DNA from: Billgrantia desiderata
GTDB taxonomy: Bacteria; Pseudomonadota; Gammaproteobacteria; Pseudomonadales; Halomonadaceae
Length of the DNA: 64,000 nucleotides
Direction: 5' to 3'
Assembly: GCA_011742915.1 (NCBI GenBank)
Contig: JAAQTN010000002.1
Span: 154,616-218,615 of the forward strand
The position numbers and the translations under genes are program-made. The notes below the pieces were generated by a model that worked only from the letters and a program-made list of their open reading frames with translations, made no database searches and was not told the DNA's origin. This document shows, in pieces, positions 1 to 64,000 of this stretch (position 1 is its first letter; each line of letters begins with the position of its first letter).

Positions 1-535
1 CCACCGAGACGATGCCGATGATGTTGCCCTCGGCATCGAATACCGGGGTCTTGCCGCGCATCGCCTTGCCCAGCGAACCGACCGCCTCGGAGACGTAGGA
101 CTCGCCGTGCAGCAGCGCGCGGTCGTTGTCGCCGCCGACCATGGACTCGCCCAGGCGCTCCGGCAGGGGGTGGGAATAGCGCAGGCTCTCGGTATTGCCC
201 ACCACCACGTAGCGAGCCCCGGTCTCGCGACGGATGCGTTCGGCGATGGGCTGGATGGTGGCGCTGGGATCGGGGTCGTCGAAGGCGGCGATCAGCTCGG
301 GGATGCTGGCCACGCTGAGCGCCACGGCCAGCGCGCGCTCGCCCATCTGGTGGCTGATGATCTCGCCCTTGCGATGATTGAGATAGGCGCCTTGAGCCAG
401 CAGCATGGCAGCCAGCAGCACACCTACCAGTAACATCACCTGCAGGCGGAAACTGCGCGTCAGCCAGCTGCGCCGCGCACGTCCGCGGCGCAGACTCTGA
501 AGCTCGGCAATGGATTCACTGCGCGGGGATGACAT
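1..535 (-). CDS. Sensor histidine kinase of the CitA/DcuS type, N-terminal part
   Basis: The gene runs off the left edge; about 178 N-terminal residues are present. After a basic, Arg-rich cytoplasmic tail there is one hydrophobic helix (roughly residues 32-48), then the start of a periplasmic sCache/PAS-type sensor domain with the family-typical stretches HQMGERALAVALSVA, RYVVVGN and GNIIGIVSVG. In this family the sensor binds citrate or C4-dicarboxylates outside the membrane and a C-terminal kinase phosphorylates a partner regulator. The kinase domain lies outside the window, so the ligand and partner cannot be judged. The start is the ATG at 533-535; it places a short charged tail before the first membrane helix. 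Confidence 0.8.
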   Translation of the reverse strand, partial: MSSPRSESIAELQSLRRGRARRSWLTRSFRLQVMLLVGVLLAAMLLAQGAYLNHRKGEIISHQMGERALAVALSVASIPELIAAFDDPDPSATIQPIAERIRRETGARYVVVGNTESLRYSHPLPERLGESMVGGDNDRALLHGESYVSEAVGSLGKAMRGKTPVFDAEGNIIGIVSV

Positions 536-610
536 GAGCGAAGCCCGACGTGAACGAAAGCGTCATTGTCGCATGGCTGGACGGCCGAGGCATCCGCCGG
601 CCGGGCTCGC

Positions 611-1000
611 TCACTCCGGCGTCAGGCGCACGTTCACCACACCGGGCCCGATCATGTCGAGTTCCTCAGCCGCGCGGCGCGAGACGTCGATGACCCTGCC
701 GCGCACGAAGGGGCCGCGGTCGTTGATGCGCACCACCGTCTCACGACCGTTGTCCAGCCGCGTGACGCGCACATGGGTACCGAACGGCAGGCTGCGGTGA
801 GCCGCCGTCAGCGCGTTGCGGTCGTGGCGCTCGCCGCTGGCGGTCTGGCGGCCGTGATAGCGGTCGGCATAGAACGAAGCCTGGCCCTGCTCACCGTTCC
901 AGCCGGACGGTGCCGAGACGCGCTCGCCCTGTCCGCCGCCGCGTCCGGCGCAGCCGGCGATCAGCACGGCCATGAACAACACGAGCGCGACTCTGATCAT
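611..1000 (-). CDS. RlpA-like septal ring lipoprotein (double-psi beta-barrel)
   Basis: A protein of 129 residues with a lipoprotein signal peptide (lipobox IAGCAG, Cys at about 17). A single RlpA/DPBB domain follows: [19 protein letters not shown], then [28 protein letters not shown]. The Asp in the NDRGPF segment is the residue thought to be catalytic in RlpA lytic transglycosylases, which cut naked glycan strands at the septum. There is no C-terminal SPOR domain, so this is the short form and may lack septal targeting. It stands between the sensor kinase and the symporter gene on the same strand, without obvious coupling. Confidence 0.85.
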
Positions 1001-1073
1001 CTCTCTTCACCTCGAAGGACGTTCCCAACGAACCGGCCCGACATTAGCTTCAAGTGCAACGACAGACAAGTGC

Positions 1074-2534
1074 TCAGCCGGCCAGGGTACGCCGCAGCCG
1101 CGGGCTCACCAGCTCGCCGAGCAGGGTGATCAGCGCCAGCACGCCCAGCAGCCAGGGCCAGTGCATGCCGAATTCCAGGCGCGCGATACCCAGCGCATCG
1201 ACGAAGATCACCAGGATGCCCAGCGGGCTCACGTAGCGCACCATGAACAGCCACAGCGCATGCCACTGCGCCGAGAGGCCCAGCTCCTCACGGAAGCTCT
1301 CGCTCTTCAGCACGAAGCCGGCCAGCAGCGCCATGCCCAGGCCGCCCAGCGGCATCATCCAGCGCGAGGTGAGGTAGTCCAGCCAGTCGAAGAAGTGACG
1401 GCCGGCCAGGGTCCAGTCGGCCCCCAGATTGAACGACAACATCGCCAGGGTGCTCACCAGCCACAGCACGATGCCGGTACCCCAGGCCGCGGTGCGTCGG
1501 CTGATGCCCTTGTTGTCCACCAGCCAGGAGACGGTGGCCTCGACCATGGAGATCGACGAGGTCAGCGCCGCCATGGAGAGCATGACGAAGAACAGGATGC
1601 CGAACAGCGTGCCCAGCGGCATGGCCTGGAACGCCAGCGGCAAGCTCATGAAGATCAGGCCCGGCCCCTCGCCGGGGTTCATGCCGTTGGCGAAGATGAT
1701 GGGGAAGATCGCCAGCCCCGCCATCAGCGCCACCAGGGTATCGGCAATCGCCACGCTGAAGGTGGTGCGCGCAATGGACGTGCGCGACGGCAGGTAGCTG
1801 CCGTAAGTGAGGATGGCCCCCGAGGCCAGCGACAGGGTAAAGAAGGCATGACCCAGGGCAGCCAGCATGCCGTCGCTGGTCAGGCTGCCGGCATTGAACG
1901 AGAACAGGAAACGCCAGGCCTCGCCGAAGCCGCCGGAGAACACGCCGTAGCCGATCAGTATGAGCAGCATGATGACCATGCCCGGCATCATCCAACTGAC
2001 GCTGCGCTCGATGCCCGCTTGCACCCCCTTGCCCACGATCAGCATGGTCAGAAGCGTCACCAGGGTGCTCCAGAAGCCCAGGTTGAAGGGATTCTCGTTG
2101 TTGGCGACGAAGATCGCCACCATGTCGTCCACGCCGCTGCCGGCGAGCTGACCGGACACCATCTTCCACAGATAGGAGAACGACCAGCCGGCCACCACCA
2201 CGTAGAAGGAGAGGATCATGAAGCCGGCCAGCATCGCCATCCAGCCTAGCAGCGACCACAGCGGCGACCGCCCCGATTCCGTCACCACGCGGCGTACCGC
2301 ATCGATGGGACTGCCGCGGCCACGTCGACCGAAAGCGATTTCGGTCATCATCACCGGCACGCCCACCGCCAGGATGCAGGCCAGATAGACCAGCACGAAA
2401 GCGCCGCCGCCGTGCTCGCCGGTGATATAGGGAAACTTCCAGATATTGCCCAGGCCGACGGCAGAACCGGTCGCCGCCAGCACGAAGCCCCAGCGGCCCA
2501 GCCACTGAGCGCGAGGTTGTTGCTCGGTCGTCAT
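1074..2534 (-). CDS. Sodium-dependent transporter, NSS/SNF family
   Basis: A protein of 486 residues with the expected 11-12 membrane segments of the neurotransmitter:sodium symporter family. The TM1 signature is clear: WGFVLAATGSAVGLGNIWKFP, containing the unwound GSAVGLGN segment that binds Na+ and substrate. TM6 and TM8 regions are also present (FFTLSLASGAILTYGSYLP; SMAALTSSISMVEATVSW). Members import amino acids or related small amines with sodium. The exact substrate cannot be read from the sequence. The ATG at 2534 starts just before the WLGRWGF segment, as usual in the family. It appears to be monocistronic. Confidence 0.92.
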   Translation of the reverse strand: MTTEQQPRAQWLGRWGFVLAATGSAVGLGNIWKFPYITGEHGGGAFVLVYLACILAVGVPVMMTEIAFGRRGRGSPIDAVRRVVTESGRSPLWSLLGWMAMLAGFMILSFYVVVAGWSFSYLWKMVSGQLAGSGVDDMVAIFVANNENPFNLGFWSTLVTLLTMLIVGKGVQAGIERSVSWMMPGMVIMLLILIGYGVFSGGFGEAWRFLFSFNAGSLTSDGMLAALGHAFFTLSLASGAILTYGSYLPSRTSIARTTFSVAIADTLVALMAGLAIFPIIFANGMNPGEGPGLIFMSLPLAFQAMPLGTLFGILFFVMLSMAALTSSISMVEATVSWLVDNKGISRRTAAWGTGIVLWLVSTLAMLSFNLGADWTLAGRHFFDWLDYLTSRWMMPLGGLGMALLAGFVLKSESFREELGLSAQWHALWLFMVRYVSPLGILVIFVDALGIARLEFGMHWPWLLGVLALITLLGELVSPRLRRTLAG

Positions 2535-2662
2535 TACGTCACCAGAGGAGTGGAATTATTATCTACCTACCCAATACCCAGAAAATTGGCGGGCATTGTG
2601 AAGGATTTTGTTGGCAAATGGGATAGGAGCGAATTTTTATTCTAATAATTCATACAAAACAA

Positions 2663-2834
2663 TAGGAAAGCCATGATTTATGTCGCGAGCGAAGATAGGC
2701 TGGCCGCCGCCGGAGCGGAGCTGCCGGAGTGTAGCCTGCTACATGAGGACAGTGACGGTCCGACGCATCGGCACCGCCGGCGGCCAGCTCTCTTCATCAA
2801 GTGCGCGAGCGCAGCAATAAATCATGTTTTCCTA
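2663..2834. repeat. Long imperfect palindrome, element A
   Basis: About 172 bp forming one large imperfect inverted repeat. The outer arms match almost fully (TAGGAAA then CATGATTTAT on the left; the reverse complement at 2815-2834), an inner arm is GCTGGCCGCCGCCGG against GCTGGCCGCCGGCGG, and the centre is a small hairpin (TGTAGC CT GCTACA) flanked by CCGGAG and TGAGGA. It ends exactly on the stop codon of hpd. It could act as a terminator between hpd and the symporter gene, but its design matches element B at 4181-4322, so it is more likely a copy of a dispersed structured element. Confidence 0.7.
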
Positions 2835-3923
2835 GAGTACGCCACGGCGCATTTGATCCTCTTCGATGGATTCGAACAGGGCCTTGAAGTTGCCCTCGCC
2901 GAAACCGTCGTTGCCCTTGCGCTGAATGATCTCGAAGAAGATCGGACCGATCACGGTCTCGGTGAAGATCTGCAGCAGTACGCCCTCGTCCGGACCGCCG
3001 TCGATCAGCAGGCTCAGCTCGCGCAGATCCTCGACGTTCTCCTCGTGGTTGGGCACGCGAGTGTCGACCTTCTCGTAGTAGGTGTCCGGGGTGGTGAGGA
3101 AGGTCACGCCGTTGGCGCGCAGGCCCCGCACGGTGGCGTAGATGTCGTCGGTGGCCATGGCCAGATGCTGGATACCCTCACCGTTGTACTCACGCAGGAA
3201 CTCGGCGATCTGCGAGCTATCGTCGGCGGACTCGTTGATCGGGATGTGCATCTTGCCGCAGGGGGCGGTCATGGCGCGGGAGTGCAGGCCGGTCTTCTTG
3301 CCCTTGATGTCGAAGTAGCGGTTCTCGCGGAAGTTGGCAATCTCGGTGTAGAAGTCGGCCCACTTGTCCATCTGGCCGCGGTCGACGTTGTGGGTCAGGT
3401 GATCGAGCACCTTCAGACCCACGCTGTTGTCGTTGGGCGAACGGCCGGGAATCGGCTCGAAGTCGATGTCGTAGATGGTACGGCCTTCGCTGTCGACCTT
3501 GTTGTCGACGAAGTAGAGCAGCGAGCCACCGATGCCGCGTACCGCGGGAATGCCCACCTCGCCGGGACCGACCGGATTCTCCACCGCCTCGGCGCCGTGG
3601 GCCAGGGCATACTCGAAGGCCTGCTTGGCGTCGGCCACCTTCCACGCCATGGCGCAGGCACAGGGGCCGTGCACCTTGGCAAACTCGGCCGCGTGGCTGT
3701 CCGGCTCGGCGTTGAGTACGAAGTTGACGTTCTCCTGCTGGAACAGGAACACCTGCTTGGAGCGGTGCTTGCGCGTCTCGGTGAAGCCCATGCGGTTGAA
3801 CAGCGCGCGCAGTTCCTCGATGCCTTCGGCGCTGGGTGCGCTGTACTCGACGAACTCGAAGCCGTTGGTACCGATCGGATTGTCTTGTGAGATCGGTGAA
3901 ACGGTCTTGGCGGGTGCGTTCAT
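2832..3923 (-). CDS. hpd: 4-hydroxyphenylpyruvate dioxygenase
   Basis: A 363-residue enzyme that converts 4-hydroxyphenylpyruvate to homogentisate with Fe(II) and O2, in tyrosine catabolism. Two VOC-type halves are visible. Metal ligands appear to be His175 (VLDHLTHN), His253 (GIQHLAMATDD) and Glu331 (FFEIIQRKG). The C-terminal GFGEGNFKALFESIE closing helix is intact. The start at 3923 (MNAPAKT) has a good upstream ribosome site (CTGGAGG on the coding strand); the longer open frame to 4091 has no such support. Two good PhhR/TyrR-type boxes lie upstream (4091-4108, 4163-4180), matching control by the phhR gene at 18508. The hmgA and fahA-type genes that usually follow are not next to it. Confidence 0.97.
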   Translation of the reverse strand: MNAPAKTVSPISQDNPIGTNGFEFVEYSAPSAEGIEELRALFNRMGFTETRKHRSKQVFLFQQENVNFVLNAEPDSHAAEFAKVHGPCACAMAWKVADAKQAFEYALAHGAEAVENPVGPGEVGIPAVRGIGGSLLYFVDNKVDSEGRTIYDIDFEPIPGRSPNDNSVGLKVLDHLTHNVDRGQMDKWADFYTEIANFRENRYFDIKGKKTGLHSRAMTAPCGKMHIPINESADDSSQIAEFLREYNGEGIQHLAMATDDIYATVRGLRANGVTFLTTPDTYYEKVDTRVPNHEENVEDLRELSLLIDGGPDEGVLLQIFTETVIGPIFFEIIQRKGNDGFGEGNFKALFESIEEDQMRRGVL

Positions 3924-4090
3924 TGTTTCCTCCAGGGGGTGGACGTTATTGTGCAAGCGCAGTGTCTGCGTCGGGTTCGGCACCCCTCGAGGTGCCAACG
4001 GGTGACTCCAGACTAGTGCGCGCCCTCTCCCCGAGAAACGCCCCGCGAGCACCTTTGGCAGCGCCCGCTGGGGATAACTCGCCAGCGCCA

Positions 4091-4108
4091 TGTAAAAGAA
4101 TCCTTACA
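4091..4108. promoter_or_regulatory. Candidate PhhR/TyrR box 1 upstream of hpd
   Basis: TGTAAA-AGAATC-CTTACA matches the TyrR-box pattern TGTAAA-N6-TTTACA at 11 of 12 fixed bases, including the essential G and C. It lies about 170 bp upstream of the hpd start. Confidence 0.7.
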
Positions 4109-4141
4109 GCCGATCCAGGTGCGACGACAGCGCACTTCGGG

Positions 4142-4180
4142 TGGTGCGATATCGTGACAGGGCGTAAAGCCCTCTTTACA
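4142..4180. promoter_or_regulatory. Candidate PhhR/TyrR boxes 2 and 3 upstream of hpd
   Basis: CGTAAA-GCCCTC-TTTACA at 4163-4180 matches the TyrR-box pattern at 11 of 12 fixed bases. Just before it, TGGTGC-GATATC-GTGACA at 4142-4159 is a weak box with the same right half (GTGACA) and spacer style as the boxes near phhA. Such strong/weak tandem boxes are usual for TyrR-type control. Confidence 0.6.
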
Positions 4181-4322
4181 CTGGAGCCCAACTCAACTTG
4201 CCGAGCGAGATGCAGCACAAGGCGCACGGAGCGCAGGAACCGGAGCCTATGCGTTATAGGTGAGGATGACGAGCACCGCGCAACGCAGTGATTCGCTCGC
4301 GCAGGCAGTTGCGTTGGGCTCC
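4181..4322. repeat. Long imperfect palindrome, element B
   Basis: About 142 bp. The ends are inverted copies: TGGAGCCCAAC T CAACT on the left and the reverse complement of TGGAGCCCAAC G CAACT on the right, followed inward by GAGCGA-containing arms. The centre is a hairpin (CCTAT GCGTT ATAGG) preceded by GGAGCG...CCGGAG and followed by TGAGGA, the same layout as element A. It sits between the hpd operator region and the end of argO. The rest of the 3924-4323 gap holds the hpd operator sites and no credible gene. Confidence 0.7.
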
Positions 4323-4323
4323 A

Positions 4324-4932
4324 TTAAGGCATCATTGCTCCACTCGCCAACCGCCACGCCACCCAGGCCAGAATGAGCCCGATCACCAGGTCGATGGCAC
4401 ACCACACTCTGGGGCTGGCCAGCCGTGGCGCCAGCCAGCCCGCCGCCGCGGCCAGGCCGAAGAACCAGCCGAACGAGGCCATCGCCGCACCGATGAAAAA
4501 GCCCAGCGGGCTCGGCTGCACCGCGCCAATGGCGCCGAGCAGTACCACCGTTTCGAGATAGACCTGGGGATTGAGCAGGGTCACCGCCAGCGTTGCCGCC
4601 AGAGCGGCCTGCCACGACTGGATGCCGCCGCCACCCGCTACCAGGGCCTGACCGATGAAGACCCGACGAAACGCCAGCGATGCCTGCCAGGCCAGGAAGG
4701 CGGCACCGGCCCAACGGGCCACTTCCATCAGCGTCTCCTGCTGAGCGATCAATATGCCCAGGCCCAGCACGCCGACACCGACCAGCAGCCAGTCGCACAG
4801 TGCACAGACCCCGGCCACCAGCCAGGCATGCTGCCGGCGCAGGCTCTGCTGCAGCACGAAGGCATTCTGGGCACCGATGGCGACGATCAGCCCGGCGCAG
4901 ATCAGTAACCCGTTGAGCCATGACAACCACAT
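4324..4932 (-). CDS. argO: LysE-family amino acid exporter (ArgO-like)
   Basis: A 202-residue inner-membrane protein with six hydrophobic segments. The N-terminal LysE/ArgO signature is clear (LLICAGLIVAIGAQNAFVLQQSL). The family exports L-arginine and/or L-lysine when these build up inside the cell. The ATG at 4932 starts directly before the first helix; the longer frame to 4980 adds an unlikely tail. It is divergent from the LysR gene at 5027 with 94 bp between them. That is the classic argO/argP or lysE/lysG layout, so induction by that regulator is likely. Confidence 0.9.
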   Translation of the reverse strand: MWLSWLNGLLICAGLIVAIGAQNAFVLQQSLRRQHAWLVAGVCALCDWLLVGVGVLGLGILIAQQETLMEVARWAGAAFLAWQASLAFRRVFIGQALVAGGGGIQSWQAALAATLAVTLLNPQVYLETVVLLGAIGAVQPSPLGFFIGAAMASFGWFFGLAAAAGWLAPRLASPRVWCAIDLVIGLILAWVAWRLASGAMMP

Positions 4933-5026
4933 CGTTTTTTCTCCCTGGCAAGTCGATGCCGCCAAGGCTAAGCTCGCCATGATGATAAGAGAAATAAATA
5001 AACGAATTTGGGGATTAGCATTACTG

Positions 5027-5962
5027 ATGCTGGACTACAAACTGCTCGAGGCACTGATGGCGGTGATCGATCAAGGCGGTTTCGAACGCGGCGCGCGATA
5101 CCTGGGGCTCACGCAATCGGCGGTGTCGCAGCGTATCAAGCTGCTCGAGGCACGCCTGGGCCAGCCGGTGCTGGTGCGCAGCCCACGCCTCGCTCCCACC
5201 CCGCTGGGGCGGAAACTGCTCAACCATGCCCAGCAGGTGCGCCTGCTGGAAGGCGACCTGCTCGGTGAAGTGCCAGCGCTCGGCAGCGGTGAGCAACGCT
5301 TGCGCCTGGCGATCAACGCCGACAGCCTGGCCACCTGGTGGCCGGAGGCCATCGGACGCTTCTGCGAGGAACATCCCGTGCTGTTCGATCTGGTGGTGGA
5401 GGATCAGGAGGTGGCGCTCAAGCGCATGCGCGACGGTGACGTAGCCGGCTGCATCTGCGACTCGCCCACGCCGGTGCAAGGCGCGCGCAGTTATCCGCTG
5501 GGCAGTATGCGCTATCGCGCCCTGGCCAGCCCCGCCTTCGTGGCGCGTCATTTCGCCGAGGGCGTAACCCCGGAGGCGCTGCGCCGGGCGCCGGCCATCG
5601 TGTTCGGCCCCGACGACCGCCTGCAGCACCGCTATCTGTCCCAGCACGGCGTGGAGCCGCCCTTCCCCCATCACCTCTGCCCCTCTTCGGAGGGTTTCGT
5701 CGGCCTGGCCCTGGCCGGGCTAGGCTACGGCATGGTGCCGGAGCGCCAGGCCGAGCGCGAACTGAGCGAGGGCCGCCTATTGGAGATCGACGCCGGCCCG
5801 CACCTGGCCGAAGGAAGGCTGGTCGATCTCTCGCCGGGCCATGTCATCGACGTACCGCTCTACTGGCACCACTGGCGCCAGGGCGGCAAGGTGCTCGACG
5901 CCCTCACCGACCACCTGCTGCGCCTGGGCGATGCCTGGCTCACGCCGCTATCCACGGCATGA
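5027..5962 (+). CDS. argP: LysR-family regulator ArgP/LysG type
   Basis: A 311-residue LysR-type regulator. The N-terminal winged helix-turn-helix reads DYKLLEALMAVIDQGGFERGA then LTQSAVSQRIKLLEARLGQPVLVR, very close to ArgP/IciA. A two-lobed effector domain follows. ArgP senses lysine and arginine and activates the exporter gene argO. The ATG at 5027 (MLDYKLLEAL) is the family-typical start; upstream in-frame starts would add a tail reaching into the argO promoter. The divergent exporter gene supports the assignment. Confidence 0.9.
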   Translation: MLDYKLLEALMAVIDQGGFERGARYLGLTQSAVSQRIKLLEARLGQPVLVRSPRLAPTPLGRKLLNHAQQVRLLEGDLLGEVPALGSGEQRLRLAINADSLATWWPEAIGRFCEEHPVLFDLVVEDQEVALKRMRDGDVAGCICDSPTPVQGARSYPLGSMRYRALASPAFVARHFAEGVTPEALRRAPAIVFGPDDRLQHRYLSQHGVEPPFPHHLCPSSEGFVGLALAGLGYGMVPERQAERELSEGRLLEIDAGPHLAEGRLVDLSPGHVIDVPLYWHHWRQGGKVLDALTDHLLRLGDAWLTPLSTA

Positions 5963-5967
5963 GCGAA

Positions 5968-6273
5968 TCACGAACCGCGTAGCTTGTTTTCTACGCTCGA
6001 CACCTTGTCGGCCATGGACTGCTCGCGGTCGGTGCGAGTGCCCAGCTTGATGGTGGTGGTGATGCGCGGCGCGCCCATCTCGTGCACCACCTCGTGGCAG
6101 CGCTTGACCACCGCCATCACCTCATCCCACGGCCCCTCGATGTTGGTACCGTAGGCATGCATGTGGTGCTCGAGGCCCGAGGCCTCGATCACCCGCTGGC
6201 AGGCGGCGATCTGCGGCGAGACCGACACGCCCACCCCCAGCGGGACGACGCAGAGATCGATGATGACGTGCAT
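5968..6273 (-). CDS. MTH1187-family thiamine-binding-type protein (UPF0045)
   Basis: A protein of 101 residues with the UPF0045/MTH1187 pattern: MHVIIDLCVVPLGVGVSVSP, then HHMHAYGTNIEGPWDEVM and a closing helix. The ferredoxin-like fold of this family forms tetramers, and some members bind thiamine or related pyrimidines. The ATG at 6273 gives the canonical start; the longer frame to 6351 does not resemble the family. It converges on argP with only 5 bp between stop codons. Confidence 0.87.
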   Translation of the reverse strand: MHVIIDLCVVPLGVGVSVSPQIAACQRVIEASGLEHHMHAYGTNIEGPWDEVMAVVKRCHEVVHEMGAPRITTTIKLGTRTDREQSMADKVSSVENKLRGS

Positions 6274-6438
6274 GGTGGTAGCCCCTTCGACAGCATCAGA
6301 CAAAACGACACCCCATGGTAACGCAGGACACGCTAATCGACAGGGGCGCATCTGGGCGAAGTCCGCAAATCGTTCGCTCAGGTATTGACCAAGCTTCCAG
6401 GCGAAGTCCTGCTTTCTGACCTGGACCGACCTTCTCCG

Positions 6439-6897
6439 TCAAACCTGAGGATAAAGCCGTCGGTCAGCCGGGAATGACTCACTGCTCAATGCTGCTTTGC
6501 TTGCATCTGGATGAAGAGGGTTGAGGAGAAAGTTCATGTTGTGGGGAACGATGGCGGAGGGCACTCGCAGCAGAAGCGACTCTCCCGCTTCAAGCCAAGC
6601 GTCCCCAAGGCGCCGTGTGATGTTCAGGTCATCACGCCATGTCGCATCCAGGTCGACCGTGGGCGCGCGACTCACGGCCCCGGAAGGAAGCTCCACTCGT
6701 AGCAGGGTGAATGCCTCGGGAAGTTCGTCTGGCTCCCCTTCCATATGCACCAGGATTTCCAACAGGCAGATGGCCGGGCAATCGCCGAGGTAGACGATGG
6801 GCCTGCCCTTGTTGTGCCAACGCCCAGCCACCTTGGTACCGCCAATGCCCGAGAGATCCTGAAACTGTGAGATCCACCAGAGGCTTTCCTTGGTCAT
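6439..6897 (-). CDS. RES-domain toxin
   Basis: A protein of 152 residues with a complete RES domain, the NAD+-degrading toxin of Xre/RES toxin-antitoxin pairs. Visible features: VAGRWHNKGRPIVYLG (conserved Arg and Tyr), AICLLEILVHM (conserved Glu), VPSAIVPHNMNFLLNP and a final DRRLY segment. The start overlaps the stop of the upstream Xre antitoxin gene (ATGA), which fixes it. One oddity: the first strand reads LWWIS where relatives, as I recall them, read LWRIS, so an Arg thought to contact NAD+ seems to be Trp (TGG; CGG would need one change). The toxin may be weakened or dead. Confidence 0.88.
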   Translation of the reverse strand: MTKESLWWISQFQDLSGIGGTKVAGRWHNKGRPIVYLGDCPAICLLEILVHMEGEPDELPEAFTLLRVELPSGAVSRAPTVDLDATWRDDLNITRRLGDAWLEAGESLLLRVPSAIVPHNMNFLLNPLHPDASKAALSSESFPADRRLYPQV

Positions 6898-7328
6898 GCG
6901 ACGTACCCATGGCGCAGCTGCTCCAGTAGCTCCTCTACTGCCAGGTAGCCAGGGGTCGTCTTGACGGCCTCGAAAGCATTTCGCCCGCCAAGGGCTCTGC
7001 GCGGCTTGTTCAGCCAGGTGGCCGCTTTTTCCTGGCTAACGAAAACATCCTCAGCCAGCACGACGATGCGGCTCACGCGATAGAGTCGATCGCCTTCATC
7101 GCTGTTCAATGGTTCAGACTTCTGTCGGCGGTGACGCAGTGTACGAGGATTGATGATACCCAGCCGGCCGGCATCGATGCCATGTTGGGCAAGCTTGTCC
7201 AGAACCGACAGAGGGATGCCAGCCCGGATCAGCGCGTCCAGAGTGTCACCTTCGTGCCCTCCAAGGAGTTCCAGGACCTCCTCTTCAATGTCGCGCTCGT
7301 GTTCGCGTTCTTTAGTCAGCGCCTGCAT
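6894..7328 (-). CDS. Xre/MbcA/ParS-type antitoxin (DUF2384)
   Basis: A protein of 144 residues. The N-terminal part is helical and Xre-like (IPLSVLDKLAQHGID; INPRTLRHRRQKS). The C-terminal part is the toxin-binding DUF2384 domain (DRLYRVSRIVVLAEDVFVSQEKAATWLNKPRRALGGRNAFEAVKTTPGYLAVEELL, seen as the order AEDVF - ATWL - ALGG - P - E). It neutralises the RES toxin encoded by the overlapping next gene and usually represses the pair. It lies 138 bp downstream of jetD on the same strand, so it could be co-transcribed with the Wadjet operon or have its own promoter. Confidence 0.9.
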   Translation of the reverse strand: MQALTKEREHERDIEEEVLELLGGHEGDTLDALIRAGIPLSVLDKLAQHGIDAGRLGIINPRTLRHRRQKSEPLNSDEGDRLYRVSRIVVLAEDVFVSQEKAATWLNKPRRALGGRNAFEAVKTTPGYLAVEELLEQLRHGYVA

Positions 7329-7466
7329 GATCAGCCCTCCCGGTGCGGCAATGTGCCTTTAGCATACGGCAAAATGCCTATGCAGGCGAACTGCCGGCCG
7401 ATGCTTCCCCCTTCGTTTTGGCCGCTTGCGTTCAAGGCTCCAGAAGGTACAAGGGATGCCATCGGC

Positions 7467-8573
7467 TTACTGTGAGATACGCTCCATGAGTTCGTTCTGC
7501 ACACACGGTGTAAGCGCGCTGCCTGCCAACTCTTGAACCTGCACATCCTCCAGCCACTCCTGATCGAGCCCACGTTGCCAATCTCCGGCGGTGCGCTGCC
7601 CTGCCTTTCCGGTCAATGCATCGAGGGGATGACAAGTTCCCGTTTCCAGGGCAGCGAGCATGGGGCCGAACAGTGCGGAAAGCGCCAGCTCAGGCAGGGA
7701 GCGGCGTAGCTTCTGATAGATGCGCAGTCCTTCGGGGTCGAGATCGCCCCAGTAAGTGGGGCTGGGCAGGCGCAGCAAATCAGCCAGGGTGACACCGGCC
7801 GTTCCTTGACCGACCAGCCGTACCCGATCCCCACTCTCCAAAGCGTTGGCTAGAGAGAGGCCATAGCCGAACGTGCAGATCAAGGCCAGGCGCTCGCCAC
7901 ACCCCACGCGGCAGGCCTGACTGAAACTCTGCGCGTTCTCGATCAGCAGGAGTCCCTTGGGCTGCTCGGGCACGCTGGCCAGCAGCCAGGTCTCGGCAGC
8001 CTGGAAGCTGTCCGGCTCGATACCGAACGAGCGCACCAGCTCGGTGGGCAGAGTCTCGAGCAGTTTGCTGCTTCCCAGCAGGTAGCGCGCGCTGGCTACG
8101 TAGGGGCTTAGCTGGTAGGCACCCGGCAGGTCGTTGGCCAGCCGTCTGAGGCCTTCGGCCAGGGCCAGTTGGTCCTCAGTGCTCCAGCTACCGAGCGGCC
8201 CTTCCTGTGCCCTCCGCCACGCCGAGTGCTGCCTAGGTTCCAATGCCAGCCGTGGGTCCAATGCAGGAGAAACCGACATCAGGGCCTCCCTACGCGCAGC
8301 CGCCAACTCGATTTTCACCGGCAGCTTCGCGCGAGGCGAGAGCAGGACACCCGCCGGAAGAGCGATGAACTCAGCGCGCCCCAACTCCTCCAGTACCTGC
8401 CAGGCATGCAGTTCCGTCTCACAGATGCCCTTCTGTTGGAGCATCTGGATCAAGGTAAATGAGCGCCACCCTTTACCTTTTCCGCCGCGTGAGTAGGCGC
8501 GCTGCCACTCTCCTTCGAGCCAGGCCAGGGCAGCCCTGGCCGCCTCGTTGAGCATCAGAGTGGCATCGCGCAT
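7467..8573 (-). CDS. jetD: JetD/MksG-like Toprim nuclease subunit of a Wadjet system
   Basis: A protein of 368 residues. The C-terminal half is a DUF2220-type Toprim fold: the Glu strand (GLLLIENAQSF, about residue 215) and the Asp-x-Asp strand (TYWGDLDPEGLRIYQKL, about residues 278-294). In Wadjet systems JetD cuts circular plasmid DNA after the JetABC SMC complex has extruded it. The N-terminal half is helical with winged-helix-like stretches and would contact JetA or DNA. It starts 3 bp after the jetC stop, so it is fourth in the operon. The C-terminus ends without extra domains. I recognise it from the motifs plus operon context; sequence similarity to classic JetD is modest. Confidence 0.85.
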   Translation of the reverse strand: MRDATLMLNEAARAALAWLEGEWQRAYSRGGKGKGWRSFTLIQMLQQKGICETELHAWQVLEELGRAEFIALPAGVLLSPRAKLPVKIELAAARREALMSVSPALDPRLALEPRQHSAWRRAQEGPLGSWSTEDQLALAEGLRRLANDLPGAYQLSPYVASARYLLGSSKLLETLPTELVRSFGIEPDSFQAAETWLLASVPEQPKGLLLIENAQSFSQACRVGCGERLALICTFGYGLSLANALESGDRVRLVGQGTAGVTLADLLRLPSPTYWGDLDPEGLRIYQKLRRSLPELALSALFGPMLAALETGTCHPLDALTGKAGQRTAGDWQRGLDQEWLEDVQVQELAGSALTPCVQNELMERISQ

Positions 8574-8576
8574 CGC

Positions 8577-11500
8577 TTACTCCTGGGTCGCCGGCTCGCT
8601 GACGTGGATACCGAACAGGCTGGCCTCGCCGACGCTGCGGCCCAGCGATTCCGGCGCGGCGATGCGGCCGTCGCGCACCATCACGTGGCCGCCCTGCCCC
8701 TGAGCGCCGCCGATCACGCTGCCCACCAGGTAGGTGGGGAAGATGTCGGGGTCGTTCTCGTAGTTGGGGTTGTGGATCAGGCCGATCATCTGGAAGCGTC
8801 CGCGGGTATTGCGCAGCGACTCCAGCGAGTCCTGGATCAGGCGGCGGTGCGAGAGCTTGGAGAACAGGCCGTCGAGAAGGATCACGCTCTCGCGGCTGGT
8901 ACGCGCGCGGCGGCGGTGGTGCCCCGGCAGTTCGCGCAGCTCGCGCTCGATGGCGAACTCGGAGAGCTTGACCAGCCACATCAGCGACACCGCCTCGCGC
9001 TGGCCCTCCGACATCTCCTCGTTGAGCGAGAATAGCCGCCCGTGAGGACGAATGGCGTCATGCTTGAGGCGGATCGCTACGTCGTGGAACAGCCCGCGGT
9101 AGATGCGCCGGCGGATCTGGCGCAGCAGGTCATCGTCGCGCCGGCGCGCCTCGCCGTCGACCATGCCGCCGTCGCGCTCGGCGCGGCGACGCATGGCGGC
9201 CTGGTGCTCGTCGATGTCGGCCAGCAGCGTGGCAATCAGCTCGCGCAGCTGGTCGGGGCCGATCAGCGAGGCCTTGACCTCGAAGAAGGCACCGCCCTCG
9301 CCGCTGCTCTTGGCCACGCGCTTGAGGATGTCGAGGTTGCCGGCGGCGTCCGAGATGATCGAGCTGAGGCGCTCCACCAGGGTGCCTTCGATCTGCTCGC
9401 GGGAAGCGTGCAGCCGTTCGACCCGTATCTTGTGGTCGTCGAGCTGGCCGGCGAGCTGATCATGGAGACGCGAAAGGTCGTCCAGCGCCTCGGCGCTGGC
9501 CTGGTTCGAGCTGGAATGACTCAGCCCGGCCAGGCGAGCGCGCTCGGTGTCGCTGAACATGCGGCTGTGGGCCGCTTCCGCCAGGGCCTCGGCCAGCTTG
9601 CGCTCGGCGCCCTCGACCTGGCGCGCCTGGCGCTCGCGGTTGCGCGCCTGCTCGCCCAGGTTGAGTTCCCCGAGGGCATCGACCAGGGTCTGCTGACAGG
9701 CCTCCAGCGCTTCGATGTCGAGTTCGCCCTGCCCCTCGCTACCGGTCATGTCGTGCCAGGCGTCGAGGGCGGCGTTGCGCGCCGCGTGCTCGTCCGCCTC
9801 CCCGGGCCAGCGGCTGGCCTCGGCGAGATCGACCAGTGCCGCCAGGCGCCGCGGCCACCCCTCGGGCAGGTCACGCAGCACCCGCAGCCACTCCACCGCC
9901 AGTTGATCGATGCAGGCCAGTGCCCGGCGCTGCTCGGCCAGGCGCGCTTCCAAGGCGTCGCGCTCTTCCCCACGGGCCTTGCGCGTCTCGCGCAGTTCAC
10001 CCAGCTCGCGCCGCACCCGGGCGATTTCGCGCTCGAGCTTCTGGCTGCCACCGGCGGCATCGCGCACCTCCAGATAGGCGCGAATGCGGGTGAAGTCGAA
10101 GTCGGCACGGCGGGTCGCCCGGGCCTGAGCGGCTTCCAGCTCCTCCTGCACCTCGGCGGCAGTGACCATGAAGTCGACGCCACCCTCGGCTTCGAAACGC
10201 GCCAAGGCGCGCAGGCGGTCGCGCTCGCTGTCGCTGAAGATGCCGCGCAGCTGGGCCTCGGTCTCTTCGACCTGACGCTTGAGCGTCTCGCGCTGCTCCT
10301 CGGCGGCGGCCAGGCGCACGCTTGCCTCACTCAGGTGCCGCTCGAGTTCGGCGAGGCGCGCCTCCAGCGCCTGCAGCCGCTCGACGCCGCCGGCGTCGCT
10401 GAACTGCTCGGCGGCAAGCCAGGTCTGGCCGTGGGCCTCCAGCTCGCGGGCCGCCGCTTCGCGCCGCGGTGCGAGTTCGGTCAGCGCCGTCTCGGCTTCG
10501 AGCCGCGCCTCCGCGGCCTCCTGCTGGGCGAACTCGCCGCCCTCTTGCAGGTAGCGCTGGTAGTCGTCGATACAGGCGAGCGCGACATCGGTCAGCCGCG
10601 GCGCCAGCGCCGCCTCGCGCTCGGCCAATGCCGCCTGCCGCTCGGCCAGGGCCTCCAGGGCCACCTCGACCTGGGCCTCGTCGGCCTCGCGGGCGCGCAG
10701 TGCCAGAGCGAAGGTTTCACCATGGGGATCGAGCCGCTCGCACTCCACGGCCAGCGCCTTTTGCCGCTCACGGTCGGCGGTCAGCCGCTTCTCGGTGGCC
10801 TCGCGCAGCGCTTCCAGATAGCTCGGGTCCAGCGCGGCCTTCACCGCCAGGGTCTCGACGCCGGCCACTGCGCCCAAAGGCGGTTCGCCACGGCTCAGCA
10901 GGCCGGTCAGCGCCTCGGCCTCGAACACCGGCACCGCCAGGCCCGCCTCGATCAGCGTGGCAGCGGCTGCCTCGGCCGCCTCGCGCCCGGCCACCACCGG
11001 GGCGAACAGCACCCCGGCGGCCTGCACCAGCCACTCGCGGCGCTGCTCGGGGGTATGGGTCTCGACGTTGAGCACCGCATGCAGCGGCTGCCAGGCGATG
11101 CCGACTTCGTCCAGTTGGCGGTGGGCCTCGGCCTCCACCACGCGCCGCTCCAGCGGATCGCCGGAGAGACTCTCCAGGTAGCGCTCTCGGGCGGCGATGT
11201 CGGCTTCCAGCGTCTCCGCTTCGCGCAGCAGCCGCGGGTAGCGGCGGCGGGCGTCGGTCAGCCACTTCTCCGGGGCCAGCTCGCTGCGCTCGGCGAAGTC
11301 GAGCCGCGCCCGGTGCAGCGTGCGCAGGTGGTTCTCTTCGTCGAGCAGCCGCTTGCGCTCGTCGCCCAGTTCGCGCTCCCGCTCGCGCAGGCGTGAGCGC
11401 AGGTGCACCGGCTCGTCATCGCCATGCAGCTCAGCGTAACGACGGGCGGCCTCGGCCAGCGGTGCCAGCCGGGCCAGGGTACGCTCGGCCTCCTGACGGC

Positions 11501-13505
11501 GCTGCTCGGCCTCGCGACAGTTCGATTCCAGCTCGGCCAGCGCGGTCTTGCGCCGCGTCCAGAAGCCGCTCACCTCTTCACCCGGCCAGCCCTCGACGAA
11601 GGCGCGCCAGGGCGCCTGGCCGCGGGCCAGCAGGCCCTGCTCGCCGGTCAGGCGCTCCCGCTCTCCGTTGAGCCGCTCACGCTCGGCCCGGGCGGTCTCG
11701 AAGGCGCCGAGCGCCTCGTCGCGGCGCCGGGTCAGCTCGTCGAGGGACTCGGCCAGCTCGGCCTCGCGCTCCAGCTTCTCCTCGAGCCGCTCGGCCGGTG
11801 CGGTACCCGGGCACTCGCGGCGGTAGGCATCGTGCCAGGCGGCGATCTGCTTGAGCTCGCCGACGCGGCCCAGGTGCGCGTTGAGAGCACGGCGAGCGTC
11901 GGCGGCCTCGGCCTTGGCCGCCTCGGCGCTGGCTTCGGGGGTTTCCAGCTCGGCCTCGCTAAACAGCCCCTCGGCCAGCGCCTGGGTGTAGAAGCTCTGG
12001 TTGTCGACGAAGTCGCGCTGCTGGGACTCCAGCCGCTCGCGCTCGTGCTCCAGGTCGTCGCGGCGCTCGTCCAGTTCGGCGAGTTCACGGGTCAGCTCCT
12101 CGAGATAGACTCCGTCGCCGATCACCTCCTCGCGGAAGCGGTTGCCATCGGCGGCCTCGAAGGCGTCGGCGCCCTCGTCCAACGCGCTCAGGGCGCGGTC
12201 GCGGGCCGTGTCGTCGGCCAGGGCGTGGCTTTCGGCCAGCCACTCACGGGCAGCCTTGAAGCTGACGTGGCCGACGTCGCGGTTGAGCGGCCACTCGGCC
12301 TGGGGCAGGTGAATCAGCCGGCGGTGCACGTCGACCCGGGCGCCGCGCTCGGAGAGCGCCTGGCGCACGGCCCGTTCGGAAAGGCCGGAAAGCGTCGCCA
12401 GCAGCGAGGTGGAGACCCGCGGGCGCGAGGTATCGCCGGCGATCCAGGCGAAGCCATCCAGCGGAGCGGCCCCGCGCGCTTCGGCGTCATCCTCGGCGTC
12501 ATTCTCGGCAGCGGCCCGGGGCAGCCCGGGTAGGCCGAGCAGCGCTTGGCCGCCCAGCAAGGCTTCGCTGGCAGCCAGGCCCTGATCCAGCTCCATCAGG
12601 CGAGTGCGGGCGTCGCGCAGCGACTCGCCCTGCTCGCGCAGCTCGGCCAGGCGCACCACCTTGTCGCTGGCGCGGCGCTGGTCGCTCTCGGCTTCCTCCA
12701 GGCGATGGCGCAGCTCGGTGATGTTGGTGCCGGAGTTGAGGATCACCTCCTCGATCAGCTCCTCGCTCTCGTCGGTCTCCCCGCGGGTGGCGCCGGAGAG
12801 GATCTCGGGGGCCAGCACCTCGAAGAAGAACGCCTGGTCGGCCTTCTCGCCGGCGCGGGGCTTGATGGCGTTGAAGATCTGGCTCTTGTCGGCGCCGCCC
12901 TCCTTCTGGAAGGCGGCGAGCTGGGCCAGTTCGCGACGGGAGACGTGGGCGCCCACCGCCTCGAGCCACTCCTCGCGGTTGTGGGTCAGGCGCACGTTAC
13001 GCTCGGCCATGGCCGCCTTGACGTCGCGGTTGGCGTAGAGCGCCAGCTTGCCGTCGAGGGTCTGGTGGTGCACCGGCACGTCTTCGAGACGCCCGGCATA
13101 GTGGTAGAAGGAAAGCCCGCTGCCGTCGCTGTAGCCGTAGAAACCGAACACGAAGGTTTCGCCGGCCACCTCCTCACCCGCCGCAGCGAGCATGTCGTCC
13201 TGGCGCTCGAGCCCGCTGCGCGACCGGAACTCCACCCGCAGGTGGCTCCAGCTACGCGCCGTGCCGCCCACCGCCGAGGGCGAGCACTTGCGCCGGGTGC
13301 GCGAGAGCAGCGTGCGGTCCCGCGACAGCAGGCCGATCAGCGCCTCGGAGAGCGTGGTCTTGCCGAAGCCGTTCTCCATGCTGATGGCGCTCGATTGGCC
13401 GCGCAGGTCGAGCAGCAGGTGACGCATCTTGGCGTCCCAGGGCGAGGCCACGTCGCCGTGCTTGTTGAGCAGGTTGGCGACCTCGATGCGGTTGATCACG
13501 CTCAT
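8577..13505 (-). CDS. jetC: JetC/MksB-like SMC ATPase of a Wadjet system
   Basis: A large SMC protein of 1642 residues. The N-terminal head has Walker A (ENGFGKTT, residues 44-51). Long Glu/Arg/Ala-rich coiled coil fills about residues 260-1380 with a mid-protein non-coiled hinge-like part near 780-900. The C-terminal head has a signature-like motif MSEGQ (1498-1502) and a Walker B strand VILLDGLF (1541-1548). This is longer than MukB (about 1490) and much longer than MksB as usually described. The Walker B Asp is followed by Gly (codon at 8868-8870) instead of the usual catalytic Glu. The ATG overlaps the jetB stop (ATGA). SMC action: ATP-driven loop extrusion that senses small circular DNA. 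Confidence 0.9.
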   Translation of the reverse strand: MSVINRIEVANLLNKHGDVASPWDAKMRHLLLDLRGQSSAISMENGFGKTTLSEALIGLLSRDRTLLSRTRRKCSPSAVGGTARSWSHLRVEFRSRSGLERQDDMLAAAGEEVAGETFVFGFYGYSDGSGLSFYHYAGRLEDVPVHHQTLDGKLALYANRDVKAAMAERNVRLTHNREEWLEAVGAHVSRRELAQLAAFQKEGGADKSQIFNAIKPRAGEKADQAFFFEVLAPEILSGATRGETDESEELIEEVILNSGTNITELRHRLEEAESDQRRASDKVVRLAELREQGESLRDARTRLMELDQGLAASEALLGGQALLGLPGLPRAAAENDAEDDAEARGAAPLDGFAWIAGDTSRPRVSTSLLATLSGLSERAVRQALSERGARVDVHRRLIHLPQAEWPLNRDVGHVSFKAAREWLAESHALADDTARDRALSALDEGADAFEAADGNRFREEVIGDGVYLEELTRELAELDERRDDLEHERERLESQQRDFVDNQSFYTQALAEGLFSEAELETPEASAEAAKAEAADARRALNAHLGRVGELKQIAAWHDAYRRECPGTAPAERLEEKLEREAELAESLDELTRRRDEALGAFETARAERERLNGERERLTGEQGLLARGQAPWRAFVEGWPGEEVSGFWTRRKTALAELESNCREAEQRRQEAERTLARLAPLAEAARRYAELHGDDEPVHLRSRLRERERELGDERKRLLDEENHLRTLHRARLDFAERSELAPEKWLTDARRRYPRLLREAETLEADIAARERYLESLSGDPLERRVVEAEAHRQLDEVGIAWQPLHAVLNVETHTPEQRREWLVQAAGVLFAPVVAGREAAEAAAATLIEAGLAVPVFEAEALTGLLSRGEPPLGAVAGVETLAVKAALDPSYLEALREATEKRLTADRERQKALAVECERLDPHGETFALALRAREADEAQVEVALEALAERQAALAEREAALAPRLTDVALACIDDYQRYLQEGGEFAQQEAAEARLEAETALTELAPRREAAARELEAHGQTWLAAEQFSDAGGVERLQALEARLAELERHLSEASVRLAAAEEQRETLKRQVEETEAQLRGIFSDSERDRLRALARFEAEGGVDFMVTAAEVQEELEAAQARATRRADFDFTRIRAYLEVRDAAGGSQKLEREIARVRRELGELRETRKARGEERDALEARLAEQRRALACIDQLAVEWLRVLRDLPEGWPRRLAALVDLAEASRWPGEADEHAARNAALDAWHDMTGSEGQGELDIEALEACQQTLVDALGELNLGEQARNRERQARQVEGAERKLAEALAEAAHSRMFSDTERARLAGLSHSSSNQASAEALDDLSRLHDQLAGQLDDHKIRVERLHASREQIEGTLVERLSSIISDAAGNLDILKRVAKSSGEGGAFFEVKASLIGPDQLRELIATLLADIDEHQAAMRRRAERDGGMVDGEARRRDDDLLRQIRRRIYRGLFHDVAIRLKHDAIRPHGRLFSLNEEMSEGQREAVSLMWLVKLSEFAIERELRELPGHHRRRARTSRESVILLDGLFSKLSHRRLIQDSLESLRNTRGRFQMIGLIHNPNYENDPDIFPTYLVGSVIGGAQGQGGHVMVRDGRIAAPESLGRSVGEASLFGIHVSEPATQE

Positions 13506-14341
13506 GCCTGGGTCTCCTCGTGCTCGTCGATGTCGGCCTCGTACGCGTCTTCATCCCGATAGCGGCCCTGGGCACGCCCCTGAGCCAGCGCCTGCAGGTG
13601 GCCGAGCTGGTGGATGCCGATCTGCTCGCTCTCCAGCGCGCCCAGCAGGGTCTGCTGCCACACCTCGCCGACGCTCTCCTCGGCGCCGGCACTCGCTTCG
13701 GCGTCGCGCAGGCCTTCGAGCAGCCCGGCGCGCACCTGCAGGTCGATGAAGGCACGCACCCGGCGGCTGATGTCCTCGCCGCGCTCCTCCAGCAGCACGC
13801 GGCTGCTCTCCGGCGCCTCCTCGCCCAGGCTACGCAGCGTCTCCAGCTGGTCGCGCATCAGCTCGACCAGCTCGGCTCCGGCGAAGGTGGCCTCCTGGTA
13901 GCGGCTGACGTCGGAGAGCGCGCGGTTGTAACGGGTGTAGAGCAGCGTGTGCATCAGCAGCCACAGCTGCAGGTACCACTGGGCCAGCTCGGCGCGGCTC
14001 TCCTGGCGCAGCTTGAGCGCCTCGAACACCGGCTCGCGGGTGTAGAGCGGCGGCTGCTCCAGCTCCGGGTCGGGCAGCAGCGCGTAGTAGCGCGAACCGG
14101 GCGCGATGCCGGGGTAGTCGCCGGACTCGAAGGCCTTGAGCCTCAGCCCCTGCCCGGCCAGAAAGTCGCGCAGCGCCTCGCGCTCGGCCTCGCTGGCGTC
14201 GTCGATCAACGCGCAGACGTCGCGCTCGGAGAGCTGGCCCTCGCGGGCGGCGCGGCGCTTGCGCCCGCCGCCCGGGGTGCGTTCGGCGCTGCGGTAGCGC
14301 AGCAGGTAGGCGACCACTTCGCCCATCTCGGTCATGTTCAT
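13502..14341 (-). CDS. jetB: JetB/MksE-like KITE subunit of a Wadjet system
   Basis: A protein of 279 residues without a signal peptide. It begins with a winged-helix-like region that includes a basic loop (GGGRKRRAAREGQLSERDVCALID) and continues with helices containing LYTREPVFEALKLRQESRAELAQWYLQLWLLMH. Size, helical content and position between the kleisin-like jetA and the SMC jetC fit the MukE/MksE/JetB (KITE) role: bridging kleisin and SMC heads. It overlaps both neighbours by 4 bp (ATGA each side), which shows translational coupling and fixed stoichiometry. The assignment rests mainly on context. Confidence 0.8.
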   Translation of the reverse strand: MNMTEMGEVVAYLLRYRSAERTPGGGRKRRAAREGQLSERDVCALIDDASEAEREALRDFLAGQGLRLKAFESGDYPGIAPGSRYYALLPDPELEQPPLYTREPVFEALKLRQESRAELAQWYLQLWLLMHTLLYTRYNRALSDVSRYQEATFAGAELVELMRDQLETLRSLGEEAPESSRVLLEERGEDISRRVRAFIDLQVRAGLLEGLRDAEASAGAEESVGEVWQQTLLGALESEQIGIHQLGHLQALAQGRAQGRYRDEDAYEADIDEHEETQA

Positions 14342-15807
14342 ACTGGCTCGTCCTGATCGATGCGCGATATGTCGTTAGGCGCGGCAGCGGGCGCCTGCAA
14401 GGAATGCGGTGCAGCTTCGGGCGCCTGAAAAAAGCCAAGAGAGGGGGTCACAGCCCCCTCGATGCGGCGGCCGTCGTCGAGTTCGAGCTCGAACGGCGTC
14501 GCGTCGATACCCACCGTCAGCCCCGAGGCCAGCAGTTCGGTATCGACGAAGGTGTTGAGCAGTTGGGCCAGGCAGTCGCCCTCCTCGAAGCGGTGCCAGC
14601 CCTCGGTCAGCGCCTCGGGCAGCGACAGCGGTGCGCGTCTGAGGCGCTGGCGCAGCGCCGGCCCGCGCGCTTCGAGGAAGCGTGCCAGCAGCGGGTCCTC
14701 GGGGGCGGCGTCGCGCGCCTCGTCGAACACCAGCGCCACCGGGCTGACGTCGGCGCGACGACTCTCGAGCAGCGGCACCAGCGGCGCCAAACGCGGGAAG
14801 GTGGCCTGCACGTGCAGCGGCATCATGCGCGCCACCACCGCATCGCGCAGCGCACCTGCGGGCGGCGCCTCGAGCAGCTGGCGCGCCATGTCCTGGAAGT
14901 CGATCACGCCCATGGCCTGGATGCGCCCCTCGGCGATGTCGGCAAGCAGCTCCGAGAGCCGCCGCGAGAGGTTCTCGATGGCGGTGAGCACGCGGCCGAT
15001 GGCGCCGGAGAGCACGCGCAGGTCCCAGTCGTCGGACTGCGCCTCGCGCCAGCTCTCGAAGCGCTCCATCAGGCGCGGCGTGGCGAGCTGGGCGCGGGCG
15101 TCGAGCAGGGTCTGCTGAATGTTGGTCAGGGCGTTGTGGTAGTGGCGCTCGTTGTCGAGCAGCGCGGAAAGCTTGCCCTCGCGAGTGGGGTTCTCGCGCA
15201 CCCGGCGCAGCTCCTGGGTCAGCGCGCGGATGGCCAGCAGGATCTGGTTGGTGATGTCGGGAATACGGGCGAAATCGCCCCGCGCCAGCGCCGCCAGCAC
15301 CTTGGCGGCGTCGTACTCGGAGTAGAGCAGGTCCTCGACCTGGCTGGCCAGGGTCACCGCCTGGCGGCCGCTCGGGGTGAGGCGCACCTGGCCGGTCTGG
15401 CCCTGCTTCTCGATCAGCGCGGTGCGCTTGGTGCTGCGCCGGCTGCGCTCCTCTGCCGTCGCGTCGTCGCCCGTCGTCGGCGATGACGATGGCTGACGAA
15501 AGTGGATCTCGCTGGGGGTGGAGAGCAGATTGATGACGAAGCTCAGGTCGTCGTGGGGCAGCCCCGGGTACACCTCGCGCAGGTGATTGAGGCAGCGGCT
15601 CTGCGAGACGAAGGCGCTGTTGGTGGCGAAATCCTCGTCGAGCAGATAGTCGAGCAGCAGGCAGCCGAGGTCGAGCCAGTAGCCGTCGCGCAGGCCGCGA
15701 CGCTGCTCCTGGCTCACCTGAACGAAGGGAGAGCCGGGCTCGTGGGCGGTGTCGTGCAGGTCGATCAGCCGCGTCGTGGCGATCAGCAGCTTGCTCCAGG
15801 CGGTCAT
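14338..15807 (-). CDS. jetA: JetA/MksF-like kleisin subunit of a Wadjet system
   Basis: A protein of 489 residues, the first gene of the jetABCD operon. The N-terminal 150 residues look like a winged-helix dimer domain (DGYWLDLGCLLLDYLLDEDFATNSAFVSQSR; LIEKQGQTGQVRLTPSGRQ). A helical middle (about 155-330) resembles MukF/MksF, and a C-terminal part (about 430-470, TPFELELDDGRRIEGAVTPSLGFF) would contact the SMC head. In Wadjet the kleisin closes the ring formed by two JetC molecules. A 96-bp gap with room for a promoter separates it from the DUF99 gene upstream on the same strand. Function is assigned from size, architecture and operon order. Confidence 0.8.
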   Translation of the reverse strand: MTAWSKLLIATTRLIDLHDTAHEPGSPFVQVSQEQRRGLRDGYWLDLGCLLLDYLLDEDFATNSAFVSQSRCLNHLREVYPGLPHDDLSFVINLLSTPSEIHFRQPSSSPTTGDDATAEERSRRSTKRTALIEKQGQTGQVRLTPSGRQAVTLASQVEDLLYSEYDAAKVLAALARGDFARIPDITNQILLAIRALTQELRRVRENPTREGKLSALLDNERHYHNALTNIQQTLLDARAQLATPRLMERFESWREAQSDDWDLRVLSGAIGRVLTAIENLSRRLSELLADIAEGRIQAMGVIDFQDMARQLLEAPPAGALRDAVVARMMPLHVQATFPRLAPLVPLLESRRADVSPVALVFDEARDAAPEDPLLARFLEARGPALRQRLRRAPLSLPEALTEGWHRFEEGDCLAQLLNTFVDTELLASGLTVGIDATPFELELDDGRRIEGAVTPSLGFFQAPEAAPHSLQAPAAAPNDISRIDQDEPV

Positions 15808-15903
15808 GGGGTCTTCCCTGCGGGCGAAGAAAAGAGGGGCATTATGCCAAGCTCGGCCCCTCGGGTCATGGCGCCAGTGGCCACAGTTTTACACGTTGCC
15901 TGC

Positions 15904-16479
15904 CTAGGTCCTGCCGCGGCTCTCTCCCGTGGTCACGCCGCCGCCGATCAGGTGCGCCACGCGCAGCGGTTCGAGCACGCTGCCATGGGGCGTAGTGGCA
16001 CGTATCGCCGCGACCGCCTCCTCTGCGCTCAACCCCACGCGCTGAACGTAGACGCCTGCCAGCGGCTCCATCTCCCCGAGACGCTCGACCAGCGCCCATT
16101 TGCGGGCACCGCCGGGAATGCGCTCGAGCAGGGCCCGGCGCATGGCACCCTGGCGCGGCGCCCGACGCGCCACCACCAGTACCGGCAGACCCAGCTCGGC
16201 GTGCAGGTGCGGCACGTCGATCACGTTGAAACCGGCCAAGGCAACGCCCTGCAGCATGATCAGTTGCAAGTGCGCAGCAAACCGCGAGTGGCCGACCAGA
16301 CGAATCAGTTCCCGTGTACTGTTGACGCCATCCCGGCGCACCCTGCCGGAAAGCACCCCTTCCAGGCGCAGCCCCGAGAACACCGTGCCGACAATGGCCA
16401 CGTCGCCGCGATGCCCGCGTGGGAACGGACAATCGTCGAAACCGACGATATGCGAGAATGTTCGCCCGGTGGTCGTCAT
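15904..16479 (-). CDS. DUF99 family protein (endonuclease V-like fold)
   Basis: A protein of 191 residues matching the DUF99 pattern along its whole length: IVGFDDCPFPRGHRGDVAIVGTVF, LEGVLSGRVRRDGVNSTREL, IMLQGVALAGFNVIDVPHLH, LPVLVVARR and EPLRVAHLIGGGV near the end. The family shares the RNase H-like fold of endonuclease V, but its role is not established. It is common in archaea and patchy in bacteria, so transfer is possible. I take the ATG at 16479 (MTTTGRTF); upstream ATG codons exist in frame. It lies directly upstream of jetA and divergent from the RecQ gene with 55 bp between. Confidence 0.85.
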   Translation of the reverse strand: MTTTGRTFSHIVGFDDCPFPRGHRGDVAIVGTVFSGLRLEGVLSGRVRRDGVNSTRELIRLVGHSRFAAHLQLIMLQGVALAGFNVIDVPHLHAELGLPVLVVARRAPRQGAMRRALLERIPGGARKWALVERLGEMEPLAGVYVQRVGLSAEEAVAAIRATTPHGSVLEPLRVAHLIGGGVTTGESRGRT

Positions 16480-16534
16480 GGCCTCCGCCTTTCGCATAAG
16501 CGCAACGCAAAACAACTGAGCAGGGAGTGCCCAC

Positions 16535-18535
16535 GTGATCGATCAGACGTTACAGCAGGTCTTCGGCTATGACGACTTCCGCCCCGGCCAGCGCCCGGTC
16601 ATCGAAGCGATAACCGCCGGCCGTTCGGCGGCGGCGATCTTTCCCACCGGCTCGGGCAAGTCGCTGTGCTATCAGCTGCCGGCCCTGCACCTGCCTCACC
16701 TGACCCTGGTGATCTCGCCGCTACTGGCGCTGATGCAGGATCAGCTGGCCTTCCTGGCGCGGCACGGCATCGCCGCCGCCAGCATCGACTCGGGCCAGAG
16801 CCGCGAGGAAACGGCGGCAGTGATGGAAGGCGTCAAGCGCGGCGAGATCCGCATCCTCATGGTCTCGGTGGAGCGGCTCAAGAACGAGCGCTTCCGCGCC
16901 TTCATTCGCCGCGTGCCGATCTCGCTGTTGGTCGTGGACGAAGCCCACTGCATCTCGGAGTGGGGCCATAACTTCCGCCCCGATTACCTCAAGCTACCCC
17001 ACTACCGCCACGAGTTCGGCATTCCCCAGGTCCTGCTGCTGACTGCCACGGCCACGCCGCGGGTAATCGCCGACATGCGCGAGCGCTTCGGCATCGCCGA
17101 GGGCGACGTCACCGCCACCGGCTTCTACCGACCCAACCTCAACCTGGAAGTGGCGCCGGTGCCGGCCGAGACCCGGGCGCGTCGCCTGGTCGAGTGGCTC
17201 AGGCCCAGGCTGGGCGGCGAACCGCCCCAGCCCACCATCGTCTACGTCACCCTGCAGCAGACCGCCGAGCGTCTGGCCGCCTACCTGAGCAAGGCCGGCT
17301 TCGTTGCCACCGCTTACCATGCCGGGCTCGACGCCGAGACCCGCGAGCGCATCCAACGCGACTTCATGGCCGGCCAGACACCCTGCATCGTCGCCACCAT
17401 CGCCTTCGGCATGGGCATCGATAAGGCCGACATCCGTAACGTGGTGCACTTCGACCTGCCCAAGTCGGTGGAGAACTACAGCCAGGAGATCGGCCGTGCC
17501 GGCCGCGATGGCCAGCCCTCCGATTGCTTGATGCTGGCCGGGCGCGATCACGTCAACGTGCTGGAGAACTTCGTCTACGGCGACACCCCAGAGCTTCACG
17601 GCATCCGCAAGGTGATCGACGAGCTGATCGAGGCGGCCGGCAGCGCACGCCAGTGGGAGCTGGTGCTCAACTCGCTCTCCCAGCACAGCAACATTCGCCC
17701 GCTGCCGCTCAAGACGCTGCTGGTGCAACTCGAACTGCGTGGCTACCTCGCGCCGCGCTACAGCTACTTCGCCGAGTACCGCTTCCGCCTGCACGACGAA
17801 CCCGAAGTGCTGGTATCGCGCTTCCAGGGCGAACGCAGCGCCTTCGTTCAGGCGATTGTCGACGCCTCGCAGCGTGCCCGCACCTGGTTCAACCTCGACT
17901 TCGCGGCCCTCGAACGGCTGGGCGAGGAGCGCGGGCTCAACGTCGAACGCGCCCGCGTGCTCACCGCGCTGGACTATTTCGTCGCCCAGGGCTGGATGGT
18001 GCTCGAAAGCAAGCAGATGACCGAAGTCTATGAGGTGCTGCGCAGCGACATCGACGCCGCGGCCCTGAGCGAGGAGCTGCACGCCTATTTCCACGACAAG
18101 GAGCGGGCCGAGGTCGAGCGGCTGCACGCCATGCTGGCGCTGTTCGAGAGCGCGGCGTGTCTGAGCCGCCGGCTGTCCGAATGGTTCGGCGACACCCGGG
18201 CGCCGGAGCGCTGCGGCCACTGCTCGGCCTGCCGCGGCGTCATTGCCAACCTGCCCGAACCCGAACCGCTCGAGCCCATGACACGCGAGACCGTCGCACG
18301 GCTCGCGGGCGAGCTGGCGCAACAGCTGGCAGCCAGCGACGAACCTCATCCCGTCACGCCGGACCTACTGGCCCGCTTCCTGTGCGGCCTGACGTCTCCC
18401 CTGCTCACCCGGCTCAAGGCGCGGCGCCTGGCGGGCTTCGGCGCGCTGGAAGCGTACCGTTACGCCGAGGTCAGGGAGCTGGCCGCCCGCACGACATCGA
18501 TCGATGGTCAGGCGTCGGCGGCACCGATGCCGTAA
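16535..18535 (+). CDS. RecQ-family ATP-dependent DNA helicase
   Basis: A protein of 666 residues. SF2 helicase motifs are in order: motif 0/I (FRPGQRPVIEAI; FPTGSGKS at 36-43), Ia (VISPLLALMQDQ), II (DEAH at 135-138), III (LTATATP), IV (IVYVTLQQT), V (ATIAFGMGIDKADIR) and VI (QEIGRAGRDGQ). A winged-helix region and a Cys cluster (RCGHCSACRG near 560) follow. It is longer in the middle than E. coli RecQ and lacks a clear HRDC domain, so it is a RecQ paralogue of the kind found in many proteobacteria, not certainly the main RecQ. The start is GTG with a GGGAG ribosome site. It acts in unwinding of recombination or repair intermediates. Confidence 0.92.
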   Translation: MIDQTLQQVFGYDDFRPGQRPVIEAITAGRSAAAIFPTGSGKSLCYQLPALHLPHLTLVISPLLALMQDQLAFLARHGIAAASIDSGQSREETAAVMEGVKRGEIRILMVSVERLKNERFRAFIRRVPISLLVVDEAHCISEWGHNFRPDYLKLPHYRHEFGIPQVLLLTATATPRVIADMRERFGIAEGDVTATGFYRPNLNLEVAPVPAETRARRLVEWLRPRLGGEPPQPTIVYVTLQQTAERLAAYLSKAGFVATAYHAGLDAETRERIQRDFMAGQTPCIVATIAFGMGIDKADIRNVVHFDLPKSVENYSQEIGRAGRDGQPSDCLMLAGRDHVNVLENFVYGDTPELHGIRKVIDELIEAAGSARQWELVLNSLSQHSNIRPLPLKTLLVQLELRGYLAPRYSYFAEYRFRLHDEPEVLVSRFQGERSAFVQAIVDASQRARTWFNLDFAALERLGEERGLNVERARVLTALDYFVAQGWMVLESKQMTEVYEVLRSDIDAAALSEELHAYFHDKERAEVERLHAMLALFESAACLSRRLSEWFGDTRAPERCGHCSACRGVIANLPEPEPLEPMTRETVARLAGELAQQLAASDEPHPVTPDLLARFLCGLTSPLLTRLKARRLAGFGALEAYRYAEVRELAARTTSIDGQASAAPMP

Positions 18536-20070
18536 TGGCGCAGCTTGTTGGCAATGGTGGTATGCGAGACCCCGAGCCGCTTGGCCAACTGGCGGCTGGA
18601 GGGATACTGCGGATAGAGCGAGGCCAGGATGCGGCGCTCCACGTCGCCCATGATGCCGGCGAGCGAGCCGTCGAGGTCGATGCCCGAGAGTCCAGGCGTC
18701 TCGCCCACGTCCGGCAGACGCAGGTGGGCGGGCTCGATGGCGTCGCCCTCGCACAGCGACACCGCCTGGAACAGCACGTTCTCGAACTGGCGCACGTTGC
18801 CGGGCCAGTAGTAGGTGGAGAGCCTGGCCAGCGCCGCCGGTGACAGCGACGGCATACGGCAGCCGATCTGACGCGCGGCGCGATCGATGAAGTGCAGCGC
18901 CATGGCCTCGATACCATCGAGACACTCGCGCAGCGGCGGCACCGCCAGCGACAGCACGTTGAGCCGATGATAGAGATCCTGGCGGAAATGGCCTTCGGCG
19001 CAGAGCCGGGGCAGATCCTGCTGGGTGGCACAGATCACCCGCACGTCGAGATAGGTCTCCTCGTCGCTGCCCACCCGACGAAAACCGCCGTCCTGCAGGA
19101 AGCGCAGCAGCTTGACCTGCAGGCGCGGACTCATCTCACCCACCTCGTCGAGGAAAATGGTGCCGCCCGCGGTCATCTCCAGCAGGCCGAGCTTGCCCTC
19201 CGGGCGCGCCCCCTCGAAGGCACCCGGCGCATAGCCGAACAGCTCCGTCTCGGCCATCGATTCCGGCAGGCCGGCGCAGTTGAGCGCCATGAACGGCGAC
19301 TGCCCACGGGCGCTGGCCAGGTGGCAGGCCCGCGCCAGCAGCTCTTTACCGGTACCGGTTTCACCTTGGATCAGCAGCGGCGCGTCCAGCGGCGCCATGC
19401 GCCGCGCCTCGCGAATCAGCGCAGCAAGTCGGGGACTCGCCTGGAACAGCGCATCGAAACCACGCAGCTCTTGGCGCTGTACCTGGTAGATGCGCTCGCC
19501 GATCCGGTCAGCGCTGTGCAGGGTCACCACAGCTCCGGCCAGAGAAGCCACGTCGTCGTGGTGCTCACGATGCAGTGGTGCGATGTCGGCGAGGAAGGTC
19601 GCATCGCGCAGCTTGATGCGCAGGCCGTTGACCCGCGCATTGTTGCGCCGAACCAGCGCCGGCAGATCCACGTCGGGCAGGTAGCGGTTGAGCGACAGCC
19701 CCGGCACCTCGTCGATGCGCACCCCGAGCAGCTGGCCCGCCGCCCGGTTGGCGGCCACCACGTGCCCCTCCATGTCGATCGACATCACCGGATCGGAGAG
19801 CGACGAGAGCAGCGCATCGAGCTCGAGATGACGTCGCTCGCTGGGCATCAGGCTGACCCGGCGCACCCCGAACACCCCCGGTATCGCCTCGAGCACCGGC
19901 TTCAGCGTGGCCAGCTGTGCATTGAGCAGATTGGGGATGTGCAGATAGATGGCGTTGCCATGCTCACCGCCCACCTCGCCCCGCGCCACGTTGAGGCCGT
20001 AGTCGACGAAGTGGGACACGATATCGCGCAGGATGCCGATGCGGTTCTGGCAGTGAAACCTCAATCTCAT
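18508..20070 (-). CDS. phhR: TyrR/PhhR aromatic amino acid regulator
   Basis: A 520-residue regulator with the TyrR layout: ACT domain (MRLRFHCQNRIGILRDIV), PAS domain (about 85-200), AAA+ domain with Walker A GETGTGKE (236-243), Walker B FLDEVGEM (306-313), and a C-terminal Fis-type HTH (RQLAKRLGVSHTTIANKLRHYGIG). The sigma-54 contact loop reads GAFEGA (283-288), not GAFTGA, so like other TyrR/PhhR proteins it may act at sigma-70 promoters. The start at 20070 gives the family N-terminus; the longer frame to 20235 is unlikely because it covers operator sites. It is divergent from phhAB, the expected target. Its 3' end overlaps the recQ-type gene by 28 bp, tail to tail. Confidence 0.94.
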   Translation of the reverse strand: MRLRFHCQNRIGILRDIVSHFVDYGLNVARGEVGGEHGNAIYLHIPNLLNAQLATLKPVLEAIPGVFGVRRVSLMPSERRHLELDALLSSLSDPVMSIDMEGHVVAANRAAGQLLGVRIDEVPGLSLNRYLPDVDLPALVRRNNARVNGLRIKLRDATFLADIAPLHREHHDDVASLAGAVVTLHSADRIGERIYQVQRQELRGFDALFQASPRLAALIREARRMAPLDAPLLIQGETGTGKELLARACHLASARGQSPFMALNCAGLPESMAETELFGYAPGAFEGARPEGKLGLLEMTAGGTIFLDEVGEMSPRLQVKLLRFLQDGGFRRVGSDEETYLDVRVICATQQDLPRLCAEGHFRQDLYHRLNVLSLAVPPLRECLDGIEAMALHFIDRAARQIGCRMPSLSPAALARLSTYYWPGNVRQFENVLFQAVSLCEGDAIEPAHLRLPDVGETPGLSGIDLDGSLAGIMGDVERRILASLYPQYPSSRQLAKRLGVSHTTIANKLRHYGIGAADA

Positions 20071-20122
20071 GGCGCTGGTGCCTCCGGGCGCGAAAAAGTA
20101 CGTCAAGCCGACGTGACTCGCC

Positions 20123-20140
20123 TGTAAAGATAACGTGACA
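20123..20140. promoter_or_regulatory. Candidate PhhR box proximal to phhR
   Basis: TGTAAA-GATAAC-GTGACA: perfect left half and four of six bases in the right half of the TGTAAA-N6-TTTACA pattern. It lies 53 bp upstream of the phhR start in the divergent region and may mediate autoregulation. Confidence 0.65.
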
Positions 20141-20205
20141 CCCGAGACGGTACAAACCTCGACACTGCTGAAGCTGACGATATGGGAAGACGCCCCGGCA
20201 CCAAC

Positions 20206-20223
20206 TGTCACGATTTCTTTACG
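20206..20223. promoter_or_regulatory. Candidate PhhR box proximal to phhA
   Basis: TGTCAC-GATTTC-TTTACG; read on the other strand it is CGTAAA-GAAATC-GTGACA, almost the same as the box at 20123-20140. The two boxes are inverted with centres 83 bp apart (about eight DNA turns), suggesting looping or cooperative binding. Confidence 0.6.
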
Positions 20224-20346
20224 ATCAAGCCTCATTTCCCTTCGAAAAAGCCATCCGCAGCCTGACAGGCAAGGCGCATACCGGCCCTAGACTCGAGTCA
20301 AAGGTTCGCCACACAAACACAAGATTTCAGCCGACCGGAGTGCCCC

Positions 20347-21177
20347 ATGACGTCATCCAATCCGCATCTGAGCGATGTCGCCAGCAAGACCGGATACCGC
20401 GCCCGTCTGCCCGACGAGAATGGCTACATCGACTGGCCGGAACAGGACAACGCCACCTGGCAGACCCTGATGCAACGCCAGCTCGGCATGCTCGAAGGGC
20501 GCGTCTGCCAGGAGTACCTCGACGGCCTGGAGCGCCTCGCCCTGCCCGAGGACCGCATCCCCCAGCTCGCCGACATCGACCGCGTGCTGCAGGCGGCCAC
20601 CGGCTGGCAAACCGCCCAGGTACCGGCGCTGATCCCGTTCGACACCTTCTTCAAGCTGCTCGCCAACCGGCGCTTCCCGGTGGCCACCTTCATCCGTACG
20701 CCGGAAGAGCTCGACTACCTCAAGGAGCCGGACATCTTCCACGAGATCTTCGGCCACTGCCCGATGCTCACCAACCCGGCCTTCGCCGAGTTCACCGCTA
20801 CCTACGGCCGCCTGGGTCTCGCAGCCGAGCCCAAGGAGCGGGTCTACCTGGCGCGCCTGTACTGGATGACGGTGGAGTTCGGCCTGGTGGATACCCCGGC
20901 CGGCCGGCGCATCTACGGCGGCGGCATCATCTCCTCGCCCAAGGAGACCCTGCACGCGCTGTCGGATACGCCTGAGCATCTGCCGTTCGACCCCATCGAG
21001 GCGCTGCGCACCCCGTACCGCATCGACATCCTGCAGCCGCTCTACTACGTACTGGACGATCTCACGACCCTGCACGACCTTTCCCAGCAGGACATCATGG
21101 CCATGGTGCACCGGGCCATGGAGCTGGGCCTGCACGAACCGCGCTTCGAGCCGGCCCCGAAGGCAGCCAAGGCGTAA
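20347..21177 (+). CDS. phhA: Phenylalanine 4-monooxygenase
   Basis: A 276-residue bacterial phenylalanine hydroxylase; it makes tyrosine from phenylalanine using Fe(II), O2 and tetrahydropterin. The iron triad is visible: His132 and His137 in FHEIFGHCP, and Glu177 in LYWMTVEFGL. It has the single catalytic domain without the regulatory ACT domain, as usual in bacteria. It is followed 53 bp later by phhB, which recycles the pterin cofactor, and is divergent from phhR. Product tyrosine feeds hpd at the left of the window. A ribosome site (CCGGAG) precedes the ATG. Confidence 0.97.
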   Translation: MTSSNPHLSDVASKTGYRARLPDENGYIDWPEQDNATWQTLMQRQLGMLEGRVCQEYLDGLERLALPEDRIPQLADIDRVLQAATGWQTAQVPALIPFDTFFKLLANRRFPVATFIRTPEELDYLKEPDIFHEIFGHCPMLTNPAFAEFTATYGRLGLAAEPKERVYLARLYWMTVEFGLVDTPAGRRIYGGGIISSPKETLHALSDTPEHLPFDPIEALRTPYRIDILQPLYYVLDDLTTLHDLSQQDIMAMVHRAMELGLHEPRFEPAPKAAKA

Positions 21178-21230
21178 GCCTGAACGCAAGCGACGACACC
21201 CATACCAACAAACCCTGACGAGGAGCGACC

Positions 21231-21575
21231 ATGACCCAACTTTCCGAACAGCAGTGCGAAGCATGCAGCTGGGACGCACCCCATGTCACCGACGACGAAC
21301 TCGAGACGCTCAGGCGCGACATCCCCGAGTGGGAGATGGTGGAGCGCGACGGCATCAAGCAGCTTGAGCGCGTGTTCAAGTTCCGCAACTTCAAGCAGGC
21401 ACTGGCCTTCACCAATCGGGTCGGCGAGATTGCCGAGGAAGCCGGCCACCACCCCGCCCTGCTCACCGAATGGGGCAAGGTCACCGTGACCTGGTGGTCT
21501 CATGAAATGAAAGGCCTGCACAAGAACGACTTCATCCTGGCGGCACGCACCGACAAGGTCGCCGAGCAGCACTGA
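21231..21575 (+). CDS. phhB: Pterin-4a-carbinolamine dehydratase
   Basis: A protein of 114 residues of the DCoH/PCD family, with the active-site stretch [23 protein letters not shown] (two adjacent His) and the entry segment [28 protein letters not shown] in shorter pieces. It dehydrates the 4a-hydroxytetrahydropterin formed by PhhA and so regenerates the cofactor. The ATG has a strong ribosome site (GAGGAGCGACC). It is in an operon with phhA. The last residues (EQH) end normally. Confidence 0.96.
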
Positions 21576-21723
21576 ACGATTCACGAGGGCCGGCGCAGCC
21601 GTCCGGGCTGCCCGGCTCACAAGGTTTCGGGTCGATGTCGCCCAAAATTTATCGGCATTGTCTTACGTAGCAAATGGCGATATGCCTCTCTCGCTACCGC
21701 CCCGATCTCGATTAGGTTGAAAA

Positions 21724-21743
21724 GCGACACCGTTACGGTGTCG
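21724..21743. promoter_or_regulatory. Small hairpin before the ComEA-like gene
   Basis: CGACACCG TTA CGGTGTCG at 21725-21743, a perfect 8-bp inverted repeat located 26 bp before the ATG at 21770. It may be an operator or a 5' leader hairpin. Confidence 0.4.
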
Positions 21744-21769
21744 TTACATGAACCATACGAGAGAAAAAT

Positions 21770-22036
21770 ATGAAAAGGATCCTTCAAGGTGTACTGCTGG
21801 CACTCCTGCTGAGCTTCGCCTCGCTCGCTGCGGCTCAGGACGTCGCTCCGATCAACGTCAACACCGCCGATGCCGAGCTACTCACCGAACTGCCGGGGGT
21901 CGGCCCGAGCCGGGCCCAGGCGATCGTCGAGTATCGCGAAGCCAACGGCAACTTCGAGAGTGCCGACGACCTCACGCAGGTCAGCGGTATCGGCCAGGCC
22001 ACAGTGGACAAGTTCCGCGATCAGGTCACATTCTGA
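21770..22036 (+). CDS. Secreted ComEA-like helix-hairpin-helix protein
   Basis: A protein of 88 residues. A Sec signal peptide (to about residue 22, LAAAQ) is followed by one pair of helix-hairpin-helix motifs: INVNTADAELLTELPGVGPSRAQAIVEYR and FESADDLTQVSGIGQATVDKFR, given here in family order. This is the C-terminal DNA-binding module of ComEA, without its membrane anchor. Such periplasmic proteins bind incoming DNA in natural transformation, although in many gammaproteobacteria the role is unproven. The gene is alone, with a hairpin before it and a strong terminator after it. Confidence 0.88.
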   Translation: MKRILQGVLLALLLSFASLAAAQDVAPINVNTADAELLTELPGVGPSRAQAIVEYREANGNFESADDLTQVSGIGQATVDKFRDQVTF

Positions 22037-22065
22037 GGCAAGCCCTGCCTCTGGATGGGTCACAC

Positions 22066-22104
22066 GCAGCGAGGCCGGCAAATGCCGGCCTCGCTGTCGT
22101 TCTG
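22066..22104. terminator. Bidirectional terminator between comEA-like gene and SDR gene
   Basis: CAGCGAGGCCGGCA (22067-22080), AA, then TGCCGGCCTCGCTG (22083-22096): a perfect 14-bp stem followed by TCGTTCT. It separates two convergent genes. Confidence 0.75.
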
Positions 22105-22125
22105 GCAGGGTAACGTTCTGGCGTA

Positions 22126-22887
22126 TTACAAGCGCAGGCCGCCATCGCATTCGATCACGCGTCCGGTGAAGTAGTCGTTCTCGATGATGAACGCCACGCT
22201 CTGGGCGATGTGGTCCGGGTTGCCGAGACGCTTGAGCGGCACGCCTGCGGTCAGCTTCTCCAGCATGTCCTCACGCATCGAGGCGGTCATGTCGGTCTCG
22301 ATGAAGCCAGGCGCCACCGCGCCCACGCGAATGCCGTAGCGCGCCAGCTCCTTGGCCCAGGTGGTGGTCAGCGCTACCACGGCGGCCTTGGCCGCGGCGT
22401 AGTTGCTCTGCCCCATGTTGCCCGCCCGGGAGATGCTGGAGATGTTGACGATCACCCCGTCGTGCCCCGCCTCGATCATCTGCGCTGCGGCTTCGCGCCC
22501 GCACAGGAACACACCGGTGAGATTGACGTCGATGACCGACTGCCACTGCTCCAGCGACATGGTCTTCTCGACCTTGCCGTCCTTCGCCTTGACCAGCAGC
22601 GCATCGCGCAGAATGCCGGCGTTGTTGACGAGACCACTGACCGGTCCCAGGCGGGCCGCCACGTCACCGAAGGCGCGCTTCACCGAGGCCTCGTCAGCCA
22701 CGTTGACCTGAAACGCTTCCGCCTCGATCCCTTCTGCATGCAACGCGGAGACGGCCTTGTCCAAGGCATCCGTGTCCATGTCCAGCAACGCCACCTGGGC
22801 GCCCTGATGTCCGAGACGATGCGCCATGGCAAAACCAAGGCCACGGGCACCGCCCGTGATGGCGATCACGCTCTTGTCCAGTTTCAT
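22126..22887 (-). CDS. SDR-family oxidoreductase (FabG-like)
   Basis: A 253-residue classical short-chain dehydrogenase. The cofactor motif is [12 protein letters not shown] (residues 10-21), NNAG is at about 89-92, and the catalytic Ser (SSIS), Tyr and Lys (YAAAK) follow. The acidic residues after beta-2 (LLDMDTDAL) favour NAD(H). The C-terminus ([12 protein letters not shown]) is typical of 3-oxoacyl-[ACP]/3-hydroxyacyl-CoA type enzymes. The ATG at 22887 (MKLDKSV) has a ribosome site (AGGGACAG); the longer frame to 22926 is unlikely. Its neighbours give no pathway, so the substrate is open. Confidence 0.9.
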
Positions 22888-23127
22888 TCGCTGTCCCTTG
22901 TCAGAGGTATGAGTTCTTGGGCTCACTGCCCCATCAGGCGGCCGAGCCGTTCTTCTTGCCTTACCCCTCTATTCGGCACTTCAGGGCACCGACTTGAGGC
23001 TGAAAGGACTTTTTGTGCGTTGCAGCATAAAGGATGACGACCGCGGATGCCAAGGGGGCCCTACGCTTGCGCTTGAATTCCACTCGAGCATCCCCATCTA
23101 GCACTGAACGACATCCTCGGAGCCGAC

Positions 23128-23643
23128 ATGCCGCTACTGCTCTTCTTCTCGCTGTTCACCCTACTCGACTTCGTCGTCCTGTTCTCCGTCGGCAGCCAGA
23201 TCGGCCTGCTGCCCACTCTGCTTCTGGTACTGGCCACCGGCTTCACCGGTCTCTATCTGATCCGGCAGCAGGGTACCACCACGCTGCTGCGCGCCCGCGA
23301 GCGCATGGCTCAGGGCGAGCTGCCCTCCAGCGAACTGCTCACCGGCGCCGCTCTCATCTTCGGTGGCGCGCTGATGCTCGCCCCGGGCTTCCTGTCCGAT
23401 GCACTCGGCCTGCTCTGTGTGATGCCCGGTGCACGACGCCTGCTGGCCCGGCTGCTGGCGCTGCTCAATCTGCGCTGGCTCGCCACCGTCACCCGCCAGA
23501 CCTCGAGCGCAGCGCCACACGATGAAACGCCACGCGATGCGGGGTGGCAGCACCACGGGCACGAAGCCGAACGGCAGCGCCACGATGAGCAGGGGCAACC
23601 GCTGGAAGGCGAGTTCATCAGCCGCGACGAACCGCGCCGTTGA
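23128..23643 (+). CDS. FxsA-family membrane protein
   Basis: A protein of 171 residues, a typical FxsA/YtzA membrane protein. The N-terminal helix pair (LLLFFSLFTLLDFVVLF; IGLLPTLLLVLATGFTGLYLI) is followed by LLTGAALIFGGALMLAPGFLSDALGLLC, the family signature, and a His/Glu/Arg-rich cytoplasmic tail. In E. coli, excess FxsA relieves exclusion of T7 by the F plasmid; its normal role is unknown. As in many gammaproteobacteria it sits just upstream of groES-groEL on the same strand. A T8 run at 23673-23680 follows the stop. Confidence 0.9.
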   Translation: MPLLLFFSLFTLLDFVVLFSVGSQIGLLPTLLLVLATGFTGLYLIRQQGTTTLLRARERMAQGELPSSELLTGAALIFGGALMLAPGFLSDALGLLCVMPGARRLLARLLALLNLRWLATVTRQTSSAAPHDETPRDAGWQHHGHEAERQRHDEQGQPLEGEFISRDEPRR

Positions 23644-23690
23644 CAGCCGCCCAGCGTTCCACGCGTCGCGAATTTTTTTTATTGCTGGCC

Positions 23691-23718
23691 CTTGAAAGGG
23701 ATTTGCCCGGCCCCATTT
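23691..23718 (+). promoter_or_regulatory. Sigma-32 heat-shock promoter of groES-groEL
   Basis: -35 CTTGAAA (23691-23697), a 13-bp spacer and -10 CCCCATTT (23711-23718), a near-perfect RpoH promoter. The ATG of groES lies about 150 bp downstream, leaving a structured leader. Confidence 0.85.
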
Positions 23719-23867
23719 CTCGGTCAGCACAAGGCTACGGTGCCGAGCGGAGCTCGGTGCCTTTGACAAGGAAGGCGTCCTCGCCTCCCCTTCCAGACCT
23801 TCTGGAAGTGAATGACGAACCGCCATGTCCATGCATGGCACCACAGACCATCAGGAGAACGTGAGCA

Positions 23868-24161
23868 ATGAACATCCGTCCCTTGCACGATCGCGTCGTC
23901 ATCCGTCGCGTTGAAGAAGAGCAAAAAACCGCTGGCGGCATCGTGCTTCCGGGCAACGCCCAGGAAAAGCCGACTCGTGGCGAAGTGCTCGCCGTCGGTA
24001 ACGGCCGGATTCTCGACAACGGCGATGTTCGCCCGCTGGACGTCAAGGTCGGCGACACCGTGATTTTCAAGGATGGCTTTGGCGTCGAGAAGCAGAAGAT
24101 CGATGGCGAGGAAGTCCTGATCATGAGCGAGTCCGACATTCTCGCCGTGGTCGAAGGCTGA
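23868..24161 (+). CDS. groES: Co-chaperonin GroES
   Basis: A protein of 97 residues, full length. It begins [18 protein letters not shown] and has the mobile loop ([19 protein letters not shown]) that docks on GroEL, followed by the beta-barrel ([25 protein letters not shown]) and VVEG end. Seven copies cap the GroEL cavity during ATP-driven protein folding in the cytoplasm. It is the first gene of the groESL operon; groEL begins 60 bp after the stop. The sigma-32 promoter upstream predicts heat induction. Confidence 0.98.
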
Positions 24162-24215
24162 GCCGACGACCCCTACTCCGTTCCCATAAGACGTTCACGA
24201 ACTCACAGGAAGTAA

Positions 24216-25865
<1,650 letters not shown>

Positions 25866-25890
25866 GCCGGCCCTGACCCGAGCCCCTCGC

Positions 25891-25924
25891 AAGCCCCGCC
25901 ATCGTGCGGGGCTTGTGCTTTTTG
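25891..25924 (+). terminator. Rho-independent terminator of groESL
   Basis: AAGCCCCGC (25891-25899), loop CATCGT, GCGGGGCTT (25906-25914), then GTGCTTTTT. A perfect 9-bp stem. Confidence 0.85.
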
Positions 25925-25962
25925 GGCTACCATCACGCTTTTCCCAACAAGCAAGCCGACCC

Positions 25963-26697
25963 ATGCTCGCCAATATCCGTATCGTTCTCGTCCAGACCTA
26001 TCACCCCGGCAACATCGGCGCCTCGGCGCGGGCCATGAAGACCATGGGCCTGACGAATCTGGTGCTGGTCAATCCGCGCTGCTTTCCCGATGTCGAGGCG
26101 TCGCGGCTGGCAGCAGGCGCCGAGGACGTGGTCGACCGTGCCCGAGTGGTGGCCTCGCTGGAAGAGGCGGTATCCGACTGCGTACAGGTGGTGGGGGCCA
26201 GCGCCCGGCTGCGCAGCTTGCCGCTGCCCCACTTCGACGAGCCCGAGGCGATGGCCCGCGAGCTGGTGGCAAATGCGGTGGGCGACCCGGTGGCCCTGGT
26301 GTTCGGCCGCGAGCGCTTCGGCCTGACCAACGACGAGATCCGGCTGTGCAGCCATCAGGTCAGCATCCCCGCCAATCCGGACTACGGCATCCTCAATCTC
26401 TCCCAGGCGGTACAGGTGCTCGCCTACGAAACGTTCAAGGCCTGGCGCCTGCGGCCAGAGAGCGAGTATCGCTCGCCGCGCCCTGCCGAGGAGCGTCAGC
26501 CGACCCGCGAGCAGATGGCGCATTTCCAGGAGCACTTGAGCCGGGTGATGCAGGCCAGCGGCTTTTTGACCCAGCCCCACGCTCGCACCGAGGCCCAGCT
26601 GCAGGCCCTGTTCGCCCGGGCTCAGCCCAGCCGCAAGGAGCTGTCGCTGCTGCGGGGCCTGCTGCGCTCACTGGAAGAATCCGCCACGGACGACTAG
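25963..26697 (+). CDS. trmJ: tRNA (cytidine/uridine-32-2'-O)-methyltransferase TrmJ
   Basis: A 244-residue SPOUT (SpoU class) methyltransferase. Motif 1 is TYHPGNIGASARAMKTMG (catalytic Arg), motif 2 is LVFGRERFGLTNDE and motif 3 is IPANPDYGILNLSQAVQVLAYE, forming the knotted SAM site. The C-terminal helical part (EEQRPTREQMAHFQEHL onward as EERQPTREQM) is typical of TrmJ and separates it from other SpoU enzymes. It methylates ribose 32 of tRNA anticodon loops as a dimer. The ATG at 25963 gives the family start (MLANIRIVLVQT). iscR and suhB, frequent neighbours elsewhere, are absent. Confidence 0.93.
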   Translation: MLANIRIVLVQTYHPGNIGASARAMKTMGLTNLVLVNPRCFPDVEASRLAAGAEDVVDRARVVASLEEAVSDCVQVVGASARLRSLPLPHFDEPEAMARELVANAVGDPVALVFGRERFGLTNDEIRLCSHQVSIPANPDYGILNLSQAVQVLAYETFKAWRLRPESEYRSPRPAEERQPTREQMAHFQEHLSRVMQASGFLTQPHARTEAQLQALFARAQPSRKELSLLRGLLRSLEESATDD

Positions 26698-26754
26698 GCT
26701 TCGAAATGCCCTGTCACGGAACCTTCTTTTCCTCGTTACGGCACTGTCATCGCC

Positions 26755-26915
26755 GCCGTGAGACAAAGGGCGTGATCCCATGAGGGGATCGGGCAATGGA
26801 CACTGTCGAAGGCACGACACGGACGCGAGCAAGGAAGCGGAACGGGATGCGGCATCGAATATGCCCAGGGAGACATGCGCCACGAGGCTACTTGCCCGTG
26901 GCGCTCTTTCTTTTA
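26755..26915 (+). ncRNA. Possible GGA-rich small RNA (CsrA/RsmA-binding type)
   Basis: Between trmJ and the DUF4105 gene. The stretch carries about seven GGA triplets within roughly 110 nt, separated by small hairpins (GATCCC ATGAG GGATC region at about 26774; GGCAT CGAAT ATGCC at about 26851), and ends in a good terminator. This is the pattern of CsrB/RsmY-type RNAs that sequester CsrA/RsmA. No GacA box or clear promoter could be found. It may be only the 3' end of the trmJ message. Confidence 0.3.
26877..26915 (+). terminator. Rho-independent terminator
   Basis: GCGCCACG (26877-26884), a 12-nt loop, CGTGGCGC (26897-26904), then TCTTTCTTTT. It works for the + strand: either trmJ read-through or the proposed small RNA. 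Confidence 0.8.
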
Positions 26916-26952
26916 TGACGCTCGACGCGCTTTCATGACCCTCGGCGCGCAG

Positions 26953-28020
26953 TTACGACTCTCGGGGCTCCGCCACGACCTTCGGCTCGCCGACCTGCAG
27001 CGACTCCCAGCCGGGCACTCCCTCACGGATTCGCTGCGAGAAATCGGGCGCACGGTGCACCTGCCGCGCCCGCTCGTCGATCCGGCCGCTGGCCTCCAGC
27101 TCGGGAAGCGAATGGCCGGGCCACAGCCCGCCCACCTTGAAGGCATAGCCCGGCAGCCGGTCGGTGACCAACAGACGGTAATCGAACGGCAGGCGTGCGC
27201 CGATGCCGCGCGCCATGTCGAAGATCAGCGTGGTGCAATTGGCCGTGATGGTGTTGTAGAAACGCGGCGACTCGACCAGGGCATTGGCCTCGTCGACGTA
27301 GGCCAGCAGCAGCGAGCGCATCGCCCTGCGCGACATGTGCAGGCGATAGATCGAGACCCGCTCGCCGCGCACCTTGGTGCGCAGCCCCACCGCATCGCGC
27401 TCGTCGGCGGCGACGATGGCAAGCTCGTACTGGCGGAAGAAACCGCCGATCTCGGAGAAGCGCTCGCCCTTCAGGCGCCGTACCTCCACGGAGAAAAGCA
27501 CGAAGTTCTCACCTTCGAAGCCGAACGAGATCATCACATGGGCAACGCCGGGGCGCCCCCAGCTGGAGACGATCATGTCCACCGAGTCGAGCCGCTCGAG
27601 ATCGTAGCTGCGCTCTTCCCAGTGCTCGTCCGCCTCGTCCCGGGTATGCCAGTCGAAATCGCGCACGTGATGCAGCGTCAGGCGATCGCCGCACACCTCC
27701 CCCGTGGCCAGATGCACCACGTCCGCCGACCAGGGTCGATCATGGGTGGGCTGCAGACGGAACCACCAGGTCAGCAGCGCCGCCATCAACAGCAGCAAGA
27801 CGACGCTTGCCGGCCAGAACCCCTGAGCACCGAGCATGACCAGCACCAGTGCAACCAGGCTCCACCCTGTTACCGCCAGACGCCGCCGGTTCGGTGTACC
27901 GGGCAGTCGGAACCACAGCGCAGCTGCGCCCCATATAGCCGCCAACACCAGTACGGTATGGGCGGCAATACCTACTATCAGCTGAGCCATTTCATTCCAC
28001 TTCTTCCGAGGTGGGGCCAT
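26953..28020 (-). CDS. DUF4105 membrane-anchored protein
   Basis: A protein of 355 residues. Three hydrophobic N-terminal segments (about residues 14-38, 48-66 and 69-86) are followed by a large non-cytoplasmic DUF4105 domain: RPWSADVVHL, VDMIVSSWGRPGVAHVMISFGF, VEVRRLKGERFSEIGGFFRQYEL, and YNTITANCTTLIFDMAR with a conserved Asn-Cys. Asn-Cys/His pairs in this family suggest a papain-like fold, but no activity is proven. Two starts are possible, ATG at 28020 or at 27990 (MAQLIVG); neither has a strong ribosome site. It is convergent with the terminator after trmJ and lies before the deacetylase operon without clear coupling. Confidence 0.82.
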   Translation of the reverse strand: MAPPRKKWNEMAQLIVGIAAHTVLVLAAIWGAAALWFRLPGTPNRRRLAVTGWSLVALVLVMLGAQGFWPASVVLLLLMAALLTWWFRLQPTHDRPWSADVVHLATGEVCGDRLTLHHVRDFDWHTRDEADEHWEERSYDLERLDSVDMIVSSWGRPGVAHVMISFGFEGENFVLFSVEVRRLKGERFSEIGGFFRQYELAIVAADERDAVGLRTKVRGERVSIYRLHMSRRAMRSLLLAYVDEANALVESPRFYNTITANCTTLIFDMARGIGARLPFDYRLLVTDRLPGYAFKVGGLWPGHSLPELEASGRIDERARQVHRAPDFSQRIREGVPGWESLQVGEPKVVAEPRES

Positions 28021-28081
28021 ATTAGCAGCCTGCGCAAGGCCATGCCCGTCTCGCCGTGGATCGCAGCAATGCGCGCGGGGG

Positions 28082-29050
28082 TCACATCGACGTCAACCAG
28101 ACGCCGTAGTTCGCCAGGCCGTCTTCCAGCTCGCCGCGGGTGACCTGCCGATAGAGCTGCTGCAGCTGCGCCGTTACGGAGTTGACGTCGATGGGCTGCC
28201 CCGGCAATGGTGCGCCGGCTCGGGCACCGATGTGGCGCCCGTCGAGCTCACGCAGCGGCAGGATCTCGGCGGCCGTGCCGGTGACGAAGGCCTCGTCGGC
28301 GGTATACAGCTCGTCGCGGGTGATACGGCGTTCGCGCACCTCGAGCCCGAGCACCTCGCGGGCCAAGTGAATCACGCTGTCGCGGGTGATGCCTTGGAGA
28401 CAGGAGGTCACTTCCGGCGTATGCAGCGCTCCGTCGCGCAGCAGGAAGACGTTGGCGGCGGATGCCTCGGCCACGTAGCCCTCAGGGTCGAGCATGATCG
28501 CCTCGTCGAACCCCGCCTTGACGGCGGTGTTGAGCGCCAGGATGGAGTTGACGTAATGGCCGTTGGTCTTGGCCCGGCACAGGCTGATGTTGACGTGGTG
28601 GCGAGCCCAGGAGGAGGTCAGCGCCCGCAGCCCCAGGGTGGCGGCTTCGGACGAAACGTAATCGCCGAGATCCCAGGCGGCGATCATGACGTGCACCGAA
28701 AGGCCCTTGGCGCGCAGCCCCAGCCCTTCGGCACCGAAGAACACGGTCGGCTTGAGATAGGCATTGCGCAATTCGTTGCGCACTAGGCATTGACGCTGCG
28801 CCTCGATCAGCACCTCTTCATCGAAGGCCACGGGAATGTCCAGCGCGTGGGCACTGTCGAGCAGCCGGCGGGTATGCTCGGCGACCCGAAACAGGTGGGT
28901 GCCGTGGGCTCCCGCATAGGCCCGCACGCCCTCGAAGCAGCCCATACCGTAGTGCAGGGTGTGGGTGAGCAGGTGCGTCTTGGCGTCGCGCCAGGGCAGC
29001 CACTCGCCGTCCAGCCAGATCCAGCCGTCGCGATCGTATAACGGGGTCAT
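28082..29050 (-). CDS. ilvE: Branched-chain amino acid aminotransferase family protein (class IV PLP)
   Basis: A 322-residue fold-type IV aminotransferase. PLP Lys is Lys161 in CRAKTNGHYVNS. Other motifs: HYGMGCFEGVRAY, DEAIMLDPEGYVAEASAANVFL and the phosphate loop GITRDSVIHLA. These fit IlvE, which interconverts branched-chain amino acids and 2-oxo acids, although D-amino acid or other amine specificity is possible. Its start overlaps the stop of the upstream class II HDAC gene (ATGA), so it is the last gene of a five-gene operon. That context suggests a catabolic transamination rather than, or besides, housekeeping isoleucine/valine synthesis. Confidence 0.88.
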   Translation of the reverse strand: MTPLYDRDGWIWLDGEWLPWRDAKTHLLTHTLHYGMGCFEGVRAYAGAHGTHLFRVAEHTRRLLDSAHALDIPVAFDEEVLIEAQRQCLVRNELRNAYLKPTVFFGAEGLGLRAKGLSVHVMIAAWDLGDYVSSEAATLGLRALTSSWARHHVNISLCRAKTNGHYVNSILALNTAVKAGFDEAIMLDPEGYVAEASAANVFLLRDGALHTPEVTSCLQGITRDSVIHLAREVLGLEVRERRITRDELYTADEAFVTGTAAEILPLRELDGRHIGARAGAPLPGQPIDVNSVTAQLQQLYRQVTRGELEDGLANYGVWLTSM

Positions 29051-30174
29051 GTCGTCCTCGTCGTTCCAACGCGCTGCCACCCCTCTCGCCAGCTGTCGAT
29101 CAGCGCGCGCTGATGGGGTTGCAGCGACTGGTAGGCCCAGGCGGCGATCTCGTCGTTCTGCGGATCGGGTACCGCAATGCGGCTACCCGACAGGGCTTGC
29201 AGCACCGCATGACCGCACAGCGGCACGTAGCCCTCGGAATAGCCGCCCTCATGTATCATCACCAGCTTGCCGCCGCCGATACGCTCGGCCAAGGCCTTCA
29301 GTTGCTGCGTCATGGCAGCGAAGGCCGAGCTGTTGAGCATCATCTTGCCCAGCGGGTCCTTGCCGCAGGCATCGTAGCCGCAGGCCACCACGATCAGATC
29401 GGGGGCGAAGCCACCGATGGCGGGCAGCACCAATTCCTGCATGGCATAGCGATAGGCACCGATGCCGCTGCCGGGCGGCATCGGCAGGTTGAGGTTGGCA
29501 CCTAGGCCCGCGCCCTCGCCCAGCTCATCGAAGTCGCCGGTGTCGAGCGGATAGTTGCCGGCCTGGTGGATCGACACCGTCAGCACGTCGGGGTCGTCGT
29601 AGAACGCCGCCTGCTGCCCGTTGCCGTGGTGCACGTCCCAGTCGAGAATCGCCACGCGCCGAACCAAACCCAGCGCCCTGGCCCGCATCACCGCCACGGG
29701 AATGTTGCCGAGCAGACAGAAGCCGCGCCCGCGGTCGGCCTCGGCATGATGTCCCGGCGGGCGACACAGGGCGTAGGCATTGGGCAACTCACCGCCAGCA
29801 ACTGCCTCCACCGCAGCGATCGCCAGACCGGCCGACTGACGGGCCGCCGCCAGGCTGCCCGGCGTGTACGGGGCACACTCCCCGGCGTCACCGCCATGAG
29901 TCCTGTCGCCCTCTTCGAGTTCATCCAGATAGCGCCCGGTGTGGAATCGCGCCAGGTCCTCGCGACTGGCTGGCGGCGCCTTGCGCACGTCGAGCTCGTC
30001 GATCAGCCCCGAGACTTCGAGCAGGTTCTTCAGCCGACGCTTGCTCTCGGGGCTTTCGGAAGCGGGCTGCGGCTGCAGGAACTCTCCCGGCGCCGAGAAC
30101 ACGCCGATGGCACCGGGGTCATGCCAGAAGCAGCGCTCGTGCCAGAAGAAACCGGTTCTGCGCCCTTCGCTCAT
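29047..30174 (-). CDS. Class II histone deacetylase-family amidohydrolase
   Basis: A protein of 375 residues with the arginase/deacetylase fold. Active-site features: CRPPGHHAEADRGRGFC (tandem His142/143), ILDWDVHHGNGQ (metal Asp180 and His182) and YDACGKDPLGKM (third metal Asp). Bacterial members remove acyl groups from acetylated amines or polyamines; true histones are absent. N-terminal HDAC-II features (GFFWHERCFWHDPGA) distinguish it from the other deacetylase, encoded at 31537. It overlaps both neighbours by 4 bp. It uses one Zn2+ in known relatives. Confidence 0.9.
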   Translation of the reverse strand: MSEGRRTGFFWHERCFWHDPGAIGVFSAPGEFLQPQPASESPESKRRLKNLLEVSGLIDELDVRKAPPASREDLARFHTGRYLDELEEGDRTHGGDAGECAPYTPGSLAAARQSAGLAIAAVEAVAGGELPNAYALCRPPGHHAEADRGRGFCLLGNIPVAVMRARALGLVRRVAILDWDVHHGNGQQAAFYDDPDVLTVSIHQAGNYPLDTGDFDELGEGAGLGANLNLPMPPGSGIGAYRYAMQELVLPAIGGFAPDLIVVACGYDACGKDPLGKMMLNSSAFAAMTQQLKALAERIGGGKLVMIHEGGYSEGYVPLCGHAVLQALSGSRIAVPDPQNDEIAAWAYQSLQPHQRALIDSWREGWQRVGTTRTT

Positions 30175-31112
30175 GGCCGCTTCTCCAGTTGCTCCCAGAC
30201 CTCGATGGCAGCCGCCAGATCCTCGAGCGAAGCCCCCACCGACTTGAACAGCGTGATCGCATCGGGACTTGTACGCCCCGGCTTCTCCCCTTTGAGCAGC
30301 TCCGCCAGGTCGGCGGCGATGTTGTCGAAGGAGAACGCCCCTTCCGCAATGGCCTGGTGCAGGTCGCCCGCCTCGCCCCTGGCCCCGGCGTAGGTGTCGA
30401 CGAACACCTGAGAGCGACGCACACACTCGGCGTCGGTTTCACGCATGCTGGGGCGAAAGGCGCCGATCAGGTCGAGGTGCGTGCCGGGAGTGAGCCACTC
30501 GCCGCGGATCAATGGCTCGCTGGAGAGCGTCACGCAGCTGATCACATCGGCCTCGCGAGCAGCGGCAGCGAGATCCTCCACCGCCTCGCAGTCGAAGCGC
30601 TCGGCGTACTCAGCCGCTACCTGGCGCGCCTTCTCCACGCTGCGCCCCCACACGCGCACGCGCCGAATGGGGCGCACCGCGGCGTGTGCCTCGATCACCA
30701 TGGGGGCCAGCTTGCCGGTACCCACCACCAGCAACGACTGGGCGTCTTCGCGGGCCAGCTCGCGGGCCGCCAGCGCAGAGGCCGCCGCCGTGCGCCGCCG
30801 GGTCAGTTCGCTGCCCTCGAGACAGGCCAGCGGGCGGCCATGGGCCCCCTCGCTGAGAAAATAGACGCCGGCGATGGCCGGCAGGCCATGCTCGGCATTC
30901 TGCGGGAAGACGTTGACCATCTTCACGCCAATGTAGCCGGCCCGTTCCCAGGCCGGCATCAACAGCATGGTGGCTTCGCCATCCGGCCGATGCATGGCGT
31001 GATGATGACGCGGCGGCGCCTCGACTCCTTCACGGAAGGTCAGCGCCAATCGCTCGATCAGCGCCTCCCAGGGCAGCGCGGCGGCTACCTCATCGGCGGT
31101 GACGACGCGCAT
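30171..31112 (-). CDS. Ornithine cyclodeaminase/mu-crystallin family protein
   Basis: A protein of 313 residues. The Rossmann motif is LLVVGTGKLAPMVIEAHA, and family stretches LLMPAWERAGYIGVKMVNVFP, ELTRRRTAAASALAA and GAFRPSMRETD are present. The family includes ornithine cyclodeaminase (ornithine to proline plus ammonia), alanine dehydrogenase and cyclic-imine reductases. The Asp that classic ornithine cyclodeaminases use cannot be checked without an alignment. It lies between a RidA gene (1 bp gap) and an HDAC gene (overlap). RidA clears reactive enamine/imine products, so imine chemistry by this enzyme is plausible. Confidence 0.9.
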   Translation of the reverse strand: MRVVTADEVAAALPWEALIERLALTFREGVEAPPRHHHAMHRPDGEATMLLMPAWERAGYIGVKMVNVFPQNAEHGLPAIAGVYFLSEGAHGRPLACLEGSELTRRRTAAASALAARELAREDAQSLLVVGTGKLAPMVIEAHAAVRPIRRVRVWGRSVEKARQVAAEYAERFDCEAVEDLAAAAREADVISCVTLSSEPLIRGEWLTPGTHLDLIGAFRPSMRETDAECVRRSQVFVDTYAGARGEAGDLHQAIAEGAFSFDNIAADLAELLKGEKPGRTSPDAITLFKSVGASLEDLAAAIEVWEQLEKRP

Positions 31113-31113
31113 G

Positions 31114-31470
31114 TCAGGCCTCCGGCAGCGCCGCGATCACCATGATCTCGACTTTCCACTCGGGCTTGGCCAGCTTGGCCTCCAACGCGGCGCGAACCGG
31201 CGGACGTCCCGGCATCACCCAGGCTTCCCAGGCGGCGTTCATCTGGTCGAATTCGGCCATGTCGGTAACCCACACCTGGGCCGAGATGAGATGCTCCTTG
31301 GAGCTGCCGGCCTGCGCCAGCAGCTCGTCGATGCGTGCCAGAACCTGCTCGGTCTGGCCGCGCATGTCGGCAGTGGCATCGCTCGGCACCTGGCCGGCCA
31401 GATAGACGGTACCGTTGTGCACGGCGATCTGGCTCATGCGGGCGTTGCTCTCATGGTATTGCACGGACAT
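31114..31470 (-). CDS. RidA family enamine/imine deaminase
   Basis: A protein of 118 residues of the RidA/YjgF/Rid family. It reads HNGTVYLAGQVPSDATADMRGQTEQVLARIDELLAQAGSS in shorter, family-ordered pieces and ends VEIMVIAALPE. The trimeric enzyme hydrolyses reactive 2-aminoacrylate-like imines released by PLP or oxidase enzymes. The catalytic Arg of archetypal RidA, expected near residue 104, is not obvious here (the region reads AALEAKLAKPEWKVEIM), so it may belong to a Rid2-7 subgroup. It is second in the operon, between APAH-type deacetylase and the cyclodeaminase homologue. Confidence 0.88.
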   Translation of the reverse strand: MSVQYHESNARMSQIAVHNGTVYLAGQVPSDATADMRGQTEQVLARIDELLAQAGSSKEHLISAQVWVTDMAEFDQMNAAWEAWVMPGRPPVRAALEAKLAKPEWKVEIMVIAALPEA

Positions 31471-31536
31471 GTCGTTCTCTCTTGCAAAAGGTGATGGGAA
31501 TGAAGCTGCCGATCATGGCATGGCTACGAGGCGACG

Positions 31537-32571
31537 TCAGCCACCCATGAAGCCATCCATGAAGGCGGCAAGGTTATTGCCGAGGTGTTCGGTCGGGTAG
31601 CCGCCCTCCTGAACCAGGACGACGGGCAGTCTCATGCGGCCGAGACGACGCCCCACCGCGGTGAAATCCTGCGTGTCGAGGGTCATGCCGGCCAGCGGAT
31701 CGTCACGATGCGCATCGAGCCCCAGCGCCACGACCACGGCCTCGGGGCGGAAGGCTTCCAGCCTGGCAATCAGGATCTCCAGCGCCTTGAGGAACGCCGC
31801 CCCGTCGCATCCCAACGGCAGCGGCAGGTTGACGTTGGCGCCCAGGCCTTCGCCCATGCCCTCCTCGTTGGCGCCGCCCCAGAAGAAAGGATAGAAGTCG
31901 CTCGGATCCACGTGCAGCGAGCCTGTCCAGACATCGCCCCTGTAATAGAAGATGTCCTGAGTGCCGTTGCCGTGGTGCAGGTCGACATCCAGTATTGCCA
32001 CCCGCGCGAAGTGCTCGCGCAGCACCGTTGCCGCCAACGCCGAGTTGTTGAGGAAGCAGAATCCTCCGGCCCGATCGGGCCCGGCGTGGTGGCCGGGGGG
32101 ACGACACAGCGCATAGGTGGTGCCATGGCCTTCCAGCAGCGCCTCGGCAGCCGCCTGGGCCGTGGCCGCACTAGCCAGTATGCCGCGGAAACTGTCTGCG
32201 CCGATGGGGCACGCCATGTCGTGCAGATGCCAGCCCGCCTGACCCACCGGGTGGCGGGGATAGTGATGTCCGCCGCCGCAGGGGTGGATGTTGGGCATCA
32301 CCAGCTCGGAAGCACCGGGCAGCTCGCGCCAGCGGGCATGAATGGTCTCGAGGAAGCTCAGATAGCGCGGCGTGTGAATCTTCTCCAGACGGCTGCGCAG
32401 CCGCGGGCTGTCGACGTCCTCCGGCTCGTGCAGTGCCAGACCGGTGGCCTCGATACCCCTGGCCAGCAGCTCGGCACGCACCGGGCCCTCAGGAGACGCG
32501 GTGATCTTGCCGCGCAGCAGGAAGGAGCCCGGTGCGTGCAGCTCCTGATCGGGGTGGTAGAAGAGCTTCAT
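31537..32571 (-). CDS. Acetylpolyamine amidohydrolase-type deacetylase
   Basis: A protein of 344 residues with the arginase/deacetylase fold. The start MKLFYHPDQELHAP and the segment GWHLHDMACPIG are typical of bacterial acetylpolyamine amidohydrolases. Active site: CRPPGHHAGPDRAGGFCFLNN (His161/162), ILDVDLHHGNGTQD (Asp197, His199) and GLDAHRDDPLAG (third metal Asp). The enzyme removes acetyl from acetylputrescine, acetylcadaverine and similar compounds. It is the first gene of the five-gene leftward operon. A second, class II-type deacetylase lies three genes later; two deacetylases in one operon is unusual. Confidence 0.92.
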   Translation of the reverse strand: MKLFYHPDQELHAPGSFLLRGKITASPEGPVRAELLARGIEATGLALHEPEDVDSPRLRSRLEKIHTPRYLSFLETIHARWRELPGASELVMPNIHPCGGGHHYPRHPVGQAGWHLHDMACPIGADSFRGILASAATAQAAAEALLEGHGTTYALCRPPGHHAGPDRAGGFCFLNNSALAATVLREHFARVAILDVDLHHGNGTQDIFYYRGDVWTGSLHVDPSDFYPFFWGGANEEGMGEGLGANVNLPLPLGCDGAAFLKALEILIARLEAFRPEAVVVALGLDAHRDDPLAGMTLDTQDFTAVGRRLGRMRLPVVLVQEGGYPTEHLGNNLAAFMDGFMGG

Positions 32572-32653
32572 CTCGGTTCCTCAAGCGAAGCGAGTCGATA
32601 GTTCTTCTTCTACCCTACCCTGCCGGGCGGCATCGTGAAACCACCCGGCTACT

Positions 32654-32920
32654 TCAGCAGCGCCCCTTCTTGGCCTGCCCGGGCGGGCAGAAGCCGCCGC
32701 GACGATGATCGCGGTAGCGTCGATCGTGGTAGTAATAGTGCCGCTCCACGTAGCGATCGCGGTGGCGGTAGCGGTGCTTGTCGCCGTGATAGTGGCGATG
32801 CGAGCCATCGACGACCACCAGCGGCTCGGGGGTGATGCGTGCCGGCGAATAGCTGCAGCCGGCCAGCGCCAGCAGCATGGGCAGAACGGCCAGGGTGAGC
32901 AGACGCGGGAGCAGTTTCAT
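32654..32920 (-). CDS. Small His-rich lipoprotein with FCPPGQAKKG tail
   Basis: A protein of 88 residues: lipoprotein signal (LLALAGCSYSPA, Cys at about 23), an EPLVVVDG segment, then a very His/Tyr/Arg-rich stretch (HRHYHGDKHRYRHRDRY and following) and the C-terminal GGFCPPGQAKKGRC. It is a paralogue of the 59-residue protein at 33119. The His-rich middle could bind metal ions, and the last two Cys could pair, but no function is known to me. I use the ATG at 32920; the longer frame to 33034 runs into the tandem repeat. Confidence 0.8.
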   Translation of the reverse strand: MKLLPRLLTLAVLPMLLALAGCSYSPARITPEPLVVVDGSHRHYHGDKHRYRHRDRYVERHYYYHDRRYRDHRRGGFCPPGQAKKGRC

Positions 32921-33002
32921 GACTTTTACCTCGCTGGCAAAGCGGAAGATGCCCCTTCGTTTCCCGTACGGAGTCGTCGTGTTTCGGTTCGAGCGCGACT
33001 CT

Positions 33003-33065
33003 CTATGTGGTACTGCATCTATGTGGTACTGCATCTATGTGGTACTGCATCTACGTGGTACTGCC
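33003..33065. repeat. 16-bp tandem repeat, about four copies
   Basis: CTATGTGGTACTGCAT repeated at 33003-33018, 33019-33034 and 33035-33050, plus a diverged fourth copy (CTACGTGGTACTGC) at 33051-33064. It lies between the two small lipoprotein genes, in the leader of the left one. Confidence 0.95.
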
Positions 33066-33118
33066 TGTTGGATACCGCCTGTTTTGACAAACACCGCCTG
33101 AGTGGCCGAGGAGCGGCT

Positions 33119-33298
33119 TCAGCAGCGCCCCTTCTTGGCCTGCCCGGGCGGGCAGAAGCGGCCGCCGTGATGCCCACCGCGATTGTCGTCGATGACGATC
33201 AACGGTTCCGACTTGATGCGTGCCGGCTGGTAGCTGCAGCCGGCCATCAGCATGGCGGCAAGGACGACCAGTAAAGTAAATGACAAGCGCCGTGGCAT
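33119..33298 (-). CDS. Small lipoprotein with FCPPGQAKKG tail, short paralogue
   Basis: A protein of 59 residues: signal peptide with lipobox LMAGCSYQ (Cys at about 21), PARIKSEPLIVIDDN, a short GGHHGG stretch and the C-terminal RFCPPGQAKKGRC. It shares both ends with the 88-residue protein at 32654 but lacks its His/Arg/Tyr-rich middle. At DNA level the 3' ends (33118-33160 and 32651-32693) are nearly identical, so this is a recent duplication with expansion or loss of the middle. Confidence 0.75.
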   Translation of the reverse strand: MPRRLSFTLLVVLAAMLMAGCSYQPARIKSEPLIVIDDNRGGHHGGRFCPPGQAKKGRC

Positions 33299-33458
33299 GG
33301 TGATTCTCCAAGTTGACGAACAGTGTTCATGATAGCGAAGTACAGCGCTGTTACACATGTGGCGCAGCGGCTACAAGGAAGTCGCCAAATGGCGACATTG
33401 CCAGCCCCTCGATAACGCGCGATAGTGCATGCTCGTTAGCCTGCAAACGGGACACACC

Positions 33459-34667
33459 ATGGACGCCCTCCGCCGCCACTCGCTGCTGCTGATCCTGCTC
33501 GGCAGCCTGGTCATCTCGCTGGCCATGGGGCTACGCCATGGGTTTGGTCTGTTTCTGGAGCCCATGAGCAGCGATCTGGGCTGGGGGCGTGAGGTATTCG
33601 CCTTTGCCCTGGCGCTGCAGAACCTGATCTGGGGCTTTGCCCAACCCTTCACCGGCGCGCTGGCCGATCGCTACGGTGCCGCCCGGGTGGTGGTCATCGG
33701 CGGTGCGCTCTATGCCCTGGGTCTGCTGTTCATGGGGATTTCCGAGTCGGCGCTGGGGATGTCGCTCTCCGCCGGGCTGCTGATCGGCCTGGGGCTTTCG
33801 GGCACCACCTTCTCGGTGATCCTGGGCGCCGTGGGCCGTGCCGTGGCCCCGGAGAAGCGCAGCATGGCCATGGGTATCGTCAGCGCGGCGGGCTCGTTCG
33901 GCCAGTTCGCCATGCTGCCCGGCACTTTGGGGCTGCTCGGCTGGCTGGGCTGGTCGGCCGCGCTGCTGGCCATGGGCGCCCTGGCAGCGATGATGGTGCC
34001 GCTCGGCGCCATGCTGAAGGACCGCCCCTCCGCGCGCCTGGCCACGGACCTCTCACTGCGCGGGGCGCTGGACGAAGCCGCCGGCCATCGCGGCTTCTGG
34101 CTGCTCTGCCTGGGCTTCTTCGTGTGCGGCTTTCAGGTGGTGTTCATCGGCGTGCATCTGCCCGGCTATCTGTTCGACAACGGCCTGGCGCTGCACGTCG
34201 GCAGCACGGTGCTGGCCCTGGTGGGGCTGTTCAACATCTTCGGTACCTACGCCGCCGGCTGGCTCGGCGGAATCTACTCCAAGCCGCGCCTGCTCAGCTG
34301 GCTCTATCTGACCCGCGGCGCGGTGATCGCCGCCTTCGTGTTCCTGCCGCTGAGCCCCGCCAGCGCCTACCTGTTCGGCATCGCCATCGGCCTGCTGTGG
34401 CTCTCCACCGTGCCACTGACCAACGGCATCGTGGCCGCGGTGTTCGGCGTGCGCCATCTCTCCATGCTCGGCGGCATCGTCTTCCTGTTCCACCAGGTCG
34501 GCTCGTTCACCGGCGTATGGCTGGGCGGCATGCTCTACGACCTGCACGGCGACTATGATGTGGTATGGAAGCTTGCCATTCTGCTCTCGGTGATCGCCGC
34601 CCTGCTGCACTGGTTCATCAGCGAGGCCCCCATCGAGCGCAACGCTCCTCGCGAGGCTCAGGCATGA
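33459..34667 (+). CDS. MFS transporter
   Basis: A 402-residue protein with 12 hydrophobic segments. The loop 2-3 motif of the major facilitator family is visible (FTGALADRYGAARVVVIGG), and the second half has a variant copy (AAGWLGGIYSKPRLLSW). The order (GLRHGFGLFLEPMSSDLGWGREVFAFALALQNL) resembles monocarboxylate/oxalate-type MFS proteins, but no substrate can be assigned. The ATG at 33459 (MDALRRHS) precedes the first helix directly. The 3' end overlaps a 41-residue ORF (ATGA). Confidence 0.9.
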   Translation: MDALRRHSLLLILLGSLVISLAMGLRHGFGLFLEPMSSDLGWGREVFAFALALQNLIWGFAQPFTGALADRYGAARVVVIGGALYALGLLFMGISESALGMSLSAGLLIGLGLSGTTFSVILGAVGRAVAPEKRSMAMGIVSAAGSFGQFAMLPGTLGLLGWLGWSAALLAMGALAAMMVPLGAMLKDRPSARLATDLSLRGALDEAAGHRGFWLLCLGFFVCGFQVVFIGVHLPGYLFDNGLALHVGSTVLALVGLFNIFGTYAAGWLGGIYSKPRLLSWLYLTRGAVIAAFVFLPLSPASAYLFGIAIGLLWLSTVPLTNGIVAAVFGVRHLSMLGGIVFLFHQVGSFTGVWLGGMLYDLHGDYDVVWKLAILLSVIAALLHWFISEAPIERNAPREAQA

Positions 34668-34789
34668 AGCGTTACCCCTTGGTGAAACTTGCCGCTCTGA
34701 TCGTCCTGGCCGGTGCCCTGGCACTGGTCTGGTGGGGCTGGCAAACCGCCGATGCGTCGCTGCTGCTGCTCGGCGTGCGGCTGTGCTGA
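34664..34789 (+). CDS. Small single-helix membrane peptide
   Basis: A 41-residue ORF translationally coupled to the MFS gene by an ATGA overlap. One hydrophobic helix (LAALIVLAGALALVWWGW) follows a basic start (MKRYPLVK), predicting an inner-membrane peptide with a short outside tail ending LLLGVRLC. No family is recognised. The overlap and the balanced membrane topology support it as real; its size makes it easy to miss. Confidence 0.5.
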   Translation: MKRYPLVKLAALIVLAGALALVWWGWQTADASLLLLGVRLC

Positions 34790-34817
34790 ACCTGCCAATC
34801 CCCCTTCCCCACCCGCC

Positions 34818-35766
34818 TCACGCTTCGCTCGTCGCCTGAGACAGCGCCCAGGCGGTATCGCTGGTGAAGTCGATCTCGTTGATGTGCTCGGCCAGGAAGT
34901 CGAGCAATGCCCGCACGGCGGGCAGCACGCCCCGCCGCGAGGGGAAGACCGCATGCAGCACGCCCCCCCCTCGGCTCCCAGCCGGGTATCACGTCGACGA
35001 GACGTCCCGCCTTCAAGTCGTTGCCGGCGACGAGCAAAGCCAGCTTGACCACTCCCAGCCCGGCCAACGCGGCCTGATGCAGCGTCTCGGCGTTGTCGGT
35101 GACCAGCCGCGGATGATGACGAATCTGCGCCGTCGCCCCCTCGGGGCCGTCCAGCACCCAGTCGTGCTGTCTGCCCACCTGATCGAAGTCGAGGCTGGGC
35201 AACCCGGCCAGATCGCCCGGCGCTTGCGGCCTTGGCCATGCTTCGAACAGGGCGGGGGCGGCCACCAGCCGCTGGGGGCTGCGCGACAGCACCTTCATTG
35301 ACAGATCGCTGTCCTCGAGCGGCGGAAAACGCACGCGGATGGCCATGTCGAAACCTTCTCTGATCACGTCCACCCGGCGACTGGTGGCCTCCACCTGCAC
35401 CTCCACGTCCGGGCACTGAGCCATGAAGCGCACCAGCAGCGGGGTGATCAGATAGTGCAGCAGACTTGGCGGACAGCTCAGCCGCACCGTACCCCGCGGT
35501 AGCGCCAGGTTGCGCTGAATCAGCTCCTCGGCAGCCTCCGCCTCCACCAGCATCGCCGCGCAATGGCGGTAATAAGCCTGGCCCAGCTCGGTGACCGAGA
35601 GATGGCGCGTGGAGCGCTGAATCAGCCTGGCACCGAGCCGCTCCTCGAGCTGCGCGATGCGCCGGCTCAGCTTCGACTTGGGAATGCCGAGGGCGCGCCC
35701 GGCCGGAGCAAAGCCACCATGGTCCACCACCTGGACGAAGTAGTAGAGGTCGTTGAGGTCCTGCAT
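34818..35766 (-). pseudogene. LysR-family regulator, frameshifted at a G8 tract
   Basis: The first 260 or so residues are a normal LysR regulator: HTH LNDLYYFVQVVDHGGFAPAGRALG then IPKSKLSRRIAQLEERLG, followed by an effector domain. After GWEPRGG the reading frame is lost at a run of eight G (coding strand; C8 at 34963-34970). With seven G the frame would continue into the expected C-terminus VLHAVFPSRRGVLPAVRALL and end at TGA 34818-34820. So the gene is broken by one base, or is phase-variable, or this is a sequencing error. It is divergent from the pirin operon, its probable target. Uncorrected translation gives an abnormal 364-residue protein ending at 34672. Confidence 0.85.
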
Positions 35767-35892
35767 ATCGTTCCGCCCTTGTTGTCCTATTCATGGAACG
35801 CTGAGTGTGAATTATACCCTCTACTGCCCCTTCCGTTCTCCTCATAAGCTTCCTGTATCGGGCAAAGGCCCAATCCATGCAGGAGCCAGACC

Positions 35893-36762
35893 ATGAAGAA
35901 GATCCAAGGCATCTACGGCGCCCCTCGCGGCCACTGGGTCGGCGACGGCTTCCCCGTACGCTCGCTGTTCAGCTATGACCGCCACGGCGCCGATCACCTG
36001 AGCCCCTTCCTGCTGCTCGACCATGCCGGCCCGCATGACTTCCCGCCGGCAAGCCGGCCGCGCGGCGTCGGCGCTCACCCGCACCGTGGCTTCGAGACCG
36101 TGACCCTGGTCTACAAGGGCGAACTGGAGCATCGCGACTCCACCGGCAGCGGCGGTCGCATCGGCGAGGGTGACGTGCAGTGGATGACCGCCGGAGCCGG
36201 CATCGTTCACGAGGAGTTTCACTCCAGCGACTTCACCGCGCAGGGCGGCACCCTGGAAATGGTGCAGCTGTGGGTCAACCTGCCGGCCGAGCACAAGTCG
36301 GCCCCCGCGGCCTACCAGACCCTGCTCGGCGCCGACATTCCACGCGTCGCGCTACCTGACCGCGCCGGCGAGCTGCGGGTGGTCGCCGGCAAGTACCGCG
36401 GCCATGAAGGGCCGGCTCATACCTTCACCCCGATCGAGGTGTGGGATCTGCGGTTGGCGGCAGGCGGCGAAACGAGCCTGCAAGTCCCCGAGGGACACAC
36501 CACGCTGCTGGTGGTGCTCGAAGGGACGGTACAGGTCAACGGCGACGCCGTGGTGCGTGACGCCGGCCTGGTGTGCTTCGAGCGCCAGGGCGACGAGATA
36601 CGGCTTGAAGCCAACAACGACGCCAAGCTGCTGCTGCTCGCCGGAGCCCCCTTGGGCGAGCCGGTGGTGGGGTACGGCCCCTTCGTGATGAACAGCGAAG
36701 CCGAGATACATCAAGCCTTCGCCGATTTCCAGGCCGGCAAGTTCGGTCGCCTGGAGGGTTAG
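35893..36762 (+). CDS. Pirin family protein
   Basis: A 289-residue bicupin. Pirin motifs are clear: DHAGPHDFPP, GVGAHPHRGFETVTLVYKGELEHRDS (metal His residues), and MTAGAGIVHEEFHSS (third His and Glu). Some bacterial pirins are quercetin 2,3-dioxygenases; others bind regulators such as pyruvate dehydrogenase. This is the first gene of a five-gene rightward set that ends with a second, different pirin and an FMN reductase. The divergent LysR gene upstream is the likely regulator. Confidence 0.92.
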   Translation: MKKIQGIYGAPRGHWVGDGFPVRSLFSYDRHGADHLSPFLLLDHAGPHDFPPASRPRGVGAHPHRGFETVTLVYKGELEHRDSTGSGGRIGEGDVQWMTAGAGIVHEEFHSSDFTAQGGTLEMVQLWVNLPAEHKSAPAAYQTLLGADIPRVALPDRAGELRVVAGKYRGHEGPAHTFTPIEVWDLRLAAGGETSLQVPEGHTTLLVVLEGTVQVNGDAVVRDAGLVCFERQGDEIRLEANNDAKLLLLAGAPLGEPVVGYGPFVMNSEAEIHQAFADFQAGKFGRLEG

Positions 36763-36832
36763 CGGCACCGCCGCTCCCAACCGCGCCCGACTCCCTGACC
36801 GGGCGCTCCACTCACCCCTGGAGGAAAGACCC

Positions 36833-37453
36833 ATGTCCTTTACCTACAACCGACTCGACAAGGACGATGTGGCCCTGCTGATGGTCGATCATCAGTCCGG
36901 TCTGCTCTCGCTGGTGCGCGACTTCAGCCCAGACGATTTCAAGAACAACGTGCTGGCCCTGGCCGACATCGCCAAGTTCTTCGAGATCCCCACCATCCTC
37001 ACCACCAGCTTCGAGGATGGTCCCAACGGGCCGATGGTGCCGGAACTGAAGGAGATGTTCCCCGACGCGCCCTACTTCGCCCGCCCCGGGCAGATCAACG
37101 CCTGGGACAACGAAGAGTTCGTGGCGGCGATCAAGGCCACCGGCAAGAAGCAGCTGCTGATCGCCGGCGTGGTGACCGAGGTATGCGTGGCCTTCCCGGT
37201 GCTCTCGGCCCTGGAAGAAGGCTATGAGGTATTCGTCGTCACCGACGCTTCCGGCACCTTCAACCAGACCACCCGGGACGCCGCCTGGGACCGCATGTCC
37301 CAAGCCGGTGCTCAGCTGATGACCTGGTTCGGAGTGGGTTGCGAACTGCACCGCGACTGGCGCAACGACATCGAGGGCTTCGGCGGCCTGCTGGCCGGCC
37401 ATCTGCCCGCCTACGCCAACCTGATCCAGAGCTACACCGCCCAGAAGCGCTGA
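36833..37453 (+). CDS. Isochorismatase-family hydrolase (YcaC-like)
   Basis: A 206-residue cysteine hydrolase. The catalytic triad can be read as Asp in LLMVDHQSGL (about residue 19), Lys in the middle region, and Cys in LIAGVVTEVCVAFPVL (about residue 119). The family cleaves amides, isochorismate or related small substrates; YcaC-like members form octamers and their substrate is unknown. A strong ribosome site (GGAGGAAAG) precedes the ATG. It lies 70 bp after the pirin gene. Confidence 0.92.
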   Translation: MSFTYNRLDKDDVALLMVDHQSGLLSLVRDFSPDDFKNNVLALADIAKFFEIPTILTTSFEDGPNGPMVPELKEMFPDAPYFARPGQINAWDNEEFVAAIKATGKKQLLIAGVVTEVCVAFPVLSALEEGYEVFVVTDASGTFNQTTRDAAWDRMSQAGAQLMTWFGVGCELHRDWRNDIEGFGGLLAGHLPAYANLIQSYTAQKR

Positions 37454-37459
37454 TGGGCC

Positions 37460-37481
37460 GGGCCCGGCACCTGCCGGGCCC
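37460..37481 (+). promoter_or_regulatory. Intercistronic hairpin
   Basis: GGGCCCGGCA CC TGCCGGGCCC, a perfect 10-bp stem just after the isochorismatase-family stop and 40 bp before the next ATG. No T-run follows, so mRNA processing or partial attenuation is more likely than full termination. Confidence 0.5.
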
Positions 37482-37521
37482 AACCCACTCACCGCGCACT
37501 TCGGCCAGCCCAGGAGGCGTC

Positions 37522-38097
37522 ATGTCCACTCACCAACTCAAACCCACCGACCACTGCGACGGGGCGACCATCCAGATCCACCACCGCGTGCGGCCCGGGG
37601 CCGCGGATCGCTACGAGACCTGGCTGCGCCAGATCATCGAGGCCGCCGGACGCTTCCCCGGCCATCAGGGGGTGCACATCCTGCGTCCTCCCGAAGGCCA
37701 TCACGACTACGAGATCGCCGTGCGCTTCGCCAGCGACGACGACGCCCGACGCTGGCGGGAGTCGGCCGAACGCCGTGAGCTCATGGCGACCATCCAGGGA
37801 GACCTGCAACAGGCCGAGCGGGTGGAGATCGTCAGCGGCATCGACTACTGGTTCACCCCGCCCACCCCCGCCAGCAGGCAGCCAACGCGCTGGAAGCAGT
37901 GGCTGGTGACCACCTCGGTGATCTGGCCGCTGACCATCATCGTACCGCTGCTGTGGCAACCGCTGTTCGGCCTGCTGCCGCTGCTCGGCACCTGGGGGAT
38001 CCGTCACGGGCTGATCGCCGCCACCATCGTCGCGCTGGTGGTCTACGTGGTCATGCCCCGGGTGGTGAAACTAGTAGCGCCCTGGCTGTTCCGTTGA
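37522..38097 (+). CDS. Antibiotic biosynthesis monooxygenase-domain membrane protein
   Basis: A protein of 191 residues. The N-terminal 95 residues form an ABM-type ferredoxin-like domain (IQIHHRVRPGAADRYETWLRQIIEAA; FPGHQGVHILRPPEG). Two membrane helices follow (about 127-150 and 158-180). This ABM-plus-two-helix design is seen in DUF-type relatives of the YgiN/HmoB group, whose substrates are quinones or heme. The start ATG 37522 has the ribosome site CAGGAGG. It is third in the pirin operon. Confidence 0.87.
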   Translation: MSTHQLKPTDHCDGATIQIHHRVRPGAADRYETWLRQIIEAAGRFPGHQGVHILRPPEGHHDYEIAVRFASDDDARRWRESAERRELMATIQGDLQQAERVEIVSGIDYWFTPPTPASRQPTRWKQWLVTTSVIWPLTIIVPLLWQPLFGLLPLLGTWGIRHGLIAATIVALVVYVVMPRVVKLVAPWLFR

Positions 38098-38195
38098 GTC
38101 ATGAGCCTCCTCTCTCAGGCAGGGCGAACGGCCAAAGCCTATGCTGAAACGAGCGCCTTCCGTCCTGCCCACTTCATCCTTCCGGGAAAACGACA

Positions 38196-39137
38196 ATGAG
38201 CAATCTCGTCAACGAAGCCGATCTCTCCTCCTCCCTGGATTGCCCCATCGTCGACGGTAAACGCCAGGTGCAGCATGTCGCACCGCGTACCGCCGACGTG
38301 GGCGGCATCCCCGTCAACCGCGTGCTGCCTTCGCGCCATCGCCGCCTGATCGGCGCCTGGTGCTTCCTCGACCATGCCGGCCCGGCGGTGTTCAAAGGCG
38401 ACTCACGCGGTTTGCGTGTCGGCCCCCACCCGCACATCGGCCTGCAGACCTTCACCTGGATGATCGAGGGGGAAGTGCTGCATCGTGACAGTCTGGGCAA
38501 CGAGCAGGTGATTCGCCCCGGCCAGGTCAACCTGATGACGGCGGGTCGCGGAATCAGTCACACCGAGGAGTCGGTACCCGGCGAGTCGCACCTGCATGCC
38601 GCCCAGCTCTGGATCGCCCTACCCGAAGCCCATCGTCGCACCGACCCGCGCTTCGACCACTATCCGACACTGCCGCAGTGGCGCGAAGGCGACGTCGAGA
38701 TGACCCTGCTCACCGGGGAGTTCGGCGGCCACCGCGCACCGACGCTGGCCTTTTCGCCGCTGGTGGGTCTGGATCTGGCGGCCTCGTCGGGCGGCGCGCT
38801 GGAGCTGCCGCTACGTGAGGAGTTCGAGTACGGCCTGCTGCCGCTGGAAGGCGAACTCGCGATCGCAGGCGAACGCTTCGCCACCAACGAGCTGGCTTAC
38901 CTTGGGCGCGGACGCCGCGACGTCACCATCGAACTGCCGGCAGGTGGACGTGCGATCCTGGTGGGCGGTGAACCGCTGGGCGAGGAGATCCTGATCTGGT
39001 GGAACTTCGTCGGTCACAGCAAGGCCGAGATCATCGAGGCCCAACGCGACTGGGAAGCCGGCAGCGAGCGCTTCGGCAGCATTCCCCAGTTCGATGGCAA
39101 GCGCCTGGAGCCGCCGCCGCTGCCCTGGCAGGCCTGA
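38196..39137 (+). CDS. Pirin family protein, second paralogue
   Basis: A 313-residue pirin-like bicupin of the other branch. It has LIGAWCFLDHAGPAVF, VGPHPHIGLQTFTWMIEGEVLHRDS (metal His residues) and LMTAGRGISHTEES. The second cupin is degenerate, as usual. It differs widely from the first pirin at 35893, so this is an old paralogue and not a recent duplicate. Fourth gene of the set, 98 bp after the ABM gene. Confidence 0.9.
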   Translation: MSNLVNEADLSSSLDCPIVDGKRQVQHVAPRTADVGGIPVNRVLPSRHRRLIGAWCFLDHAGPAVFKGDSRGLRVGPHPHIGLQTFTWMIEGEVLHRDSLGNEQVIRPGQVNLMTAGRGISHTEESVPGESHLHAAQLWIALPEAHRRTDPRFDHYPTLPQWREGDVEMTLLTGEFGGHRAPTLAFSPLVGLDLAASSGGALELPLREEFEYGLLPLEGELAIAGERFATNELAYLGRGRRDVTIELPAGGRAILVGGEPLGEEILIWWNFVGHSKAEIIEAQRDWEAGSERFGSIPQFDGKRLEPPPLPWQA

Positions 39138-39176
39138 AGACGGCTTCCCCTCCCCGCCACCTGAAGAGAGGCACTC

Positions 39177-39785
39177 ATGACCACCTATACGCCACCGCGC
39201 ATACTGGTCTTCGCCGGCAGCGCCAGAGAGAACTCTTTCAACAAGCGCCTCGCCCGCCTGGCGGCCGAGCGGGTCGAACATGTCGGTGGCCTGGCCACCT
39301 TCATCGACCTGCGCGACTACCCGATGCCGCTCTACGACGGCGATCTGGAAAATCGCGAAGGGCTCCCTGCCAACGCGCGCAGCCTCCAGGCCCTGCTTGC
39401 CGAGCATCAGGGGCTGCTGCTCGCCTCACCGGAGTACAACGGCTTCATTACCCCGCTGATGAAGAACACGCTCGACTGGATGTCCCGTTCGGACGGAGAG
39501 AACAGCGGTCTGGCCCTGTTCGCCGACCAGGTGGCCGCGGTGGTTTCCGCCTCGCCGGGGGCGTTCGGCGGCATGCGCAGCCTCGCCCTGCTCCGCCAGC
39601 TGCTGGGCAATCTCGGCGTGACCGTGCTGCCCAATCCGCTGGCGATACCCCGCGCCGCCCAGGCCTTCGGTGAAGCCGGTGAGCTGACGGACGAGAGCCA
39701 GCGGGAGCGCCTCGACGCCCTCTGCCGGCGCCTGGTGACGACACTGGCCAAGCTGCAAGCGACAAGTCCCCTCGACGGTGGGTGA
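39177..39785 (+). CDS. NADPH-dependent FMN reductase family protein
   Basis: A 202-residue flavodoxin-like reductase. The FMN phosphate loop is FAGSARENSFNKRLA, and the second FMN contact is SPEYNGFITPLMKNTLDWMSR. Such enzymes reduce FMN, quinones, chromate or azo dyes with NAD(P)H. It is the last gene of the pirin operon and could supply reduced flavin or quinol to the other oxidoreductases. A strong bidirectional terminator follows. Confidence 0.92.
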   Translation: MTTYTPPRILVFAGSARENSFNKRLARLAAERVEHVGGLATFIDLRDYPMPLYDGDLENREGLPANARSLQALLAEHQGLLLASPEYNGFITPLMKNTLDWMSRSDGENSGLALFADQVAAVVSASPGAFGGMRSLALLRQLLGNLGVTVLPNPLAIPRAAQAFGEAGELTDESQRERLDALCRRLVTTLAKLQATSPLDGG

Positions 39786-39822
39786 GCGGTAAGCGCTCAA
39801 ACCCCCAACCACAGACGAAAAA

Positions 39823-39853
39823 GGCGTCCATGCCGGTCGGCATGGACGCCTTT
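39823..39853. terminator. Bidirectional terminator
   Basis: GGCGTCCATGCC (39823-39834), loop GGTC, GGCATGGACGCC (39839-39850), preceded by AAAAA and followed by TTT. It separates the FMN reductase gene from the convergent small gene. Confidence 0.85.
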
Positions 39854-39875
39854 GATCACTGCCCAAGCTCGCCCT

Positions 39876-40061
39876 TCACATATAGAACTTGGGTAGCTTG
39901 CGGGCAGCACGCTTGTGCTTGGCCTTCTTGGCACGCAGCGGAACATCCCAGATGGTCAGAAAGCGCTCGGTGACGGGGGCCGCTTCGCTGTCGACGGCGT
40001 TGAGGTCACGACGGCTCGGCAGCGGCAGGTCCCAGATAGTGGGGAAACGCAGTGTATTCAT
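39876..40061 (-). CDS. Small basic protein with repeated TIWDLPL-type motif
   Basis: A 61-residue protein, family unknown. It contains two copies of a short motif: RFPTIWDLPLPSR (residues 5-17) and RFLTIWDVPLRAK (33-45), followed by a Lys/Arg-rich tail (KKAKHKRAARKLPKFYM). It has its own terminator downstream, a plausible ribosome site (GAGAGATC) and a promoter-like pair upstream (TTGAAC, 19 bp, TAATAT; minus strand 40145-40115). These make it a real small gene. The basic tail suggests binding to nucleic acid or another acidic partner. Confidence 0.65.
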   Translation of the reverse strand: MNTLRFPTIWDLPLPSRRDLNAVDSEAAPVTERFLTIWDVPLRAKKAKHKRAARKLPKFYM

Positions 40062-40234
40062 GATCTCTCACGGTTCTCGGAACCGCCTCCGTAACGTTTG
40101 TGGAAGTATTTTTCATATTATCCACATCATTAGACTTTAGTTCAACCCTTGTTCGGTTTCCTCCCCTGACCCGGCATGCAATTGCAGCTGAAGTCGTTAT
40201 ACTGCAATGCAACATGAACCACGCAGGAGCTGTC

Positions 40235-41455
40235 ATGGCCAAGGAAGAACGCAAGCACATCGATCTCGCCCTGCAGGGCGGCGGCTCGCACGGCGCCCTG
40301 ACCTGGGGCGTGCTCGACCGCCTGCTGGAAGAGGAGCGGCTGGAGATCGACGGCGTCAGCGGTACCAGTGCAGGAGCGATGAATGCCGTGGTGCTGGCCG
40401 ATGGATTGCACCGCGGCGGGCGTGAGGGCGCGCGCCAGGCACTACACGATTTCTGGCGTGGCGTCAGCGATGCGGCGCGCTTCTCGCCCATCCAGCCGAC
40501 ACCATGGGACCAGTTGATGGGCAACAGCAGCCTGGACAACTCTCCCAGCTACCTGATGTTCGAGAGCCTCACCCAGCTCATCGCCCCGGCCAAGCTCAAC
40601 CCGATGAAGTTCAACCCCTTGCGCGACCTGGTCTGCAAGCTGGTCGACTTCGACCGGGTGAATGCCTGCCGCAAGGCCAAGGTGTACGTCACCGCCACCA
40701 ATGTCAGAACCGGGCGCGCCAAGGTCTTCTCTCAGCCTGAGATCACTGTGGATACGGTGATGGCCTCGGCTTGCCTGCCGTTCATGTTCCCGGCAGTGGA
40801 AATCGACGGCGAAGCCTACTGGGACGGCGGCTACAGCGGCAATCCGGCGCTGTTCCCGCTGGTGGATGACATGGACTGTCAGGACCTGGTGGTGGTACAG
40901 GTCAACCCGCTGGTGCGTCAACGCCTACCGGACAGCGCCCGGGACATCATCAACCGCATCAACGAGATCACCTTCAATACCAGCTTGATCATGGAGCTGC
41001 GCAGCATTCAGCTGTTGCAGCAATTGATCGACGCCGAAGGGCTCGAAGTGGAGCGTTACCGCTCCATGCGACTGCACCTGATCCATGCCGAGCAGGAGGT
41101 GGAAAAGCTCTCCGCCTCGAGCAAGCTCAACGCCCAGTGGGATTTCGTCTCGCGCCTCTATCGCCAGGGCCGCGGCTGGGCCGACCTGTGGCTGCAGGAG
41201 AACTTCGACAAGCTGGGTCAGTGCTCCACCTTCGATCTCAATGCCGTGTTCAGCGATACCTTCCGCCCGCTCGCGCGCCCCAGCGGCACGAGCCAGGACG
41301 TCGACGCGGCTGAACTGGACAAGCCCAGCGCCGAGGAGCCCAGCGCCAGGCCATCTAACGACAAGCCGCCCAATGACAAGCGGCCCGCCGACGAGGCGAG
41401 CAGTCGCAAGGGCTCCATGACAAGGAAGAAGAGCGGTAAGGGAGACAAGTCATGA
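40235..41455 (+). CDS. Patatin-like phospholipase family protein with C-terminal DUF3734
   Basis: A protein of 406 residues. Patatin motifs: oxyanion loop LQGGGSHGALTWG (about residues 12-24), nucleophile GTSAGA (Ser about 49) and catalytic Asp in DGGYSGNP. The C-terminal DUF3734-like helices include NTSLIMELRSIQLLQQLI. A low-complexity tail (PSAEEPSARPSNDKPPNDK and on) ends it. The first 40 bp after the in-frame ATG at 40214 could also start it, but 40235 has the better ribosome site (CAGGAGC). It overlaps the GntP permease gene by 4 bp. Relatives often sit near 3-hydroxybutyrate genes; none are visible here. Confidence 0.9.
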   Translation: MAKEERKHIDLALQGGGSHGALTWGVLDRLLEEERLEIDGVSGTSAGAMNAVVLADGLHRGGREGARQALHDFWRGVSDAARFSPIQPTPWDQLMGNSSLDNSPSYLMFESLTQLIAPAKLNPMKFNPLRDLVCKLVDFDRVNACRKAKVYVTATNVRTGRAKVFSQPEITVDTVMASACLPFMFPAVEIDGEAYWDGGYSGNPALFPLVDDMDCQDLVVVQVNPLVRQRLPDSARDIINRINEITFNTSLIMELRSIQLLQQLIDAEGLEVERYRSMRLHLIHAEQEVEKLSASSKLNAQWDFVSRLYRQGRGWADLWLQENFDKLGQCSTFDLNAVFSDTFRPLARPSGTSQDVDAAELDKPSAEEPSARPSNDKPPNDKRPADEASSRKGSMTRKKSGKGDKS

Positions 41456-42897
41456 GCGGCATCCTGGCCATCGTCGTTGCGCTGGTCCTGTTGATGTACC
41501 TGGCCTACCGCGGCCTGAGCCTGCTGATCCTGGCCCCGGCGCTGGCTGCCCTGGTGGCGCTGGTGTCGGTGGATACCCCGCTGCTGGCCAGCTACACCCA
41601 GGTGTTCATGGGCTCGGCCGGGGGCTTCATCGTCCAGTACTTCCCGCTGTTCCTGCTGGGGGCGATCTTCGGCAAGCTGATGGAGGACTCTGGCAGCGCC
41701 GAGGTGCTGGCCGGCGCCATCGTCGAACGCCTGGGCGAGAGCCGGGCGATTCTCGCCGTGGTGCTCTCCTGCGCGGTGATGACCTACGGCGGCGTGTCGC
41801 TGTTCGTGGTGGCCTTCGCCGTGTTTCCCATTGCCGCGGCGCTGTTTCGCAAGGCCGACCTGCCCAAGCGGCTGATTCCCGGCACCATCGCTCTGGGCGC
41901 TTTCACCTTCACCATGACCGCCCTGCCCGGCACCCCGGCCATCCAGAACGCCATCCCGATGCCGTTCTTCGGCACCTCGCCCTTCGCCGCACCGGGGCTC
42001 GGCATCATGACCGGGCTGATCATGCTGGGCCTGGGCCAGGCCTGGCTCACCTACCGCGCCCGGCAGGCCCGGGCAGCGGGCGAAGGCTACGGCGAGCATG
42101 ACAGCGAGCCCACGCCTCACGATCACCTGCGCGAGCGCGCCGCCGGCGAAGGCTTCGACCTGGCCGAGGTTCAGCCCCAGCCGCGCAGCGGGCTACCCAG
42201 CCTACCCCTGGCACTGCTGCCCATCGTGCTGGTGATCGCGCTGAACCTGCTGTTCACCGTAGTGGTCATCCCGGCCATGGACACCGGCTACCTGGCGGAT
42301 CCGGTCTACGGCGCCACCAGTATCGAATCGGTGCGCGGCGTGTGGTCGGTGATCGCCGCCCTGGTGCTCTCCATCCTCGTGCTGATCGCGCTCAACTGGC
42401 CGCGGCTACAGCAGCTGACCGCCTCGCTGGACAGCGGCGCCAACGCTTCGCTGCTGCCGATCTTCAATACCGCAAGCCTGGTCGGCTTCGGCTCGGTGAT
42501 CGCCTCGCTGGCGGCCTTCGATGCCATCAGCGCCTGGGTGACCACCGCCGGCGGCGACAATCCGCTGATCTCGCTGGCCATCGCCGTAAACCTGCTGGCC
42601 GGCATGACCGGTTCCGCCTCCGGCGGCATGAGCATCGCGCTCTCCACCCTCGGCGACACCTACCTGGCCATGGGTCAGGCGGCCGGCATCTCGCCCGATC
42701 TGCTGCACCGGGTCACCGCCGTGGCCACCGGCGGCCTGGACGCCCTGCCCCACAACGGCGCGGTGATCACGCTGCTCTCGATCTGCGGCTTGACTCACCG
42801 CCAGGCCTATCTGGACATCGCCGCGGTGGCCGTGGTGGGGCCGATCATCTCGCTGATCCTGTTGATCGTGGTGGGCTCGCTGGTGGGCTCGTTTTAA
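41452..42897 (+). CDS. GntP-family permease
   Basis: A 481-residue permease with 12 or so membrane segments. GntP features: GAIFGKLMEDSGSAEVLAGAIV, AVMTYGGVSLFVVAFAVFPIA, LGAFTFTMTALPGTPAIQNAIP, and NLLAGMTGSASGGMSIAL. Members import gluconate, other hydroxyacids, or 3-hydroxybutyrate. The cytoplasmic loop (about 195-240) is charged. The ATG overlaps the patatin stop, so the two are co-translated. A coupled lipase-like hydrolase and hydroxyacid permease suggests use of an ester-derived hydroxyacid. Confidence 0.93.
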   Translation: MSGILAIVVALVLLMYLAYRGLSLLILAPALAALVALVSVDTPLLASYTQVFMGSAGGFIVQYFPLFLLGAIFGKLMEDSGSAEVLAGAIVERLGESRAILAVVLSCAVMTYGGVSLFVVAFAVFPIAAALFRKADLPKRLIPGTIALGAFTFTMTALPGTPAIQNAIPMPFFGTSPFAAPGLGIMTGLIMLGLGQAWLTYRARQARAAGEGYGEHDSEPTPHDHLRERAAGEGFDLAEVQPQPRSGLPSLPLALLPIVLVIALNLLFTVVVIPAMDTGYLADPVYGATSIESVRGVWSVIAALVLSILVLIALNWPRLQQLTASLDSGANASLLPIFNTASLVGFGSVIASLAAFDAISAWVTTAGGDNPLISLAIAVNLLAGMTGSASGGMSIALSTLGDTYLAMGQAAGISPDLLHRVTAVATGGLDALPHNGAVITLLSICGLTHRQAYLDIAAVAVVGPIISLILLIVVGSLVGSF

Positions 42898-42924
42898 CGA
42901 CTCGTTCTGAACGGTCTGTGCCAG

Positions 42925-42960
42925 CCCGTGCGCCCGACTCAGGCGGAGCGCACGGGGGTT
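42925..42960 (+). terminator. Terminator after the GntP gene
   Basis: CCCGTGCGC (42925-42933), a 14-nt loop, GCGCACGGG (42948-42956), then GGTTT. It overlaps the last codons of the convergent DMT gene. Confidence 0.65.
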
Positions 42961-43835
42961 TCCCGCCTCTTGCGGCGGGCCAGCGCGCCGCTACCGACCA
43001 GCATGCCCAGGGTGATCACGCCTGCCGCCAAGGCCAACAGCGGCGTGGCCTCGGCGTAGCCGGCCACGATCAGCACCAGTGTGGAAAGCAGCGGCGTGGC
43101 ATAGGCCAATAGCCCGAGCAGGTGCAGGTCGCCGTGCTTGACGCCGATGTCCCAGGTGAAGAAGGCACTGCCCACCGGCCCCAGCCCCAGCCCGACCACG
43201 CCCAGCCACTCGATGCCCTGGGGCCAGCGCGTTGCCTCGAACAGGCCATGGCAGACGAAGGCCAGCAGCGCCGTGACCAGACAAAAGCCACCCACGGCGC
43301 TGGTCGGCACCGCCTTCTTGGTTCGCGACAGCACCGAATAGCCACTCCACACCAGGGCACAGGCAAAGGCCGCCCCATAGCCCAGTACGCTGCCGCCAGC
43401 GCCCAGATCGCTGCCGATCAACAGCGCCGCCCCGGCAAAGCCCATCAGCCCGCCCAGTACATGCCTGGGCAGCAGCCGCTCCCCAGGCAGCAGGCCGACG
43501 AACAGCACGATCAGCAGCGGCCACAGGTAGCTGATCAGCCCCGCATTGGCCGGCGGCGCATTCTGCTGGGCGACGAAGTAGAGCGCGTGATAGCCGAACA
43601 GCCCGCCCACTCCCAGCGCCCACACCGAAGGCGCCTGACGCAGCGGTGCCGAGAACGACTCACGACGCGCCAGGCTCCAGGCGAAAAAACAGAGAAAGGC
43701 AATGCCGAAGGCCAGCCCGGTGAGCAGGAACGGCGGCACCGGCCCCGAGAGCTGAGTCAGGGTGGCGAGCAACGCCCAGTTGAGAATGGTGGTGGCCCCG
43801 ATGGCCGTAGCCTGATGGCGGGAGAGCGATAACAT
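42939..43835 (-). CDS. DMT-family transporter (YddG-like aromatic amino acid exporter)
   Basis: A 298-residue protein with ten membrane helices in two EamA halves. The start (SRHQATAIGATTILNWALLATLTQLSG) and the middle (YHALYFVAQQNAPPANAGLISYLWPLLIVLF) match YddG, which exports aromatic amino acids and some toxic analogues. It follows the AraC gene by 42 bp on the same strand, so the regulator at 43878 may control it. The convergent GntP terminator overlaps its 3' end. Confidence 0.88.
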   Translation of the reverse strand: MLSLSRHQATAIGATTILNWALLATLTQLSGPVPPFLLTGLAFGIAFLCFFAWSLARRESFSAPLRQAPSVWALGVGGLFGYHALYFVAQQNAPPANAGLISYLWPLLIVLFVGLLPGERLLPRHVLGGLMGFAGAALLIGSDLGAGGSVLGYGAAFACALVWSGYSVLSRTKKAVPTSAVGGFCLVTALLAFVCHGLFEATRWPQGIEWLGVVGLGLGPVGSAFFTWDIGVKHGDLHLLGLLAYATPLLSTLVLIVAGYAEATPLLALAAGVITLGMLVGSGALARRKRRETPVRSA

Positions 43836-43877
43836 TGCGCAAGCCTCGTCAACAACGTCGAGGCTCGAGCATGCCCT

Positions 43878-44636
43878 TCAGGCCAGGCTGTCGCTTGTCG
43901 AATCCTGACCTCTGGCGGCAGCGCGCTTCATCAACGCCAGCCGCCGCCACTCGCTGGGCGAAACCGCATGCCACTGGCGGAAACTCTTGGAAAAATGGGC
44001 GCTGTCGGCAAAGCCGCAGGTCTGGGCCACCTCGGTCAGCGAGACGTTGTCGATCAGCAGCCGCTCGCGGGCCAGCGCCAACCGTTCCCGCACCAGCCAT
44101 TCGTGGGGCGATTGGCCGGTCAGCGCACGGAACTGGCGGGCGAAGACGGCCTCGGCCAGGTGGCAGCGGCGAGCCATCTCGGCCACGCGCCAAGGGTGCG
44201 CCAGGTCGGCGCGCATGGCGGGCAGCAGATCGAGCAGCTTGAGCCGCGGCGGCACCAGGCGACGACCGCCGGCTCCAAGCGCCAGCTCGAGCCAGCGGGC
44301 CAGCGCCTGGTCGGTGCCGCCTAACCTTTCCCCCTGGGTCACCAGCGGCTCCGGCAAACGCCGCGCCGAACCTTCGAACAAGCCCTCCAGGAGCAGCGCC
44401 TCGCACCACCCCTCGGGCAGGTCGAGCACCAGCACGCGGTTGTCTCCCGGCGCCAGATAATGATGCAGGTCGCCGCTGGCCACCGGGGCCAGCACACCGC
44501 GGGTCACATGGATGAGCCGCCCTGCCGCCTCGAGCTCCAGGGCGCCATCGAGCCCCAGCAGCAGCTGGTGAAAGCCATGCCGGTCGCTCAGTTCGCGATC
44601 GGGGTAGCTGCGGGTTTCGACGAGGGGGCTGCCCAT
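43878..44636 (-). CDS. AraC-family transcriptional regulator
   Basis: A 252-residue regulator. The N-terminal cupin-like sensor (about 1-110) includes DGALELEAAGRLIHVTRGVLAPV. The C-terminal AraC domain has two HTH units: HPWRVAEMARRCHLAEAVFARQF and VSLTEVAQTCGFADSAHFSKSFRQW. No effector can be named. It lies immediately upstream of the YddG-like exporter gene, its best candidate target, and 19 bp downstream of the corA stop on the same strand. I use the ATG at 44636 (MGSPLVETR). Confidence 0.88.
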   Translation of the reverse strand: MGSPLVETRSYPDRELSDRHGFHQLLLGLDGALELEAAGRLIHVTRGVLAPVASGDLHHYLAPGDNRVLVLDLPEGWCEALLLEGLFEGSARRLPEPLVTQGERLGGTDQALARWLELALGAGGRRLVPPRLKLLDLLPAMRADLAHPWRVAEMARRCHLAEAVFARQFRALTGQSPHEWLVRERLALARERLLIDNVSLTEVAQTCGFADSAHFSKSFRQWHAVSPSEWRRLALMKRAAARGQDSTSDSLA

Positions 44637-44655
44637 GACATATCCATCCCGGCAC

Positions 44656-45741
44656 CTAGAACCAGCGCTTGCGCTTGAACCACACCACCATGCCCACGGC
44701 AACCACCACCATGAGGCTCCATACCATAGGATAGCCCCAGTACCAGCCGAGTTCGGGCATGGCGAAGGGGCTGTCGGGATTCTCGAAATTCATGCCGTAC
44801 ACGCCGACGATGAAGGTCAGCGGCATGAACACGGTGGCGATGATGGTCAGGGTGCGCATGCTCTCGTTGAGTCGATTGCTCATGCTGGAGAGGTAGACGT
44901 CGAGCAGGCTGGCCGTCATGTCGCGATAGCTCTCCACCAGGTCGATGACCTGCACGGTATGGTCGTAGATGTCGCGCATCCAGAGTCGCGTGTCGGGTGT
45001 GAAGAGATCGTCGTGATCGCGCAGCAGCTGGTTGATCACCTCGCGGGTGGGCCACAGATAGCGGCGCAGCATGATCAGTTCGCGCTTCAGCCCATGCAGG
45101 TGCTCCAGGGTCGAGCTGTCGGGGCGGTCGAGAATTTCCACCTCGAGCTCCTCGATACGCTCGCCCACGCTGTCGAGCACCGGGAAGGCGTGGTCGACGG
45201 CGGCGTCGAGCAGACCGTAGAGCAGGTCGTCCGCCTCGCCCAGCGCCCGGCCGCCACGCTCCTTGAGCCGCCGGCGAAAGACGACGAAAGGATCCAGCGC
45301 CCCGCCCATGAAGCTGATGATGACGTTGCCACCCATGAACAGCGCCAGTTGGTAGAGATGCAGGTCGCCCTCAGCGTCCACTTCCGGAATGCCGAGGAAC
45401 ACCACCAGCGACTCATCGAAGCGCTCCACCTTGGGCCGCTGCCCGCCGTTGAGAATGTCTTCCTGCGCCAGCGGATGCAGCCCCACCCGGTCGCCCAGCA
45501 GTTCCAGCTCTTCTGCCGTGGGCACGCCCTGCACGTGCAGCCAGCACAGCGGCTCTTGCCCATCGACACTGGGGGTGGCCTCAGGTGCGACCTCATGGGG
45601 CTCGCCCCAGCGCCCCGCTTCACGACGGGCCAGCGTGTACGTGGCCGGCGTCAACAGCGCCGCCTGCTCCAGCGTCAGCTCGCGCAGCGTTCCCGGGGCG
45701 GTGCCGGCCGGGTGATAGTGCTTCTTGAACAGTCGGGTCAT
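44656..45741 (-). CDS. CorA-family divalent cation transporter
   Basis: A 361-residue CorA-like channel. A large N-terminal cytoplasmic domain (to about 300) is followed by two C-terminal helices with the defining GMN motif (IVGVYGMNFEN) at the end of the first. A basic C-terminus (VWFKRKRWF) completes it. It forms pentamers for Mg2+, Co2+ or, in ZntB-like members, Zn2+. The start MTRLFKKHYHPAG (45741) is chosen because a 9-residue extension to 45765 lacks a ribosome site. Confidence 0.92.
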   Translation of the reverse strand: MTRLFKKHYHPAGTAPGTLRELTLEQAALLTPATYTLARREAGRWGEPHEVAPEATPSVDGQEPLCWLHVQGVPTAEELELLGDRVGLHPLAQEDILNGGQRPKVERFDESLVVFLGIPEVDAEGDLHLYQLALFMGGNVIISFMGGALDPFVVFRRRLKERGGRALGEADDLLYGLLDAAVDHAFPVLDSVGERIEELEVEILDRPDSSTLEHLHGLKRELIMLRRYLWPTREVINQLLRDHDDLFTPDTRLWMRDIYDHTVQVIDLVESYRDMTASLLDVYLSSMSNRLNESMRTLTIIATVFMPLTFIVGVYGMNFENPDSPFAMPELGWYWGYPMVWSLMVVVAVGMVVWFKRKRWF

Positions 45742-45873
45742 GGGTTCTGGTCCAGTATCGAGCATGCAACGACCGAAGCAGGATAACGTATCGCATCCTT
45801 GGACGGTGGCCGAATTCAGCTAAGCTGAACCAGGCAATGCATGGCAGGAAGCGGCCCAAGGAAGGAGAGCGAC

Positions 45874-47331
45874 ATGACCATGACGGTGGGCGAGCTTTTC
45901 ATCGCCCTGGTGCTTATCTCACTGGTGCTGCTGGCCAGCAACGCCATTCGTAACGTCTCTCCCTGGCTGCGGCGACTGTTCCTGCCAAGCTCGGTGATCG
46001 GCGGGGCCATCCTGCTGCTGCTCGGCCCCGAGGTGCTGGGCCGCGTCGTTACCGGCCCCTTCGAGGAAGCCGCCGGCCTGTTTCCCGAGTACGTTTTCGA
46101 GAGCTGGGCAGCACTGCCCGGCCTGCTGATCAACGTGGTGTTCGCCGCACTCTTCATCGGCCGACCGATTCCCGGGCTGCGCACCATCTGGATGCGCGCC
46201 GGGCCGCAGGTGGTGGTGGGCCAGACCATGGCCTGGGGCCAGTACGTGGTCGGCCTGACCCTGGCGATTCTCATCCTGGCGCCCGTGTTCGGCATGAATC
46301 CCATGGCCGGCGCCCTGATCGAGATCGGCTTCGAGGGCGGCCACGGCACGGCGGCAGGCATGGCGGACACCTTTGCCGAGCTCGGCTTCGAGGAGGGCGC
46401 CGACCTGGCATTGGGGCTTGCCACCGTGGGCATCGTCTCCGGTGTGCTGATCGGTACCTTGATGATCAACCTAGCCGCCCGGCGCGGCGTCATCCAACTG
46501 GAAAACCCGCAAAAAACCGCCGAAACCCTGGATGAAGTGAGCATCCAAAGCGACGCCAGCGACCTGCCGCCTACCGAGGAGTACAGCGAGTTCAAGAAGG
46601 ATCTGGCCCAGGAGGAGGAAACCGCCGACCCGCTGAGCCTGCACCTCGGCCTGGTCGGCATCGCCATCGCCATCGGCTGGCTGATTCTCACGGCCCTGCA
46701 ATGGATCGAACAGCAGACCTGGGCGCGCAACGATGGCCTGGAAATCCTTGCCCACGTGCCGCTGTTTCCCATCGCCATGATCGGCGGCGTGATCGTGCAG
46801 CTGAGCGTGACGCGCTTCGGCCTCGAGCCCCATGTCTCGAGCCGCACCATGGCCCGCATCGCCGGCACCGCCCTCGACTTCACCATCGTCGCCGCCCTGG
46901 CAACGCTGTCGCTCACCGCCTTGGGCGAGCACTTCATCCCGTTCCTGCTGCTGGCCCTGGCCGGCATCGGCTGGTCGCTGTTCGTGTTGATCGTGATCGC
47001 CCCGCGGGTGATCCCCGAGAACTGGTTCGAGCGTGGCATCGGCGACTTTGGCCAATCCATGGGGGTGACCGTCACCGGCCTGCTGCTGATGCGCATGGCC
47101 GACCCCAAGAACCGCTCCGGCGCCTTCGAAAGCTTCGGCTACAAGCAGTTGATGTTCGAACCGGTGGTCGGCGGCGGGCTGTTCACCGCGGCATCGCTGC
47201 CGCTCATCGCCCAGTTCGGCGCGCCCACCGTGCTTGGCTTCACGCTGATACTCACCGTGGCCTGGCTGATCTTCGGCCTGCTCTACTTCGGCCGCATGGT
47301 ACCGGAGCGAGGACGTGGCAGGTGGAAGTGA
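45874..47331 (+). CDS. Sodium/glutamate symporter-like (GltS family) permease
   Basis: A 485-residue protein with about 11-12 membrane segments. GltS-type re-entrant stretches are visible: LPSSVIGGAILLLLGPEVLG in the first half, and FEGGHGTAAGMADTF, typical of the substrate site. A large cytoplasmic loop (about 215-255; EEYSEFKKDLAQEEETADP) divides it. Substrate in relatives is glutamate or other carboxylates with Na+. The ATG at 45874 has an excellent ribosome site (AAGGAGAGC preceded by AAGGA). A VOC gene follows 70 bp later. Confidence 0.85.
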   Translation: MTMTVGELFIALVLISLVLLASNAIRNVSPWLRRLFLPSSVIGGAILLLLGPEVLGRVVTGPFEEAAGLFPEYVFESWAALPGLLINVVFAALFIGRPIPGLRTIWMRAGPQVVVGQTMAWGQYVVGLTLAILILAPVFGMNPMAGALIEIGFEGGHGTAAGMADTFAELGFEEGADLALGLATVGIVSGVLIGTLMINLAARRGVIQLENPQKTAETLDEVSIQSDASDLPPTEEYSEFKKDLAQEEETADPLSLHLGLVGIAIAIGWLILTALQWIEQQTWARNDGLEILAHVPLFPIAMIGGVIVQLSVTRFGLEPHVSSRTMARIAGTALDFTIVAALATLSLTALGEHFIPFLLLALAGIGWSLFVLIVIAPRVIPENWFERGIGDFGQSMGVTVTGLLLMRMADPKNRSGAFESFGYKQLMFEPVVGGGLFTAASLPLIAQFGAPTVLGFTLILTVAWLIFGLLYFGRMVPERGRGRWK

Positions 47332-47401
47332 CTCAAGCGCTGGAGCCTGCCGACTGCCTGAGCCATAGTGTCGATGGGCTCCTCACGAGAAGCGGGAAAT
47401 C

Positions 47402-47809
47402 ATGCTGCCTATCCAAGGAATCGATCATCTGGTGCTGCGCATCCGCGACACCGACGCCATGCTCGCCTTCTACTGCGACGTGCTGGGCTGCACGGTGGAG
47501 AAGCGTCAGGAAGAGATCGGCCTGATCCAGCTGCGCGCCGGACGCAGCCTGATCGACCTGGTCCCCGTGGCAGGCCAACTGGGACAGCGTGGCGGCGCCG
47601 CCCCGAGCCGCGAGGGGCGCAATCTCGATCACTTCTGCCTGCGCCTGGAGCCCTTCGACGAGGTGGCGATTCGCCGACATCTGGCCACGCACGGCATCGA
47701 GGCCGGCGAACTCATGCAACGCTACGGCGCCGAGGGCACAGGCCCCTCGCTCTACCTCGAAGACCCCGAAGGCAACACCGTCGAGCTCAAGGGGCCGCCC
47801 GCCATCTGA
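47402..47809 (+). CDS. VOC-family (glyoxalase-like) protein
   Basis: A 135-residue VOC protein of two beta-alpha-beta-beta-beta halves: GIDHLVLRIRDTDAMLAFYCDVLG, and LDHFCLRLEPFDEVAIRRHL. A metal-binding His (GIDHL), His (LDHF) and Glu (NTVELKGP) can be matched to those of glyoxalase-like enzymes or fosfomycin-resistance-type proteins. The exact reaction is unknown. It converges on the 76-residue ORF with 17 bp between. Confidence 0.9.
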   Translation: MLPIQGIDHLVLRIRDTDAMLAFYCDVLGCTVEKRQEEIGLIQLRAGRSLIDLVPVAGQLGQRGGAAPSREGRNLDHFCLRLEPFDEVAIRRHLATHGIEAGELMQRYGAEGTGPSLYLEDPEGNTVELKGPPAI

Positions 47810-47826
47810 ACGTCACCGGCCGGGCC

Positions 47827-48057
47827 TCAGGATTTCGTCTTGCGCTTGCCCGCCTGAGCGCGTAGGGCGGCCTCGAAGGAGCGGCGTGCCCAGGCGGCAG
47901 CCAGCTCGCGGTCCTCGAACAGCTCCTCCGGCGCCTGGTAATAGGACATTTGCACCACCCTGCCGCCCTTGTCGTACGCGAACGGCTCGAGCCCCTCGCG
48001 CTCGAAGTCGCCCAGGTTGTGCGCATCGACCTTGAGATAGAGCGTCTCGTCGGCCAC
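47827..48057 (-). CDS. Hypothetical 76-residue protein
   Basis: A small acidic/basic protein starting with GTG. It contains YLKVDAHNLGDFEREG, a Tyr/Glu stretch (VQMSYYQAPEELFEDRELAAAWARRSFEAA) in two parts and a basic tail (GKRKTKS). I do not recognise the family. It lies directly after the truncated CMD-like gene and starts about 40 bp from that gene's break point. It could be an intact gene newly placed there or the C-terminal piece of a longer one; the GAGGAAGG ribosome-like site is too far upstream of the GTG to settle this. Confidence 0.55.
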   Translation of the reverse strand: MADETLYLKVDAHNLGDFEREGLEPFAYDKGGRVVQMSYYQAPEELFEDRELAAAWARRSFEAALRAQAGKRKTKS

Positions 48058-48094
48058 CAGTGCTCGACCGGGCCGGGCGAGCCTTCCTCACTGA

Positions 48095-48280
48095 GCGGCG
48101 CGACTCCATGGGGCGGCGGATGGTGGCGATCAGCGTCGCCCAGGCCTTCATCACCTCGGGGCGATGACAGAACAGCCGGGCGTAGTTGGGCAGGTAGCCG
48201 AAGTGCGCCTGCTGGCGCTGATACATGGCCTGCACCTCGCCTTCGGCCTGCTCGGGTGGCGTCGTTGCGATATAGCTCAT
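48095..48280 (-). pseudogene. Truncated carboxymuconolactone decarboxylase-like gene
   Basis: It begins as a normal CMD/AhpD-like peroxidase-type protein: MSYIATTPPEQAEGEVQAMY, QRQQAHFGYLPNYARLFCHR, PEVMKAWATLIATIRRPMES. Family members continue with RR(F/Y)ELVTLAAA and a Cys-x-x-(x)-His site for another 120-130 residues. Here similarity stops at about residue 62 and the frame continues as unrelated Arg/Ser/Gly-rich sequence across the 76-residue ORF. The catalytic part is therefore lost, probably by a deletion. It lies 13 bp downstream of the cysteine synthase-glutaredoxin gene on the same strand. Confidence 0.75.
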
Positions 48281-48293
48281 GGGTCTCTCTCCC

Positions 48294-49784
48294 TCAGGCC
48301 GTGGCGGAACGTGGATGTAACCAGGCCGGCAGCAGCAGCCCGGTGTCGATAATGGCCTCGGCATCAAAGGCGACGCCGCAGGCGGCGAGTCGCCGCCCCA
48401 GGCTGCCGTCGTGCCATGCCTCGAACAGCTCGCTGCAGCCGCCGAGGGGCTCGCCACCGATGAAGATCTGCGGGATGGTCGGCGCTCCGCAACGCCGCGC
48501 CAGCACCGGGCGCAGGCGCACGCCCATGTCGTCGGTCTGATAGGCGGGTGAATCGAGATCCACGCTCAGGTAGTCGACCCCCAGCCGGGCGAACAGCTTG
48601 CGCGCCGCCCAGCAGAACTCGCACCAGGCAAGGGAGAACATCACCACCGGCGCCTGGGCCAGGCACGCCTCCAGGCATCGCTCGGCCTCGACATCGTACG
48701 CCGTAGCCACCGGCTGTACGGCCGCCGCTGCGGCAACGGTCGCCGGACGTGGCGCGGGCACATCGAAACGACACCCGGGCGTTGAGCGCGAAAGCGCCAG
48801 CTCTTCCTCGTTCATCTCGTCCTCGATGCCCTCGAACAGCGGGGTGGACTGGTAGCGCTCACCGGTGTCGGGCAGCATGCAGACGATATGGCTGCCGGCC
48901 GGCGCTCGCCTTGCCACCTCCAGCGCCGCAGCCAGGGTCGCACCGGCGGAAATGCCGACGAAGATGCCCTCCTTGCGGGCCAGCTCTCGGGCCAGCCGCA
49001 GCGCCTCATCCCCGGCCACCGGCACGACGTCGTCCACCATGTCGGCGGCTACCGCCTGCTGGGTCAGCGGCGAGATGAAGTCGGGGCTCCAGCCCTGCAT
49101 CAGGTGCGGGCGGAAACGCGGATGACTGACGCCTGCCGGCTGCACTTCGCCGCTGCCAAGCAGCGGGGCGTTGTCGGGCTCGGCAACGACGATTCGAATA
49201 CGCGGATCGGCCGCCTTGAGCACCCGGGACACGCCCTTGAGCGTGCCACCGGTGCCGAAGCCGCTGACCCAGGCATGAATCGGCTCGCCCTGCATGTCGT
49301 CGAGTATTTCCCTTGCCGTGGTGCGACTGTGCACCTCGGCGTTGGCTTCGTTCTCGAACTGGCGGCACAGGAAGTAGCCGTGCCTCTCTGCCAGCTCGAT
49401 TGCCTTGGCCAGCATGCCGCTGCCCTTCTCGGCGGCCGGCGTCAGTACCACGCGGGCACCGAGGAAACGCAGCAGCCGACGCCGCTCCAGGCTGAAGCTT
49501 TCCGCCATGGTCACCACCAGCGGGTAGCCCTTGCGTGCGCAGACCATGGCCAGGCCGATGCCGGTATTGCCGCTGGTGGCCTCGATCACCGTCTGGCCCG
49601 GGCGCAGGTCGCCGCTGCGCTCGGCCGCTTCGATCACCGCCAGCGCCATACGGTCCTTGACCGAGCCCATGGGATTGAAGGCCTCCACCTTCACGTGCAC
49701 GTTAACCGTCGGCGGCGCAAGCCGGGCGAGTCGCACCAGTGGAGTGCGGCCGATGGTGTCCAGAATGCTGGCGTAGCGGGTCAT
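48294..49784 (-). CDS. Cysteine synthase-glutaredoxin fusion protein
   Basis: A 496-residue two-domain protein. Residues 1-325 are an O-acetylserine sulfhydrylase (CysK/CysM-type): PLP Lys43 in GSVKDRMAL, EATSGNTGIGLAM (Asn72 region), and the phosphate loop GFGTGGTLKG. A linker of about 50 residues rich in Ala/Pro follows. Residues 376-496 are a glutaredoxin/thioredoxin-like domain with SLAWCEFCWAARKLF (Cys388, Cys391) and the cis-Pro stretch TIPQIFIGGEPLGG. The fusion may pair cysteine synthesis with delivery or reduction of sulfur. The ATG at 49784 has a GGAGACC ribosome site; the open frame to 50072 is not supported. Confidence 0.92.
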   Translation of the reverse strand: MTRYASILDTIGRTPLVRLARLAPPTVNVHVKVEAFNPMGSVKDRMALAVIEAAERSGDLRPGQTVIEATSGNTGIGLAMVCARKGYPLVVTMAESFSLERRRLLRFLGARVVLTPAAEKGSGMLAKAIELAERHGYFLCRQFENEANAEVHSRTTAREILDDMQGEPIHAWVSGFGTGGTLKGVSRVLKAADPRIRIVVAEPDNAPLLGSGEVQPAGVSHPRFRPHLMQGWSPDFISPLTQQAVAADMVDDVVPVAGDEALRLARELARKEGIFVGISAGATLAAALEVARRAPAGSHIVCMLPDTGERYQSTPLFEGIEDEMNEEELALSRSTPGCRFDVPAPRPATVAAAAAVQPVATAYDVEAERCLEACLAQAPVVMFSLAWCEFCWAARKLFARLGVDYLSVDLDSPAYQTDDMGVRLRPVLARRCGAPTIPQIFIGGEPLGGCSELFEAWHDGSLGRRLAACGVAFDAEAIIDTGLLLPAWLHPRSATA

Positions 49785-49955
49785 GATGGGTCTCCTCGGA
49801 TGGGCATGCCGACAGCTTCGCCCCGTGGCGAGGAAGCCGGCGTGTGAGCCAGCGTGGTTTTTCTGGCGACCCCCTTGAAGACGGAGTTGAAAATGACCGG
49901 CCAGCCCGGCGCGATCGGCGACTATACTGCTAGCGTGACAACATCGGGTCCGGAC

Positions 49956-52220
49956 ATGAACACGCTGACCCTCAACCTGCTTGGCGATCTCGAAGTCATT
50001 CGGGACGGGCAGGTATTGTCGCTGCCGCCTTCCCGCAAGACCCGCGCCCTGCTCGCCTACCTGGCCCGTCATTCACGCCCCCTGAGCCGCGAGCACCTGT
50101 GCGATCTGTTGTGGGAGCTTCCCGACGATCCCCGGGGCTCGCTGCGCTGGAGCCTGTCGAAGCTGCGTCGACTGGTGGACACACCAGGTCGGCCACGACT
50201 GCGAGCCGACCGGCTCGCCGTGAGCCTGGATACCTCCGACATCGACATCGACGTGGCCGGCCTGCATGCGCTGTGCAACGGCGGCCTGGCAGAGGCCGAC
50301 ATCGAAGCGCTGGAGCATACTGCCAACCGCTACCGTGGCCCCTTTCTGGAGGGGCTGGAGCTGGACCGCTTTCATGACTTCCACGGCTGGTGCCTGGCCG
50401 AACGCGAAGCGGCCATACGCGCCCAGACGACCCTGCTGACGACTCTGGTCGAGCGTCTCGCCGACTCTCCGCAGCATGCCCTGCCCCACGCCCATGCCTG
50501 GGTACGCCTGGCGCCCTTCAATGAAACGGCGCGTGCGCAACTGGTGCGTCTGCTGCTGGCGTTGCACCGCCCGCGCGAGGCCGAACAGCAGCTGCAACTG
50601 GGCGTGCGGCTCATCCGCGAGGCGGGCCTGCCGCTCAACGGCCAGTTGCTGCGTGCCTGGCGGGAGCCGAAGTCCTCACTGCCTCCCCTGCCGGAGAATG
50701 TCGATACCGCGACTCCACACGCCTCGGGAGCGGTGGGCACGGGGGAAATCCACCCGGACCTGACGGGCGACACCCTGGAAGTGATGCGCTGGGCCGCGCT
50801 GTTGGCACCGGATCCCGATTTCACCACCCTGGGCCAGGTCTCGGGTCTCGATACCAATCGCCTCGGTATCGCCCTGGAAGTGGCCGAACGCCATCACTGG
50901 CTCTCAAGCGACGCTCGAGGCCTGCGCTTTACGCACAGCGCCATGGCAACCGAGCTTTACGACGCCATTTCCCCGGTACGGCGACAGACCATGCACCGGC
51001 GCATCGCCGAATGGCTCGCCGCAAGCCCCCTCAACGACATGCGCCAGGCCAGTCGGCTGGCACACCACGCCCAGGCCAGCGGCGACCTCGACCTGGCAGC
51101 CCGGGCCATGATCGAAGCCGGGCGCTTCTGTCTGCGCAACTTCGCCAACGAAGCAGCCCAGCGCTTCGCCCAGCAGGGCCTGGCCCTGACCGATGGCATG
51201 ACCGGCACCCAGCGTGTCTGTCTCGCCATCGAACTGCATGAGATTCTTTACAGCGCCGCCCCACTGGCGGATTGGGAGGCCGGTGTCGGCGCAGTGGTGG
51301 CGCTGGCCGAGCAGGCGCTGGAGCACGGCGCCCTCGCCCATGCCCGGCTCGGCTACCAGTTGGCCAGCCATATCCGTTGGGCTCACGGCCAGTGGAGCGA
51401 CGCCCATGAGCAGACTCTCCAGGCGGAGCGCGCAACCCGCTGCGGCGATGACCGCGAGCAGGTCATCGCCATGGCGGAAACCGCGCGCTGTCTGGCCATG
51501 CTGGAGCGCGACCTTGGCCAGGCGGCCGAGCTGCTCGAGCAGGCACGCGAACTGGCCACTCGGCAGCACATCGGCCATCCCGCCATCCCCCTGGCCCAAG
51601 GCCTGCTCAGCCTGCATGAGGATCGCTTCGACAAGGCGGCGGGCTACTTTCGCGAGGCTCGCACCCTGTGCAAGGCCATGGGCGACCGACTGGGCGAGTT
51701 CCAGGCGCAGGAGTCGCTGCTGCTGATCGACCTGGAGCGCGACGATTACCGCCAGGCCCAAGAGCGCTGCGTCCAGTTGCAGGAACTCGGCAAGCGCCTG
51801 CGCGACGGCAGCGAGGCACCTTATGCCGACGCTGCCGCGGCCCTGTGTTCCTATGCCCTCGAGGACGACTCCGCCCCCTTCGGCGTCGCGCTCGTCACCC
51901 TGCGCCACGCCGATGCCCGCCATCGCCTGGCCACGCTGCTGCTGCAGGCGGCACGGCTCGATCTCGCTCGCGCTCGAACCGAAACGGCCAGGCAGCGCGC
52001 CGGCGAGGCTCTGGAGCATGCCCATGTGCTCGAACGTCGCAGCGAGCAGCTGCTGGCCCACGCCCTGCTGACCGAGTGCGCCCGCCGCCTGGGTGACGAA
52101 GACGAACGGCGTGAGCATGCCCAGGCCGCCGAAAGTCTGCTGCAGGAGCCCATTGCGGGTTGGGTCAGGCGACGCTGTCACACGCTATTGGAGCAACCTG
52201 CCGCCGAGGACGAAGCATGA
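49956..52220 (+). CDS. SARP/BTAD-type transcriptional regulator without an obvious ATPase motif
   Basis: A protein of 754 residues. The N-terminal OmpR-like winged helix (LTLNLLGDLEVIRDGQVLSL; LCDLLWELPDDPRGSLRWSL) is followed by a bacterial transcriptional activation domain (about 95-245, ending PREAEQQLQLGVRLIREAGLP). A helical segment (about 275-370) resembles the part after the ATPase in STAND proteins, then TPR-like repeats run to the C-terminus (FANEAAQRFAQQGLAL; RQHIGHPAIPLAQGLLSLHEDRFDKA). No Walker A is visible, so the P-loop seems missing. ATG 49956 fits the SARP start and a TATACT hexamer lies just upstream (49923); an earlier ATG is at 49893. Confidence 0.82.
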   Translation: MNTLTLNLLGDLEVIRDGQVLSLPPSRKTRALLAYLARHSRPLSREHLCDLLWELPDDPRGSLRWSLSKLRRLVDTPGRPRLRADRLAVSLDTSDIDIDVAGLHALCNGGLAEADIEALEHTANRYRGPFLEGLELDRFHDFHGWCLAEREAAIRAQTTLLTTLVERLADSPQHALPHAHAWVRLAPFNETARAQLVRLLLALHRPREAEQQLQLGVRLIREAGLPLNGQLLRAWREPKSSLPPLPENVDTATPHASGAVGTGEIHPDLTGDTLEVMRWAALLAPDPDFTTLGQVSGLDTNRLGIALEVAERHHWLSSDARGLRFTHSAMATELYDAISPVRRQTMHRRIAEWLAASPLNDMRQASRLAHHAQASGDLDLAARAMIEAGRFCLRNFANEAAQRFAQQGLALTDGMTGTQRVCLAIELHEILYSAAPLADWEAGVGAVVALAEQALEHGALAHARLGYQLASHIRWAHGQWSDAHEQTLQAERATRCGDDREQVIAMAETARCLAMLERDLGQAAELLEQARELATRQHIGHPAIPLAQGLLSLHEDRFDKAAGYFREARTLCKAMGDRLGEFQAQESLLLIDLERDDYRQAQERCVQLQELGKRLRDGSEAPYADAAAALCSYALEDDSAPFGVALVTLRHADARHRLATLLLQAARLDLARARTETARQRAGEALEHAHVLERRSEQLLAHALLTECARRLGDEDERREHAQAAESLLQEPIAGWVRRRCHTLLEQPAAEDEA

Positions 52221-52765
52221 TCGACGTGTTCCTGGAGCGCCGCCTCCCGCGCCCTCTCGGATCGAAGGTGGTGCGTGCCCTGACCCTGGAAGGACAGCCA
52301 TGCTTCGATCTGCATCGGATCCAATGGCAGGAAAGCCTGCTGGCACGAGATGGGCAACGCCTGGTCTGTCATTTTCAGGCACCCGACGTGGAATCGGCGC
52401 GTATCGGCCTGCGCCAGGCTGGGGCCGATGTCAGTTCGCTGTGGGGCGGCACCGTGCATGCTGCACCGGGCCTGAAAGACTCAGAGCTGGCGGAAGGCAA
52501 CGTGCTGGTCGAACGTCACTTCGCCGCCCCCGTCACCTTCGAGGCGATCCAGGCCCTGGAAAACGCCGGGGCCGCCTGTCTGTCCAACCATCGCGTACGC
52601 TTCCTGCGCACTCACTTCTCCCTCGACCGGCAGCGCATGCATTGCCTCTACCAAGCGCCCGATGCCGAATCGGTACGCCTGGCCCAGCATCAGGCCGGCA
52701 TGCCGGTCAGCAGTATCTGGGCCTTTCAGCGTATCGTACCGGCCGATACCACGGCGCAGCCCTGA
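52217..52765 (+). CDS. Tandem DUF4242 protein (nickel-binding-like ferredoxin fold)
   Basis: A 182-residue protein made of two DUF4242-like repeats. First half: VFLERRLPRP, then VCHFQAPDVESARIGLRQAG and VSSLWGG. Second half: VLVERHFAAPVTFEAIQALE, then HCLYQAPDAESVRLAQHQAG and VSSIWAFQRI. The usual protein is a single repeat of about 85-90 residues, so this is a duplication-fusion. Structures of relatives suggest metal binding, but the role is unknown. Its ATG overlaps the SARP stop, so the regulator and this protein are made together. Confidence 0.85.
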   Translation: MIDVFLERRLPRPLGSKVVRALTLEGQPCFDLHRIQWQESLLARDGQRLVCHFQAPDVESARIGLRQAGADVSSLWGGTVHAAPGLKDSELAEGNVLVERHFAAPVTFEAIQALENAGAACLSNHRVRFLRTHFSLDRQRMHCLYQAPDAESVRLAQHQAGMPVSSIWAFQRIVPADTTAQP

Positions 52766-52867
52766 AAAAACCACGCCCTCTCCCACGCTGGGTCTCACGT
52801 GCCCCACCGAATCTCGTTCCTGACCGCTGACGGTCACCCACGACGAGAAACAAAGAAGGAGAGCTCC

Positions 52868-53428
52868 ATGCACACCATCACTCAACCGATCGACAACGGC
52901 GTCAACGTCACCGCCCTGCTCGGCGCCCGCGAAGCGCTGTCCCAGGCCCCGGAGGCCGCCCGCTTCACCTGGCGCGCTCACTGCGACTGGATTCGCGGCA
53001 CGCACAGCCAGATCGCCGTCGAGGACTTCCACGGCCTCGGCGAAACCCAGCGGCATCGCTCACGCTTCACCTACCAGGCGGACCATCCCGAAGTGTTCGC
53101 CGCCGAAGACCAGGGCCCCACTCCGGTGGAGTACGTGCTCGTCGGGCTGGCCGCCTGCCTCACCGCCGGTGTTGCCGCCGTCGCCCAGCATCGCGGCATC
53201 CAGCTGCGCTCGGTCAAGGCCATGGTGGAGGGCGACATGGACATCCAGGGCATCCTCGGGATGGACCCGGAGGTGCGCAACGGCTTCGACGACATTCGCG
53301 TGACGTTCGAGATCGACGCCGACGCCAGCCGCGCGGATATCGAGGCGCTGGTCGCCCAATCGCAGAAGCGTTCGGCCGTGTACGACCTGCTGACCAATCC
53401 CACCCACGTGAAGGTCGAGCTGAAATGA
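52868..53428 (+). CDS. OsmC-family protein
   Basis: A 186-residue OsmC/Ohr-fold protein. Features: FTWRAHCDWIRGTHSQIAVEDF, TPVEYVLVGLAACLTAGVAAVAQ (peroxidatic-position Cys) and VYDLLTNPTHVKVEL. The second Cys of classic OsmC/Ohr peroxidases seems replaced by Ser (VAQSQKRSAVYDLL), as in several one-Cys subfamilies, so thiol peroxidase activity is doubtful. The start at 52868 has GAAGGAGAGCTCC before it. The gene overlaps the following monooxygenase gene by 4 bp. Confidence 0.9.
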   Translation: MHTITQPIDNGVNVTALLGAREALSQAPEAARFTWRAHCDWIRGTHSQIAVEDFHGLGETQRHRSRFTYQADHPEVFAAEDQGPTPVEYVLVGLAACLTAGVAAVAQHRGIQLRSVKAMVEGDMDIQGILGMDPEVRNGFDDIRVTFEIDADASRADIEALVAQSQKRSAVYDLLTNPTHVKVELK

Positions 53429-54681
53429 AGCGTGTGACCTCCGTGGTCATCGGCGCTGGGCACGCCGGGCTCGCCATGAGCCATCATCTGGCCCGGCACG
53501 GCATCGACCATGTGGTGCTGGAACGCGGCGAGGTGGCCAACGCCTGGCGCCACGAACGCTGGGAGTCGCTGCGCCTGCTCACGCCCAACTGGCAGTGCCG
53601 CCTGCCCGGGCAGGCCTACACCGGGCCGGAGCCGGAAGGCTTCATGAGCATGCCGGAGCTGATCGCCTTTCTCGACGACTATGCACGGGGCCTTTCGGCC
53701 CCGCTGCATACCGCAACCGAAGTGCTCGCGCTGCATCAGGTGGAGAACGGCTACCGGATCATTACCAACCGGGGAGAATGGCGCTGCCGCGCGGCGATCA
53801 TCGCCACCGGCGCCTGCCAGCTCCCCATCGTGCCTGCCATGGCGACGGCCCTGCCGCCCTGGATCATGAGCCTGACGCCGCATGCCTACCGTCGACCGGA
53901 GCAGCTGCCAGAAGGCGGCGTGCTGGTGGTAGGCGCCTCGGCCACCGGCGTGCAGCTGGCCGACGAGCTTCAGCGCAGCGGTCGCCCCGTCACGCTGGCA
54001 GTGGGGCAGCACCTGCGCCTGCCGCGACGCTACCGCGGCCGTGACATTCAATGGTGGCTGGAGCATGCCGGCCTGCTCGACCAACGCTTCGACGAGGTGG
54101 AAGATCTCGCCCGCGCCCGGCGTCAGCCTTCTCCGCAGCTGCTGGGCAACGCCACGTCTGAGGATCTGGATCTCAACGCCCTGAGCGGGCGTGGCGTGCG
54201 CCTGGTGGGGCGTCTGGCCGGCCTTGTCGGTTTTCGGCTGCAGTTCTCGGGCTCACTGGCCGTTCACTGCACCGCCGCGGATCTCAAGCTGGCGCGGCTG
54301 CTCGACAACCTGGACGCCTGGGCCATCGCCCATGGCTGGCACGGCGCCCTGCCGGCCCCGGAGCGCCCGGTGCCCACCATGGTGCCACCGCGGCCTTGCC
54401 TGGGCCTCGACCTGGCTGCTGGTGAGATCAAGACGGTGCTCTGGGCCACCGGCTTTCGTCCCGACTTCAGTTGGCTCCAGGTACCGGCGTTCGACGCCCG
54501 CGGGCGCCTGCGTCATGAAGGCGGCGTGGTGGCACCCGGCCTCTACGCCATGGGCCTGCCCTTCATGCGAAGGCGCAAGTCGGGCGCCATCCACGGCGCC
54601 GATGACGACGCCGCCGAACTCAGCGCCCACCTGGCCGCCTGGCTGGCCAAGGCGAAAACGCACCACGGTAGCCTTGCATGA
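53425..54681 (+). CDS. Flavin-dependent monooxygenase/oxidoreductase
   Basis: A 418-residue FAD-binding protein of the CzcO/Trk1-like flavoprotein group. FAD motif: VIGAGHAGLAMSHHLARHG (residues 6-24). NAD(P)H motif: VLVVGASATGVQLADEL (about 166-182). Closing FMO-type motif: LWATGFRPDFSWL (about 340). The characteristic WRHERWESLRLLTPNW stretch after the first motif is present. It would oxidise a small substrate at N, S or C. It is the last gene of the SARP cassette and is followed by a strong terminator. Confidence 0.9.
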   Translation: MKRVTSVVIGAGHAGLAMSHHLARHGIDHVVLERGEVANAWRHERWESLRLLTPNWQCRLPGQAYTGPEPEGFMSMPELIAFLDDYARGLSAPLHTATEVLALHQVENGYRIITNRGEWRCRAAIIATGACQLPIVPAMATALPPWIMSLTPHAYRRPEQLPEGGVLVVGASATGVQLADELQRSGRPVTLAVGQHLRLPRRYRGRDIQWWLEHAGLLDQRFDEVEDLARARRQPSPQLLGNATSEDLDLNALSGRGVRLVGRLAGLVGFRLQFSGSLAVHCTAADLKLARLLDNLDAWAIAHGWHGALPAPERPVPTMVPPRPCLGLDLAAGEIKTVLWATGFRPDFSWLQVPAFDARGRLRHEGGVVAPGLYAMGLPFMRRRKSGAIHGADDDAAELSAHLAAWLAKAKTHHGSLA

Positions 54682-54695
54682 GCCCCGCAATCGCC

Positions 54696-54733
54696 AAGCC
54701 CCAGCCGCTCGGGGTGAGCGGCTGGGGCTTCTC
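54696..54733 (+). terminator. Terminator of the SARP cassette
   Basis: AAGCCCCAGCCGCTC (54696-54710), loop GGGGT, GAGCGGCTGGGGCTT (54716-54730), then CTC. A perfect 15-bp stem with a weak T-run. Confidence 0.75.
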
Positions 54734-54819
54734 ACCATCGACCGCGCCCACTCGGAACAGCGCTGAGCCTCAGGATCCTTTATCATCCACATTCTTCAGA
54801 CTTAAATCCGGGATGACAT

Positions 54820-55488
54820 GTGAAAGCTCTGGTCATCGAAGACAACCCGAACCTGGCCACCTCCATCGCCACTTTCCTCGGCGAGGCGGGCTTCCAGGTG
54901 GAGACCTGCGGCGACGGTCGCAGCGCCGAGCACCTGCTGCAAACGCTCTCCTTCGACTTGATCCTGCTGGACCTAGGCCTGCCCGAGCTGGACGGCATCC
55001 ATCTGCTGCGCCGCCTGCGCAGCCGGCACGACAAGACGCCCGTGCTGATCATCTCGGCGCGGGACGCCCTGGACCAGCGCGTGCTCGGCCTGGAGGAGGG
55101 TGCCGACGACTACCTGGCCAAACCCTTCTCGCTGGTGGAGGTGGTGGCACGGGCGAAGGCGCTGGTGCGCCGGGCGAAGCAGTTCGGCGAGAACAGCCTG
55201 CAGTGCGGTGACATCGAGCTGCCTTCCGGCAGCCCGGCCGTGCTGGTCGCTGGCCAGCCGGTCACGCTGCACCGTCGTGAGCGTGAGGTACTCGAATACC
55301 TGCTGATCAATCAGGGGCGCCTGGTGAGCAAGGCGCAGCTGATCGACCGGCTATCGGACCTGGACGATGCCGTCTCCCCCAGCGCCATCGAGACCTACAT
55401 CTCGCGCCTGCGCAAGAAACTGGGCAATGGCATCCAACTGCGTACCGTACGCGGCCTCGGCTACCTGCTCGACACCAAGTCCAACTGA
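54820..55488 (+). CDS. tctD: Response regulator, OmpR/PhoB family (TctD-like)
   Basis: A 222-residue regulator. The receiver has acid pocket Glu8/Asp9, phospho-acceptor Asp51 (LILLDLGLPELDG), Ser (IISARD) and Lys (DDYLAKPF). The C-terminal winged helix reads LHRREREVLEYLLINQGRLVSKAQLIDRL, ending IQLRTVRGLGYLLD. The start is GTG (54820), in the family position. The kinase gene begins 1 bp after its stop. With the TctCBA genes convergent downstream, this is most likely TctD, the tricarboxylate regulator. Confidence 0.9.
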   Translation: MKALVIEDNPNLATSIATFLGEAGFQVETCGDGRSAEHLLQTLSFDLILLDLGLPELDGIHLLRRLRSRHDKTPVLIISARDALDQRVLGLEEGADDYLAKPFSLVEVVARAKALVRRAKQFGENSLQCGDIELPSGSPAVLVAGQPVTLHRREREVLEYLLINQGRLVSKAQLIDRLSDLDDAVSPSAIETYISRLRKKLGNGIQLRTVRGLGYLLDTKSN

Positions 55489-55489
55489 C

Positions 55490-56869
55490 ATGACTTCCAT
55501 TCGCTCCCGCCTGCTGCTGTGGATCGGCCTGCCCTTTACTCTGGTCGGCCTGCTGACCCTCGCCACCAGCTATTACGTGCTCTCCCACCAGATCACCGAG
55601 ACCTTCGACGACATGCTGCTCAACGCCGCGGAGCGCCTGGAGCGACGCATCTATTCGGTGGACGGCGAGCTGCGCATCAACATGCATTACTTCAGCATCA
55701 GCACCCTGGGCAGCCGCGGCGATGGCAAGATCTTCTATCGGATACGCGATGCCGAGGGCAACATGCTGGCGGGCTTCGACGGTCTGGCAGACCCGCCGGG
55801 CGACCTCGACGAGCCGCTGTTCTACGACACCCGTTACGCCGGCAACACGCTGCGTGCCGTGGCCACCACCTTCCCCGTGGTGCGCTCCACCCGCAGCGGC
55901 CAGATCGAAGTGATCGTGGCCGAGTCGACCGAAGCCAGGCAGAACATGATCAACGAGTTTCTGCTCACGCTCTCGGTGCTGATCGCCATCGGCGGCCTGC
56001 TGGCCGTCACCATCGCCCTGCTCGCCATTCATCGCGGCCTGGCCCCGCTACGCTCGATCAGCCGCTCGCTGCGCCGCCGTTCGCAGAACGACCTCGAGCC
56101 GATCGAAGCCGAAGTGCCCAGGGAAGTCTCGACGCTCGTCGCCAGCATCAATGGCCTGATGATGCGAATGCGCCAGAGCATTCACAACACCCAGCAGTTC
56201 AATGCCGATGTATCGCACCAGTTGCGCACGCCCATTTCGGAGATTCGCGCCCTGGCGGAGCTCACCTCCCGCCAGTCCATCGACCCGCGAGCCAGGAACA
56301 GCCTGGAGGAGATCGGGCGTATCGCCGAGAGCGCAGGCTACACGGTGCAGCAGCTGCTCACCCTGGCCAAGGCGCGTCACGAGCTGGTGGATACTTCCGC
56401 CATGGCCATCGCCGACCTCGCCGAGCTGAGCCGGGTGGCATGCACCGATTCGATTTCGCGGATCTACCAGCGCGGTCAGGAGCTCGAGTTCTGCGAACGT
56501 GAGAGCGACTGTTTTGTCATGGCGGACAGCGTGATGCTGCGCTGGCTGATCCAGAATCTGGTCGAGAACGCCAGCCAGCATGCCGGCGGCAGCCAGCCCT
56601 ATCGCGGCACCATCTACGTGCGGGTTTCCCGCAGCGAGGGAGCGGTGCAATTGCGGGTCAGCGATGACGGGGTCGGCGTGAGCCCGGAGCAGCTGGCCAG
56701 ACTGACCGAGCGCTTCTACCGTGCCAGCCCCGAAACGCCGGGCAGTGGGCTTGGCCTGGCCATCGTCGACGAGATCGCCCGCGCCCACGGCGCCACGCTG
56801 GCACTCGACAGCCCACCGGGGCAAGGGCTAACGGTGACGGTGACCTTCCCCCAGCCACCTGCCCAGTGA
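55490..56869 (+). CDS. tctE: Sensor histidine kinase (TctE-like)
   Basis: A 459-residue kinase. TM1 is about residues 9-30; a periplasmic 2CSK_N-type sensor (about 31-155) follows; TM2 is about 156-180; then HAMP-like region, H-box FNADVSHQLRTPISEIRAL (His243), N-box LIQNLVENASQHA, and G-boxes DDGVGV and GSGLGLAIV. It would sense an extracellular carboxylate and phosphorylate the TctD-like partner. Its last 42 bp overlap the convergent AbrB-family gene, so strong transcription of one could disturb the other. Confidence 0.9.
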   Translation: MTSIRSRLLLWIGLPFTLVGLLTLATSYYVLSHQITETFDDMLLNAAERLERRIYSVDGELRINMHYFSISTLGSRGDGKIFYRIRDAEGNMLAGFDGLADPPGDLDEPLFYDTRYAGNTLRAVATTFPVVRSTRSGQIEVIVAESTEARQNMINEFLLTLSVLIAIGGLLAVTIALLAIHRGLAPLRSISRSLRRRSQNDLEPIEAEVPREVSTLVASINGLMMRMRQSIHNTQQFNADVSHQLRTPISEIRALAELTSRQSIDPRARNSLEEIGRIAESAGYTVQQLLTLAKARHELVDTSAMAIADLAELSRVACTDSISRIYQRGQELEFCERESDCFVMADSVMLRWLIQNLVENASQHAGGSQPYRGTIYVRVSRSEGAVQLRVSDDGVGVSPEQLARLTERFYRASPETPGSGLGLAIVDEIARAHGATLALDSPPGQGLTVTVTFPQPPAQ

Positions 56870-57850
56870 AATGATCGCCGGTGTCGCCAGAATCAGCAGC
56901 AGCAGGCGCAGCACATGGTGCGACACCACGTAGAGCGGGTCGACGTCCAGCGCCACCGCGATCACCGCCATTTCCCCGACACCGCCCGGTAGCAGCGCCA
57001 GCAGCGCCGCCGTGAAGGAGTGCGTCGTGAAGCTCGCCAACAGCCAGGCGGTGGCCACCGCCATCAACACGGCATAAAGCCCGAACAGCAGCCCGTAGCG
57101 CCCCACCTGGACGACCCGCTGCCAAGGCGTGCCGGCAAAGCGCGCCCCCACCGAGCTGCCCAGCACCAGAAAGGTGGCCACCAGCAGCACATCGGGTAGC
57201 GCCACCCCATGGCCCAGGCTCGCCAGCACCACCCCTACGGCCATGGGCCCCAGGAACTCCGGCAGCGGAAAGCGCAGCAGCCGGCCCAGCCACCAGGAAG
57301 CAGGTGCCAGCAACAGCAGAGAGACGCCCGCCCAGCTCACGCCGTTGCCCTCACCCAGTGCAATGCCTCCGGCCAGGTAGCTGGCCATGAAGGCCGCCGA
57401 TGCCACCACGATCACCAGACGCATGGCGTGGGTGATGGCAATCCAGCGGATGTCCACGCCCAGACGCTCGGCCAGGATCACCGTGGCATTCATGCTGCCC
57501 GGGAAGGAGCAGAACACGGCGCTCAGCCTGCTCATCCCGCTGCTGGAGAACAGCCAGGCGCCGCCGGCCAGCATCAAGCCCATGTATGCCAGCATGGCCA
57601 GCACGCTAGGATACCACTCCAGCAGGTGCGACAGCTCGCCCAGCTCGATACGGTTACCGATGAACAGCCCCAGCATGGCGATGGAACCGCGATGCAGCCG
57701 CTTGTCGATACCCGCCCTTACGCCGGCCAATGAAGCGATCAGCACCGCGAACAGCGGCCCCAGCATCCAGGCCATGGGCACGGAAACCAGGGTGGCGATA
57801 GCGCCACCCAGAGCCCCGATCGACAACGTCGAAACGGTACGCAGCCCCAT
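56828..57850 (-). CDS. AbrB-family (AbrB/LrgB-unrelated, YgjV-type duplication) membrane protein
   Basis: A 340-residue membrane protein with about 10 helices in two similar halves (AbrB duplication, formerly called ammonia monooxygenase): IGALGGAIATLVSVPMAWMLGPL, FCSFPGSMNATVILAERLGVDIRW, then ALLALLPGGVGEMAVIAVALDVDPLYVVSHHVLRLL in the second half. The HH-x-LRL motif is typical. The family's role is unknown, although it often occurs next to TTT (TctABC) transporters, as here, where it follows the TctA gene by 3 bp. It is probably the last gene of that operon. Confidence 0.85.
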   Translation of the reverse strand: MGLRTVSTLSIGALGGAIATLVSVPMAWMLGPLFAVLIASLAGVRAGIDKRLHRGSIAMLGLFIGNRIELGELSHLLEWYPSVLAMLAYMGLMLAGGAWLFSSSGMSRLSAVFCSFPGSMNATVILAERLGVDIRWIAITHAMRLVIVVASAAFMASYLAGGIALGEGNGVSWAGVSLLLLAPASWWLGRLLRFPLPEFLGPMAVGVVLASLGHGVALPDVLLVATFLVLGSSVGARFAGTPWQRVVQVGRYGLLFGLYAVLMAVATAWLLASFTTHSFTAALLALLPGGVGEMAVIAVALDVDPLYVVSHHVLRLLLLILATPAIISLGRWLGEGHRHR

Positions 57851-57853
57851 CGC

Positions 57854-59362
57854 TCAGGCGCCGAGCGGCTGGCGACGCCGCCGGAACCAGTTCACCAGAT
57901 GCTGACCGAACAGCGAGATGAGCAGCAAGGCCAGGATAATCAGCGTTACCGGCCGCTCCAGTACGTAGGCCAGGTTGCCGCCGCTGATCTGGTAGGAGTG
58001 CAGCAATGACTTCTCCGCCATGGCCCCCAGCAGCATGCCGATCACGGCGGCAGGCACCGAGTAGCCGTAATGGCGCAGCAGCCAGCCGACCACCGCGAAG
58101 ATCAGTACCGTGGCGGGCCCGGTCATGTTGCCGGTCAAGCCGAAGGAGCCCATCACCGCCAGCACCAGCACCGAGGGAATCAGGTAGCGCATCGGCACCT
58201 TGACGATGTTGGCCAGCAGCGGGATGAACAGCAGCCCGATTACCATCAGCAGGAACACCTGGGCGAAGTTGGCAAAGATGATGGCGTAGACCACATCCGT
58301 CTGCTGGCGGATGAACTGCGGCCCACCGGTGATGTTGTGCATGGCGAAAGCCGCCAGCATCACCGCCGTGGCGCCCCCGCCCGGGATGCCCAGCGCCAGC
58401 AGTGTCGCCATGGAGCCCGCCTCGGAAGTGCTGTTGGCCGACTCGGACGCCACCACGCCCTTGGGGTTGCCCTTGCCGAACGAACTCGGGTCCTTGTCGC
58501 GGCGCTGGGTCTCCACATAGGAGAGCAGGTTGGATACCGACGACCCCACCCCCGGCACGGCGCCGACGAACACGCCGATGAAGCCACCCCGGATCAGTAC
58601 CCAGGGATACGTCACGGCCATCTTGAAGCCCTGGAAGATTTCCGAGATCTTGACCTTGCGCGAGGCTTCCGATTCGACGATGTAGCCCTTGTTGGCCAGC
58701 TTGAACAGCTCCGAAGCCGCGAACATACCCATCATCGCGGGGATGACCGGCACCCCGTCGAGCAGGAAGGTCTGCCCCATGGTGCCCCTGGCCATGCCCA
58801 GCTCGTTGAAGCCGATGGTGCCCACCAGCATGCCGACGAAACCGGCCATCAGCCCCTTCAGCATATGCTCGCCCCGCAGGGTGGCGATCAGCGTCATGCC
58901 CCACAGGATGACGGCGAACATCTCCGCCGGCCCCAGCTTCAGCACCATGAAGGAGAGCGGCTGGATCATCAGGAACAGGATCAGGTAACCCATCAGCACG
59001 CCGATGACCGACGAGGCCAGCGCCACGCCCAGCGCCTGGTTGTGCTTGCCCTGGCGCGCCATGGGATAGCCGTCGAAAGCGGTGGCAATGGCCGAGGAGG
59101 TTCCGGGTATGTTCATCAGGATAGCCGGAATGCCACTGCCGAAGGAGCCACCGGTGAAGATGGCCGTGAGGAAGAGCATGGCCTGCACGAAGTCCATGTA
59201 CAGCGTCATGGGCAGGAAGATCGCCATGGCCATGGAGATCTGCAGGCCCGGCGTGGCCCCGAAGATCAGGCCGATGATGATGCCCGGTACGACCACCATC
59301 CAGGGGCTGAAATTGGTGAAGAGCAGCGCGAGCGCCTGCTCGACCGCAGCTAGATCGATCAT
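57854..59362 (-). CDS. tctA: Tripartite tricarboxylate transporter large permease TctA
   Basis: A 502-residue permease with about 11-12 helices. The TctA signatures are complete: VVPGIIIGLIFGATPGLQISMAMAIFLPMT near the start, GIPAILMNIPGTSSAIATAFDGYPMARQG (the PGTxxA-type substrate loop), and the second-half repeat VGAVPGVGSSVSNLLSYVETQRRDK. It works with the small permease TctB and the periplasmic receptor TctC encoded upstream. Gap to tctB is 12 bp. Confidence 0.95.
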   Translation of the reverse strand: MIDLAAVEQALALLFTNFSPWMVVVPGIIIGLIFGATPGLQISMAMAIFLPMTLYMDFVQAMLFLTAIFTGGSFGSGIPAILMNIPGTSSAIATAFDGYPMARQGKHNQALGVALASSVIGVLMGYLILFLMIQPLSFMVLKLGPAEMFAVILWGMTLIATLRGEHMLKGLMAGFVGMLVGTIGFNELGMARGTMGQTFLLDGVPVIPAMMGMFAASELFKLANKGYIVESEASRKVKISEIFQGFKMAVTYPWVLIRGGFIGVFVGAVPGVGSSVSNLLSYVETQRRDKDPSSFGKGNPKGVVASESANSTSEAGSMATLLALGIPGGGATAVMLAAFAMHNITGGPQFIRQQTDVVYAIIFANFAQVFLLMVIGLLFIPLLANIVKVPMRYLIPSVLVLAVMGSFGLTGNMTGPATVLIFAVVGWLLRHYGYSVPAAVIGMLLGAMAEKSLLHSYQISGGNLAYVLERPVTLIILALLLISLFGQHLVNWFRRRRQPLGA

Positions 59363-59374
59363 GATGTCGCTCCC

Positions 59375-59830
59375 TCAGTCCGGCAGGACCAGCATGTGCA
59401 TGGGATAGGGCAGCATCTCGGCGAAGAAGAACGCCGTGCCGAAGCCGAAGGCCAGGCTGTAGCCGCCCAGCAGCAGCCAGTTGCGTTCGCCCTTGAGCAG
59501 CAGGAACAGGGCAACGAACAGCACCGTGGCCACATCGAAGCCCAGGGTTTCCAGCGAGATGACATAGGCGGCAAACAGCCCCACTACCGGCAGCGTGCGA
59601 TGCAGCGGTTCCCCACCGTCATCCGGACGGGTGAGCAGAGTGCCCTGCTTCAGGCGAATGGCCACCTCCAGCAGCACGATGGCCAGCACCACGAGAGACA
59701 AGGGCAGGATCAGCAGGAGATTCTGTATGGCCGACGAGACCCGAATGGCATCCATCAGGTACCACAGGGTAAAGCCGGCCAGAGCCATGAGGACCAGCAG
59801 GTCCCCATAGTCGCGTTTATGGGTGGTCAT
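59375..59830 (-). CDS. tctB: Tripartite tricarboxylate transporter small permease TctB
   Basis: A 151-residue protein with four hydrophobic segments, the usual size for TctB. The segments are DLLVLMALAGFTLWYL, LLILPLSLVVLAIVLLEV, VVGLFAAYVISLETLGFDVATVLFVALFLLL and SLAFGFGTAFFFAEML; it ends PMHMLVLPD. Sequence is poorly conserved in the family, so position between tctC and tctA is the main support. The ATG at 59830 (MTTHKRDYGD) is preferred over the open frame to 59878. Confidence 0.9.
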   Translation of the reverse strand: MTTHKRDYGDLLVLMALAGFTLWYLMDAIRVSSAIQNLLLILPLSLVVLAIVLLEVAIRLKQGTLLTRPDDGGEPLHRTLPVVGLFAAYVISLETLGFDVATVLFVALFLLLKGERNWLLLGGYSLAFGFGTAFFFAEMLPYPMHMLVLPD

Positions 59831-59888
59831 GAGACGACTCCAGGCGGCCCCGACCATGGCTGGCCGGGGCCGCGTCATGCGGCAGGGA

Positions 59889-60896
59889 TCACTTCAGCAG
59901 GTGAGCGTACTTCTCGAACACTTCGTAGTTGGCCTGCATCAGCTCGTTGGCGCGCTCGGGGCCGACCCAGACGCCGCCGATGTCGTTGGCGGAGAGATGA
60001 TCCTGGACATCCTTGCGCGCCAGGGTGTTCTGGATCGCCTCGGAGAGCGCCTCGAAGCGCTCGGGATACTGGCGCTCCATTTCGCTGCTGACGGCGAAGC
60101 CGCGCATCGAGCCCTGCAGCACCGGTACTTCGAGACCCATCGGCTCGAGCGCCTCGTTGATGGGCGGAGCGTCCCACTGGTCGATGCGCTCGTCGTTGAC
60201 GACGGCCAGCGGCGTGAGAAACTCGCGGATGCCCTCGCTGCCCTCGGCGCTGATCGAGGTGAAGTGCACCTGGCCACCGGCCACCGCGGAACGCGCCTCG
60301 CCGCCGCTGTTGTAGGTCACCAGATTGAGGTTGTCCTGGGGAATGCCAGCTTCATCGAGCAGCAGCCGAACCATCAGATGGCCCGCCGAGCCCTGCACCA
60401 CCGAGCCGCGCACCTGGCCGGGGTTGTCGCGGATTTCCTCCAGCAGCGAAGGCAGGTCCTCGAAGCCGCTGTCCTTGTTGGCGGCAATCAGGTCGAGATC
60501 GAACCACTGGAAGTTGACGAACGAGAAGTCGTCGATGGCGTAGGACGCCCCACCGGTCAGGATGGTGTTGGTCAGGTACGGCGCAAAGGTGGAGGCGTAA
60601 ACGGTGTAGCCGTCGTCCGGCCGCGACAGAATATAGTTGGCGGAAACCTGGGTGCCTGCTCCCGGGCGGTTGGTCACGCGCACGGGCGTCTCGAGTTCTT
60701 CGGACAGGAAGTTGGACATGGCGCGCGCCATGCGGTCGGCGCTGCCGCCGGTACCGAAGCCCACCACCATATCGACGGGGCGATCAGGGTAATCGTCCGC
60801 CGCGACGGGCGCTGTCATCGTGAGTGAAGCCAGCACGGCTGCCAGAGTGCCGGTCATGAGCATCTTCCGACCGGTCTGTGAAATTCCTTCGAACAT
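59889..60896 (-). CDS. tctC: Tripartite tricarboxylate transporter substrate-binding protein TctC
   Basis: A 335-residue periplasmic receptor. Sec signal peptide (about 1-33, ending APVAADD) and the Bug/TctC fold: YPDRPVDMVVGFGTGGSADRMARAM, VTNRPGAGTQVSANYILSRPDDGYTV, and LNLVTYNSGGEARSAVAGGQVHF. The ligand is a carboxylate in known members. The loop usually reading PGGxxD is here FGTGGSAD. It is first in the tctCBA-abrB operon, whose transcription converges on tctDE. Confidence 0.94.
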   Translation of the reverse strand: MFEGISQTGRKMLMTGTLAAVLASLTMTAPVAADDYPDRPVDMVVGFGTGGSADRMARAMSNFLSEELETPVRVTNRPGAGTQVSANYILSRPDDGYTVYASTFAPYLTNTILTGGASYAIDDFSFVNFQWFDLDLIAANKDSGFEDLPSLLEEIRDNPGQVRGSVVQGSAGHLMVRLLLDEAGIPQDNLNLVTYNSGGEARSAVAGGQVHFTSISAEGSEGIREFLTPLAVVNDERIDQWDAPPINEALEPMGLEVPVLQGSMRGFAVSSEMERQYPERFEALSEAIQNTLARKDVQDHLSANDIGGVWVGPERANELMQANYEVFEKYAHLLK

Positions 60897-61042
60897 GGCG
60901 TGTACACCCTCATTGTTGGTTTATTGCGGAGCCTCGCCCCGGCAGTGCCCACTCTAGAGGGCCAACCTGTCACCAACCTTGCATGATCCATGCATTCGAC
61001 CAATGTCTAAAGCTCCATTCGCTGAACGGGGCCAGTCAGCAA

Positions 61043-61074
61043 GAAGCCTCGATAGCACATGCCATCGAGGCTTC
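61043..61074 (-). terminator. Hairpin after the NCS1 permease gene
   Basis: GAAGCCTCGAT (61043-61053) and ATCGAGGCTTC (61064-61074), a perfect 11-bp stem 22 bp after the permease stop in the reading direction, followed by TTCTTG. Weak T-run. Confidence 0.6.
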
Positions 61075-61095
61075 ACAGACAAGCTGGCGAGACGT

Positions 61096-62445
61096 TCAGG
61101 ACTTGTTCACGCTGGCCATGTACCAATCGGGGTTGGCGCGCTTCAGCCCGAGTTCATACACCACATAAGCCATCAGGAACGTGGCGGGAGCCGAGAACCC
61201 TGAGATACCCGGCAAGTGCATGATCACCATTCCGACTACCGTTGCCAGAAACCAGGCGGTAAGACCACAGGGGTTATACGCAGGGATATAGGCGTTGTCC
61301 AACTCGACGTGGCCGTTGAAACGCTGCCGATAGGTGCGTGACAGAATGTGAGCCAGTGCCACCCCCACCCAGGCCACCACGAACACCCCCTGGTAGGCGA
61401 GTGCCTGAAGGATATAGCTGAATACGTCAGCCATCATCAGTACGTAAGACATTAAACCGATCAGACACCCTGCCACGACCTTGGTAAGCTTGACGCCCGT
61501 TACCTTGCGAACGAAGGCCTCGAAGTTGACGGTTGCGAGGTAGTAATTTGCCGTATTGATTCGACTTTGAGTCACCCATACCAACAGCAACCCACCCAGC
61601 CCCATCAGCTCGAGCAGGCCCAGCACCACGGAGGCCTCTGACAAGCCACCGATGGGAATCATCGAGTCGAGCAGGATGCCAACGATGCCGCTGAACAGGA
61701 AGGTCATCGCGTAGAAGGGAATGCCAAACGTGATCTTGGCATGAAAGGTCGTGTCCTTCTGCTTACCGAAGCGGGCATAATCGAAGGTGAACATCATCAG
61801 CACCCAAACCCCCATATAGTAGGCAAAGGTCTGCAGCCAGCCCCACGGCGAAGCCCCGCCCTCAGGCACTCGCGACAGCCAGTCGCTGGGATAGCCAAAC
61901 TCGGCGATAGCCATGCCCACGGCGATCAGCATGCCAATGACGTAGACCGGCAGAAGAGCACCATTGAACTTGTCCAGCCAGTGCTGAACACTACCGAAGA
62001 TCAGCGCTACGCCGAGGATAGCCACAATGGCCGTGGTGACCGACATGGGAAGGTTACCGCTCCATTCGGTAAGAACCAGCGCCATCACATAACCCTCGAA
62101 CACAGCGTAATAGAGCGCCGTGGCAAAGAAGATGAGCGTAGCGACCATGGCCCCCACATGGCCAAACAGGATCTTGGAGAACAGAGCGACGGTCAGCCCG
62201 GTCTTCATGGCAAAACGGCTGATCACTCCATTGATCACTCCATAGGCGATCATGGTGAGCACGATACCGATCAACGCATTGGTCGTACCGTAGCTGCGTG
62301 CCATGGCCGCAGCCACCACCATGTAGAAGATAGCGCTACAGACTGCCCACCAGGCCATCATCAGGTTGGCACGCGGCATACGCCCTTCGTCGGGTACTGG
62401 CCGTTCGGAGAAGTCCAGGTCGGTGGATTGTGGTTGTGTTGCCAT
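61096..62445 (-). CDS. NCS1-family permease (cytosine/purine or related)
   Basis: A 449-residue permease with about 12 helices of the NCS1/CodB type. Visible: MMAWWAVCSAIFYMVVAAAMARSYG, FSKILFGHVGAMVATLIFFATALYYAVFEGYVMA, and NTANYYLATVNFEAFVRKV. It imports cytosine, purines, allantoin, hydantoins or thiamine precursors in relatives; the substrate here is unknown. The ATG at 62445 (MATQPQSTDLDF) is used; the longer frame to 62526 covers a palindromic operator-like site. The 5-oxoprolinase-type genes are upstream on the same strand. Confidence 0.9.
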   Translation of the reverse strand: MATQPQSTDLDFSERPVPDEGRMPRANLMMAWWAVCSAIFYMVVAAAMARSYGTTNALIGIVLTMIAYGVINGVISRFAMKTGLTVALFSKILFGHVGAMVATLIFFATALYYAVFEGYVMALVLTEWSGNLPMSVTTAIVAILGVALIFGSVQHWLDKFNGALLPVYVIGMLIAVGMAIAEFGYPSDWLSRVPEGGASPWGWLQTFAYYMGVWVLMMFTFDYARFGKQKDTTFHAKITFGIPFYAMTFLFSGIVGILLDSMIPIGGLSEASVVLGLLELMGLGGLLLVWVTQSRINTANYYLATVNFEAFVRKVTGVKLTKVVAGCLIGLMSYVLMMADVFSYILQALAYQGVFVVAWVGVALAHILSRTYRQRFNGHVELDNAYIPAYNPCGLTAWFLATVVGMVIMHLPGISGFSAPATFLMAYVVYELGLKRANPDWYMASVNKS

Positions 62446-62491
62446 TTCGAAATACCTTTGTTGTGCTTGTTTTCGAGACAGACGAGCCCTG

Positions 62492-62511
62492 CATCGCCGA
62501 ATTCGGCGATG
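62492..62511. promoter_or_regulatory. Perfect 20-bp palindrome upstream of the NCS1 gene
   Basis: CATCGCCGAATTCGGCGATG, 47 bp upstream of the permease ATG and 60 bp downstream of pxpC. It may be a repressor operator or an intercistronic hairpin; no T-run follows on either strand. Confidence 0.5.
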
Positions 62512-62571
62512 AGAGGGGCAAGTCAAGGGAAGCTGAAAAGGCCACCCGACGTGCGCCAGGTGGCTTGATGG

Positions 62572-63543
62572 TCACGGCATCTTTCGCAAGCCCTCCAGCA
62601 CCTTCCGGTACTCGGCTCGCGCGGCGAGTGCCTCCTCAAGGGTAATGGGAACGAAACGCACCAATTGATGCGGCTGGATTTGCCCCACCCAGTCCATATC
62701 GGCACTGATAACGGTGCCGATCATGGCGTAGCCACCACCAGACACGGCATCCCGGTGAAGGATGATCGGTTCACTGCCGCTTGGTACCTGGATAGAGCCG
62801 ATGGGATAGCAGGCGTCGACGATGTTCGAGGGGTCATCACCGGCGCCGAAGGGTGGCTCACGCTCGTGGAAAGAGAGAGGAGTACCGCCTTTCAGTCGAT
62901 AGCCAATGCGGTCGGCCTCCGATGCTACCGTCCAATCCTCCTCATAAAAACGCTCACGGCTCTCGTCGGTCAGTCGGTGATCATAGATGCCGGGCACCAC
63001 GCGCAGCAGATAGTGCTTGGAGAAACTGGGAATCAACGCTTCAGGCAGCCGACGCCCCTCGCGGGCAGCACCAGGGGGCGGCAAAAGCGCTAAACGGTCA
63101 TCGGCTCGCAACGGCCGCCCTTCCAGCCCACCCAGGCTGCCCAGGGTATAGGTGCTACGACTGCCCAACTTCTCGGGCACGTCGATACCACCTTCGATAG
63201 CCAGATAGAGCCGCGCGCCAGCCTTGACGAAATCGAAAGAAAGCGTTGCTCCCGCCGGCACTCGAAACACCTCGTTGAGTGGCCGCGGCTGGCCGTCTAT
63301 GCGTGGCGTCATCTCGGAACCACAGGCAGCGACAAGGCGGCTCTCGGCAAAGCGCAGTTCTGGCCCCATTAGGGCGCACTCGAGCACCGCGGCTCCCTCC
63401 GGATTGCCGAGCAGTAGATTGGCCGCTCGTAACGAACGTTGGTCCATGCCTCCTGAAGGCGGAATGCCCAAGTGATAATAGCCCTGCCGGCCAATATCCT
63501 GGACGGATGTCGCCAGCCCCGGCTTGAGCACTTCAATGGTCAT
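62572..63543 (-). CDS. pxpC: 5-oxoprolinase subunit C family protein (biotin-dependent carboxyltransferase/KipA-like)
   Basis: A 323-residue AHS2-domain protein. It shows LKPGLATSVQDIGRQGYYHLGIPPSGGMD, the segment FRVPAGATLSFDFVKAGARLYLAIEGGIDVP and GSRSTYTLGSLGG, and later ADRIGYRLKGG with HEREPPFG. With PxpA and PxpB it opens 5-oxoproline to glutamate using ATP; related pairs act in urea or amide carboxylation. The ATG overlaps the pxpB stop (ATGA-type), so it depends on that gene for translation, and the pxpB copy here appears disrupted. Confidence 0.9.
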   Translation of the reverse strand: MTIEVLKPGLATSVQDIGRQGYYHLGIPPSGGMDQRSLRAANLLLGNPEGAAVLECALMGPELRFAESRLVAACGSEMTPRIDGQPRPLNEVFRVPAGATLSFDFVKAGARLYLAIEGGIDVPEKLGSRSTYTLGSLGGLEGRPLRADDRLALLPPPGAAREGRRLPEALIPSFSKHYLLRVVPGIYDHRLTDESRERFYEEDWTVASEADRIGYRLKGGTPLSFHEREPPFGAGDDPSNIVDACYPIGSIQVPSGSEPIILHRDAVSGGGYAMIGTVISADMDWVGQIQPHQLVRFVPITLEEALAARAEYRKVLEGLRKMP

Positions 63544-63930
63544 TGGAGCACCTCCTTCACACGACGGGCATAGCCATCGGGGTCATGATTGAAGTCATCC
63601 AGATCGAAGGTGAAAGGCGCCACCCTGGGTTCGAAACGACCGGCTTCGGCATCGGCCACAAGGCGGTCATACTCATCACGCTCAATGGCACGATGCTTAA
63701 CGATGTCGCCGGGACGGAAGAAAATCATCGAATCATCGATGTGGGGCTGGCTGCCGCTCGGGTCGTAGATCGGCATCGGAGTGATGCCGAACATCTGGTA
63801 CCCCCCGGCGCCACGCACCGAATAGATACAGCTGAAGCAGCCCCCGTAGCCTACTGTCTGCTTGGGCGTGTCGGTCCGAGGCCGCAAGTACTTGGGTACC
63901 TGGATCTGCCTCTCCCGCGGCACCGGTAGT
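63540..63930 (-). pseudogene. pxpB: 5-oxoprolinase subunit B family gene, 5' end missing
   Basis: The C-terminal 127-130 residues of an AHS1-domain protein: YLRPRTDTPKQTVGYGGCFSCIYSVRGAGGYQMFGITPMPIYDP and FRPGDIVKHRAIERDEYDRLV in shorter, family-ordered parts. Full-length members have about 220-300 residues. Reading upstream of residue VPRERQ gives only Leu-Pro before TGA, and the sequence from 63931 looks like the end of an insertion sequence. A GTG at 63923 could restart a fragment, but the first half of the domain is lost from this position. Confidence 0.7.
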
Positions 63931-64000
63931 TGTCAAGGAATCTGTCGCCTCTGAGGTCTTTTAGGCCACCTGTTTTTCCGGTTCTACGACGGTGACCTGG
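63931..64000. mobile_element. Probable end of an insertion sequence (IS21-like?)
   Basis: The sequence begins TGTCAAGGAATCTG exactly where pxpB similarity stops. IS21-family ends begin with TGT. The element continues past the window edge, so the second end and target duplication cannot be seen. Confidence 0.4.
63961..64000 (-). CDS. C-terminal end of a possible transposase or helper gene
   Basis: The minus strand reads ...QVTVVEPEKQVA followed by TAA (63961-63963). Only 12 codons are inside the window. Its position 30 bp inside a TGT... terminus that interrupts pxpB suggests an IS-encoded protein. The family cannot be determined. Confidence 0.35.
   Translation of the reverse strand, partial: QVTVVEPEKQVA

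Follow-up and report, generated by a model that had tools for sequence, protein, structure and literature searches.

A diverged MukBEF/Wadjet-group operon of Halomonadaceae with a giant SMC protein, a Walker B glycine and a JetD nuclease missing from most relatives

Type I Wadjet entraps and loops DNA and cuts circles, and a review speculates that MukBEF and MksBEF arose from Wadjet, defence complexes thereby becoming nuclease-free (PMC10586767). MukBEF itself lacks JetD, and the excerpts of a survey of the Wadjet group include operons without MksG (PMC7617805). In MukBEF, Wadjet-II and most Wadjet-III, longer arms tend to accompany a hinge without a central channel, and longer SMC arms were proposed to allow threading of obstacles (excerpts of PMC12647877). 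JetD-less members of the group are already known from the survey (PMC7617805), which, judged from its excerpts, may already include the branch described here. In the literature searched, which comprised partial texts, "Wadjet" occurred together with "Halomonas" in PMC10689801 only.

We analysed a 64,000-nucleotide stretch of DNA from Billgrantia desiderata (hereafter, the window). Its ORFs include a minus-strand operon in the order kleisin, KITE, SMC and nuclease, in which neighbouring genes overlap by 4 bp at two junctions and are 3 bp apart at the third; the coordinates, junctions and sizes in a preliminary description of this DNA were confirmed from the ORFs. The features of the operon are as follows.

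14338..15807, minus strand: JetA/MukF-like kleisin, 489 aa
13502..14341, minus strand: JetB/MukE-like KITE protein, 279 aa
8577..13505, minus strand: JetC/MukB-like giant SMC, 1642 aa; SMC ORF in 66/66 loci (from the best 80 of 98 stretches)
13353..13382, minus strand: Walker A SMENGFGKTT, SMC residues 42-51; K49 in 67/68 rows, T50 in 68/68
12264..12554, minus strand: arm insert, about residues 318-414 with approximate borders; a segment rich in Pro and Gly that interrupts the helix-rich stretches in a composition scan
10821..11273, minus strand: probable hinge, about residues 745-895, from its mid position between helix-rich arms
9000..9014, minus strand: ABC signature-like motif MSEGQ, residues 1498-1502; S1499, G1501 and Q1502 in 68/68 rows
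8859..8885, minus strand: Walker B VILLDGLFS, residues 1541-1549, with Gly1546 for the usual Glu; D1545 and G1546 in 68/68 rows
7467..8573, minus strand: JetD Toprim nuclease, 368 aa (PADLOC JetD1, Pfam JetD_C)
7938-7940, minus strand: JetD E212, invariant in 20/20
7743-7745, minus strand: JetD D277, invariant in 20/20
7737-7739, minus strand: JetD D279, invariant in 20/20

The 3' flank of the operon holds genes for a RES/Xre toxin-antitoxin pair and for a thiamine-binding protein. On the 5' side lie a gene without a Pfam match, a sigma-54 activator and then a phenylalanine-hydroxylase-like gene. Close relatives of the locus were found by short patterns; 98 stretches were confirmed, the best 80 were retained, and 66 loci come from these. 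Among them, the kleisin ORF was present in 65/66, the KITE ORF in 66/66 and the SMC ORF in 66/66, counts that include pieces cut by contig ends and the broken SMC of one locus (L058). Because the same three genes co-occur in 66 related loci with dN/dS well below 1, the ORFs are genuine genes and not chance frames.

Among the operon products, PADLOC, Pfam and NCBIfam recognised JetD only. It matched PADLOC JetD1 (1.3e-15) and exceeded the Pfam JetD_C cut-off, and hhalign gave 97.6% to JetD3-type JetD over 192 columns and 95.6% to type I-like JetD, as against only 1.3% to type II-like JetD. In the PDB, the JetD profile reached MksG 8b7f at 0.032 and JetD 8q72 at 0.51. By these comparisons the fourth product belongs to the JetD Toprim family, in agreement with the fold first assigned to it. 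The first two products had been described as kleisin-like and KITE-like. AlphaFold models group the first with MukF/JetA kleisins (313 residues align to a chain of 9qe0); for the second they point, with less certainty, to JetB. Foldseek matched neither model at E up to 0.001, and PDB sequence searches with the kleisin (single sequence and profile) and KITE (profile only) gave no kleisin, KITE or SMC chain. In hhalign, JetA and JetB reached at most 1.1% against the reference JetA and JetB, a test without power, type I-like JetA being equally blank against the other reference JetA.

The SMC, at 1642 aa, exceeds both E. coli MukB (1486 aa) and every reference JetC (1107-1380 aa), as had been claimed. 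The references comprise seven type I-like proteins of 1107-1143 aa, one untyped protein of 1117 aa (L094), one of 1217 aa from a JetD3-type locus and those of 1377-1380 aa from JetD2-type loci. JetC-like lengths were 1607-1669 aa in 65/66 loci (from the best 80 of 98), the remaining one being the broken L058, and 1528 and 1520 aa in two distant outgroups. The extra length had been attributed mainly to coiled coil. This is only partly right: a crude composition scan suggests longer arms (about 260-317 plus 414-744, and 895-1373; the same scan puts the helix-rich stretches of MukB at 274-665 and 777-1163) together with the non-coiled insert near 318-414, in which L325, P326, G327 and P329 are invariant in 12/12 diverse members. 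In hhalign, the N-terminal head matched type I-like JetC at 95.1% (75 columns) and MukB at 53%; neither the C-terminal head nor the hinge region matched a reference profile, and no match to type II-like JetC was obtained (0.4%). PDB searches with the SMC, single and profile, returned no SMC chain, and the top profile match was a coiled-coil chimera (4xa6, 4.8e-4). The MukB N-terminal family PF04310 had no Pfam match for P0003. Matches to PADLOC LmuB (0.0045), the sole PADLOC match of the operon besides JetD, and to NCBIfam ASRP (2.8e-4) and TrlF (0.0018) all lie within coiled regions of the SMC and were set aside.

The ATPase motifs follow the order MSEGQ, 40-odd residues, a hydrophobic strand with D-G-L-F-S and an H-loop IHN, and both order and spacing are those of MukB. 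The Walker B glutamate is the hydrolytic base in ABC ATPases. It is replaced by glycine (LDGLFS) in 68/68 aligned SMCs, a set that takes in near-copies and both distant outgroups, whereas Asp-Glu stands there in 12/12 references (seven type I-like, two JetD2-type, one JetD3-type, one untyped and MukB). The glycine also occurs in an SMC fragment encoded by a plasmid of P. aeruginosa. Since glycine occupies the position of the hydrolytic glutamate, ATP turnover is probably slow or proceeds via another catalytic residue.

Compared with type I Wadjet (JetABCD/MksBEFG), the operon has the same gene order, the same JetD family, a kleisin fold, a possible KITE fold and an N-terminal SMC head with a profile match; it differs in an SMC about 500 aa longer with an arm insert, in D-G instead of D-E at Walker B, in the lack of PADLOC JetA, JetB or JetC matches and in the absence of the nuclease from most relatives. 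Type II Wadjet (for example Neobacillus vireti JetABC, PDB 9qe0) likewise has four genes in this order, a long-armed SMC and a JetA to which our model aligns, but type II-like JetC has 1377-1380 aa and D-E, and the hhalign values for SMC and JetD given above are low. MukBEF resembles the branch in its very long SMC, in MukF, to which the window kleisin fold is closest, and, with regard to the JetD-less relatives, in being an SMC-kleisin-KITE complex that has no nuclease. MukB has D-E at Walker B, however, and matches the window SMC at the N-terminal head only to the 53% given above. The SMC carries Walker A, signature, Walker B aspartate, H-loop and long arms, with a C-terminal head that lacks a profile match, and the kleisin is of MukF/JetA fold. 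The catalytic glutamate of Walker B, which we regard as a trait of known members and not as a group-defining one, is absent. The earlier description as a diverged Wadjet subtype is partly supported: the operon belongs to a diverged branch of the MukBEF/Wadjet group by gene order and, moderately, by fold. In PADLOC, which had been proposed as a check, JetD was recognised and no JetA, JetB or JetC model fitted at E up to 1.

The SMC profile matched 77/250 Halomonadaceae genomes, from 13/24 genera, and the other 173/250 lacked the SMC. A class-level search outside the family found two genomes besides the window's own among 369, and a phylum-level search of 398 genomes gave three matches, all from the same family and none outside it. 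One genome (G016), which has the large SMC without the JetD of this branch, encodes a type I-like Wadjet elsewhere. An origin from phages or mobile elements was rejected: no phage record contained the complex, plasmid matches were confined to an SMC fragment in two near-identical P. aeruginosa records, JetA and JetB were not found in plasmids, and 14 pattern matches in viral_contigs, obtained with two short patterns, included none that was confirmed. Smc (TIGR02168) and ScpA scored over cut-off in 30/30 genomes, 15 with and 15 without the large SMC, and the MukB N-terminal family PF04310 in 0/30. The complex is therefore an extra one, and a role as the family's housekeeping condensin was rejected; MukBEF, in contrast, replaces Smc-ScpAB.

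The operon had been described as complete. This is so in the B. desiderata window but not in most relatives, in which JetD is missing: a JetD ORF was found in 22/66 loci and was full-length in 21/66 (from the best 80 of 98). With the same draw setting, the JetD profile matched 28/250 genomes, 24 of them near full length. All 24 fall within the 77 genomes with the SMC, each JetD directly adjoining jetC, and no full-length copy was found away from jetC in the 250 genomes. The other four matches are a 45-residue C-terminal remnant adjoining jetC (G127) and three of 20-22 bits over about 31 positions (G044, G146, G222). Further remnants are a 60-aa stub ORF (L002), JetD ends joined by an internal deletion (L027) and a degraded JetD start seen by eye (L006); in L065 the JetD C-terminus is frameshifted.

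The SMC tree has 66 rows, of which 24 carry JetD and 42 lack it. It requires no fewer than 13 changes in JetD, 12 of them forced by starred branches, against 19.6 on average with shuffled labels; the count gives no direction of change. Left out were L058, whose frame is broken, L036, which nearly duplicates L035, and L010, whose contig ends 629 bp past jetC; L053 was included and scored as JetD-less from just 205 bp. The nearest relative of the window SMC on this tree is that of Billgrantia ethanolica (98%; from the best 80 of 98 stretches). JetD distances track JetC distances (r 0.84 over 18 rows, with 0/2000 permutations as high; L065, L048 and L051 dropped, and L064, L077 and L078 outside this family-only figure), and JetB against JetC gave 0.71. 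Both distant outgroups have complete four-gene operons. Repeated loss of JetD is favoured because of the remnants (L002, L006, L027, G127), the largely parallel divergence of JetC and JetD and the complete outgroup operons, although a story of pure loss is weakened by the disagreement of JetC and JetD nearest neighbours in 8/21 rows.

Pairwise dN/dS of JetC was 0.058-0.103 in 11 JetD-less pairs and 0.077-0.160 in six JetD-bearing pairs, and JetA and JetB behaved in the same way, being as low without JetD as with it; some JetD-less branches may partly predate the loss of JetD. JetD itself gave 0.197-0.249 in the six JetD-bearing pairs. The SMC values of 0.06-0.10 between JetD-less pairs argue that the core is kept without the nuclease. 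Purifying selection still acts on kleisin, KITE and SMC in many related lineages that have lost the nuclease, from which we infer that the core has a JetD-independent role.

On balance, we lean towards the interpretation that the window operon restricts circular DNA in the manner of Wadjet and that its core has, in addition, a JetD-independent role, the glycine probably giving slow or alternative ATP turnover. By analogy with published type I Wadjet, the SMC core would entrap and loop DNA, and JetD would dock and cut once a whole circle had been taken up. Without JetD, the complex may serve to hold chromosomal or foreign DNA or to compact it, and the core without cutting is perhaps a slow-cycling DNA clamp; slow turnover would favour DNA holding over fast extrusion. 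A stronger form of this idea is unlikely in our estimation, namely that the whole branch has an active site in which the Walker B Glu is naturally Gly, that it works as a DNA clamp with slow or impaired hydrolysis and not as a fast extruder, and that it carries JetD where it serves restriction and has repeatedly shed it while the clamp was kept.

We consider it similarly improbable that the complex acts mainly on the chromosome, as a second condensin of the MukBEF/MksBEF kind, with JetD as a passing accessory and plasmid restriction as a minor activity. The low dN/dS of the core without JetD, its presence in 13/24 genera, the lack of JetD in MukBEF itself (as noted above from PMC7617805) and a stable chromosomal place, with a thiamine-binding-protein gene within 8 kb downstream in 48/66 loci (from the best 80 of 98), would all fit such a condensin. 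However, absence from 173/250 family genomes, with Smc and ScpA in 30/30, indicates that the complex is not required for chromosome upkeep, and many lineages still have a complete JetD whose acidic residues are intact.

Plain Wadjet-type defence, with the JetD-less loci as inactive leftovers being lost, would account for the decaying copies, such as the broken SMC frame of L058 and L065, in which the JetD frameshift is joined by a Walker A Lys-to-Arg change, and for the JetD remnants of L002, L027 and L006. It appears quite improbable, given that dN/dS of JetC, JetA and JetB is as low in JetD-less as in JetD-bearing pairs and that 13/14 Salinicola-group rows and 3/3 Oceanospirillum are JetD-less yet have long intact SMCs. 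Defence systems commonly exchange effector genes, but recruitment by JetD-less cores of a different nuclease encoded elsewhere, with cleavage still the output, is very improbable, since no full-length JetD was found elsewhere in the 250 genomes and the inspected JetD-less loci have a thiamine-binding protein, a truncated-haemoglobin-like protein (assigned by eye) or unrelated frames directly 3', although an unrelated nuclease could still act in trans.

As far as the literature searched goes, two things are new: the species-level pattern in which JetD is lost while the core is conserved, and the invariant glycine at Walker B. The branch's JetA, JetB and JetC escape the PADLOC models used. The glycine would offer a natural test of the need of SMC proteins for the standard ATP hydrolysis step. 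The passage from defence to a nuclease-free complex can be tested in near-isogenic pairs of close species or within one species, because close relatives differ in the nuclease: L056 and L063, both recorded as Salinicola salarius, differ in the presence of JetD and have SMCs about 96% identical. If the clamp interpretation were true, the branch would illustrate, at the level of species, the transition that has been proposed from plasmid defence to a complex that resembles MukBEF and has no nuclease. The branch may thus show how a defence system turns into something else, the DNA-handling core being kept while the cutting part is often gone.

Downstream of the operon, a toxin-antitoxin pair directly follows jetD.

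6439-7328 (window), minus strand: RES/Xre toxin-antitoxin pair

This pair was matched in only two of the 66 fetched loci (taken from the best 80 of 98 stretches), both of them from Billgrantia (L002 and L009). At several of the loci without JetD (L014, L015, L041, L044, L046, and L054), a conserved gene of ~130-150 aa begins at or near the jetC stop, and from a reading of its sequence the product looks like a truncated haemoglobin. The SMC gene was found twice in one genome, on two contigs and with equal scores (loci L035 and L036; G134:C6 and G134:C27), reflecting either a duplication or an assembly artefact.

In the conjugative P. aeruginosa plasmid pPUV-6 (L076), a JetD-domain gene adjoins a Tn3-family transposase, and a fragment of the SMC is also present.

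9232-11999 (L076): region with the C-terminal fragment of a branch-type SMC, carrying the Walker B motif LDGLFS, and the JetD-domain gene

The interval between jetB and jetC is occupied in four loci by a tandem array with a unit of ~188 bp.

8001-8380 (L022): tandem mini-ORF array
8001-8380 (L065): tandem mini-ORF array
8001-8192 (L023): tandem mini-ORF array
about 8001-8540 (L017): tandem mini-ORF array, including a run of N

Each unit is one mini-ORF composed of the first ~48 residues of JetC and a JetB-like tail, and neighbouring units are joined via an ATGA overlap. The mini-ORFs are 63 aa long, except that the first in L017 has 59 aa. The number of extra copies per array is one, two or more. 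The same extra match to the JetC N-terminus was obtained with the SMC profile in four of the 250 family genomes (G157, G215, G231, and G242).

In L065, from Halomonas beimenensis, the array precedes the following genes.

8377-13248 (L065): jetC
13245-14384 (L065): jetD

The Walker A Lys of this JetC is replaced by Arg, the same Arg occurs in the decoy units of the array, and the C-terminus of JetD is frameshifted. Judged from these sequence features, the H. beimenensis system looks to be decaying. As for the arrays themselves, they could tune jetC translation, or they could be products of plain slippage.
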